Positions 1 through 34,844 of a DNA stretch of 34,844 bases are shown here, one piece after another. The notes beneath the pieces were generated by a model, which was not told the DNA's origin, searched no databases, and worked only from the letters and a program-made list of their open reading frames with translations. Both the position numbers and the translations under genes were made by a program. Source of the stretch: an uncultured Oscillospiraceae bacterium (GTDB lineage Bacteria; Bacillota; Clostridia; Oscillospirales; Oscillospiraceae); assembly GCA_950097245.1 (NCBI GenBank), contig CATNCS010000021.1:1-34844 (forward strand), in the 5' to 3' direction. How positions within the stretch are numbered: position 1 is the stretch's first letter; every line of letters begins with the position of its first letter.

Positions 1-184
1 ACAGGGCGGCCTTCAGGCCGGTCCACACCTCCTCCAGGGGGTAGGTCCACACGCTGTTCTCGAAGCGGGAGGCCCAGGTGTAGTCCCCGGAGGAAATTGG
101 CTTGAAGGCGCTGTCGATGGTGACGGCCTTGATCCGGGTGGAGCCCAGCTCCAGGCCCAGGCAGGTCTTGTTTTGTGTTGGCAT
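1..184 (-). CDS. FGGY-family carbohydrate kinase, N-terminal fragment
   Basis: Reading leftward from the ATG at 184-182, the protein begins [20 protein letters not shown] and runs off the window edge, so only about 61 residues are visible. The [13 protein letters not shown] stretch (residues 9-21) is the phosphate-1 motif of the actin-fold FGGY sugar kinases (xylulokinase, ribulokinase and relatives), which phosphorylate an imported pentose or related sugar with ATP. The ribosome-binding site AAGGAGG lies just upstream. It follows a complete sugar ABC importer on the same strand, so it most likely phosphorylates the sugar that importer brings in. The exact substrate cannot be read from this fragment; L-ribulose/L-arabinose metabolism is plausible because the cluster's regulator looks like AraR. 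The family call is good, the substrate is open. Confidence 0.8.
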
Positions 185-225
185 AGCGCAAGCCTCCTTA
201 TTTGGTAACTTTCGTTGCATAGGGA

Positions 226-292
226 GTAGGGGCCGCCGCCTTCGGGGGCCCGTCCCTGTATCTGGCGGGACGCCCAGGGGGGCGTCCCCTAC
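226..292. repeat. GTAGGGG-type palindromic repeat overlapping a stop codon
   Basis: The stretch begins GTAGGGG (226-232) and ends CCCCTAC (286-292). Inside it a perfect 9-bp inverted repeat, GGGACGCCC (267-275) and GGGCGTCCC (280-288), can form a hairpin. The right end contains the TAG stop codon of the permease gene ending at 289. It belongs to the same family as the elements at 10921-11116 and 25534-25590. It may also act as a processing or weak termination structure between the permease and the kinase gene. Confidence 0.65.
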
Positions 293-1332
293 TTCTTCTT
301 CTCTTTCAGGAAGGCGAACACGCTCTGGAGCACGATGAAGAAGCACAGCAGGGCGGCGGTGAGGATGTTGGGCCAGGAGGAGGCCAGCTTGCCGTTGAAC
401 TGGACGATGGAGGCGATGGTGCCGTTGATGAGCACGCCAAAGAGGGTGCCGATCACGTTGCCCACGCCGCCGGTGAGCAGGGTGCCGCCGATGACGGCGG
501 AGGCGATGGCGTCCATCTCCATGCCGGTGGCCTGGCTGACGCTGGCCGCCTGGGTGTTCAGGCAGTAGCAGATGCCGCCGATGGAGCACAGGAAGGAGGA
601 CAGGACATAGGCCTTCAGCTTGGTCTTTTTCACGTTCAGGCCCATCATGGCCGCAGACTGCTCGCTGCCGCCCACGGCGTAGAGGGAGCGGCCGAATTTA
701 GTATACCGCAGCACCAGGAAAATGACAACCAGCACCAGCAGGGCGATAATCACGCCCACCCGGATATAGGGCATGATGAGCACGCCCTTGCGGTTGGGCA
801 CCCCGCCGAAGGGGAGGTTGAGCCGCCAGTTGGCCCAGCCGTAGAAGGCGGCGTTGGTCTCCTTGGTGATGGACAGCTGGGCGGTGGAGATGACCGCCGT
901 CATGCCCCGGGCAAAGAACATGCCCGCCATGGACACGATGAAGGGCTGGATCTCCAGGTAGCCCACGCAGTAGCCCTGGACCAGGCCGAAGATCAGGCCC
1001 ACCACCAGGACGATGAGGCACATCACGGGGGCGCTCATATGCCACTCCCCCATGCCGTAGGCCAGCAGCATGCAGTCCAGGGCCACCAGGGACCCCACGG
1101 AGATGTCGATGCCGCCGGTGAGCATGACGCAGGTCATGCCGCAGGCCACGCAGATCAGGCCCGCGTTGCTGATGAGGATGTTCAGGAAGGTCTGGAGGTT
1201 GGTAAAGCCCTTGCCCCCGTAGACCAGGCAGCCCCCCGCGTAGAGGACAAAGAACAGAACAATGGTGATGAGCAGCAGCAGCGTGTTGCCGTTAATCTGC
1301 TTGCGCTTCTTTACAGCGTTTGCCGGTTTCAT
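289..1332 (-). CDS. yjfF: sugar ABC transporter permease, YjfF-like
   Basis: A 347-residue inner-membrane permease of the ribose/galactofuranose (BPD_transp_2) family. It has about eight to ten hydrophobic segments and the family motif GGIDISVGS at residues 73-81. In E. coli, YjfF pairs with YtfT as the second permease of the galactofuranose importer, and the same four-gene order with two permeases is seen here. The start chosen is the ATG at 1332, which overlaps the upstream permease's TGA (ATGA, 1329-1332) and has GGAGG a few bases upstream. The frame stays open further upstream, but that stretch lies inside the neighbouring gene. The stop codon lies inside a dispersed repeat. The positively charged tail KEKKK ends the protein. 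Family confidence is high; the transported sugar is inferred only. Confidence 0.88.
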
Positions 1333-2417
1333 GCGTGGGCCGCCTCCTTTCCGGTGGACCTGCTGGCCGCGTGCTTGCGCACCCAGGCCTTTACGGGCGG
1401 GGCCTGGATAACCACGATGACGATAACCACAACCGCCTTGAACACCGGGGCCACCGCGCTGGACACGCCCAGGTTGTACATGGTGGTGGTGATGGCCTGG
1501 ATGGTGTAGGCCCCGATGATGGAGCCGGCCAGGTTGAATTTGCCGCCGCCCAGGCTGTTGCCGCCAAGGGCCACGGCCAGGATGGCGTCCAGCTCCATGT
1601 TCAGGCCGATGTTGTTGGCGTCGGCGCTGGAGATGCGGGAGGAGTTGACAATGCCCGCGATGCCCGCGCACAGGCCGCACAGCAGGTAGCACATGAAGAT
1701 GATCCGCTTGGAGTTCAGGCCGGCGATGCGGCTGGCCTTCTTATTGATGCCCACCGACTGGATATACATGCCCATGGCGGTGTGCTTCAGCACCAGGGAC
1801 ACCACGACGATGCAGATGGCCGCGATGATGATGGGGGTGGGCATAAAGCCGATGTAGCCGCCGAAAACCTGGTACTGGGGCACCCGGACGTAGACAATCA
1901 GGTTGTTGCACAGCAGCAGGCCGATGGCCCGGGCCGCCGACCAGAGAATCAGGGTGGCCACCATGGGCTGGATGTTCAGATAGGCCACCAGGGCGCCGTT
2001 GAAGGCGCCGCAGACGCAGCCCATGACCAGGGCGCCGATGAGGCCCACGATGAGGGGCATGGCGAACTCGCTGGGGTCGTTAACGGCGGACACGCCGAAG
2101 CCGGCCCCCAGCATGCAGCAGAAGGAGGCGCACAGGGACATCACCGAGCCCACGGAGATGTCGGTGCCGGCGGAGGCGGACACCACCAGCGTCATGCCGA
2201 TGGCCAGGATGGCCACCTCGCTGCCCCGGTTCAGGATGGTGACCAGACGGCCGGAGAGCAGCTGCTCTCCTGAGGCGCTGGCCTGCATGGTGATCCGGAA
2301 GAAGTCATAGAAGGCGTTGCCCTGGGCGATGTCGTACACCACGTTGACGGCCAGCACCAGCACCACGCACACCAGGGGCAGGAACAGGGGGTTCTGGGTG
2401 AGTTTTTTCTTAGTCAT
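1329..2417 (-). CDS. ytfT: sugar ABC transporter permease, YtfT-like
   Basis: A 362-residue polytopic permease with the motif GTDISVGS at residues 84-91, the signature of ribose/galactofuranose-type ABC permeases. It should form a heterodimeric channel with the adjacent YjfF-like protein and be energised by the YtfR-like ATPase. ATG 2417 is preferred over the in-frame GTG at 2426 because the ribosome-binding site GGAGGT occupies 2425-2430, ideally placed for 2417 and overlapping the GTG. The gene overlaps the ATPase gene by 8 bp and the next permease by 4 bp, so the operon is translationally coupled. Nothing in the sequence looks broken. Confidence 0.88.
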   Translation of the reverse strand: MTKKKLTQNPLFLPLVCVVLVLAVNVVYDIAQGNAFYDFFRITMQASASGEQLLSGRLVTILNRGSEVAILAIGMTLVVSASAGTDISVGSVMSLCASFCCMLGAGFGVSAVNDPSEFAMPLIVGLIGALVMGCVCGAFNGALVAYLNIQPMVATLILWSAARAIGLLLCNNLIVYVRVPQYQVFGGYIGFMPTPIIIAAICIVVVSLVLKHTAMGMYIQSVGINKKASRIAGLNSKRIIFMCYLLCGLCAGIAGIVNSSRISSADANNIGLNMELDAILAVALGGNSLGGGKFNLAGSIIGAYTIQAITTTMYNLGVSSAVAPVFKAVVVIVIVVIQAPPVKAWVRKHAASRSTGKEAAHA

Positions 2418-3930
2418 TGTCCGCACCTCCCGCGATGGCGGCCATGACCCGCTCCTGGGTCAGCTCGCCGTCCAGCTCGCCCACCTTGGCCCCGTCCCGG
2501 AGGACGGCCATCCGGTTGCAGGTGCGGAGCATCTCCTCAATTTCCGAGGAAATAAACATGATGCTCTTGCCCTCCTGGGACAGCTGGATAATCAGCTTTT
2601 GAATCTCCGTCTTGGTTCCGATGTCGATGCCCCGGGTGGGTTCGTCCAGAATGAGGAAGTCGGGGTCGGTGGCCAGCCAGCGGGCCAGGATCGCCTTCTG
2701 CTGGTTGCCGCCGGACAGCTGTTTGATGGGGGTCTCCCGGGTGGCGGTTTTGATCTGGAGCAGGTCGATGTAGCGGTCGGCGATCTCCTCCTGTTTGGCC
2801 CGGGACAGCTGCTTGAACATGCCCCGCTTGGCCTGGAGGGCCAGGATGATGTTCTCCCGGACGGACAGGTCGCCGATGATGCCCTCCGCCTTCCGGTCGT
2901 CGGGGAGCAGGCCCATCCCCAGGTTCATGGCGTCCAGAGGCTGGTTGATCCTGGCCTCCTGACCGCCTACCTTCAGGGTGCCGGTGTGGGCCTTGTCCGC
3001 GCCGTAGATGGACCGGGCCAGCTCGCTGCGGCCCGAGCCCAGCAGGCCGGTGAGGCCGATCACCTCGCCCTTGTGGATGTCCAGGTCGAAGGGCTTGATG
3101 GTGCCCCTGTGGCTCAGGCCCCGGGCCTCGATCTGCATGGGGGCGTCGTGCCGGTCCTCAAAGCCCTCGGGCTTGATGGAGGCCAGGTCGTCGAAGTCCT
3201 TGCCCATCATGGCCGCCACCAGCTTCACCCGGGGCAGGTCGGCGATGGGGTACTCCCCTACCAGGGTGCCGTTGCGCAGGACGGTGATCCGGTCGCACAC
3301 GGCGTACACCTGCTCCAGGAAGTGGGTGACGAAGATGATGCCCACGCCCTCGCTCTTGAGCTGGTTCATCACCTTGAACAGCTTCTCCACCTCACTGTCG
3401 TCCAGGGAGGAGGTGGGCTCGTCCAGAATGAGCACCTTGCAGTCCATGTCGGAGGCCCGGGCGATAGCGATCATCTGCTGGATGGCCAGGGAGTAGTTCT
3501 CCAGGTTCTGGGTCACGTCCACCTTGATGTCCAGCCGCTTCACCAGCTCGTCCGCCTTTTTAATCATGGTCTTGCGGTCGATGGTGCGCAGGGGGGTCAT
3601 GGGCTCACGGCCGATGTACAGGTTCTCCGCCACGCTCAGGTTGGGACACAGGTTGACCTCCTGATACACGGTGGAGATGCCCACATTCTGGGCGTCCTGG
3701 GTGGAGTGGTTCTTTACGGCGCCCTCCACCCCGTCCACGTGAATCTCTCCGGCCTCAAAGTCGTTGATGCCGGTGAGACACTTGATCAGGGTGGACTTGC
3801 CCGCGCCGTTCTCCCCCATGAGGGCGTGGATCTCTCCCCTGCGCAGGGTGAAGTCCACGTTGTCCAGCGCCTTGACGCCGGGGAAGGTCATGGAGATGCC
3901 CCGCATCGTCAAAACGACATTGTTTTCCAT
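2410..3930 (-). CDS. ytfR: sugar ABC transporter ATPase with two nucleotide-binding domains, YtfR-like
   Basis: A 506-residue cytoplasmic ATPase made of two fused ABC domains, the usual size for the RbsA/YtfR class. Domain 1 has Walker A GENGAGKST (39-47), the Q-loop region VYQEVNLCPN and Walker B LILDEPTSSLD. Its signature is the degenerate YSLAIQQ, as in E. coli YtfR (FSVAMQQ). Domain 2 has a degenerate Walker A (GLLGSGRSE), a proper LSGGNQQK signature and FLILDEPTRGIDIG. This asymmetry, with one consensus and one degenerate half-site each, is normal for the class. The start at ATG 3930 follows AGGTGAGGTG. It is separated from the binding-protein gene by two very stable hairpins and overlaps the following permease gene. 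Confidence 0.93.
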   Translation of the reverse strand: MENNVVLTMRGISMTFPGVKALDNVDFTLRRGEIHALMGENGAGKSTLIKCLTGINDFEAGEIHVDGVEGAVKNHSTQDAQNVGISTVYQEVNLCPNLSVAENLYIGREPMTPLRTIDRKTMIKKADELVKRLDIKVDVTQNLENYSLAIQQMIAIARASDMDCKVLILDEPTSSLDDSEVEKLFKVMNQLKSEGVGIIFVTHFLEQVYAVCDRITVLRNGTLVGEYPIADLPRVKLVAAMMGKDFDDLASIKPEGFEDRHDAPMQIEARGLSHRGTIKPFDLDIHKGEVIGLTGLLGSGRSELARSIYGADKAHTGTLKVGGQEARINQPLDAMNLGMGLLPDDRKAEGIIGDLSVRENIILALQAKRGMFKQLSRAKQEEIADRYIDLLQIKTATRETPIKQLSGGNQQKAILARWLATDPDFLILDEPTRGIDIGTKTEIQKLIIQLSQEGKSIMFISSEIEEMLRTCNRMAVLRDGAKVGELDGELTQERVMAAIAGGADND

Positions 3931-3973
3931 CCTTTTTCACCTCACCTTTCTTTTTATTCCCCCATCATCCGCT

Positions 3974-4070
3974 CCCCGCCCCCGCCCCGGCGGGGGCGGG
4001 GATATGGGAGAGAATCGGGTGCTTTAAAATAACAGGGGAGGGCCCCGGGTAATTTCCGGGGGCCCTCCCC
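3974..4070 (-). promoter_or_regulatory. two strong GC hairpins between ytfQ and ytfR
   Basis: Two inverted repeats fill the gap between the binding-protein gene and the ATPase gene. The first in transcription order pairs 4056-4070 with 4035-4048 (14-bp stem with one bulged G); it is followed on the minus strand by a T/A-rich TGTTATTTTAAA. The second pairs 3989-4001 with 3974-3986, a perfect 13-bp C/G stem with almost no loop. Such structures between a binding protein and its transporter genes commonly cause partial termination or protect the 5' mRNA segment, giving excess binding protein. That role is inferred. Confidence 0.6.
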
Positions 4071-4094
4071 TCGATAACTGGGGTCAGGTGCTTC

Positions 4095-5186
4095 TTAGTA
4101 GGGACGGCCGTCCACGACCTCCTGGGTGGCGTGGATGACTTCCTGCTGCTCGCCGTTCACGGTGATGGAGGTCACGTTGTCCTCAGCGGCGAACCAGTGC
4201 TCGGAGACATACACTTCCTTCTCGGGGGTGCCGCCGGCCTGGAGGGTCTTGATGATCTCGTCCACAGTGGGGGCGGCCATGGGGTTGCACTCGAAGTTGG
4301 CGTTGATCTTGCCGTCGCACACCATCTGGACATAGGGCTTGTTGGCGTCGAAGGAGACCAGGATGACGTCGCCGCCCACACCGTAGGTGATACCGGCGTT
4401 GTCCATGGCGGTCATGGCGCCGGCGGCCTCGTTGTCGTTCTGGCAGATAACCACGTTGAACTGGCCCTTATAGCTCTGGCAGAAGGACTCCATAACCTCC
4501 TGGCCGCCGGCCTCGGTGAAGTCGCCGGACTGGGAGTCCAGAATGGTCCAGCCCTCGCGGTCGGCAATCTCCTTGAAGCCGTCGGTACGGCCGATGGTGG
4601 CGGAGGCGCCCACGGAGCCCTCAATGACCAGGGCGTTGATCTCGGCGATGCCCTTGTCGGCGGCAAAGGCCTTCAGCCACTCGCCGCAGGCCAGACCCTC
4701 GACCTTAAAGTCGGAGCCGACCCAGGCCACGTACTTGTCGGAGTCGTCCACGGTGCGGTCGATGATGATGACGGGGATGCCGGCCTCGTCGCACTCAGTC
4801 AGGACGGTGTCCCAGCCGGTGGCCACGATGGGGTCGATGATGATGTAGTCCATGCCCTGCTGGATGAAGCTGCGGACGGCCTCCAGCTGCTTGGCGGGGT
4901 CGTTGTCGCAGTCTACGAAGGACAGCTCATAGCCGTTGGCGGCGGAGAAGACGTCCTGAGCGGACTTGGTGGAGGCGGTGCGCCAGTCGGACTCGTGGCC
5001 CACCTGGGCGAAGCCCACCAGAACGGTGCCGTCGCCGTTGGGGTCGGCGGGGGTGCTGACGGCGGGATTGCTGCCGGCGGGCTGGCTGCCGCTGGTGCTG
5101 GGGGTGCTGGTGTTGCCGCCGCCGCCGCAGGCGACCAGGGACAGGGACATAGCCGCGGCCAGGGCAAGAGCAAAAATCTTCTTCAT
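4095..5186 (-). CDS. ytfQ: sugar-binding lipoprotein of ABC importer, YtfQ-like
   Basis: A 363-residue exported solute-binding protein. The first 20 residues are a lipoprotein signal peptide ending in LVAC (Cys20, lipid attachment), followed by a Ser/Pro/Gly-rich linker to about residue 50. The mature part is a Peripla_BP_4 fold. Stretches such as VGFAQVGHESDWR, DPIVATGWDTVL, EGSVGASATIGR and SQSGDFTEAGGQEVMES line up from memory with E. coli YtfQ, which binds furanose forms of galactose. It captures the sugar outside the membrane and hands it to the two permeases. Being the first gene of the operon, after a good promoter and before two hairpins, it is probably the most highly expressed. A pentose such as arabinofuranose is an alternative ligand, given the AraR-like regulator. 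Confidence 0.9.
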   Translation of the reverse strand: MKKIFALALAAAMSLSLVACGGGGNTSTPSTSGSQPAGSNPAVSTPADPNGDGTVLVGFAQVGHESDWRTASTKSAQDVFSAANGYELSFVDCDNDPAKQLEAVRSFIQQGMDYIIIDPIVATGWDTVLTECDEAGIPVIIIDRTVDDSDKYVAWVGSDFKVEGLACGEWLKAFAADKGIAEINALVIEGSVGASATIGRTDGFKEIADREGWTILDSQSGDFTEAGGQEVMESFCQSYKGQFNVVICQNDNEAAGAMTAMDNAGITYGVGGDVILVSFDANKPYVQMVCDGKINANFECNPMAAPTVDEIIKTLQAGGTPEKEVYVSEHWFAAEDNVTSITVNGEQQEVIHATQEVVDGRPY

Positions 5187-5230
5187 TTTACTTCCTCACT
5201 TTCTATTCGTTGCTGTTTCCCGGCAGGAGG

Positions 5231-5301
5231 GCCGGCACGTTTTTGCCGGGCCCTTACCGGAGCTGCATCCGCATTAAACCTCATTTGTTTCGGAAAGTCA
5301 A
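5231..5301 (-). promoter_or_regulatory. promoter and leader hairpin of the ytfQ operon
   Basis: On the minus strand, TTGACT (5301-5296) and TTTAAT (5278-5273) are separated by 17 bp. This is a near-consensus sigma-A promoter predicting a start near 5266. The transcribed leader holds a hairpin, CCGGCA (5232-5237) with TGCCGG (5244-5249), just upstream of the GAGGAAG ribosome-binding site for ytfQ. Confidence 0.65.
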
Positions 5302-5325
5302 TACAGTCTTGGGCTTCCCGCCCAA

Positions 5326-5607
5326 ATTCGTACCATTAAATAATACAAATTTTATTTATTTTCGCGAAAGAAAGATAAATTTTACAGGATTCCCCTTCTC
5401 CTCCCGGCAAAGAGTTTGTTTTTCTACGATATATCCGGCGCTTTTGTTCGTTTTTCTACGCCCCGCTCAGCTTCGGAGAGAGGCGCCCCGGTTGTGAACT
5501 TGCCTATGCGGCCCTGGAAACTTCAATTTTTTCCATGGGAGGTTTGAAAATCCCCGATCAAATGTCCCTTTTTATTTCGGAAAAACCAGACAAATTTTAG
5601 CCGGCTA
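5326..5607. promoter_or_regulatory. candidate operators in the ytfQ/araR-like divergent control region
   Basis: The 539-bp gap 5187-5725 is AT-rich and holds no gene. Besides the two promoters it contains several symmetric or repeated sites. These are: half-sites ATTCGTAC (5326-5333) and ATACAAAT (5343-5350), which recall the ATTTGTAC/GTACAAAT halves of AraR boxes but are spaced too far apart; the palindrome TTTCGCGAAA (5360-5369); an 11-bp direct repeat GTTTTTCTACG at 5418-5428 and 5450-5460, exactly 32 bp apart, with a shorter inverted copy GTAGAAA at 5611-5617; and the palindrome TAGCCGGCTA (5598-5607). Which one is the operator cannot be decided by eye. Confidence 0.4.
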
Positions 5608-5650
5608 TATGTAGAAAGTGTGAAATTCAATAAGATTGTCAACCACTTTA

Positions 5651-5681
5651 TTGCCCGTTTTGACATGATCTCTGCTATAAT
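5651..5681 (+). promoter_or_regulatory. promoter of the AraR-like regulator gene
   Basis: TATAAT at 5676-5681 is preceded by TGC (5673-5675), an extended -10 element. The nearest -35 is TTGCCC at 5651-5656 with a 19-bp spacer; the better-looking TTGACA at 5660-5665 is only 10 bp from the -10 and cannot serve. The ribosome-binding site GGAGGG (5708-5713) precedes the gene. Confidence 0.6.
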
Positions 5682-5725
5682 AGGGGGCGAATCAGGAATC
5701 TCTCAACGGAGGGTGGAATGACGGT

Positions 5726-6793
5726 ATGTCAATGAAATACAAATTTCTGGCCGACCTGCTGCGGGAGGACTTGGTCAAGGGCGCGGGCCGCGGCGGACAC
5801 AAGCTCCCCACTGAGGCGGAGCTCACCCGGCGCTACCACATGAGCCGGCAGACGGTGCGCCACGCCCTTCAGCTGCTGGCCGAGGAGGGGCTGGTCCAGA
5901 GCCGCCAGGGCAGCGGAACCTATACCACCAGCCGCATTCAGACCTTCTCCTCCCGGCAGATCGCGGTGGTCACCTCCTTTTTGGACGACTACATCTTCCC
6001 CACCGTCCTCCACGACGCCCAGAGCGTCTTTGCCCAGAAGGGCTACTCCACCCTGGTGTACGCCACCGAAAACCGGGTGGGCGCCGAGCGGGACATCCTG
6101 CTCCAGCTGCTGGAGCAAAACGTGGGCGGGATCCTGGTGGAGGGCTCTAAAACCGCCCTGCCCAGCCCCAACGCCGACCTGTACCGCCAGCTTCAGGACG
6201 CGGGCGTCCCCCTTCTCTTCCTCCACGGGGCCTACAGCGAGCTGAACGGCATCCCCTGCGTCCACGACGACAACTACGGCGGCGGCTACCTGCTGGCCCG
6301 CCACCTCATCGACCGGGGCCACAGGCATCTGGCCGGCATCTTTAAAAGCGACGACATCCAGGGGCCCCAGCGGTATCACGGCTGCATCTCCGCCATCCGG
6401 GACGCCGGCCTGCCCATCTCCGACCGGTGCTTCCGCTGGTACGACACCGAGGACCGGCTGGAGATGCTGGAAACGCGCCGGTTCGACCTGCTGCGCCGGT
6501 TTCTGATGGAGCGGCTGGAGCCGGCCACGGCGGTGATCTGCTACAACGACGAGATCGCCTTTCTCCTGATTCAGGAGCTGCTGGCACTGGGGCGGAAGGT
6601 GCCGGAGGACGTGGCGGTGGTCAGCTTTGACAACAGCTACTACAGCCAGATCAGCCCCATCCCCATCACCTCCCTGCGCCACCGGGAGCGGATGGGCCAG
6701 GTGGCGGCGGAGGAGATGATTCAAATTTTAAACGGCAGCCAGGGCCAGTCCCAGGCCCTGGGCTGGGAGCTGCTGGAGCGGAGCAGCAGCTAG
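5726..6793 (+). CDS. GntR/LacI hybrid transcriptional regulator, AraR-like
   Basis: A 355-residue cytoplasmic repressor. Residues about 4-70 form a GntR winged helix (KLPTEAELTRRYHMSRQTVR, then GLVQSRQGSGTYT). The remainder is a LacI/GalR-type periplasmic-binding fold for a sugar effector (for example VVTSFLDDYIFPTVL, GILVEGS, DDNYGGGYLLARHLIDRGHRH and VAVVSFDNS). This two-part architecture is that of AraR, the arabinose repressor of Firmicutes, which releases DNA on binding L-arabinose. It is transcribed away from the importer operon across a shared control region and is therefore the obvious local regulator. The start could also be the ATG six bases later (MKYK); the first ATG is kept. The stop codon forms part of the terminator stem. 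The ligand is inferred. Confidence 0.88.
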   Translation: MSMKYKFLADLLREDLVKGAGRGGHKLPTEAELTRRYHMSRQTVRHALQLLAEEGLVQSRQGSGTYTTSRIQTFSSRQIAVVTSFLDDYIFPTVLHDAQSVFAQKGYSTLVYATENRVGAERDILLQLLEQNVGGILVEGSKTALPSPNADLYRQLQDAGVPLLFLHGAYSELNGIPCVHDDNYGGGYLLARHLIDRGHRHLAGIFKSDDIQGPQRYHGCISAIRDAGLPISDRCFRWYDTEDRLEMLETRRFDLLRRFLMERLEPATAVICYNDEIAFLLIQELLALGRKVPEDVAVVSFDNSYYSQISPIPITSLRHRERMGQVAAEEMIQILNGSQGQSQALGWELLERSSS

Positions 6794-6829
6794 AACAATC
6801 CCCCGGCCTGCGGGCCGGGGGATTGTTCT
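6792..6829. terminator. bidirectional terminator between convergent genes
   Basis: A perfect 17-bp stem pairs 6792-6808 with 6813-6829 around a TGCG loop. It begins inside the regulator's TAG stop and ends 2 bp before the stop codon of the convergent SLH gene. The T-run is short on both sides, but the length and position make it a convincing shared terminator. Confidence 0.75.
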
Positions 6830-6831
6830 GT

Positions 6832-8685
6832 CTATTGAACCACGATGACGCGGATGCGCCCGCCTTCCGACTCCGCCTTGTCGTACCAGCCGGTGACATT
6901 GCCGCCGCTCTCCGCCCGGGCCAGGCTGGACAGCCAGTAGCGGCCGTCCCGGTACTCGTAGACCGCCACGCTGTCGGACAGGGTGTACTTCCGGCTGCCG
7001 GCGATGAGCTGATTGCCGGTGACCTGCCCCCCCTTGACGGCGGTGAGGGCATAGAGCTTTTCCGGGCTGGCGGGGTCGCCCTGGAGCTTGACGGGCCCGC
7101 CAGCGGCCAGGAATTTGGTGGAGCCGGAGATGGTGTAGCTCACGCCGCCCACGTCGTACTGGTAGGTGCAGTACCGGCCCATCCCCTCGCCCTCCTCCTC
7201 AAAGCGGGTGATGATGCCGTACTGGTATGCGTCGCCGGTGACGTCGTTGAGGATCAGGGTCTCAATCTCCCCCTGGGGGTTGAGGGAGTAGTACTTCACC
7301 TTGCCGCTGTCCAGCTTCAGCCCGGCCAGGCGGGAGGGGTAGATGGCCGCCCCCCGGCCGTCGCTCACGTCCAGGATCTCCGCCCCCTGGGCGAAGGCGT
7401 ATTTGTCCAGCCTGGCGCCGTCCCTGCTCACCGTTCCGGTGAGGGAAGCGTTGGCCAGCCCCCGGAGGGTGACCTCGCCCCCGTTTCCTGCCACCATAGC
7501 CCGGACCACGCTGCCCACCTTGTAGCCGCCGCGGGTGGGGTACTGGTAGGTCTGGCCGTCGGTGGCCAGGAGGGTGACGGTCTGGGCGGTGTAGGTGCCG
7601 CCGCTGCCGTCGGGGTAGGAGGTCTTGTCCACCGCCGCCACCACGCCCACCTTCTCGCCGGCGCTGACAGACACGTCCTCCACCGCGGCCACGCCGCCGC
7701 TGCGGCCCAGCAGGAGGGTGACGGTGTCACCCAGGCGGTACTGGCCCAGGTCGGACAGGGCCAGGGCGGCGGCGGAGCTCTCAATGGCGTAGGTCCGCCC
7801 CGCCACCGTCACCGAGGTGGGGTTGGCCCGGTCGGGCTCCAGGGCCTGGATGGGGCCGGTGGCCTTTTGGGCGCAGGCCCACACCGTGCCCATGGAGGCG
7901 TTCCAGTAGATTACGTCGTAGTCCTGAATATTGGCCAGGGCGGCGGGGTTGCCGTTGCGGTAGACCTTGGAGGGGGTGAAGCCCAGGGAGGACTGCCAGC
8001 CGTAGCCCCGGGCCACCACCGGGCCCTCCATCTGGCCGTTGACCAGGGCCACCACGTCGGGCCTGCCCGAGGCGTCCAGGCTGTGGCCCAGCTGCTGGAT
8101 ATAGGGGGTCCCCTCCTTGGTTTTGGCGGAGAGGAGGTTGTAGAAGAGGTACACCGCGTCCTGCCGGGTGAGGGGGGAGGCGGCGCTCAGGGCGGTCACC
8201 CCGGCGCTCAGCTTCAGCCGGTGGTACATGGCCAGCTGGCCGGTGGGAAAGGCCCCGGAGAAGTCGCCGGCCTCATAGCCCAGCAGGGACAGGACCATGG
8301 AGACCGCCTCCGCCAGTTTGATCTCCTGGTTGGGGCGGAAGGTGCCGTCGCTGAAGGCGGTGACCAGCCCCCGGCCTACCGCCGCCTCTACATAGCCGCT
8401 GGCCCAGTGGCTCCGGGGGACGTCCGGGTAGGGGGCTACCGCCGCCCGGCCCACCCCGTCGCCCCCGGGCATGGCCTTCACCGCCATGGCTACGAACTCC
8501 GCCCTCGTCACTTTGGCGGACAGGTTCAGATTGCCGCTGCCGTCCCCGCTCAGGATGCCCAGAGCGGTCACCGCCTGGACGGCCTCGTCCAGAGAGGCGG
8601 CGCTCCCCGCCGCTGAGACGGGCAGGATGAGCGTCAAAGTCAAACAGGCCGCCAGAAGGGCGGAGAAAAGGCGTTTTAATTTCAT
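6832..8685 (-). CDS. secreted S-layer-homology (SLH) domain protein
   Basis: A 617-residue exported protein. Residues 1-26 are a Sec signal peptide (MKLKRLFSALLAACL..PVSAAG). Three SLH-like repeats follow at about 31-72, 86-137 (PYPDVPRSHWASGYVEAAVGRGLVTAFSDG) and 150-186, which normally anchor proteins to pyruvylated cell-wall polymer. The C-terminal 430 residues are rich in short beta-type segments and resemble no enzyme I recognise. They contain repeated phrases of the kind YRLGDTVTLLLG and VGVVAAVDKT, compatible with a surface-exposed structural or adhesive region. ATG 8685 was chosen because AAGGA sits nine bases upstream; ATG 8694 and a TTG further up are alternatives. It stands alone, with no S-layer or wall-polymer genes nearby. 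The function beyond wall attachment is unknown. Confidence 0.82.
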   Translation of the reverse strand: MKLKRLFSALLAACLTLTLILPVSAAGSAASLDEAVQAVTALGILSGDGSGNLNLSAKVTRAEFVAMAVKAMPGGDGVGRAAVAPYPDVPRSHWASGYVEAAVGRGLVTAFSDGTFRPNQEIKLAEAVSMVLSLLGYEAGDFSGAFPTGQLAMYHRLKLSAGVTALSAASPLTRQDAVYLFYNLLSAKTKEGTPYIQQLGHSLDASGRPDVVALVNGQMEGPVVARGYGWQSSLGFTPSKVYRNGNPAALANIQDYDVIYWNASMGTVWACAQKATGPIQALEPDRANPTSVTVAGRTYAIESSAAALALSDLGQYRLGDTVTLLLGRSGGVAAVEDVSVSAGEKVGVVAAVDKTSYPDGSGGTYTAQTVTLLATDGQTYQYPTRGGYKVGSVVRAMVAGNGGEVTLRGLANASLTGTVSRDGARLDKYAFAQGAEILDVSDGRGAAIYPSRLAGLKLDSGKVKYYSLNPQGEIETLILNDVTGDAYQYGIITRFEEEGEGMGRYCTYQYDVGGVSYTISGSTKFLAAGGPVKLQGDPASPEKLYALTAVKGGQVTGNQLIAGSRKYTLSDSVAVYEYRDGRYWLSSLARAESGGNVTGWYDKAESEGGRIRVIVVQ

Positions 8686-8714
8686 ATTACCCATTCCTTT
8701 CAAAAATCTCTTTC

Positions 8715-8900
8715 GTCCCCCCGCGAGGCCAAGGTTTCCCCTTCAGGGGAAGCTGTCAGCCGAAGGCTGACTGATGAGGTATTTCGCCGCAGGCGAAATG
8801 TGCGGAGCAAATCGGATTTTGCGGGGGACGGCCTCATCCGTCACGGCCTTTGGCCGTGCCACCTTCCCCTAAAGGGGAAGGCTTGCCGCCTGCGGGCGGG
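8715..8900. repeat. composite hairpin-rich intergenic repeat
   Basis: The gap between two minus-strand genes is almost entirely palindromic. Stems: TTCCCC 8736-8741 with GGGGAA 8746-8751; GTCAGCC 8755-8761 with GGCTGAC 8765-8771; ATTTCGCC 8781-8788 with GGCGAAAT 8792-8799; CACGGCC 8842-8848 with GGCCGTG 8852-8858; CCTTCCCCT 8862-8870 with AGGGGAAGG 8873-8881; and CCGCC 8886-8890 with GGCGG. GTCCCCC near 8715 is mirrored by GGGGGAC at 8823-8829. The module AGCTGTC-AGCC..GGCTGACTGA is shared with the element at 22454-22743, so both belong to one dispersed, apparently non-coding family. Confidence 0.6.
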
Positions 8901-8910
8901 ACGGGGGAAT

Positions 8911-10161
8911 TTAATCATACCGCAGTGCGTCGATGGGGTTCAATTTCGCGGCCTTGTTGGCGGGCAGGTAGCCGAACAGAATCCCGATGCCCACCGACAC
9001 GCCGAAGCTGAGCATAATGGCCCCCATGGTGGGGGTGGCGTTGAAGGTGATGCCGCTGGCCCCCATACTGGCCACCAGCATACCGCCCAGCAGGGCCTCC
9101 AGCAGCTTGGCCAGCAGACAGCCGAAGCCGATGCCCAGCAGGCCGCCGATGGCGGAGGTGGTGCCCGCCTCGATGACGAACTGGCTGCGGATGTCCTTCC
9201 GCTTGGCCCCCAGGGACTTGCGCACGCCAATCTCCCGGGTGCGCTCGGTGACGGACACCAGCATGATGTTCATAATGCCGATGCCGCCCACCAGCAGGGA
9301 GATGGCGGCGATGGCCACCAGCACCCCCATGGCCACCCCCATCATGGCGTTGATCTGGTTGGCCTGCTCCGCCATGGTGGTGATGTAGAAGTAATTCCAC
9401 ATGCCGTCGTCGGTACGGAAAAAGTCGTTGAGATAGGCCTCGATAATCCTTTTGCCGGCGTCGGCGGTCTCGCCGGAGGTGCTGGTGAAGATGTACAAAT
9501 TGACCCACCGGCTGCCCATGATCTCCAGGGCAGTGGTGTAGGGGATGTAGATCTGATCGTCCTGGCTGCCAGGGAGCATCTCCAGCTCGGCGTTGCGCTT
9601 GAGCACCCCCACCACCGTGAGGGGCCGGCCGTTGATGGAAAGCTGTTTCCCCAGGGCGTCTCCGTCAAAGGCTTCCTGTTCCAGGTAGGCCCCGATGATG
9701 CAGATGTTTGCCCGCCGCTCCACGTCCATGTAGCTGACGAAGCGGCCCTTGGCCAGCTGCTCGCCATCGATGGTGTAGCCGGTGGCGGCGTTGTACATAA
9801 TCTCGCTGACGCCGTAGAGGTTGGTACGGTCAAATTTATCGCTGCCGTGGCGGACCACAGCATTGACCCCCAGATAGGGGGATACGCCGGTGAGAATGTC
9901 CGCGTTTGCCTCCACCATGTCATACATATCCTCCGGGTCGGGCAGCCTATCCGCTGTGCCGCCGAAGAACTGGGCCTGGATCATGTTGATGCCCAGTTTA
10001 TCCACCTGCTGCTGGACCATGCCGGTGAGGCCGTTGCCCAGGGACAGGATGACGATGACCGCCCCCACGCCGATGATGATGCCCAGCATGGTGAGCAGGG
10101 CCCGCATCTTGCTGGTGGTGAGGGATTTTATCGCCAGGCGGAAGGACTGGGTAAAGTTCAT
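8911..10161 (-). CDS. MacB/FtsX-like ABC transporter permease
   Basis: A 416-residue membrane protein with the MacB layout: one transmembrane helix near residues 20-45 (MLGIIIGVGAVIVILSLG), a large extracytoplasmic domain to about residue 270, then three helices in an FtsX domain (AISLLVGGIGIMNIMLVSVTERTREIGVRKSLG). The conserved TERTREIGVRK(S/A)LGA loop contacts the ATPase. Members export peptides, macrolides or envelope molecules using a periplasmic or wall-side adaptor. It overlaps the ATPase gene by ATGA (10158-10161) and has AGGAGGTG upstream, so the two are translationally coupled. The adaptor gene lies just upstream of the ATPase. The substrate is not evident. Confidence 0.92.
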   Translation of the reverse strand: MNFTQSFRLAIKSLTTSKMRALLTMLGIIIGVGAVIVILSLGNGLTGMVQQQVDKLGINMIQAQFFGGTADRLPDPEDMYDMVEANADILTGVSPYLGVNAVVRHGSDKFDRTNLYGVSEIMYNAATGYTIDGEQLAKGRFVSYMDVERRANICIIGAYLEQEAFDGDALGKQLSINGRPLTVVGVLKRNAELEMLPGSQDDQIYIPYTTALEIMGSRWVNLYIFTSTSGETADAGKRIIEAYLNDFFRTDDGMWNYFYITTMAEQANQINAMMGVAMGVLVAIAAISLLVGGIGIMNIMLVSVTERTREIGVRKSLGAKRKDIRSQFVIEAGTTSAIGGLLGIGFGCLLAKLLEALLGGMLVASMGASGITFNATPTMGAIMLSFGVSVGIGILFGYLPANKAAKLNPIDALRYD

Positions 10162-10901
10162 GCGCCCACCTCCTCTTCCTCGTCCTCTCCGTGGGGCTGG
10201 ACCACCGCCCGGGGGTCACGGGAGTCGCCGTCGTAGATGATCTTGCCGTCCTGGAGCCGGACAATCCGCTCGGCCTTCACGGCGATGGAGTTGTCATGGG
10301 TGATGAGAACCACCGTATTCCCCTCCTGGTGCAGCTGCTTGAGAAATTTCAGCACCTCCCGGCCGGTGCGGGAGTCCAGGGCGCCGGTGGGCTCGTCGGC
10401 CAGGATCAGGCTGGGGTCTCCCGCCAGCGCCCGGGCGATGGACACCCGCTGCTGCTGGCCGCCGGACAGCTGGGAGGGCAGGTTCTTCCCCTTGTCCCGC
10501 AGGCCCACCCGCTCCAACGAGGCCAGAGCCCGCTCCCGGCGCTCGCCGCTGTCCACCCCGGCGTAGAGCAGAGGCAGCTCCACGTTCTCCAGCACGGACA
10601 GCTTGGGGATCAGGTTGTACTGCTGGAAGATGAAGCCCAGCATCTTGTTGCGAATCTCCGCCTGCTGGTCGTCGTCCATGGTGGACACGTCCACGCCCCC
10701 CAGGTGGTAGGTGCCGGAGGTGGGCACGTCCAGACAGCCGATGATATTCATGGCGGTGGACTTGCCCGACCCGGAGGAGCCCACGATGGCCACAAACTCC
10801 CCCTGGTCGATGGTCAGGTCCACGCCGTCCAGGGCGTGGACGGTCTCCTCCCCCATCTGGTATATCTTATAGACGTTTTTTAACTCAATGAGGTGTTCCA
10901 A
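10158..10901 (-). CDS. MacB/LolD-type ABC transporter ATPase
   Basis: A 247-residue single-domain ATPase with Walker A GSSGSGKST (41-49), signature LSGGQQQR (145-152) and Walker B LILADE (165-170) followed by PTGALD, all intact. This is the LolD/MacB mechanotransmission class, which works with FtsX-fold permeases such as the one encoded next. I chose a TTG start at 10901, because GGGAGGTC sits eight bases upstream and the family's N terminus (LIELKNVYKIY) begins right there. The frame stays open upstream, but only by reading through the two 70-bp repeats, which is not credible as protein. The acidic C-terminal tail (GEDEEEEVGA) is unusual but harmless. Confidence 0.92.
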   Translation of the reverse strand: MEHLIELKNVYKIYQMGEETVHALDGVDLTIDQGEFVAIVGSSGSGKSTAMNIIGCLDVPTSGTYHLGGVDVSTMDDDQQAEIRNKMLGFIFQQYNLIPKLSVLENVELPLLYAGVDSGERRERALASLERVGLRDKGKNLPSQLSGGQQQRVSIARALAGDPSLILADEPTGALDSRTGREVLKFLKQLHQEGNTVVLITHDNSIAVKAERIVRLQDGKIIYDGDSRDPRAVVQPHGEDEEEEVGA

Positions 10902-10920
10902 ATTTTTGACCTCCCTTCCT

Positions 10921-10990
10921 GTAGGGGCGGATATCATCCGCCCGCACGGGACAGGTTCGTATTTTGCGGGCGCACAATGTGCGCCCCTAC
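10921..10990. repeat. 70-bp GTAGGGGCG...CGCCCCTAC repeat, copy 1
   Basis: The element is exactly 70 bp. It starts GTAGGGGCGGAT and ends GCGCCCCTAC, with sub-palindromes GGCGGAT/ATCCGCC on the left and GGGCGCACA/TGTGCGCCC on the right. It is followed after 16 bp by a near-identical second copy. It lies between the adaptor and ATPase genes of one operon and immediately upstream of the ATPase ribosome-binding site, so it is transcribed and must fold in the mRNA. Confidence 0.75.
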
Positions 10991-11006
10991 GCGGCTTCCT
11001 TTTTTT

Positions 11007-11116
11007 GTAGGGGCGGATACCATCCGCCCGCACAGGACAGGTCCGTATTTCGCGGGCGCATAATATGCGCCCCTACACGGACGTTCGTCCGCAGCGGGCC
11101 GGGCCGTCCGCCCTAC
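11007..11116. repeat. 70-bp repeat copy 2 plus a degenerate partial copy reaching a stop codon
   Basis: Copy 2 occupies 11007-11076, again 70 bp, and differs from copy 1 at only a handful of positions. It is followed by a 40-bp stretch (11077-11116) ending GTCCGCCCTAC, which resembles one half of the repeat and includes a CGGACG/CGTCCG dyad. The terminal CTA on this strand is the TAG stop codon of the adaptor gene. Confidence 0.65.
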
Positions 11117-12759
11117 GCGGCAGGCGCGGCGGCCATCATACCTGCGCCGCCCATGCCGCCCTGGGCCTGGGCGGGCACCAGGACAGTGTCCCCCTCATTC
11201 AGACCGGAGGTGATCTCCACATAGTCCCCGTCGCCGCCGCCCAGGGTGACGGTGCGCTCCTCCGTCTTCGTGGGGTCAACCACCGAGGACCCGTCGGGGG
11301 ACAGGCAGCCCTCCAGGGGGACCAGCACCGTGTCCCCCCGCTGGACCGCCGCCGCCGGGATGGACAGGGCGTCCTTCACCCGCTCCACCACGATGTCGGC
11401 GGACACGTTCATGCCCGGGTTCAGCCCGCCGTAGTCCTCCAGGAGGATGGTGGCGGGGTAGGTGGTAAAGCCGTTGGTGGTGGTGCCGTTGATGGACACC
11501 CGGTCCACCTTGCCCACAAAGACCTCGCCGGGGATGGCGTCGGCGGTGATGTCCACCGGCTGGCCCGCGGCCACCTTGCTCAGGTCCAGCTCGCTGATAT
11601 TCATTTCCAGCTTCAGGTAGCTCAGGTCGTAGATGACGGCCAGCGCCCCCGCCTCGATGTTGTTCACGTTGTCCCCCGCCTTCACATTCTTCTCGATGAC
11701 GGTGCCTGAGATGGGGGCGGTGATGGTGTAGTTCTCCAGGGCGTCCCGGGAGCGCTGAAGGGCCAGCTGGGCGTTCTCCAGGGCGATGGCCGCGTCCTCC
11801 AGGGAGCTCTGGGCGGCGGTGCCCCCCAGGCTGGCCAGGGCGGACCCGGCGGACACCTTGCTGCCGGCGGTGACGTGGACCTCGGTTACTTCGCCGCTGG
11901 CCTGGGCCACCACCGTCTGGCGCAGGGACTCCTCAAAATTGGCGGAGCCGGCGCAGGCGATATCCCCCACCGACGCGGTGGCGGAGTTGGCGGCGGTGAG
12001 GGCCCCGGGGTTGCGCACCCGAATCTTCACCTGGCGCACCAGGGCCCCGCCCGCCCCCACCAGCTCAGCGGAGGACACCGACTCCACCGTACCGGGGAGC
12101 TCTTCCATGGTTCCGCCAATCGTCACCTGGGCGGACTGGCCGGCCCGGATGCTCTGGGCCTCGTTAGCGTGGAAGGGCAGGGTCACCGTCAGGGTGGAGG
12201 TGTCGGCCACCTCGGCGATGGGGGTGCCGGGGGAGACCAGGTCCCCCCGCTGGACCAGCACCTGCTGGACCACCCCCGCCCCGCCGGCGGTGACGGTGAG
12301 GCTGGCGGCCAGGTCGTCATAGCTCTTCTGGGCCTGGCGGACGGACAGCTCCGCCTGGGCGATGGACATCTCCGCGTCTCTGGCGTCCAGGCGGTAGAGC
12401 AGCTGCCCCTTCTCCACCTGGTCGCCCACCTCAAAGGGGGCCTCCAGCACCTCGCCGGTGACCAGGGGCTTTAAGTAATAGGACTCAATGGGGGTGACGG
12501 TGCCCGTGCCGGAGACGGCCGAGGTCAGGTCCCGGCGCTGGACCGTGTCCGGGGTGTACTGCCCCACAGCGGGGACGCCGCCCCCGGAGGACCTGATGAA
12601 AAACCACCAGATCCCCAGCAGGACCACGGCGGCGATGATGCCCCACTTCAGCCGCTTCTTTCCCTTCTTCGTTTTGGGCAGGCGGGGACGGGGCAGCTTC
12701 CGCTTTCCCTCCTTGGGCGCCTGGGGCGCCTCCGGCGTTAAGACAGACGTTGTTTCCAT
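11113..12759 (-). CDS. membrane-fusion (HlyD/MacA-type) adaptor of an ABC exporter
   Basis: A 548-residue adaptor. A basic, proline-rich cytoplasmic tail (1-38) leads into one transmembrane helix (about 39-55, WGIIAAVVLLGIWWFFI). The extracellular part has barrel-sandwich/lipoyl halves (APFEVGDQVEKGQLLYRLD and ITAPISGTVIEKNVKAGDNV) flanking coiled-coil stretches, then beta-barrel and membrane-proximal domains. It is longer than typical MacA (about 370), because a second lipoyl-like pair is present (GGAGVVQQVLVQRGDLVSPGTPIAEV and ASGEVTEVHVTAGSKVSAGS). The C terminus is Gly/Ala/Met-rich. ATG 12759 is preceded by AAGGAGG. It is the first gene of the adaptor-ATPase-permease operon and its TAG stop lies in a dispersed repeat. 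Role: bridges the exporter to the wall side. Confidence 0.88.
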   Translation of the reverse strand: METTSVLTPEAPQAPKEGKRKLPRPRLPKTKKGKKRLKWGIIAAVVLLGIWWFFIRSSGGGVPAVGQYTPDTVQRRDLTSAVSGTGTVTPIESYYLKPLVTGEVLEAPFEVGDQVEKGQLLYRLDARDAEMSIAQAELSVRQAQKSYDDLAASLTVTAGGAGVVQQVLVQRGDLVSPGTPIAEVADTSTLTVTLPFHANEAQSIRAGQSAQVTIGGTMEELPGTVESVSSAELVGAGGALVRQVKIRVRNPGALTAANSATASVGDIACAGSANFEESLRQTVVAQASGEVTEVHVTAGSKVSAGSALASLGGTAAQSSLEDAAIALENAQLALQRSRDALENYTITAPISGTVIEKNVKAGDNVNNIEAGALAVIYDLSYLKLEMNISELDLSKVAAGQPVDITADAIPGEVFVGKVDRVSINGTTTNGFTTYPATILLEDYGGLNPGMNVSADIVVERVKDALSIPAAAVQRGDTVLVPLEGCLSPDGSSVVDPTKTEERTVTLGGGDGDYVEITSGLNEGDTVLVPAQAQGGMGGAGMMAAAPAA

Positions 12760-12979
12760 AGTGTTCCTCCTTGTTTTGCTCAGGGGACGCGCCCCCTGTA
12801 TATGCACCGGAGCCCCGGTGATTTTCCTGCTGGCTATTGTACTGGGCAATCCTTACATTTTTCCAAAGAAAAGATGAAAGTTTCATTAAAATTTTTCTGC
12901 CCGCAGTGTACCCCGAAAGGATTAAGCCGGCGGTAAAGAAAATGGTAAAGATTCGGGAAAGATTTCTCCTGTTTCCCCG

Positions 12980-13010
12980 ATTATATACCTTCCAGCCGGC
13001 GGAAGGTCAA
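12980..13010 (-). promoter_or_regulatory. MerR/CueR-type promoter of the export operon
   Basis: On the minus strand, TTGACC (13010-13005) and TATAAT (12985-12980) are 19 bp apart, too long for normal RNA polymerase contact. The spacer is a dyad, CCTTCC-N7-GGAAGG. A 19-bp spacer with a centred dyad is the hallmark of promoters activated by MerR-family regulators by DNA untwisting. The CTTGACCTTCC-N7-GGAAGG core closely matches what I recall of the E. coli copA promoter bound by CueR. A TATATA at 12987-12982 with a 17-bp spacer is the ordinary alternative. The leader to the ATG at 12759 is about 210 nt. The 314-bp gap 12760-13073 holds nothing else I recognise apart from the mtlD terminator. 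Confidence 0.6.
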
Positions 13011-13037
13011 GGGGAAATTTGAAAAAAATACAGAAAA

Positions 13038-13063
13038 AAAGCCTCCCCGTTGGGGGAGGCTTT
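13038..13063 (-). terminator. rho-independent terminator of mtlD
   Basis: GCCTCCCC (13041-13048) pairs with GGGGAGGC (13053-13060), extended by AAA/TTT. On the minus strand the stem is followed by TTTTTTTCTG, a classic U-tract, just after the mtlD stop. Confidence 0.88.
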
Positions 13064-13073
13064 GGAACGCGGT

Positions 13074-14234
13074 TTACTTTTTCGCAATAGCCAGGGCGCG
13101 GTACACGTCCAGGATGCGGGTGAACAGGGCGTCCTTGGGCTTCAGGCCGGTGTACTTCTCCAGGGCCTTCTCCACACCGTCGGCCTCGATGGCCTTCATC
13201 AGCTCCACGCTCTGCTCGTCCTCGGGGCAGTTGAAGTGGAGGGCAGCGGCGGCACCGAAGATCAGGTGGTCCACCGGCAGGCCGTAGCTGTAGGCGGTCA
13301 TCAGGGGCTTCATCAGCCGGTCGCTGGGGGCCAGCTTGCGGATGGGCTCCCGGGCCACCCGCTGGGTCTCGTCGGCCAGGAAGGGGTTCTGGAAGCGGGC
13401 GAAGATGCGCTCGATATAGGCGTGGTGGGCTTCGGGGTCGAATCCGAACTTTTGGATGAGGCCCTCGCCGCTCTCGTACATGGCCTGGTGGACCAGCGGG
13501 CCGATGGCGGGGTCGGCGATGCTCGCCACGATGGTCTTATGGCCCTTGAGCGCGCCCAAGTAGGCGCAGATGGCGTGACCGCTGTTCAAGGTGAAGAGCT
13601 TGCGCTCCAGGTAGGCGTCCAGGTTGTCCACCCAGCCCAGACCCTCAATCTCGGGTCGCTCACCCTTCCAGCCGCCTTTCTCCACATCCCACTCGGTGTA
13701 CTGCTCCACCGCCACGTCCAGGGGGTTCTCAAAGCTGGCCTTGGGGACGATCCGGTCCACGGCGCAGTCGGCAAAGCCTACATATTCCTTAGCGTAGGCG
13801 ACTTCCTCCTCACTGAGATTGGAGAAGACAGCGTCCCGCAGCTGGCTGGTGCCCCGGATGGCGTTCTCACAGGCCACCACGTTGAGAATTCGGGTGTTCC
13901 CGGCCTCCTTTCGAGCCCTGATGCCGGCGGCGATGGGCTTGGCCACGATGGGCAGGACGCGCAGGCCCACAGCGGTGGTGATCAGCTCACAGTCGCCGGC
14001 GATGGCCTCCGCCAGCTCCGGGCCGGCGGAGGAGATGCCGCTGATGTTCGTGACAGTCCACTGGGCGCACTCCTTATCCTGGATGTGGACAGTGTAGCGC
14101 TCGCGCTGGTTGATGGCGGAGATCAGGTTCTCCGCCACGTCGGCGAAGGTGACGTGATAGCCGCTCTTCTCCAGCAGGGCTCCGATAAAGCCCCGTCCGA
14201 TGTTGCCCGCGCCGATCATAATTGCCTGTTTCAT
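13074..14234 (-). CDS. mtlD: mannitol-1-phosphate 5-dehydrogenase
   Basis: A 386-residue cytoplasmic NAD-dependent dehydrogenase that oxidises mannitol-1-phosphate, the product of the mannitol PTS, to fructose-6-phosphate. The N terminus carries the dinucleotide-binding motif GAGNIGRG (8-15) of the polyol-specific long-chain dehydrogenase family. The central LNSGHAICAYLGALKGHKTI region is the MtlD active-site helix with its lysine. The length equals that of known MtlD proteins (about 380). It is transcribed away from the DeoR-type regulator and mtlA, with its own promoter and terminator. Unlike in E. coli (mtlADR), mtlD is not downstream of mtlA but divergent. The ribosome-binding site is weak but present. 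Confidence 0.95.
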   Translation of the reverse strand: MKQAIMIGAGNIGRGFIGALLEKSGYHVTFADVAENLISAINQRERYTVHIQDKECAQWTVTNISGISSAGPELAEAIAGDCELITTAVGLRVLPIVAKPIAAGIRARKEAGNTRILNVVACENAIRGTSQLRDAVFSNLSEEEVAYAKEYVGFADCAVDRIVPKASFENPLDVAVEQYTEWDVEKGGWKGERPEIEGLGWVDNLDAYLERKLFTLNSGHAICAYLGALKGHKTIVASIADPAIGPLVHQAMYESGEGLIQKFGFDPEAHHAYIERIFARFQNPFLADETQRVAREPIRKLAPSDRLMKPLMTAYSYGLPVDHLIFGAAAALHFNCPEDEQSVELMKAIEADGVEKALEKYTGLKPKDALFTRILDVYRALAIAKK

Positions 14235-14288
14235 ATTATTTTCCGCTCCTTTTTCCTGTTTTTTCGTGCTTTAGGTCCCGTTGCCCAC

Positions 14289-14317
14289 AGTATAGCATCT
14301 CGCCCCCAGCTTCGCAA
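14289..14317 (-). promoter_or_regulatory. promoter of mtlD
   Basis: On the minus strand, TTGCGA (14317-14312) and TATACT (14294-14289) have a 17-bp spacer, and the -10 is extended by TGC. The predicted transcript starts near 14282, leaving a leader of about 50 nt. Confidence 0.65.
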
Positions 14318-14358
14318 TACGGGAAAATACCGAAAATTTCCGATAAAAATCAGTCAAC

Positions 14359-14386
14359 ATCCGTCAAATGAGCGATAATGACGGAT
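14359..14386. promoter_or_regulatory. 8-bp dyad upstream of the mtlD promoter
   Basis: ATCCGTCA (14359-14366) and TGACGGAT (14379-14386) form a perfect inverted repeat with centres 20 bp apart, about two helical turns. It lies some 40 bp upstream of the mtlD -35, a typical activator position. No regulator is identified for it. The rest of the 384-bp gap 14235-14618 is AT-rich non-coding DNA. Confidence 0.45.
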
Positions 14387-14531
14387 TCTCTTTTCTCCGG
14401 ACCGTTGATGCGGGATTTCAAGTGCCTGAAAAGTATCCCCGAGATGAGGTTTTACTTTTATTCTCAATAATCTATACGCATTACACAAAAATATTCACAG
14501 CTTTTTGTTCATAAAGCGAAGTAAAAATGGA

Positions 14532-14600
14532 TTGACAACCACCGCAGCCTGTGGTAATATTTTCTCAGTCAAAACCAATCATTAAAGCAAAAACAATCAT
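14532..14600 (+). promoter_or_regulatory. promoter and DeoR-type direct-repeat operator of the regulator-mtlA operon
   Basis: TTGACA (14532-14537) and TAATAT (14555-14560) have a 17-bp spacer, close to consensus. Straddling the expected start are two 13-bp direct repeats, CAAAACCAATCAT (14570-14582) and CAAAAACAATCAT (14588-14600), with one mismatch and an 18-bp period. On the other strand this reads TGATTGTTTTTG, a motif style known for DeoR-family repressors (for example LacR). The simplest reading is autorepression relieved by a sugar phosphate. Confidence 0.68.
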
Positions 14601-14618
14601 CCGAGAGGAGGGATCGCT

Positions 14619-15362
14619 ATGCTGGCTGAGCAGCGCGCCCGAGCGATTTTGCAGCAGCTCTCCCAGCACCAAACCGTCAGCGTGACGGACCTGTGTCAGA
14701 CCACCGGTGCCTCGGAGGCCACCATCCGCCGGGACCTGAACGCCCTGGCCCGCCAGGGCAAGCTGGTAAAGATCCACGGCGGCGCCACCACCCCGGAGGA
14801 GGAGGAGTTTCTCGCCCGGGAGCCCGACCTGGCCACCAAGCAGCGCTACACCCGGGAGAAGGAGCGCATCGCCCGTTACGCCGCCGGCCTGGTGGGGGAC
14901 GACGACGTGGTTTTTCTGGACACCGGAACCACCGCCCTCCACATGGCGGAGTACCTGAAGGACTCCAAGGCCCTGTTCGTCACCAGCAGCATCGACTTTG
15001 CCGGGAGGCTGTCCGCCCACGAGCGGCACGTCTACGTGCTGGGCGGAACCCTGAAGCCGGGCACAGTGGATATTGTGGGTGCGGAGGCACTGGACGCCCT
15101 GCGGCGCTACAACTTTACCAAGGTCTTTCTGGGCGTCAGCGGCATTAGCATCAGCCAGGGCTTCACTACGCCGGATCCGGAGGCGGCGGCCCTGAAGCTC
15201 ATTGCGGCCTCCCGGGCGCAGTCGGTGTATGTCCTGGCCGACTCCAGCAAGTTCGGCCGGGTCACTGCCGCCACCATCCTCCCCCTGGAGAGAGCCCGGA
15301 TTATCACCGACCGGATGCCCGACCGCAAGTATCTGGACAGCACCAGCGTCATCGCGGTCTGA
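14619..15362 (+). CDS. DeoR-family transcriptional repressor of the mannitol operon
   Basis: A 247-residue regulator of typical DeoR/GlpR size. Residues 1-57 form the DeoR helix-turn-helix (VSVTDLCQTTGASEATIRRDLNALARQGKLVKIHGGA). The rest is the sugar-phosphate-isomerase-like sensor domain, with DTGTTALHMAEYL, VYVLGGTLKPG and VLADSSKFGR as characteristic effector-site stretches. The start ATG is preceded by GAGGAGGG. It is the first gene of a two-gene operon with mtlA, 79 bp apart. This differs from the PRD-containing MtlR activators of bacilli and from enterobacterial MtlR. The effector is probably mannitol-1-phosphate or fructose-6-phosphate; that part is inferred. Confidence 0.9.
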   Translation: MLAEQRARAILQQLSQHQTVSVTDLCQTTGASEATIRRDLNALARQGKLVKIHGGATTPEEEEFLAREPDLATKQRYTREKERIARYAAGLVGDDDVVFLDTGTTALHMAEYLKDSKALFVTSSIDFAGRLSAHERHVYVLGGTLKPGTVDIVGAEALDALRRYNFTKVFLGVSGISISQGFTTPDPEAAALKLIAASRAQSVYVLADSSKFGRVTAATILPLERARIITDRMPDRKYLDSTSVIAV

Positions 15363-15441
15363 GCTCCGTCCGGCGCGGTCCGGACCGGGGGCGCACAGCC
15401 CGTCCCATCCAACAAGCAACATATTGAAAGGAGATACACCT

Positions 15442-17352
15442 GTGAAAGAACATGTACAAAAATTCGGGCGTTTCCTCAGTGGAATGGTGATGCCCAACAT
15501 CGGGGCCTTTATCGCCTGGGGCCTTATCGCCGCCCTGTTTATTGAGGCCGGCTGGTTCCCCAACGCCACCATCGCCAAAATGGTGAGCCCCATGCTCTCC
15601 TACCTGCTTCCCATCCTCATCGCCTACACCGGCGGTAAGATGGTAGGCGGGCAGAAGGGCGCGGTGGCCGGTTCCCTGGCGGCCCTGGGCGCCATCGCCT
15701 CCACCGAGAGCACCATGTTCATCGGCGCCATGATCTGCGGCCCCTTGGGAGGCTGGTGCATCAAGAAGTTTGACGAGAAGATGGAGGGCCATGTCCCCGC
15801 CGGCTTTGAGATGGTGGTCAACAACTTCTCTGTGGGCATTATCGGCGGTCTGCTGGCCATCCTATCCATCTTCGCCATTGGCCCCACCTGCGTGGTCCTC
15901 ACCAACTGGCTGGGCGCTGGCGTGGGTTGGCTGGTGGATCACAGCCTGCTCCCCCTTACCGCTGTCCTGGTGGAGCCCGCCAAGGTGCTGTTCCTGAATA
16001 ACGCCATCAACCACGGCGTCTTCACCCCCATCGGCACCGAGCAGGTGGAAGCCCTCCGGGCCGCCGGCGAGATCGGCAAGTCCATCCTGTATATGATCGA
16101 GTCCAACCCCGGCCCCGGACTGGGCCTGCTGCTGGCCTACTGTGTGGCCGGCAAGGGTGAGACCCGCTCCTCCGCCGGCGCGGCGGCCGTCATCCAGTTT
16201 GTGGGTGGCATCCACGAGATTTACTTCCCCTATGTGCTGATGAATCCCGTCGTCATCCTGGGCCCCATGCTGGGCAACGTCTGCGGCATCTTCACCCTGA
16301 ACCTGCTGGGCGGCGGCTTGTCCGGCCCCGCCTCTCCAGGCAGCGTCATCGCCGAGCTGATGCTCACCCCCAAGGGCTGCTATGTGGCCAACATAGCCGG
16401 TATCGCCGTGGCCGGCGCGGTCAGCTTCGCAATCTCTGTCTTCCTGCTTAAGTTCTTCGGCAAGGACGCCAGCCTGGCTGAGGCCCAGGCTCAGGTGGCC
16501 TCCGCCAAGGCCGCCTCCAAGGGCCAGGCGCCCGCCACCGACGCCCCCACCGGCGCCAAGGTGGATATTAACTCCGTGAAGAAGATTGTCTTTGCCTGCG
16601 ACGCCGGCATGGGCTCCTCCGCCATGGGGGCCACCATGCTGCGCAACAAGCTGAAGGACGCCGGTATCACCGACATCGAGGTCATCCACCACCCCGTGTC
16701 TGAGATCCCCGCCGACTGCCAGATTGTCGTTACCCACCATGAGCTGGCCCACCGGGCCGTAGCCAGCAACCCAAAGGCCCGAGTGATTCCTATCCAGAAC
16801 TTTATGGGCGCCCCTGAGTACGCCATGCTGGTGGATGAACTGGTGGCCGCCCGCAGCGGCAAGGCCGCTCCCGCCCCCTCCGCTCCCCAGGCCGAGGAGA
16901 AGCCCGCTGTTCCCGCCGCTATCCTGCTGGAGCAGAAGAACATCGTCCTAAACTGCAAGTCTGTCACCCCTGAGGAGGCCATCAAGGCCGTGGGCAAGCT
17001 GATGGTGGAGAGCGGCTACTGCGCCGAGGGCTATGTCCAGGGTATGATCGACCGCAACGAGAGCTTCCCTGTGGCCATCGGCAGTCACGTGGCCATCCCT
17101 CACGGCACCAATGAGTCCCGGGACTTCATCCAGAAGACCGGCCTGGTGGTCATGACCTACCCCGACGGCATCGTCTGGGGCGAGGACGAGGAGCTGGTCC
17201 GCCTGGTGATCGGCATCGCCTCCCAGGGCGAGGAGCACCTGGACATCCTCAACCGTATTGTGGAGGTCTGCGAGACCGAGGAGGACACCGACGCCCTGGT
17301 GGACAACGCCACTGTGGAGGAGCTGTACAAAAAGCTGAACGGCCTGTCCTGA
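15442..17352 (+). CDS. mtlA: mannitol-specific PTS permease, EIICBA fusion
   Basis: A 636-residue three-domain permease that imports mannitol and phosphorylates it to mannitol-1-phosphate. EIIC spans residues 1 to about 345 with the conserved substrate region (NNAINHGVFTPIG and GGIHEIYFPY). After a linker, EIIB carries the phospho-cysteine in ACDAGMGSSAMGA at Cys386. After a second Ala/Pro linker, EIIA carries the phospho-histidine in AIPHGTNESRD at His554. E. coli MtlA is 637 residues with Cys384 and His554, so the domain order and length are virtually the same. Many Firmicutes split EIIA off as MtlF; here it is fused. The start is the GTG at 15442, preceded by AAAGGAGAT. The phosphate source is the general PTS (EI/HPr), encoded elsewhere. 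Confidence 0.95.
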   Translation: MKEHVQKFGRFLSGMVMPNIGAFIAWGLIAALFIEAGWFPNATIAKMVSPMLSYLLPILIAYTGGKMVGGQKGAVAGSLAALGAIASTESTMFIGAMICGPLGGWCIKKFDEKMEGHVPAGFEMVVNNFSVGIIGGLLAILSIFAIGPTCVVLTNWLGAGVGWLVDHSLLPLTAVLVEPAKVLFLNNAINHGVFTPIGTEQVEALRAAGEIGKSILYMIESNPGPGLGLLLAYCVAGKGETRSSAGAAAVIQFVGGIHEIYFPYVLMNPVVILGPMLGNVCGIFTLNLLGGGLSGPASPGSVIAELMLTPKGCYVANIAGIAVAGAVSFAISVFLLKFFGKDASLAEAQAQVASAKAASKGQAPATDAPTGAKVDINSVKKIVFACDAGMGSSAMGATMLRNKLKDAGITDIEVIHHPVSEIPADCQIVVTHHELAHRAVASNPKARVIPIQNFMGAPEYAMLVDELVAARSGKAAPAPSAPQAEEKPAVPAAILLEQKNIVLNCKSVTPEEAIKAVGKLMVESGYCAEGYVQGMIDRNESFPVAIGSHVAIPHGTNESRDFIQKTGLVVMTYPDGIVWGEDEELVRLVIGIASQGEEHLDILNRIVEVCETEEDTDALVDNATVEELYKKLNGLS

Positions 17353-17370
17353 TCCCCTTCCTCCGCAAGC

Positions 17371-17414
17371 AATGTCCCCGCTCCGAGGGTGTCTTCGGAG
17401 CGGGGACATTTTTA
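17371..17414 (+). terminator. terminator of the mtl operon
   Basis: A perfect 16-bp stem pairs 17371-17386 with 17395-17410 and is followed by TTTAT, 18 bp after the mtlA stop. Confidence 0.88.
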
Positions 17415-17446
17415 TGGATTTTATCCACGAAATCTTTTGAAATCTA

Positions 17447-17475
17447 TTGCATTCCCCGCCGCGGTCCAGTATAAT
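17447..17475 (+). promoter_or_regulatory. promoter of the aminotransferase-serine dehydratase operon
   Basis: TTGCAT (17447-17452) and TATAAT (17470-17475) are separated by 17 bp. The -10 is perfect, the -35 weak. The ribosome-binding site AAAGGAG precedes the ATG at 17558. Nothing else was recognised in the gap. Confidence 0.6.
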
Positions 17476-17557
17476 GAGGTATCAGAACTTCAACTCCGGA
17501 AAACAGCAGCAGCGGACACAAAAAAAGGAAATATTTCATCATTAAAGGAGAAAATGT

Positions 17558-18835
17558 ATGAAACAGTACCAGGAAATGACCCGTGAGGAGCTCCAGGCGG
17601 AGCAGGGCCGTCTGGCCCAGTCCTACGCTCAGCTTCAGGCCAAGGGGCTCAAGCTGAATATGGCCCGGGGCAAGCCCGGAGCCGACCAGCTGGAGCTGTC
17701 CCTCCCCCTGCTGGACGCCCTCAACTCCAGGAGCGACTGCCACGACGCCAGCGGTCTGGACTGCCGCAACTACGGCGAGCTGCTGGGCATCCCGGAGGCC
17801 CGCCGGCTCTTCGCCGACTACATGGGCGTGGCCCCCGAGGAGACCATCGTGGTGGGCTCCGCCTCCCTCACCTTTATGTACGACTGCGTGGCCCGGGCTA
17901 TGCTGCTGGGTGTGCTGGGGGGCGAGAAGCCCTGGGGCAAGTACGACAAGGTGAAATTTCTCTGTCCCGTCCCCGGCTACGACCGCCACTTCACCATCTG
18001 TGAGACCCTGGGGATCGAGATGATCAACATCCCCCTCACCGAATGGGGCCCGGACATGGACCTGGTGGAGAAGCTGGTGGCGGAGGACGAGACCATCAAG
18101 GGCATCTGGTGCGTGCCCAAGTACACCAACCCCCTGGGCGGCTCCTACTCCGACGAGGCGACGCGCCGCCTGGCTGCCCTGAAGCCCGCCGCCAGGGACT
18201 TCCGCATCTTCTGGGACAACGCCTACGCCGTCCACTATGTCTATGAGGACACCCCTCTGCTCAACATCCTGGAGGAGTGTAAAAAGGCGGGCAATCCCGA
18301 CATGGTCTACATGTTCGGCTCCACCTCCAAGATCACCTTCCCCGGGGCGGGGGTGGCTTTCTTCGCCGCCTCCAAGGCCAACGTGGACTTCGCCGCCAAG
18401 CAGCTGGACGCCCAGGCCATCAGCTGGGACAAGATGAACATGCTGCGCCACGTGCGCTACTTTAAGGATGTGGCCGGAATCAGGGCCCAGATGGACAGGC
18501 ACGCCGCCCTGCTGAGGCCCAAGTTCGACGCCGTGCTCTCCACCTTGGAGTCTGAGCTTGGAGGCACCGGGGCGGGCTCCTGGGTGAAGCCCAAGGGGGG
18601 CTACTTCGTCACCTATATGGCTATGCCCGGCTGCGCCAAACGGATCGTCCAGCTGTGCAAGGAGGCCGGGGTGGTCCTCACCGGCGCCGGCGCCACCCAC
18701 CCCTACCACAAGGACCCGGAGGACAGCTATATCCGCATCGCCCCCTCCTTCCCCTCTCCCGCCGAGCTGGCCCAGGCTATGGAGGTGTTCTGCACCGCCG
18801 CCAGGCTGGCCGCCGTGGAGAAGCTGCTGGGATGA
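17558..18835 (+). CDS. class I aminotransferase (aspartate-aminotransferase type Ic-like)
   Basis: A 425-residue PLP enzyme. The N-terminal LNMARGKPGADQLELS, the YGELLGIPEARRLFADYMGV region and the PLP-lysine context FGSTSKITFPG (Lys258) match the 'type Ic' aspartate aminotransferase group found in actinobacteria and Clostridia. WCVPKYTNPLGGSYSDEATRRLA and FWDNAYAVH supply the conserved Asn/Asp/Tyr cofactor ligands. It transfers amino groups between an amino acid, probably aspartate or alanine, and 2-oxoglutarate. Its stop overlaps the next gene's start (ATGA, 18832-18835), so it is translationally coupled to serine dehydratase, which suggests a joint role in amino-acid breakdown to pyruvate or oxaloacetate. 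Substrate preference cannot be set from sequence alone. Confidence 0.9.
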   Translation: MKQYQEMTREELQAEQGRLAQSYAQLQAKGLKLNMARGKPGADQLELSLPLLDALNSRSDCHDASGLDCRNYGELLGIPEARRLFADYMGVAPEETIVVGSASLTFMYDCVARAMLLGVLGGEKPWGKYDKVKFLCPVPGYDRHFTICETLGIEMINIPLTEWGPDMDLVEKLVAEDETIKGIWCVPKYTNPLGGSYSDEATRRLAALKPAARDFRIFWDNAYAVHYVYEDTPLLNILEECKKAGNPDMVYMFGSTSKITFPGAGVAFFAASKANVDFAAKQLDAQAISWDKMNMLRHVRYFKDVAGIRAQMDRHAALLRPKFDAVLSTLESELGGTGAGSWVKPKGGYFVTYMAMPGCAKRIVQLCKEAGVVLTGAGATHPYHKDPEDSYIRIAPSFPSPAELAQAMEVFCTAARLAAVEKLLG

Positions 18836-19491
18836 ACGTATTCGATATCATCGGGCCGGTGATGATCGGCCCCTCCAGCTCCCACACCGCCGGCGCGGCC
18901 CGGCTGGGCTATGTGGCCCGGAAAATTCTGGGGGAACAGCCGGTAAAGGCGGTTATCCAGCTCAGCGGCTCCTTCGCCCAGACCTACCGGGGCCACGGGA
19001 CGGACAAGGCCCTCATCGCCGGCATCCTGGGCTTCCCCCCCGACGACGCCCGCATCCGGGACTCCCTGGAGCACGCAGTTGACATGGGGCTGGAGTACCG
19101 GTTTATCTGCGAGGGCATCCCCGGCGCCCACCCCAACACCGCCCGCATCACCCTCACCGGGGCGGACGGGGAGACCGTCACCGTTCAGGGGGCCTCGGTG
19201 GGGGGCGGGAACATCCTGGTGGACGAGCTCAACGGCATGGCGGTCCACGTCACCGGGCAGAGCAACACCCTGGTGGTCCTCCACAAGGACAAGCCGGGCG
19301 CCATCGCCGCCGTGACCAATTTTATGGCCTACTCCGGGGTGAACATCGGCAGCTTCCGCCTCTCCCGCCCCCAGAAGGGGGGCACCGCCGTTATGACCAT
19401 CGAGGTGGACGGCGACATCCCCGCCGTTCTGGTGGAGAGCCTGAGGATCCTGCCCAACATCATCCATGTGGTGCTCATCCGGGCCGTGTAG
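18832..19491 (+). CDS. sdaAB: L-serine dehydratase, beta subunit
   Basis: A 219-residue subunit of the iron-sulfur L-serine deaminase, which converts serine to pyruvate and ammonia. The N-terminal MNVFDIIGPVMIGPSSSHTAGAARLG is diagnostic for the beta domain. The C-terminal third (about 148-219, VLHKDKPGAIAAVTNFMAYSG) is an ACT domain, the likely site for serine sensing. The start is the ATG at 18832 overlapping the aminotransferase stop; the frame remains open upstream inside that gene but is not used. The alpha subunit follows 9 bp later behind AGGAGG. Confidence 0.95.
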   Translation: MNVFDIIGPVMIGPSSSHTAGAARLGYVARKILGEQPVKAVIQLSGSFAQTYRGHGTDKALIAGILGFPPDDARIRDSLEHAVDMGLEYRFICEGIPGAHPNTARITLTGADGETVTVQGASVGGGNILVDELNGMAVHVTGQSNTLVVLHKDKPGAIAAVTNFMAYSGVNIGSFRLSRPQKGGTAVMTIEVDGDIPAVLVESLRILPNIIHVVLIRAV

Positions 19492-19500
19492 GAGGAACTT

Positions 19501-20388
19501 ATGCTGACCTATCAAAGAATCGACGAGCTCTGCCAGGCGGCGGAGCAGGCCGGCTCCACCATTTCCCGGGTAATCCTGGCCGACCAGGCCGGACAGCTGG
19601 AGCTGGAGGAGCAGGCGGTCTATGACCAGATGGCCCGGCGGCTCCAGGTGATGCGGGAGTCGGTGCGGACCGGGATGGACCCCGATATCCGCTCCACCTC
19701 CGGCCTATCCGGAGGGGACGCGGCCAAAATGCTGGCCTACGCCCGGGAGGGCGGCATCTGCGGACCCTTTATCAACAGCGCCATCGCCCGGGCTCTGGCT
19801 ACCTCCGAGTGCAACGCCGCCATGGGCAAAATTGTGGCCGCTCCCACCGCCGGCTCCTGCGGCATCCTGCCGGGGACGGTACTGTCCGTGCTGGAGGCGG
19901 GGCAGTGTACGGAGGAGCAGGCCGTGATGGCCCTGTTCACCGCCGGGGGGATCGGCACCGTCATCAGCAGCCGGGCCACCCTGGCCGGAGCCGAGGGGGG
20001 CTGTCAGGCGGAGTGCGGCGCGGCGGCAGCCATGGCCGCCGTCGCCCTGGTGGAGCTGAAGGGGGGCTCCCCCGCCCAGGCGGCCCACGCCTGCGCCATG
20101 GCCCTGAAAAATCAGCTGGGCCTGGTGTGCGACCCGGTGGCCGGGCTGGTGGAGGTCCCCTGCATCAAGCGGAACGTGGCCGGGGTGATGGTCGCCCTGT
20201 CCGCCGCCGAGATGGCATTGGCGGGGATTGTGAGCAAAATCCCCGCGGACGAGTGCGTCTCCGCCATGTATGAGGTGGGCTGCGCCCTGCCCGCCTCCCT
20301 GCGGGAGACCGCCCAGGGGGGCCTGGCCGCCACCCCCACGGGAAAGCGGCTGAAGGAGGAAATTTTCGGCTCCTCCCCCGAAGCCTGA
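19501..20388 (+). CDS. sdaAA: L-serine dehydratase, iron-sulfur-dependent, alpha subunit
   Basis: A 295-residue catalytic subunit. Conserved cysteine contexts AAPTAGSCGILPG, GCQAECGAAAAMAAV and CDPVAGLVEVPCIKRN are present and are expected to hold and surround the oxygen-sensitive [4Fe-4S] cluster that acts as Lewis acid in water removal. The length is standard for the Clostridium/Bacillus two-subunit enzyme. It is co-transcribed with the beta subunit and an aminotransferase and followed by a strong terminator. An Fe-S deaminase of this kind fits an anaerobe. Confidence 0.95.
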   Translation: MLTYQRIDELCQAAEQAGSTISRVILADQAGQLELEEQAVYDQMARRLQVMRESVRTGMDPDIRSTSGLSGGDAAKMLAYAREGGICGPFINSAIARALATSECNAAMGKIVAAPTAGSCGILPGTVLSVLEAGQCTEEQAVMALFTAGGIGTVISSRATLAGAEGGCQAECGAAAAMAAVALVELKGGSPAQAAHACAMALKNQLGLVCDPVAGLVEVPCIKRNVAGVMVALSAAEMALAGIVSKIPADECVSAMYEVGCALPASLRETAQGGLAATPTGKRLKEEIFGSSPEA

Positions 20389-20390
20389 AA

Positions 20391-20426
20391 AAAAGTCGCT
20401 GTTTCATATGAAACAGCGGCCTTTTT
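20391..20426. terminator. bidirectional terminator between sdaAA and ktrA
   Basis: A 22-bp perfect palindrome (20397-20418, centred on CATATG) is flanked by A-runs on the left and T-runs on the right, so it terminates transcription from both convergent genes. Confidence 0.88.
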
Positions 20427-21073
20427 TATATCCGCAGGAACTTGTTTACTTCCTTCTGCCGGCCCAGAATCAGCACCGGGCTCCCCCCGTCCAGCACGGT
20501 GTCGGGGCCCACGCCCATGTCCAGCCGTCCGGCCCGGCGGACGCCCAATATGTTGATGCCGTACCGCTTCCGCAGGTCCAGCTGAAGGATGGTCTTCCCC
20601 CGCCACTCCTCCGGCACGGTCAGCTCGAAGATGGAGTAGTCCTCATCCAGCTCAATGTAGTCCAGAATATGCTCCGAGGTGCAGCGGATGGCCGTCCAGG
20701 CCGCCAGCTGCTTCTCCGGATAGACCACCTCGTCGGCGCCGCAGCGCAGCAGAAATTTCTCCTGCACCCCCCGGGAGGCCCGGGCAATGACCTTTTGGGC
20801 TCCCAGCTCCTTCAGCAGGTCGGCGGTCTCCAGGGAGTTTTGAAAGTTGTCCCCAATGGCCACGATGCAGGCGTCAAAGCTGGGGATGTCCAGGGAGGAG
20901 AGGAACTCCCGGCTGGTGCTGTCCCCGATCTGGGCGTTGGTCACATAGGCCAGCGCCCCCTCCACCCGCTCCTCGCTGCTGTCCACCGCCATCACCTGGT
21001 GGCCCAGGTCGTTGAGCTTTCGGGCCACATGCTGGCCAAAGCGGCCCAGTCCGATTAACAGTACAGATTTCAT
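20426..21073 (-). CDS. ktrA: potassium uptake regulatory subunit KtrA (TrkA-N/TrkA-C)
   Basis: A 215-residue cytoplasmic RCK protein that gates the KtrB channel. The Rossmann nucleotide motif GLGRFGQHVA (8-17) and the acidic residue ending strand 2 (VMAVDSSEE, Asp31) bind ATP/ADP or NAD. A TrkA-C (RCK_C) domain fills the last 75 residues, where c-di-AMP binds in characterised homologues. It is the second gene of the ktrB-ktrA pair, 15 bp after ktrB, with AAGGAGG in the gap. Confidence 0.93.
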   Translation of the reverse strand: MKSVLLIGLGRFGQHVARKLNDLGHQVMAVDSSEERVEGALAYVTNAQIGDSTSREFLSSLDIPSFDACIVAIGDNFQNSLETADLLKELGAQKVIARASRGVQEKFLLRCGADEVVYPEKQLAAWTAIRCTSEHILDYIELDEDYSIFELTVPEEWRGKTILQLDLRKRYGINILGVRRAGRLDMGVGPDTVLDGGSPVLILGRQKEVNKFLRI

Positions 21074-21088
21074 CGCTGCCTCCTTTTC

Positions 21089-22414
21089 TCAGCCCACAAT
21101 CAGCTTTTCCCTGGGCAGTCTGGCCGCGCTCCCCCTGCCCTCCGACAGGGCGGCAAAGACCAGGGTCAGCGCCCCTACCCGCCCGCAGTACATCAAAAGA
21201 ATCAGAACGCACCGGGACAGCTGGCCCAGCTGGGGGGTGATCCCCAGGGTGACCCCCACCGTCCCCACCGCCGAGGCCGTCTCAAACAGGCAGGTGAGCA
21301 GGGGCAGGCCCTCCGCCCGGCTGATAATCAGGCCGCCGAAAAAGAACAGGGTCAGATACAGGGTGAGGATGGCCATGGCGCTGCGCACCGTCTCCTCCTC
21401 CACCCGGCGGCCGAAGAAGTGGGTCTCCTCCCTGCGGCGGAAGATGGCGAAGGCGGTGGACACCATCACCGCCAGGGTGGTCACCTTCATGCCCCCCGCC
21501 GTGGACCCGGGAGCCCCCCCGGTGAGCATCAGGATTATCATAATCCCGATGCCGCCCTCGCTCAGCACGTTGAAGTCCACGGTGTTAAAGCCGGCGGTCC
21601 TGGCCGTTACCGACTGGAACAGGGAGCCCCAGAACCGCTCCCCCGGCTCCAGCCCGGCGAACTCAAAAAAGTAGAAGTACACCGCCGGCAGCACCAGCAG
21701 CAGCCCGCTGGTCACCAGCACCACCTTGGTCTGCATCCGGTAGCGCCGGAAGCGCAGGCGGTTGGTCTTCAAATCGCTCCAGGTCATAAAGCCGATGCCG
21801 CCCAGAATAATCAGCGCCATGACAATCAGGTTTACCGCCGGCCGGGCGGCAAAGCCGGTGAGGGAGGAGTAGGGCGCCCGCACCCCCATCAGGTCGAAGC
21901 CCGCGTTGCAGAAGGCGGACACCCCGTGGAACAGCCCGTACCACAGCCCCCGCCAGAGGCCAAACTCCCGGCAGAACACCAGGGACAGCAGGGCGGCCCC
22001 CGTCAGCTCAAAGACGGCCGTCAGGGTGACAATAAAGCCGGTGAACCGGAGGATCCCGCCGATCTGGGGGGCGGAGATGGCGTCCTGCATCAGTCCCCGC
22101 TGCTTCAGGGAGATCCGCTGCCCCGCGGCGGAGGCGATCACCACAGCAAAGGTGACCACCCCCATGCCCCCCACCTGGATGAGGAGGAGCAGCACCCCCT
22201 GCCCAAAGCCGCTCCAGTAGGTGGCGGTGTCCCGGACCACCAGGCCGGTGACGCAGACGGCGGAGGTGGCGGTAAACAGGGCGTCGGAGAGGGGCGCGCC
22301 CAGGCCGTCCCGGGTGGCGAAGGGCAGCATCAGCAGAACAGCCCCCAGCAGGATGGCGGCTCCAAAGCCCAGGATAATAATTTGGGGCGAGGATAATCTC
22401 CTCTTTTTTCCCAT
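21089..22414 (-). CDS. ktrB: potassium uptake membrane subunit KtrB/TrkH family
   Basis: A 441-residue polytopic K+ translocator built of four M1-P-M2 repeats. The first selectivity-filter loop is TSAVCVTGL (50-58); later loops NAGFDL, TARTAGFNTVDF and ETASAVGTVGVTLG carry the conserved glycines, and the GGAPGSTAGGMK stretch forms the intramembrane gating loop typical of KtrB. The length fits KtrB (about 440-450) rather than TrkH (about 480). With KtrA it forms a Na+-linked K+ uptake system for osmotic and turgor control. I see no c-di-AMP (ydaO) riboswitch upstream; instead a MITE-like repeat ends about 40 bp before the start codon. Confidence 0.93.
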   Translation of the reverse strand: MGKKRRLSSPQIIILGFGAAILLGAVLLMLPFATRDGLGAPLSDALFTATSAVCVTGLVVRDTATYWSGFGQGVLLLLIQVGGMGVVTFAVVIASAAGQRISLKQRGLMQDAISAPQIGGILRFTGFIVTLTAVFELTGAALLSLVFCREFGLWRGLWYGLFHGVSAFCNAGFDLMGVRAPYSSLTGFAARPAVNLIVMALIILGGIGFMTWSDLKTNRLRFRRYRMQTKVVLVTSGLLLVLPAVYFYFFEFAGLEPGERFWGSLFQSVTARTAGFNTVDFNVLSEGGIGIMIILMLTGGAPGSTAGGMKVTTLAVMVSTAFAIFRRREETHFFGRRVEEETVRSAMAILTLYLTLFFFGGLIISRAEGLPLLTCLFETASAVGTVGVTLGITPQLGQLSRCVLILLMYCGRVGALTLVFAALSEGRGSAARLPREKLIVG

Positions 22415-22453
22415 ACCGGTCCCTCCCCCCAGGCGGCTTTATTTGCATTTCCC

Positions 22454-22743
22454 CCGCCTCCGGCGGGGGAATGCGCAGTTTGTCAAAAATCCTTCGTCCC
22501 CCGCAGGGCGGGGCTCCTTTGGAAAGGAGCTGTCGGCCGCGAAGCGGCTGACTGAGGATTGTATTTTGCCGCAGACAAAATGTATGAAATAATCCTGAAT
22601 TTCGATTACTTCGTATGTTTTGCTTCGCAAAACGCAATCCTCCGCCCCCTCCGGGGGCACCTCCTTTCAAAAGGAGGCTTTTGGTGCCCTCTGCTCCACT
22701 GGAGCTTTTTTGACAGGCTGTGCATTTCCCCCGCCGGAGGCGG
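22454..22743. mobile_element. MITE-like element with about 37-bp terminal inverted repeats
   Basis: The left end (22454-22489) and the reverse complement of the right end (22706-22743) match at about 33 of 36 positions, both running CCGCCTCCGGCGGGGGAA...TGTCAAAAA. The inside is non-coding and itself nested-palindromic: GAGGATTG..ATTTTGC near 22552-22567 mirrors GCAAAACGCAATCCTC near 22628-22643, and the smaller stems CTCCTTTGGAAAGGAG and CCTCCTTTCAAAAGGAGG are visible. No transposase is present, so it would need one in trans. The 406-bp gap 22415-22820 holds nothing else. Confidence 0.6.
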
Positions 22744-22820
22744 TGCGTTAAAATCAAGGGCTCCAAACTAAGCTTATTATACCACACAAATTCCTGAGGT
22801 CAATCCCGGCGCGGGTTTCT

Positions 22821-24017
22821 TCACGGCCCGGCGGGCAGTTCCACGCAGAAGGCGTTGATCCCGCCGGCGCTCTCCGCCCAGATTTTTCCGTGGTGCTCCT
22901 CGGCGATGCCCCGGGCGATGGACAGCCCCAGGCCGTAGCTGCCGTTCAGGCTTCTGGCCCGGTCCAGGCGGTAAAACCGCTTGAAGATGCTGCTCAGCTC
23001 CTCCCCGGGGATGGCCTCCCCGGGGTTGGACACCCGCAGCAGGCACCGCGCCCTGCCCTTCCGCTTCAGCGACACGGTCACCGTTCCGCCAGGCGCGGAA
23101 TATTTTTGGGCGTTATCCAAAAAAATCTCCACTATCTGCCGCAGCCGGGCCCCGCAGCCCCTCACCGTGATCCCCCCCTCGATCTCCTCGGCCAGGGACA
23201 GGCCCCGCTCAAAGAAGAGGGCCTCAAAGGGGAGAATGGCGTCCGCCGTCAGGCGGCTCAGGTCCAGGGGGACGTGGTCCTGTCCGGCCGCCCCGCTGTC
23301 CACCCGGGCCAGCTCCAGCAGGCTCTCCACCAGCCCCCTCATCTGGCGGGACTCGGTGAGAATATTGGCGGCCAGCTGCCGGGAGGACGTCTCCCCCGGG
23401 TTCTGGAGCAGCTCGGCGCTGGTCATGATTACGGTGAGGGGGGTCTTCAGCTCGTGGGAGGCGTCGGCCACAAACTGCCGCTGCTGCTCCCAGACCCGCT
23501 CCACCGGCCGCACCGCCCAGCGGGCCAGCAGAAGGCTGACAAGCAGCAGAATTCCAAAGCCCAGGCAGCCCGCCAGAACGCAGTTGCGGGCGAGGTGGGA
23601 CAGGGCGGCCCGCTCCTGAGACACGTCGGCCAGCACCAGGCAGGTCTCCGGCCCCCCCACCCACAGGTAGCGCAGGCCGTACTCCTCCAGAATGCCGGCG
23701 GGTGCGCCGGCGGCCGCCGCCCGCTGTACCGCGGCCTCCAGGTCGGCCCGGGACAGGCCGTAGGGCGCGCCGTCCCCGGTGAAGGCCTGGCCGTCCCGGC
23801 TCAGGCGCAGGACCAGGCAGGGGAGGCGGAAGTCCTCGGGGAGCCTGTTGTGATGTCCCGGGGGGGCGGGCCGGGCGGCGGCCTGCATCATGCGGAGGCT
23901 CTCCGCCTCCAGCCCCGCCCGGGTAAAACGGACCACCAGCCCCAGGATAACGCAGAGCATGGTCATCAGCAGCGCCATGTTGATGCACACAAGCTTAACG
24001 CGCAGCCGCTTCAGCAT
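22821..24017 (-). CDS. sensor histidine kinase
   Basis: A 398-residue membrane kinase. Transmembrane helices lie at about 8-30 and 146-165, with an extracytoplasmic sensor of roughly 115 residues between them. The H-box is ADASHELKTPLTVI (phospho-acceptor His188), followed by N-box DNAQKY (301-306), F-box FKRFYR and G2 box YGLGLSIA (361-368), all intact. The ATG at 24017 overlaps the response-regulator stop by 7 bp, and GGAGGTGGAG lies upstream. The frame continues open further upstream only inside the regulator gene. No known ligand domain is recognised in the sensor part. The pair is divergent from the VTC-DUF4956-CotH operon and probably controls it. Confidence 0.92.
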   Translation of the reverse strand: MLKRLRVKLVCINMALLMTMLCVILGLVVRFTRAGLEAESLRMMQAAARPAPPGHHNRLPEDFRLPCLVLRLSRDGQAFTGDGAPYGLSRADLEAAVQRAAAAGAPAGILEEYGLRYLWVGGPETCLVLADVSQERAALSHLARNCVLAGCLGFGILLLVSLLLARWAVRPVERVWEQQRQFVADASHELKTPLTVIMTSAELLQNPGETSSRQLAANILTESRQMRGLVESLLELARVDSGAAGQDHVPLDLSRLTADAILPFEALFFERGLSLAEEIEGGITVRGCGARLRQIVEIFLDNAQKYSAPGGTVTVSLKRKGRARCLLRVSNPGEAIPGEELSSIFKRFYRLDRARSLNGSYGLGLSIARGIAEEHHGKIWAESAGGINAFCVELPAGP

Positions 24018-24688
24018 GGCTTCTCCACCTCCAGATGGTAGCCCATCCGCCGGACCGCCTTGATGCGGATGTTGGAGCCGATGCTGGCCAGCTTCTTCCG
24101 GAGAAAGCCCACATAGACCTCCACGTGGTTGTCCACCGCGTTGGAGTCGAAGCCCCACACCCGGGCCAGGATAATCTCCTTGGACAGATTCTGTCCCTGA
24201 TTTTGCAGCAGATAGCGCATCACGTCAAACTCCCGGGCGGACAGGCGGACGCTGTTCTCCCCACACACCAGCATGCCGGAGGCCAGGTCCAGGGCGGTGT
24301 TGCCGCACACCAGCTCGTCCACCTGCCGGCCCTGGCGGCGGAGCAGGGCGTTGATGCAGGCCAGCAGCTCCCGGGAGTCGAAGGGCTTGGTGAGGTAGTA
24401 GTCCGCCCCGGCGTTCAGCCCCTCCACCCGGTCCTCCAGCTCCGACCGGGCCGTCAGCATCAATATCGGGGTGGCGCACCGGCTGGCCCGCACCCGGCGG
24501 GCCACCTGAAAGCCGTCCAGACCGGGCATCATCACGTCCAGAATCAGCAGGTCGTACACCCCCAGCTCGGCGTACTCCGCGCCGGTCTCCCCGTCGTACA
24601 CCGTCTCCACCTGAAAGCCCTTGCCCTCCAGAAGGGTCTTCAGCGACTGTGCCAGCAGCTTTTCGTCCTCAATCACCAGAATTTTCAT
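24011..24688 (-). CDS. OmpR-family response regulator
   Basis: A 225-residue DNA-binding regulator. The receiver has Asp8-Glu9, phospho-acceptor Asp51 (LLILDVMMPG), Thr79 and Lys101 (YYLTKPF). The C-terminal winged helix runs from about residue 125 (LSAREFDVMRYLLQNQGQNLSKEIILARVWG, then VDNHVEVYVGFLRKKL). The ATG at 24688 starts the family consensus MKILVIEDE and follows AGGGGGT. OmpR-type proteins bind tandem 10-11-bp repeats, and exactly such repeats (11-bp period) lie directly upstream of this gene and of the divergent VTC operon, so autoregulation and control of the neighbours are likely. Confidence 0.93.
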   Translation of the reverse strand: MKILVIEDEKLLAQSLKTLLEGKGFQVETVYDGETGAEYAELGVYDLLILDVMMPGLDGFQVARRVRASRCATPILMLTARSELEDRVEGLNAGADYYLTKPFDSRELLACINALLRRQGRQVDELVCGNTALDLASGMLVCGENSVRLSAREFDVMRYLLQNQGQNLSKEIILARVWGFDSNAVDNHVEVYVGFLRKKLASIGSNIRIKAVRRMGYHLEVEKPC

Positions 24689-24733
24689 TGCGTACCCCCT
24701 GAATAGCGGAAATTTTTCCTCCGTCTTTTCTCC

Positions 24734-24839
24734 ATTATAGCAGATAATCCTGAAAGAAAGCTGAAAGAAAGCTGAAAGAAAGTCGTTCAAAAAAGGTTTA
24801 CATCTCTTTCAGCGCTCTTTCAGCCCTCTGTGCTACAGT
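24734..24839. promoter_or_regulatory. divergent promoters with 11-bp tandem activator repeats
   Basis: Three perfect copies of CTGAAAGAAAG lie at 24750-24760, 24761-24771 and 24772-24782; on the minus strand they read CTTTCTTTCAG. The minus-strand extended -10, TGCTATAAT (-10 hexamer 24739-24734), starts exactly 10 bp after the last TTTCAG. Facing the other way, CTCTTTCAGCG (24804-24814) and CTCTTTCAGCC (24815-24825) precede a plus-strand extended -10, TGCTACAGT (hexamer 24834-24839), again exactly 10 bp after TTTCAG. Neither promoter has a recognisable -35; the repeats occupy that place, as in PhoB-type class II activation. Confidence 0.82.
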
Positions 24840-24862
24840 ACGGGGCGAAGGAAGTGATCTGT

Positions 24863-25537
24863 ATGGCGCAATACCGCCACGAATGGAAGCACATGATTGA
24901 CCTCAGCGACCGCATCGCCATCCGCCAGCGGCTGAGGGCGGTGGCCCGGCCGGACGGCCACGCCCGGGACGGGCGCTACCTGATCCGCAGCCTGTACTTC
25001 GACACCCCCGGCGACACCGCCCTGCGGGAGAAGCTGGACGGGGTAAACCGGCGGGAGAAATTCCGCCTGCGCTGCTACAACGGGGACCCCTCCCTCATCC
25101 ATCTGGAGAAGAAGAGCAAGCGGAACGGCCTGGGGTCCAAGGAGCTGACGGAGGTGTCCGCAGCGGAGGTCCGGGCCCTTCTGGAGGGCGACCTGGACTG
25201 GATGGCCCGCAGCGGCCGCACCCTGGTGTGGGAGCTGTACCAGAAGATGCACACTCAGCTCCTGCGGCCCAGGACCATTGTGGACTACATCCGGGAGCCC
25301 TTCGTCTACGCCCCGGGGAACGTCCGGGTCACCATCGACACGGACATCCGTACCGGGCTGAGCCGCACCGATTTTCTGGACCCGGACTGCCTCACCGTCC
25401 CTGCGGGGGACGCCCCCGCCATCCTGGAGGTGAAGTGGGACGAATATCTGCCGGAGATCATCCGGGCCGCCGTCCAGCTGCCCGGGCGGCGGGCCTCCGC
25501 CTTTTCCAAATACGCCGCCTGCCGGATCTACGGGTAG
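24863..25537 (+). CDS. VTC-domain polyphosphate polymerase-like protein
   Basis: A 224-residue soluble protein of the VTC/CYTH-like triphosphate tunnel fold. Charged tunnel motifs are in order: YRHEWKH (4-10), RSLYFDT (42-48), EKFRLR (65-70), HLEKKSK (80-86), an arginine in RPRTIVDY, VRVTIDTDIR (154-163), ILEVKWD (187-193) and SKYA (215-218). Eukaryotic Vtc4 uses this set to polymerise inorganic polyphosphate from ATP; bacterial members lack the SPX and membrane parts, as here, and their product is mostly unproven. The ATG at 24863 is chosen for the GAAGGAAGTG upstream and the motif position. It is the first gene of an operon with DUF4956 and CotH, an association known from other Clostridia. 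The stop codon lies in a dispersed repeat. Confidence 0.88.
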   Translation: MAQYRHEWKHMIDLSDRIAIRQRLRAVARPDGHARDGRYLIRSLYFDTPGDTALREKLDGVNRREKFRLRCYNGDPSLIHLEKKSKRNGLGSKELTEVSAAEVRALLEGDLDWMARSGRTLVWELYQKMHTQLLRPRTIVDYIREPFVYAPGNVRVTIDTDIRTGLSRTDFLDPDCLTVPAGDAPAILEVKWDEYLPEIIRAAVQLPGRRASAFSKYAACRIYG

Positions 25538-25590
25538 AGGCCGGCCCGCGCGCCCCTGTCCAAGGGGGCGGCACAGAGACCGCCCCCTAC
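25534..25590. repeat. short GTAG...CCCCCTAC repeat overlapping the VTC stop
   Basis: A 57-bp stretch starts GTAGAGG (25534-25540), contains GCCCCTGTCCAAGGGGGC as an internal dyad, and ends CGCCCCCTAC (25581-25590). Its first bases include the TAG stop of the VTC gene (25535-25537). The ends and GC-palindromic body resemble the repeats at 226-292 and 10921-11116, though it is the most diverged copy. Confidence 0.5.
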
Positions 25591-25612
25591 CGTTAAAAAA
25601 AGGAGAATTGCT

Positions 25613-26284
25613 ATGACCTTTCAGGACATCTTTAAATCCAGCTTTCTGGAAAACGTCACCGGCGTGTCCATCCTGGACATGGCCGTCGCCCTGGCGCTGG
25701 CCTTCGGCCTGGGGCTGTTTATCTTCCTGGTCTACCAGAAGACCTGCACCGGGGTGATGTACTCCTCCAGCTTCGGGGTCACCCTGGTGGCCCTCACCAT
25801 GATTACCACCCTGGTGATTCTGGCCGTCACCAGCAACGTGGTGCTCTCCCTGGGCATGGTGGGCGCCCTGTCCATCGTCCGGTTCCGCACCGCTATCAAG
25901 GAGCCCCTGGACATCGCCTTCCTGTTCTGGGCCATCGCGGTGGGCATCGTGCTGGCCGCCGGGCTGATCCCTCTGGCGGTGTTTGGCAGCGGGGCCATCG
26001 GGGTTATGCTGCTGGTGTTTGTCAACAGAAAATCCCATGTGAACCCCTACATCCTGGTCCTCCAGTGCGACGGCCAGGACAGCGAGGCCCGGGCCCTGGC
26101 CTATCTGGAACAGCAGACCCTGCGTCAGGCCGTCAAGAGCAAAACCGCCCGGCGGGGGGCGGTGGAGCTGAACCTGGAGCTCCGGCTGAAGTCGGACCGC
26201 ACGGATTTTATCAACACACTGGCCGATATGGAGGGCGTTCAAAGCGCCGTGCTGGTCAGCTACAACGGGGACTACATGGGGTAA
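25613..26284 (+). CDS. DUF4956 membrane protein
   Basis: A 223-residue protein with about four transmembrane helices (near 20-41, 53-73, 101-119 and 120-137) and a soluble C-terminal domain of about 85 residues. The loop LGMVGALSIVRFRTAIKEPLD (80-100), carrying GALSIVRFRT, is the family hallmark and resembles the corresponding loop of MgtC-type proteins. Function is unknown. DUF4956 proteins recur next to VTC and CotH genes, as here (12 bp before cotH), so a membrane platform or channel working with the polymerase is plausible but unproven. AAAGGAG precedes the ATG. Confidence 0.88.
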   Translation: MTFQDIFKSSFLENVTGVSILDMAVALALAFGLGLFIFLVYQKTCTGVMYSSSFGVTLVALTMITTLVILAVTSNVVLSLGMVGALSIVRFRTAIKEPLDIAFLFWAIAVGIVLAAGLIPLAVFGSGAIGVMLLVFVNRKSHVNPYILVLQCDGQDSEARALAYLEQQTLRQAVKSKTARRGAVELNLELRLKSDRTDFINTLADMEGVQSAVLVSYNGDYMG

Positions 26285-26296
26285 GGGGGGAGGTCT

Positions 26297-28036
26297 GTGT
26301 CCACCAGCAAGCATATTGACAGGCTCTGCGCCGGGGGACTGGCTCTGGCGCTGCTGCTCACCCTCCTGTTCGTCAACGGGGAGGCCCTGGGACTCGCCTC
26401 CGCCTCCAAAGCCATGGGCTATGAGGACCGCCTGTTTGACACCAGCCGCGTCCATACCGTCGACATCGTCATGGACGGCTGGGAGGACTTTCTGGCGACC
26501 TGCGAAAACGAGGAGTACTCCCCCTGCACGGCGGTTATCGACGGGGAGAGCTTTCAGAGCGTGGGCCTCCGGGCCAAGGGGAACACCTCCCTGTCCACCG
26601 TGTCCGCCCTGGGCAGCGACCGCTACAGCTTCAAGCTGGAGTTTGACCACTACGAGGCGGGCAAAACCTGCCACGGCCTGGATAAGCTGTGCCTGAACAA
26701 TCTGATTCAGGACAACACCATGATGAAGGACTACCTCACCTACCGCCTCATGGCCCAATTCGGCGCGGCGGCCCCGCTGTGCAGCTTTGTCTTTCTCACC
26801 GTCAACGGGGAGGACTGGGGCCTGTACCTGGCGGTGGAGGGGGTGGAGGAGGCCTTCCTCCAGCGCAATTACGGCAGCGGATACGGCCAGCTGTACAAGC
26901 CGGACAGCATGAGCTTTGGCGGCGGCCGGGGCAACGGCCGGGAGTTCGACATGGACAGGCTGGATTTCTCCCAGCAGTTCTCTCCGCCGGAAGGGCCGGA
27001 GGACCGGGAGGGCTTTCAGCCCCCCGGCAACTTCGGCGGGGAGGCCCCCGGCTTCGGCGGCAGGGGCGGACAGGGTGGCCCCGGCGGCGGGATGGGTTCT
27101 GATGACGTGAAGCTGCAATACATCGACGACAGCCCGGACAGCTATCCCAACATCTTTGACAGCGCCAAGACCGAGGGGGCGGATCAGGCCCGCCTGATTC
27201 AGGCGCTGAAGGCCCTCGGCCAGGGGGAGGCCGCCTCCGCTGTGGACGTGGACGCCGTGCTGCGGTACTTTGTGGTCCACAACTACGTGGTCAACGGGGA
27301 CAGCTACACCGGCTCCATGGTCCACAACTACTACCTCTACGAGGAGGACGGCCTGCTGTCTATGATCCCCTGGGACTACAACCTGGCCTTCGGCACCTTC
27401 CGGGGAAACGACGCCTCCGGGGCGGTGAACGACCCCATCGACAGCCCCCTGTCCGTCACCGGGGACGGCGACCGCCCCATGGCCGACTGGATCTTCTCCC
27501 GGGAGGAGTACACCGCCCTGTACCACCGGTACTTTGCCGAATTCCTGGAGACCGCGGACCCCGCCGCCCTCATTGACCAGGCCCGCGCCCTCATCGCCCC
27601 CTATGTGGAGCGGGACCCCACCAAATTCTGTACCTGTGAGGAGTTTGAGGCCGGCGTCCAGGCCCTGAAGACCTTCTGCGCCCTGCGGACGGAGAGCGTG
27701 GCCGGCCAGCTGGCGGGGACCGTCCCCTCCACCGGCGAGGGGCAGTCCGCCGATCGGGCCGCCCTGGTGGACGCCTCCGGGCTGGACCTGTCTGAGATGG
27801 GCACCATGAATCAGGGCGGCGGCCCCGGCGGCTTTGGCCGTCCCGGGGGAGACCGGGGCGCCCCGGATCAGGGCGGAGCGGTCCCCGCCTTCCGCCCGGA
27901 GGGCGGCAGGCCGGACCGGGACAATCCCGGCCAGGCCCGGGAGGACCCCGCCCCCTGGCTCTGGCTGGCGGCGTCGGTTTTGGCTCTGGCGCCGCTTCTG
28001 CTGGCGGCGCGGCGGTTCAGGCGGTTTGGCCCATAG
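26297..28036 (+). CDS. CotH-family secreted/membrane-anchored protein kinase
   Basis: A 579-residue protein starting with GTG (GGGGGAGG upstream). Residues about 12-34 are a signal peptide or anchor. The CotH fold runs about 52-470: GLRAKGNTSL (91-100, the family R.KGN.S motif), CLNNLIQDNTMMKDYL (132-147), VVNGDSYTG with Asp335, and IPWDYNLAFG (357-366) with Asp360. The two aspartates are 25 residues apart, close to the catalytic and metal-binding pair reported for B. subtilis CotH, a spore-coat Ser kinase. A Gly/Pro-rich low-complexity insert (205-268) splits the fold. A second such tail (476-552) leads to a C-terminal transmembrane helix (553-571) and RRFRR, so the enzyme is probably tethered outside the membrane. 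The target is unknown; nothing ties it to spores here. Confidence 0.88.
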   Translation: MSTSKHIDRLCAGGLALALLLTLLFVNGEALGLASASKAMGYEDRLFDTSRVHTVDIVMDGWEDFLATCENEEYSPCTAVIDGESFQSVGLRAKGNTSLSTVSALGSDRYSFKLEFDHYEAGKTCHGLDKLCLNNLIQDNTMMKDYLTYRLMAQFGAAAPLCSFVFLTVNGEDWGLYLAVEGVEEAFLQRNYGSGYGQLYKPDSMSFGGGRGNGREFDMDRLDFSQQFSPPEGPEDREGFQPPGNFGGEAPGFGGRGGQGGPGGGMGSDDVKLQYIDDSPDSYPNIFDSAKTEGADQARLIQALKALGQGEAASAVDVDAVLRYFVVHNYVVNGDSYTGSMVHNYYLYEEDGLLSMIPWDYNLAFGTFRGNDASGAVNDPIDSPLSVTGDGDRPMADWIFSREEYTALYHRYFAEFLETADPAALIDQARALIAPYVERDPTKFCTCEEFEAGVQALKTFCALRTESVAGQLAGTVPSTGEGQSADRAALVDASGLDLSEMGTMNQGGGPGGFGRPGGDRGAPDQGGAVPAFRPEGGRPDRDNPGQAREDPAPWLWLAASVLALAPLLLAARRFRRFGP

Positions 28037-28041
28037 CGAAA

Positions 28042-28078
28042 AGGCCGGCTGGAGCATGCGCTCCGGCCGGCCTCTTTT
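28042..28078. terminator. bidirectional terminator after cotH and the restriction gene
   Basis: A 14-bp stem (28042-28055 with 28060-28073, one G-T pair) is flanked by AAAA on the left and TCTTTT on the right. It sits between the two convergent stop codons and serves both operons. Confidence 0.82.
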
Positions 28079-30983
28079 ACAGCTTGGCGCTGATGCAGCC
28101 CTCATACCACTGGTGAGGGGGCAGGTCAGACTGATAGGCCTCCTCGAAGAGCGGGTAGAGCTCCTCATAGGTCCGCCCGTCGGAAATGATCCGCTTCAGC
28201 TCAGAGGTCTGAAGGGGGATGATCTTCATGCCGTCCACCCGCCTGCTATTGTCCCCGACGTCGTAATAGGTCATGTGCTTTCTGCCCCGGAAGTCTGAGG
28301 TCACGTTGATGTGCAGGTAGTTCGTCACGAACACGCAGTATGCGTCGGTATTCCCGCTTTTCAGGATGTAATCCCCCAGGTGGCGGGATACCGGCTCCAT
28401 CTCCATCCTGCGCTGGTTGTTTTTGTCGGCCAGGTTGGCCTCCAGCAGAAGGGCGTGCTCCGGGAGTCCCTCCTCCCGGGCGTACTCATAGACAATATCC
28501 GCCCCGCCCCCCGCCGCGTGGGTCTTGGGCAGCAGGTCCGCGTCCAGCGACAGCTTCATGTAGTCCAGCACCCGCCCCCGCCGCCGGCTCACCTTGTACC
28601 AGATGATGCCCAGCACATACTCAAAAATGGTGGGGACGTCGGCGCTGTCCGTCACCATGCTCCGGATGGTGATGTCATTCCGCTTTTCAAAGCAGTCCAG
28701 CAGCCGGAGGAGGTTCTGGTCGGTAAACCGGGTGTCGATCAGGTGCTGGAGGCGGCGGTAGCGCTCGTCCTCCAGGGCGGTGCGGGCCTCCTCCAGCGTG
28801 GCGGCGGAGGTCCCCAGCTCGGCGTTGACACTGTCGATGACGGCGGTCTCCCGGAACACCAGGCCGGCGCTGATCTCCTCCAGGGGACAGTCCTCAAAGA
28901 GCACGTCCGACCGGGTGTAGGCCCGGGCGTAGAGCTCCTCAACGGCGGAGCTGAAAAAGTGCTTGGGGATGATGTCCAGCTTGACGGTTCCGTCCTCGAA
29001 AAGGACCGTGTTGGTGGTTCTGATGTACCGGCGGTTGAGGTCGAAGTAGTCGGAGAGGTTGGCCTTGGCCTTGAACAGGTGCATGACCCGGAAGAACACC
29101 CGCTTGAACTCCGCCTCGGTGGACACCCCGTCAAAGGCGGTCCGCCTTTGGTGCCGGACGGGGGCTTGTTTGATGGCCTTCTGCGAGGTGGTATCAAACA
29201 GATACCTCCGCCACCATATGCCAATCTTGACAGCTCTTGTGGCCTCATATACCTGGGGGAGCGCCCCAAGGTTATGCTCTACATACACGGAATAGAGGCA
29301 GTGATAAAGCCTGGTATAGGCCGGGTCATAGCTGCCGCGGCTCTTCCGGTTCATCCCAACCGCACAGATTACCTCGTCGCTCACCCCGTTATCCAGGAAG
29401 TACTCCAGAGCCGCCTGGTAGTTGTCCATCCCCATCAGCCGGGAGAGGATCACCTCGTCCACAGAGCCTTTCCCCGCCCTGATCTCCCACATGCTGCGGA
29501 GAATCTGTTCCGTATTCTCCGGGCTGGTACACAGGGGCAGCAGATAGGTGAACTCCTCATAGGACAGTGTCTCCGCCCGGGACAGCACATAGAGCATCAC
29601 AATAAAGGGCCGCACCGTCTTACCCTCAACGGCACAGCTGGTCTTCAGCAGCTGCTTCAGGTAGAGAAAGCTGTCTTTGGGAATCTGAAGAAAGTTGTCC
29701 GGCCGGAAGTCCCTGCTGTCAACCGCCTCCATCAGGGCGCGGCCCGCCGGGCTCAGCCTCCGCTCACTGTCAATCAGGCCGATATCCACCAGCCCGGAGG
29801 TCTTCTCCCGGGCGTCCTTGGGCTTGTTGTTGGCATCGCCCTCCAAAAACCCCTTCTCCTTGATAAAATCGTAGTACCGTGTCCGAACCGCGTTGTTTCC
29901 GCTCCAGTACTCCGACCGGTTTTCCTCCCGCTGCCAGAACTCATCCAGCAGCAGCAGCTGCCACTCAATGGCCCGGTTAAAGCCCTTCGTCCGGAAGCTG
30001 GTGGTGCCCAGACTCCAACAGAAGCTCTTATATGGGAATGAACTTGACATAGCGCCCTCCTCCCGATAGTTGACAATCAATACTTCCTCGCTCACCGACA
30101 GCCGGTCTTTGGTGTGATAGCTGGCGTTGGCGTAGCTGTAATTCAGGTGGATTGCCCGGTATTTTCCCCGGTGCTTATCCAGCCATTCCAGCAGAATTTT
30201 GTTCTCCTTCCCCTTGCTCCGCAGCACGTTGGACAGGGCGAAGCGGACCCCCTGGCCGTCCAGCCTGTCCAGAAAGTCCAGCAGCGCCCGCTCCAGCTCC
30301 TCGTTCCAGCCCCCCTGCTCGTTGTAGGGGGCGCAGGCGATCAGATAGGGGGGGTCAGCGTACACAAAGTCCCCCGCGCCCAGGGAGGAGACGTCAAAAT
30401 CCCGAAAATCCCGGCAGGTGAAGCGGCAGTCCTGCTCCTTCAGCCGGTCTATGAAGTCGGACAGCTTGCGCTCCATGTTGGGGTTGAAGTCCCGCTTTCC
30501 CACCGGCAGGTTAAACTCCCCCTGCCGGTTGAAGCGGATCTGGTTGTTAAAGGCGTAGACGATGAGCACATAGAGCATGACCGTGGTATAGTCCTCGTCC
30601 CCCGGCCCCTGCCGGGCCCGGTTGTAGTCGGCCCTCAGCCTCAGATAGCCCTCCCGGTTGTACTCCCCCAGCCCCTTCCCGCTCTCGCAGCCGTAGTGGT
30701 CATAGCCAAAGCGGCCGGCCTGGGAGAGGTGGTACTCCTCGATGATCTGGTAAATCCACCCCAGAACGGTCTCCTTGTCCCGCCTGCGGAAGGTGTCGTA
30801 CAGACGGAGCAGCTCCCGGTTCAGGTCGTTGTAGACCACCCGGCGGCTGGCGGCGTTGACGCCTACGTTGCAGCCGCCGCAGAACAGATCCACAAACAGG
30901 TCGATATTTTTGGGGAACAGAGGCAGTATCTGGGACAGCAGCCTGTATTTTCCCCCGGTGTAGTTCAGCGGTGACTGGATCAT
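28077..30983 (-). CDS. fused Dam-type adenine methylase and AlwI/BspD6I-family restriction endonuclease
   Basis: A 968-residue fusion. Residues 1-306 are a complete D12-class N6-adenine methyltransferase: YTGGKYRLL (8-16), SAM motif VDLFCGGCNVG (31-41), catalytic DPPY (210-213) and a normal end at EEVLIVNY. Residue 312 onward (MSSSFPYKSFCWSLGTTSFR) is an AlwI-type type IIS nuclease. Its C-terminal THAAGGGAD, LLLEANL and MEMEPVSRH align by eye with N.BspD6I, giving Asp829, Glu848 and Glu861 as the probable active site, with the same 13-residue spacing between the two glutamates. A strong ribosome-binding site and in-frame ATG at 30050 could yield free nuclease too. ATG 30983 follows GAGGAG at the end of the upstream methylase gene. 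It should cleave DNA a few bases beside an asymmetric site. Confidence 0.88.
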   Translation of the reverse strand: MIQSPLNYTGGKYRLLSQILPLFPKNIDLFVDLFCGGCNVGVNAASRRVVYNDLNRELLRLYDTFRRRDKETVLGWIYQIIEEYHLSQAGRFGYDHYGCESGKGLGEYNREGYLRLRADYNRARQGPGDEDYTTVMLYVLIVYAFNNQIRFNRQGEFNLPVGKRDFNPNMERKLSDFIDRLKEQDCRFTCRDFRDFDVSSLGAGDFVYADPPYLIACAPYNEQGGWNEELERALLDFLDRLDGQGVRFALSNVLRSKGKENKILLEWLDKHRGKYRAIHLNYSYANASYHTKDRLSVSEEVLIVNYREEGAMSSSFPYKSFCWSLGTTSFRTKGFNRAIEWQLLLLDEFWQREENRSEYWSGNNAVRTRYYDFIKEKGFLEGDANNKPKDAREKTSGLVDIGLIDSERRLSPAGRALMEAVDSRDFRPDNFLQIPKDSFLYLKQLLKTSCAVEGKTVRPFIVMLYVLSRAETLSYEEFTYLLPLCTSPENTEQILRSMWEIRAGKGSVDEVILSRLMGMDNYQAALEYFLDNGVSDEVICAVGMNRKSRGSYDPAYTRLYHCLYSVYVEHNLGALPQVYEATRAVKIGIWWRRYLFDTTSQKAIKQAPVRHQRRTAFDGVSTEAEFKRVFFRVMHLFKAKANLSDYFDLNRRYIRTTNTVLFEDGTVKLDIIPKHFFSSAVEELYARAYTRSDVLFEDCPLEEISAGLVFRETAVIDSVNAELGTSAATLEEARTALEDERYRRLQHLIDTRFTDQNLLRLLDCFEKRNDITIRSMVTDSADVPTIFEYVLGIIWYKVSRRRGRVLDYMKLSLDADLLPKTHAAGGGADIVYEYAREEGLPEHALLLEANLADKNNQRRMEMEPVSRHLGDYILKSGNTDAYCVFVTNYLHINVTSDFRGRKHMTYYDVGDNSRRVDGMKIIPLQTSELKRIISDGRTYEELYPLFEEAYQSDLPPHQWYEGCISAKL
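30048..30065 (-). promoter_or_regulatory. internal ribosome-binding site and start codon at the methylase-nuclease junction
   Basis: Inside the fusion gene the minus strand reads CGGGAGGAGGGCGCT then ATG (ATG at 30050-30048). The AGGAGG core is 6 nt from the ATG, which is in frame and begins the natural N terminus of the AlwI-like nuclease. Translation from here would give a separate 657-residue nuclease. No stop codon separates the two halves. Confidence 0.7.
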
Positions 30984-30984
30984 C

Positions 30985-32037
30985 TCAGCGCTCCTCATCA
31001 AAACAGGTACATAAAAACAGCCGCTCTGCGTTTTCCGTAATCTCTGACTTCCCCGCCGAAAAGGCCCGGTAGCCCTCGGAGAAGACCTGGACCCTGCCCT
31101 TTTGGCCCAAAATGCGGAAAATATCCTCATCCGATATCTTCGCGTTGGAGCGGTCGTTCCCCTTCTCCGCCATATTGTTGTAGGACAGCAGGATATACCG
31201 GGCCCTTACGTCCCGGATCAGGGCCTGGAGGGCCTCCGCCGCCCCCCTGGTGCAGTATTTGCTCTTCATGCCGCTGCGGTCCATCTTTTTGGCCACGCCG
31301 AAGACCTGGGGCTTCCTCCACCGGGCCACGTTCTCCAGCAGGTGGTAGGTGTCGCAGTACTGCCGGGAGTTGTAGGGGGGGTCGATGTAGACCAGGTCGG
31401 CGGTGATGCGCTTCACCAGCTCGTTGGCGTCCTCGTTGAAGCAGCGGTTTTCAGGGTTGTTGTCCACCGCCGCCAGGGGGACGGACAGCTCCAGCGACTG
31501 CTCAAACTCCGCCCCTCTGCGGTAGGAGTCGTAATGGCCGCAGGTCTTGGCAATCCGGTCCATGGCGTAGAGCAGGGCGGTAATCAGAATCGCCCGCTCC
31601 CGGCCGTTGATCTCTCCCCCCTCATAGCTGCGCTCAATGTCCTCCCGGATCCATCCGATTTTCCCGCAGTCCGCCCTGCTGAAATAGGTGTCCGCGAAAT
31701 TTCCCGTCATGTAGTTCTCTCCCCCGTCCCGGAGGGCGTTATACCGGACCACCGCGTCCACAATCCGCCGGGGCTCGTAGGGCTCCGCCCCGAACCAGGC
31801 GAAGTTGCAGATGTAGTTGCTGTACATCAGGTCATTGGTCACCAGAACCCGGTTGGCAAAGGCGGAGGACACCGCCCCGGTCCCGGCGAAGAGGTCCGCC
31901 ACCGACGCGATAGCTCCGCACTCCTCCTCCACCACCCGGGTGATGAAGGGCAGCAGCTTGTACTTGTTCCCCAAATACCTGCGGTTGTTGATCTGGGAGG
32001 TCCTGTACAGCCCCTCCTCCGTCCCGGCAGCGCACAT
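30985..32037 (-). CDS. D12-class N6-adenine DNA methyltransferase (M.FokI N-terminal-like)
   Basis: A 350-residue methyltransferase with RRYLGNKYKLL (19-29), SAM motif VADLFAGTGAVSSAF (46-60), VTNDL, and catalytic DPPYNSRQY (219-227). The arrangement matches the stand-alone or N-terminal methylase domains of FokI-type systems. It is the first gene of the restriction-modification operon; the fused methylase-nuclease gene starts 1 bp after its TGA. Two adenine methylases with one type IIS-like nuclease is what an asymmetric recognition site needs, one per strand. The ATG at 32037 is preceded by GGGGAGGAG. The recognition sequence cannot be read from the gene. Confidence 0.9.
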   Translation of the reverse strand: MCAAGTEEGLYRTSQINNRRYLGNKYKLLPFITRVVEEECGAIASVADLFAGTGAVSSAFANRVLVTNDLMYSNYICNFAWFGAEPYEPRRIVDAVVRYNALRDGGENYMTGNFADTYFSRADCGKIGWIREDIERSYEGGEINGRERAILITALLYAMDRIAKTCGHYDSYRRGAEFEQSLELSVPLAAVDNNPENRCFNEDANELVKRITADLVYIDPPYNSRQYCDTYHLLENVARWRKPQVFGVAKKMDRSGMKSKYCTRGAAEALQALIRDVRARYILLSYNNMAEKGNDRSNAKISDEDIFRILGQKGRVQVFSEGYRAFSAGKSEITENAERLFLCTCFDEER

Positions 32038-32135
32038 GGCGGCTCACTCCTCCCCACGCAGCAATCTGATTCTATCGGAGATTATGTCCTATAAACCGGA
32101 CTTTTCCTCCGGAAACCCCGCAATCATATTGTTTT

Positions 32136-32164
32136 ATTTTATTACAAAGAGGAAAATCTGTCAA
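32136..32164 (-). promoter_or_regulatory. promoter of the restriction-modification operon
   Basis: On the minus strand, a perfect TTGACA (32164-32159) and TAAAAT (32141-32136) have a 17-bp spacer, giving a start near 32129 and a leader of about 90 nt with a small CCGGA/TCCGG hairpin. No controller-protein box is evident. Confidence 0.8.
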
Positions 32165-32190
32165 CTCGCCCGGCCACCCGCAGGGCGGGC

Positions 32191-32220
32191 AAAAAGAAGC
32201 CGGGGAATTACTCCCCGGCT
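32191..32220 (-). terminator. terminator after the 43-aa gene
   Basis: A 9-bp stem, AGCCGGGGA (32198-32206) with TCCCCGGCT (32212-32220), has a 5-nt loop and is followed on the minus strand by TCTTTTT. It separates the symporter/small-gene transcript from the restriction operon. Confidence 0.82.
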
Positions 32221-32229
32221 CTATACTGG

Positions 32230-32361
32230 TCACTCCCTGTTTGGTTTAAGCGTTGGGAACTGAATACCCAAAATATCGGCTAACGCTTTCAGTGCCTCAA
32301 ACTCTGTATTTCCCTTTTCAGCTTCACGATTCAAAAACCGCTGCATTTCTTCTTTTGTCAT
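32230..32361 (-). CDS. small protein of unknown function, 43 residues
   Basis: The ATG at 32361 is preceded by a near-perfect AAGGAGGTGG at about 8 nt. The product is MTKEEMQRFL followed by NREAEKGNTE, FEALKALADI, LGIQFPTLKP and NRE. It is helical and highly charged. The FEALKALADILGI segment resembles the last helix of XRE-type DNA-binding domains, but the recognition helices are missing, so regulator status is not supported. It lies 60 bp after the symporter gene on the same strand with no terminator between, and a terminator follows it, so it is co-transcribed with the symporter. Its GC content (55 of 132 bases, about 42%) is far below its neighbours, suggesting foreign origin or a degraded remnant. 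Confidence 0.6.
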   Translation of the reverse strand: MTKEEMQRFLNREAEKGNTEFEALKALADILGIQFPTLKPNRE

Positions 32362-32421
32362 CCCTGTCCACCTCCTTTCTTGTCTCGCTCCATCGTCTCC
32401 GCCAAGAAGGATTATCAGCGG

Positions 32422-33867
32422 TTAATTCCAGAAATCGGTCTTCTCCCTCAGGCCGATGGAGGCGGCCTTGAAGGTGGGGTCCTTCCCCTGGGCGCGCTGG
32501 TCGGTGTAGTCCTTCAGGGCCTTCATGGCAGTGCCGCCCAGAATAACGATCACAGGCAGGTTGATGATGGCCATAAAGCCCATGAGCACGTCGGCGATGT
32601 TCCAAACCAGGCCGAACTCCAGCTGGGCGCCGATGAACACCAGCAGCACCGCGACGATGTTGAAGACGGTCCTGCCGGTTTTGCCTACCTCGCGGCCGGC
32701 GATGTAGTTCATGCAGCCCTCGCAGTAGTACAGGTTACCCAGCAGGGTGGTGAAGGCGAAGAGCAGCAGGGCGAAGGTGATGAAGTAGGGGCCCACGCTG
32801 CCGAAGGTGTCGGCCAGGGCGGCCTGGACAAAGGGGGCGCCCTTCAGATCCTCAGAGGGGACAATGCCGGTGGACAGAGCCATGAGGGCGGTGGCGGTAC
32901 AGATGAGGATGGTGTCGATGAACACGGACAGCATCTGGACCAGGCCCTGCTTCACGGGGTGGGACACGTCGGCCGCGGCGGCGGCGTTGGGGGCGGAGCC
33001 GATACCGGCCTCGTTGGAGTACAGGCCGCGCTTGATGCCCTGCATCACGCAGGAGCCCATGAAGCCGCCGAAGATGGCCTGGAAGTCGAAGGCGCTGACG
33101 AAGATGTGGCCCAGGACCATGGGGATGTTCTTGATGTTCAGAATCACCACCACGATAGCGACCAGAATGTAAATGACGCCCATAACAGGCACCATCACGC
33201 CGGTGACCTTGACGATGCGCTTGCCGCCGCCAAAGACGCAGATGGCCACCAGAATGGCCAGAATGGCGGCGCCCACCAGAGCGACCACGCTGAACTCCTT
33301 GCCGAACATGGAGATGGTGCCGGCGGCCTCATAGAAGGAGTAGCTGGTGAAGCTGTCCATCAGGTTGAAGGAGCATACCATGTTAAAGCCGCCGGCGTAG
33401 GTGGCGATGAGGATGACGGCGAAGATGACGCCCAGGGCCCGGCTGTGGAGGGCGGCCTCGATGTAGTAGGAGGGGCCGCCGTAGCTGCCGCCCTTGGGGT
33501 CCTTCTTCTTGTAAATCTGGGCCAGGGTGCTCTCCACGAAGGCGGAGGCCCCGCCGATGATGGCGATGAGCCACATCCAGAACACCGCGCCGTAGCCGCC
33601 CCCGGCGATGGCGGTGGCCACACCCACGATGTTGCCCGTGCCCACACGGCTGGCGGTGGACACCATCAGTGCCTGGAAGGCGGAGACGGAGTTGCTGTCC
33701 TTGGGCTTCTCGGTGACCACCCGGATGGACTCGGGGAGCAGCCGCAGCTGGACCAGCTTGCCCCGGAAGGTGAAGTAGAGACCGACGCCCAGCAGCATGA
33801 TAATCAGGATATAGCTGTACATATAGCCGCTTATGGTGTCAATCAGGCCGGAAAACGCTTCTAACAT
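32422..33867 (-). CDS. sodium:alanine/glycine symporter (AGCS family)
   Basis: A 481-residue transporter of usual AGCS length with about ten to eleven transmembrane helices. TASRVGTGNIVGVATAIAG, GAVFWMWLIAIIGG, DPKGGSYGGPSYYIE and GLYSNEAGIGSAPNAAAAAD are family hallmarks lining the Na+ and amino-acid sites. It imports alanine, glycine or related small amino acids with sodium. It has its own promoter and a 43-aa gene trailing it. The start at ATG 33867 is preceded only by a modest GAGGGAAAG. Which amino acid it prefers cannot be decided from sequence. Confidence 0.94.
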   Translation of the reverse strand: MLEAFSGLIDTISGYMYSYILIIMLLGVGLYFTFRGKLVQLRLLPESIRVVTEKPKDSNSVSAFQALMVSTASRVGTGNIVGVATAIAGGGYGAVFWMWLIAIIGGASAFVESTLAQIYKKKDPKGGSYGGPSYYIEAALHSRALGVIFAVILIATYAGGFNMVCSFNLMDSFTSYSFYEAAGTISMFGKEFSVVALVGAAILAILVAICVFGGGKRIVKVTGVMVPVMGVIYILVAIVVVILNIKNIPMVLGHIFVSAFDFQAIFGGFMGSCVMQGIKRGLYSNEAGIGSAPNAAAAADVSHPVKQGLVQMLSVFIDTILICTATALMALSTGIVPSEDLKGAPFVQAALADTFGSVGPYFITFALLLFAFTTLLGNLYYCEGCMNYIAGREVGKTGRTVFNIVAVLLVFIGAQLEFGLVWNIADVLMGFMAIINLPVIVILGGTAMKALKDYTDQRAQGKDPTFKAASIGLREKTDFWN

Positions 33868-33938
33868 AGTCTTTCCCTCTCTCTCATAAAAATAATTGTG
33901 CCTGGGTTATGCTCCTCCTCTCAGGGGCTCATGTTGTG

Positions 33939-33967
33939 ATTATAACACAAAAAATTCCGTTTGGCTA
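33939..33967 (-). promoter_or_regulatory. promoter of the AGCS symporter gene
   Basis: On the minus strand, an extended -10 TGTTATAAT (hexamer 33944-33939) lies 17 bp from TAGCCA (33967-33962). The leader is about 65 nt; no glycine or other riboswitch was recognised in it. Confidence 0.62.
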
Positions 33968-34000
33968 GAGCTATTTTTCACGTCAGCGTCAAACACAAAA

Positions 34001-34032
34001 AAATCCGGAATGCTGGGGGGCATTCCGGGTTT
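34001..34032 (-). terminator. terminator of rny
   Basis: CCGGAATGC (34005-34013) pairs with GCATTCCGG (34020-34028), extended by A-T pairs on both sides. On the minus strand the stem is followed by ATTTTTTTG, a good U-tract. Confidence 0.88.
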
Positions 34033-34035
34033 TTA

Positions 34036-34844
34036 TTATTTGGCGTATTCGATGGCCTTGGTCTCCCGCAGGAGGTGGACCTTGATCTGGCCGGGGTACT
34101 CAAGCTCGTCCTCGATCTTCTTGGCGATCTCCCGGGCGAGGAGGACCATCTGGTCCTCGCTGATAACCTCGGGCTTAACCATGATCCGGACCTCCCGGCC
34201 GGCCTGGATGGCGAAGGACTTCTCCACCCCGTTGAAGGAGGAGGTGATCTCTTCCAGGGTCTCCAGCCGCTTGATATAGTTCTCCAGGTTCTCCCGCCGG
34301 GCGCCGGGCCGGGCGGCGGAGATGGCGTCGGCCGCCTGGACCAGGCAGGCCACCACCGTCCTGGGCTCCACGTCGTTGTGGTGGGCGTGGATGGCGTGGA
34401 TGATGTTCTCGCTCTCCCGGTACTTCCGGGCCAGCTCCACGCCGATCTGCACGTGGGAGCCCTCCACCTCGTGGTCGATGGACTTGCCCAGGTCGTGGAG
34501 CAGGCCGGCCCGCTTGGCCTCGGTGACGTTGGCGCCGATCTCGGCGGCCAGCAGTCCGGCCACGTGGGACACCTCGATGGAGTGGTTGAGCACGTTCTGG
34601 CCGTAGCTGGTGCGGTAGCGCATCCGGCCCAGCAGCTTCACCAGCTCGGGGTGCAGGCCGTGGACGTTGGTCTCGAAGATGGCCCGCTCGCCCTCCGACT
34701 TGATGACCATGTCCACCTCCCGCTTGGCCTTCTCCACCATCTCCTCGATGCGGGCGGGGTGGATTCGGCCGTCCAGGATGAGCTTCTCCAGGGCCAGCCG
34801 GGCGATCTCCCGGCGGACGGGGTCGAAGCAGGAGACGGTGATGG
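34036..34844 (-). CDS. rny: ribonuclease Y, C-terminal part
   Basis: About 268 residues of the C-terminal half are visible; the gene runs off the right edge, so the membrane anchor, coiled coil and most of the KH domain are missing. The visible part begins [20 protein letters not shown], the KH-to-HD linker, and continues into the HD domain: [17 protein letters not shown], then [19 protein letters not shown] with the metal-binding His-Asp pair, then HAHHNDVEP. RNase Y is the membrane-bound endonuclease that initiates mRNA decay in Firmicutes. The ATG at 34740 is an internal methionine and not the start. This is a housekeeping gene with a clear terminator. Confidence 0.95.

What the first reader, a model, noticed from the sequence alone, without database searches (positions are those of the whole stretch)
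24734..28036. Two-component system wired by promoter geometry to a VTC-DUF4956-CotH surface module
Seen: a divergent pair of promoters, both lacking a -35, both with extended TGC-type -10 boxes, and both with TTTCAG ending exactly 10 bp upstream of the -10 inside 11-bp tandem repeats (three copies one way, two the other). This is what an OmpR-family activator controlling both its own operon and the neighbour should look like. The controlled operon joins a polyphosphate-polymerase-like VTC protein, a DUF4956 membrane protein with a GALSIVRFRT loop and a membrane-tethered CotH-like kinase with both key aspartates present. Known: VTC makes polyphosphate in yeast, CotH phosphorylates secreted proteins in Bacillus, and the three families co-occur. 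Inferred: an inducible envelope phosphate-transfer system, possibly polyphosphate made at the membrane plus phosphorylation of a surface substrate.
Basis: partly seen in the sequence, partly recalled or inferred. Interest (0 to 1): 0.82.

Follow-up and report, generated by a model that had tools for sequence, protein, structure and literature searches.

The report
Two-component switch for VTC-CotH operon
A gut bacterium's two-component regulator appears to switch on both itself and a neighbouring surface-protein operon through two precisely spaced DNA boxes, and relatives use the same box at other envelope genes; the switch is of a familiar kind, while the job of the surface operon is still unknown.

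Summary
Between an OmpR-family regulator/kinase pair and a VTC-DUF4956-CotH operon lie two divergent promoters without a -35, each with TTTCAG-N5-TTTCAG ending 10 bp before the -10. It is far beyond chance: in 300 genomes of the same family the full motif has 123 matches against one reversed-pattern control match. All 12 fetched loci with the orthologous regulator divergent to VTC keep it on both strands. The 5- and 10-bp gaps are strongly preferred. The window's genome has no other site within two mismatches.

The interpretation needs widening. The regulator is not dedicated to VTC: VTC lies within the fetched flank in 7 of 51 related regions. Elsewhere the box precedes ABC-transporter, HtrA-like and other envelope genes, with CiaR-like geometry. 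CotH is one of two interchangeable third genes: of 80 loci, 34 have CotH, 41 a Cthe_2159-type protein, none both, 5 neither, on the same N-terminal anchor. DUF4956 is distantly MgtC-like. Polyphosphate synthesis and surface phosphorylation remain inference. New variant of a known kind.

The parts
22821..24017 (-). sensor histidine kinase, 398 aa, HisKA + HATPase_c
   Evidence: Pfam; a kinase follows the regulator on the same strand in 50 of 51 related regions
24011..24688 (-). OmpR/PhoB-family response regulator, 225 aa
   Evidence: Pfam Response_reg 2.8e-30 and Trans_reg_C 7.9e-19
24734..24739 (-). -10 hexamer TATAAT of the regulator operon, 10 bp from the last TTTCAG
   Evidence: motif statistics
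24750..24782 (-). three tandem 11-bp repeats CTTTCTTTCAG (regulator-side box)
   Evidence: box at 2 mismatches or fewer in 12 of 12 divergent orthologous loci
24804..24825 (+). two tandem 11-bp repeats CTCTTTCAGCG/C (VTC-side box)
   Evidence: box at 2 mismatches or fewer in 12 of 12 divergent orthologous loci
24834..24839 (+). -10 hexamer TACAGT of the VTC operon, 10 bp from the last TTTCAG
24863..25537 (+). VTC-domain protein, 224 aa; cytosolic (inferred)
   Evidence: Pfam VTC 2.3e-38, no other family; profile match to yeast Vtc4 3g3q at 2.8e-4
25613..26284 (+). DUF4956 protein, 223 aa, membrane protein by its hydrophobic stretches (by eye), distantly MgtC-like
   Evidence: Pfam DUF4956 2.5e-10; 65 of 65 orthologues match the NCBIfam MgtC/SapB model, window protein far below its cut-off
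26297..28036 (+). CotH-family protein, 579 aa, GTG start, hydrophobic stretch at each end and Gly-rich linkers (by eye)
   Evidence: Pfam CotH 4.2e-54; PDB 5jd9 2.1e-11; alignment

Best explanation
The kinase senses an envelope signal and phosphorylates the regulator. The regulator binds TTTCAG half-sites one helical turn apart, which take the place of a -35 element, and recruits RNA polymerase at the -10 ten base pairs downstream. In this locus it does so in both directions, raising its own operon and the VTC-DUF4956-CotH operon together. It belongs to a wider TTTCAG network in the same bacterial family, comparable to CiaRH of streptococci, in which the same box precedes ABC-transporter, HtrA-like protease, secreted-protein and VTC genes; in this genome the network appears to have shrunk to this one divergent pair. 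The controlled operon makes a cytosolic VTC enzyme, an MgtC-like membrane protein and a membrane-anchored surface head, here a CotH-type kinase, in relatives often a Cthe_2159-type protein on the same anchor. Shown by sequence: the boxes, their spacing, conservation and company, and the gene families. Inferred: binding by this regulator, activation, the signal, polyphosphate synthesis, topology and the role of the surface head.
For: Full motif TTTCAGN5TTTCAGN10TANNNT: 123 matches in 74 of 300 genomes versus 1 reversed-pattern control match. With gaps free (3-7 and 7-13) and TATANT required, 38 of 64 matches have gaps 5 and 10, 9 more (at 5 and 13) also hold TA...T at 10, and apart from those 5/13 rows no other spacing has more than 5; control 2. 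Free -10 positions lean to TATA(A/C)T without being asked for. 12 of 12 loci with the divergent orthologous regulator have at most 2 of 15 mismatches on both strands, each at p 0.01 or less against 200 dinucleotide shuffles. Of 59 loci with no regulator hit in the flank, 19 have the VTC-strand box at 2 mismatches or fewer but 1 the opposite-strand box. Of 49 regulator orthologues collected by protein alone (50 found, 1 with no usable start), 37 have the box at 2 mismatches or fewer within 200 bp upstream. Genomes with the regulator carry the motif in 35 of 51, those without in 39 of 249, Fisher p 1.4e-13. Of 123 sites 40 have a response-regulator gene downstream and 7 VTC. Most of 39 motif-associated regulators share an N(H/N)VEVY-type recognition-helix stretch; five regulators in the flank of boxless VTC loci have another sequence.
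Against: No binding or expression data. 12 of 49 orthologues lack the box at 2 mismatches or fewer. 40 of 59 VTC loci without a regulator in the flank lack the VTC-strand box at that level. Of 38 genomes with both regulator and VTC, read by eye, 6 have the exact motif before VTC. 39 genomes carry the motif without a regulator hit at E 1e-80; 16 of them have it before a paralogous regulator, and ABC targets are nearly as many there (10) as in genomes with the orthologue (12), so other regulators probably read the same box. The recognition-helix rule has exceptions (L192, L242), and L017, whose VTC has the box at 1 mismatch, has an unlike regulator in its flank. A site overlapping the -35 region could also repress.
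Confidence: 0.8

Rival explanations
1. The boxes are real but are read mainly by a paralogous regulator (the group about 42-53% identical found beside the same motif), so the adjacent kinase/regulator pair is not the main controller of the VTC operon.
For: Such paralogues have the exact box in their own promoters, although they were found through the motif so the match is by construction; most share the recognition-helix stretch. 16 of 39 motif genomes without the orthologue show the motif before such a paralogue.
Against: In the window's genome the box is found only between the adjacent regulator and VTC; where the regulator is divergent to VTC both boxes are kept in 12 of 12 loci; 6 of the 7 VTC sites lie in genomes with the orthologue.
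Confidence: 0.1
2. The regulator represses rather than activates: bound at the -35 region it blocks polymerase until the signal releases it.
For: The site overlaps the -35 region; OmpR-family regulators can do either (recalled).
Against: No -35 at 5 of 6 or better at any of 123 sites, and the 10-bp distance to the -10 is held, as in CiaR promoters, whose predictor used the same 5 and 10 bp gaps (PMC3091779, passages).
Confidence: 0.1
3. The tandem repeats are slippage products without regulatory meaning.
For: The minus-strand copies are perfect and a complete third copy is unique to this window among 123 sites.
Against: Spacing, flanking -10 and family-wide enrichment with one control match; conservation with diverged N5 sequence.
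Confidence: 0.02
4. The VTC-domain protein is not a polyphosphate polymerase but another triphosphate-tunnel enzyme or a binding protein, and the operon serves exopolysaccharide or surface-protein display.
For: Match to Vtc4 is weak (profile 2.8e-4; single sequence no hit), no other domain found in the protein. The accessory set CotH/poly-P polymerase/DUF4956/DUF4832 adjoins pel exopolysaccharide genes in streptococci and clostridia (PMC7112168, passages). 41 of 80 loci have a Cthe_2159-type protein in place of CotH; Pfam calls that family carbohydrate-binding.
Against: Window R68 and R70 align with the yeast Vtc4 RxR pair and are invariant in 43 of 43, as is E189. R264A/R266A/E426N is the catalytically impaired Vtc4 (PMC9911596, passages). 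That the aligned pair is R264/R266 follows from the alignment offset, and E189 as the match of E426 is my inference.
Confidence: 0.4

Closest known systems
CiaRH of streptococci (CiaR box TTTAAG-N5-TTTAAG)
   Same: Two 6-bp direct half-sites with 5 bp between, 10 bp to the -10 (PMC3091779, passages). HtrA-like targets occur in both: 4 motif targets here form an HtrA-like cluster, one member confirmed by Pfam, and HtrA is named a CiaR-regulated protease in the title of PMC10197876 (search listing only). Some orthologues here have TTTAAG in one half-site.
   Different: Half-site is TTTCAG; the host is a clostridial family; VTC-DUF4956-CotH/Cthe_2159 is among the targets. Whether the regulator is a CiaR orthologue was not tested.
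CotH/poly-P polymerase/DUF4956/DUF4832 accessory genes of Gram-positive pel loci (PMC7112168, passages)
   Same: The three gene families side by side.
   Different: Here divergent to a two-component system with a promoter geometry not mentioned in the passages read. pel genes were not looked for here.
Yeast VTC complex (Vtc4; PMC9911596, passages)
   Same: VTC catalytic domain with an RxR pair; possible association with a membrane part.
   Different: 224-aa protein with no other Pfam domain; the membrane part, if any, would be the separate DUF4956 protein.
Bacillus CotH spore-coat protein (PDB 5jd9)
   Same: Sequence match 2.1e-11 and both aspartates kept.
   Different: Hydrophobic N-terminal anchor and Gly-rich linkers; no spore-coat setting seen.
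MgtC/SapB family
   Same: 65 of 65 DUF4956 orthologues match the NCBIfam model NF007431 at 0.01, best 3.6e-10.
   Different: Window protein 33.9 bits against a cut-off of 214; Pfam MgtC matched by 37 of 65 at E up to 1, best 0.039.

Membership tests
OmpR/PhoB-family response regulator | receiver domain plus Trans_reg_C winged helix | tested here: met
OmpR/PhoB-family response regulator | direct-repeat half-sites about one helical turn apart at its promoter | tested here: met
OmpR/PhoB-family response regulator | binding of the repeats by this protein | not testable with these tools
   needs footprinting
CiaR | box TTTAAG-N5-TTTAAG | tested here: not met
   here TTTCAG; single TTTAAG half-sites in some orthologues
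CiaR | 5 and 10 bp spacing | tested here: met
CiaR | protein orthology to streptococcal CiaR | not tested
   no CiaR sequence was fetched
VTC polyphosphate polymerase | VTC domain | tested here: met
VTC polyphosphate polymerase | catalytic RxR pair and glutamate | tested here: inconclusive
   RxR aligned and invariant; glutamate invariant but outside the PDB alignment
VTC polyphosphate polymerase | polyphosphate synthesis from ATP | not testable with these tools
   enzyme assay needed
CotH kinase | CotH domain with both key aspartates | tested here: met
   the role of the two aspartates is recalled
MgtC/SapB | score over the family cut-off | tested here: not met
   33.9 bits against 214; distant resemblance only

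The most novel reading that the evidence does not exclude
VTC plus DUF4956 form a split bacterial counterpart of the yeast VTC complex: polyphosphate is made at the cytosolic face and passed outward through the MgtC-like membrane protein to an exchangeable surface head, CotH or Cthe_2159, on one conserved anchor. Where the head is CotH, exported polyphosphate could supply the phosphate that an extracellular kinase otherwise lacks. The whole device is switched on by envelope stress.
Probability: 0.1. Interest if true: 0.88.

Novelty: new variant of a known kind. Interest (0 to 1): 0.5.

Why it matters
It gives a sequence-defined box by which envelope-response genes of a little-studied gut bacterial family can be listed from genomes alone. 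It ties a recurrent but unexplained gene set (VTC, DUF4956, CotH) to an envelope-type signal. The exchange of CotH for a carbohydrate-binding type of protein on the same anchor suggests to experimenters that the shared work lies in VTC, DUF4956 and the anchor rather than in phosphorylation, which makes the function of the set directly testable.

Tried and rejected
Slippage or chance as the source of the repeats: rejected. Extended -10 as a defining feature: rejected (23 of 123). A dedicated VTC regulator: rejected (VTC in 7 of 51 regions; regions reach about 4.5 kb each side and some are cut by contig ends). RNA element in the window: the Rfam gathering search found nothing, no tRNA. A solved relative of DUF4956: none at E up to 1; a single-sequence PDB search with VTC gave nothing at 0.1. 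Greedy ORF calling mis-called target genes in GC-rich DNA and was replaced, which takes the longest ORF starting 5-260 bp downstream; its single-member clusters include doubtful ORFs, and the regulator cluster has one doubtful member (L242, 35% identical). Labels given by eye (Maf?, PBP1A?, S8?, GT?) are not used. Paper searches for the module or the box listed no description of this regulon; the library lacks most subscription papers. PMC12419801 came up and its passages were irrelevant.
Full report
What was checked. The intergenic stretch 24689-24862 was read and searched for repeats. On the minus strand three perfect 11-mers CTTTCTTTCAG (24750-24782) are followed after 10 bp by TATAAT (24734-24739). 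On the plus strand two 11-mers (24804-24825) hold TTTCAG at 24807-24812 and 24818-24823, followed after 10 bp by TACAGT (24834-24839). The exact tandem TTTCAGN5TTTCAG occurs 3 times in the 2.37-Mb genome, all here, 0 times in the reversed control. With up to 2 mismatches the full motif including the -10 finds only these two sites, while the reversed control finds 1 + 8 chance matches. The assembly is 95.6% complete in 108 contigs, so a site in the missing part cannot be excluded.

Family-wide motif. In 300 genomes drawn from the window's family (the window's own included), TTTCAGN5TTTCAGN10TANNNT has 123 listed matches in 74 genomes and 1 control match. Leaving the gaps free, 38 of 64 matches to TTTCAGN{3,7}TTTCAGN{7,13}TATANT have gaps 5 and 10; 11 have 5 and 13, of which 9 also hold TA...T at 10; 5 have 5 and 12; the other spacings have 1 or 2 each; the control has 2. 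Positions of the -10 that the first pattern left free lean to TATA(A/C)T (T 0.63, A 0.49, A 0.56 or C 0.36), independent support that these are promoters. None of 123 sites has a -35 at 5 of 6 or better; 10 have 4 of 6. TGn precedes the -10 in 23 of 123.

Footprinting at VTC loci. Of 80 VTC loci fetched (466 encoded a relative, the best 80 were kept), 12 have the orthologous regulator divergent to VTC. All 12 keep the box with at most 2 of 15 mismatches on both strands. Of 59 loci with no regulator hit in the flank, 19 have the VTC-strand box at 2 mismatches or fewer, 40 do not, and 1 has the opposite-strand box; of 8 with another regulator, 2 have the VTC-strand box and none the other; L021, with the regulator downstream of the operon, has the VTC-strand box exactly. 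Many flanks are cut by contig ends, so 'no regulator' is a statement about the DNA held. The pattern suggests that the VTC box can outlive the neighbourhood while the regulator's own box goes with the regulator. L025 and L040 are nearly identical and L015 and L081 alike, so the 12 are not independent.

The regulator. Orthologues at E 1e-80 or better are found in 51 of 300 genomes. Of the 49 outside the window with a usable start (of 50), 37 have the box within 200 bp upstream at 2 mismatches or fewer and 12 do not; 20 of 50 have it exactly (the shuffles there keep base composition only). Motif and regulator co-occur: 35 of 51 against 39 of 249. In 51 fetched regions (those 50 and one partial orthologue in G189) a histidine kinase is found on the same strand in 50, VTC in 7, in each of the 7 upstream on the opposite strand, six within about 0.5 kb and one (L266) at about 2.3 kb. 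VTC is slightly commoner in genomes with the regulator, 38 of 51 against 136 of 249, p 0.012; these counts were read by eye. Of those 38 genomes, 6 have the exact motif before VTC. Most of the 21 orthologues and 18 less similar regulators found with the box share a stretch near N(H/N)VEVY(I/V)(S/G)FLRKKL in the recognition helix; L192 and L242 clearly differ, and the regulators in the flanks of the boxless VTC loci L027, L051, L063, L065 and L071 have another sequence, as has that of L017, whose VTC does have a box.

What the box precedes. For 123 sites a downstream ORF was found in 117: 40 response regulators, 22 ABC ATPases, 13 in a heterogeneous secreted-protein cluster, 8 HlyD-like, 7 VTC, 4 HtrA-like, 4 PPIC rotamases, 2 NEW3, 2 DUF4340, 2 of a further pair and 13 singles. 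Families were confirmed by Pfam on one representative each for ABC, HlyD, HtrA, PPIC, NEW3 and DUF4340; of two members of the secreted cluster scanned, one has Cthe_2159 and SLH domains and one has no match. In 35 motif genomes with the orthologous regulator the targets are the regulator (21), ABC (12), VTC (6), HtrA (4), secreted cluster (3), NEW3 (2), HlyD (2), a paralogous regulator (2) and one without ORF. In the 39 without it they include 16 paralogous regulators, 10 ABC, 10 secreted cluster, 6 HlyD, 4 PPIC, 2 DUF4340 and 1 VTC. This looks like an envelope response read by more than one related regulator. The geometry is that of CiaR: in PMC3091779 (passages) the predictor used TTTAAG, 5 bp, TTTAAG, 10 bp, -10.

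The operon. VTC residues R68, R70 and E189 are invariant in 43 of 43 sequences (43 of the 80 loci were aligned, window included); the RxR pair aligns with Vtc4, where R264A/R266A/E426N is the catalytically impaired form (PMC9911596, passages). CotH keeps both aspartates in 27 of 27. 65 of 65 aligned DUF4956 sequences match an MgtC/SapB model, the window's far below its cut-off; 37 of 65 match Pfam MgtC at E up to 1, best 0.039. In the 80 loci the third gene is CotH in 34, a Cthe_2159-type protein in 41, both in 0, neither in 5, some of these cut by the contig end. The two kinds were sorted by BLAST clustering; one Cthe_2159-type protein was scanned, PF14262 at 2.1e-59. Both kinds begin with the same stretch, close to MSTHKxIDxICxxxxxxLLLTxLFMNGExLG (all 34 and 38 of the 41 N-termini were aligned). 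Among the 12 loci with the divergent regulator 9 have CotH and 3 Cthe_2159. The part common to both kinds is VTC, DUF4956 and the anchor.

Verdict. The regulatory reading is well supported and of a known kind. The functional reading, polyphosphate plus surface phosphorylation, is an attractive guess that the exchange of CotH weakens. The set has been noted before next to pel genes (PMC7112168, passages), and VTC and CotH genes in a Clostridium perfringens locus (PMC2879425 and PMC11677781, passages); I found no description of its control by this box in the searches listed under Tried and rejected.

Noticed in passing
window 28077-31130 (-): One 1017-aa protein joins a D12-class adenine methyltransferase (residues 57-319) to an AlwI-type restriction endonuclease (448-981), with a second D12 methyltransferase gene beside it at 30985-32037.
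   Followed up: no
window 24784-24803 and the divergent regions of L004, L008, L014, L015, L025, L069, L081: A short block GTTTACA, ATTTACA or GTTCACA, in the closest relatives preceded by an A run, recurs between the two boxes (by eye). In the window it is not at -35 distance from either -10; it is unexplained.
   Followed up: partly
L004-L083: CotH (34 loci) and Cthe_2159-type proteins (41 loci) replace each other as third gene on the same N-terminal anchor, never together in the DNA held.
   Followed up: yes
L051, L065, L071: A different two-component pair (regulator 44-48% identical) lies upstream on the same strand as VTC without a TTTCAG box at 3 mismatches or fewer, so VTC operons seem to have been paired with two-component systems more than once.
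   Followed up: partly
L167 and L171 (G248, G085): Two regulator orthologues contain an in-frame stop.
   Followed up: no
window 20426-22414 (-): TrkH and TrkA-type potassium uptake genes lie downstream of the kinase on the same strand.
   Followed up: no
G276 (L254, L290): VTC carries the exact box while the regulator orthologue, on another contig, has no recognisable box within 200 bp of its start: the box kept at the target only.
   Followed up: partly
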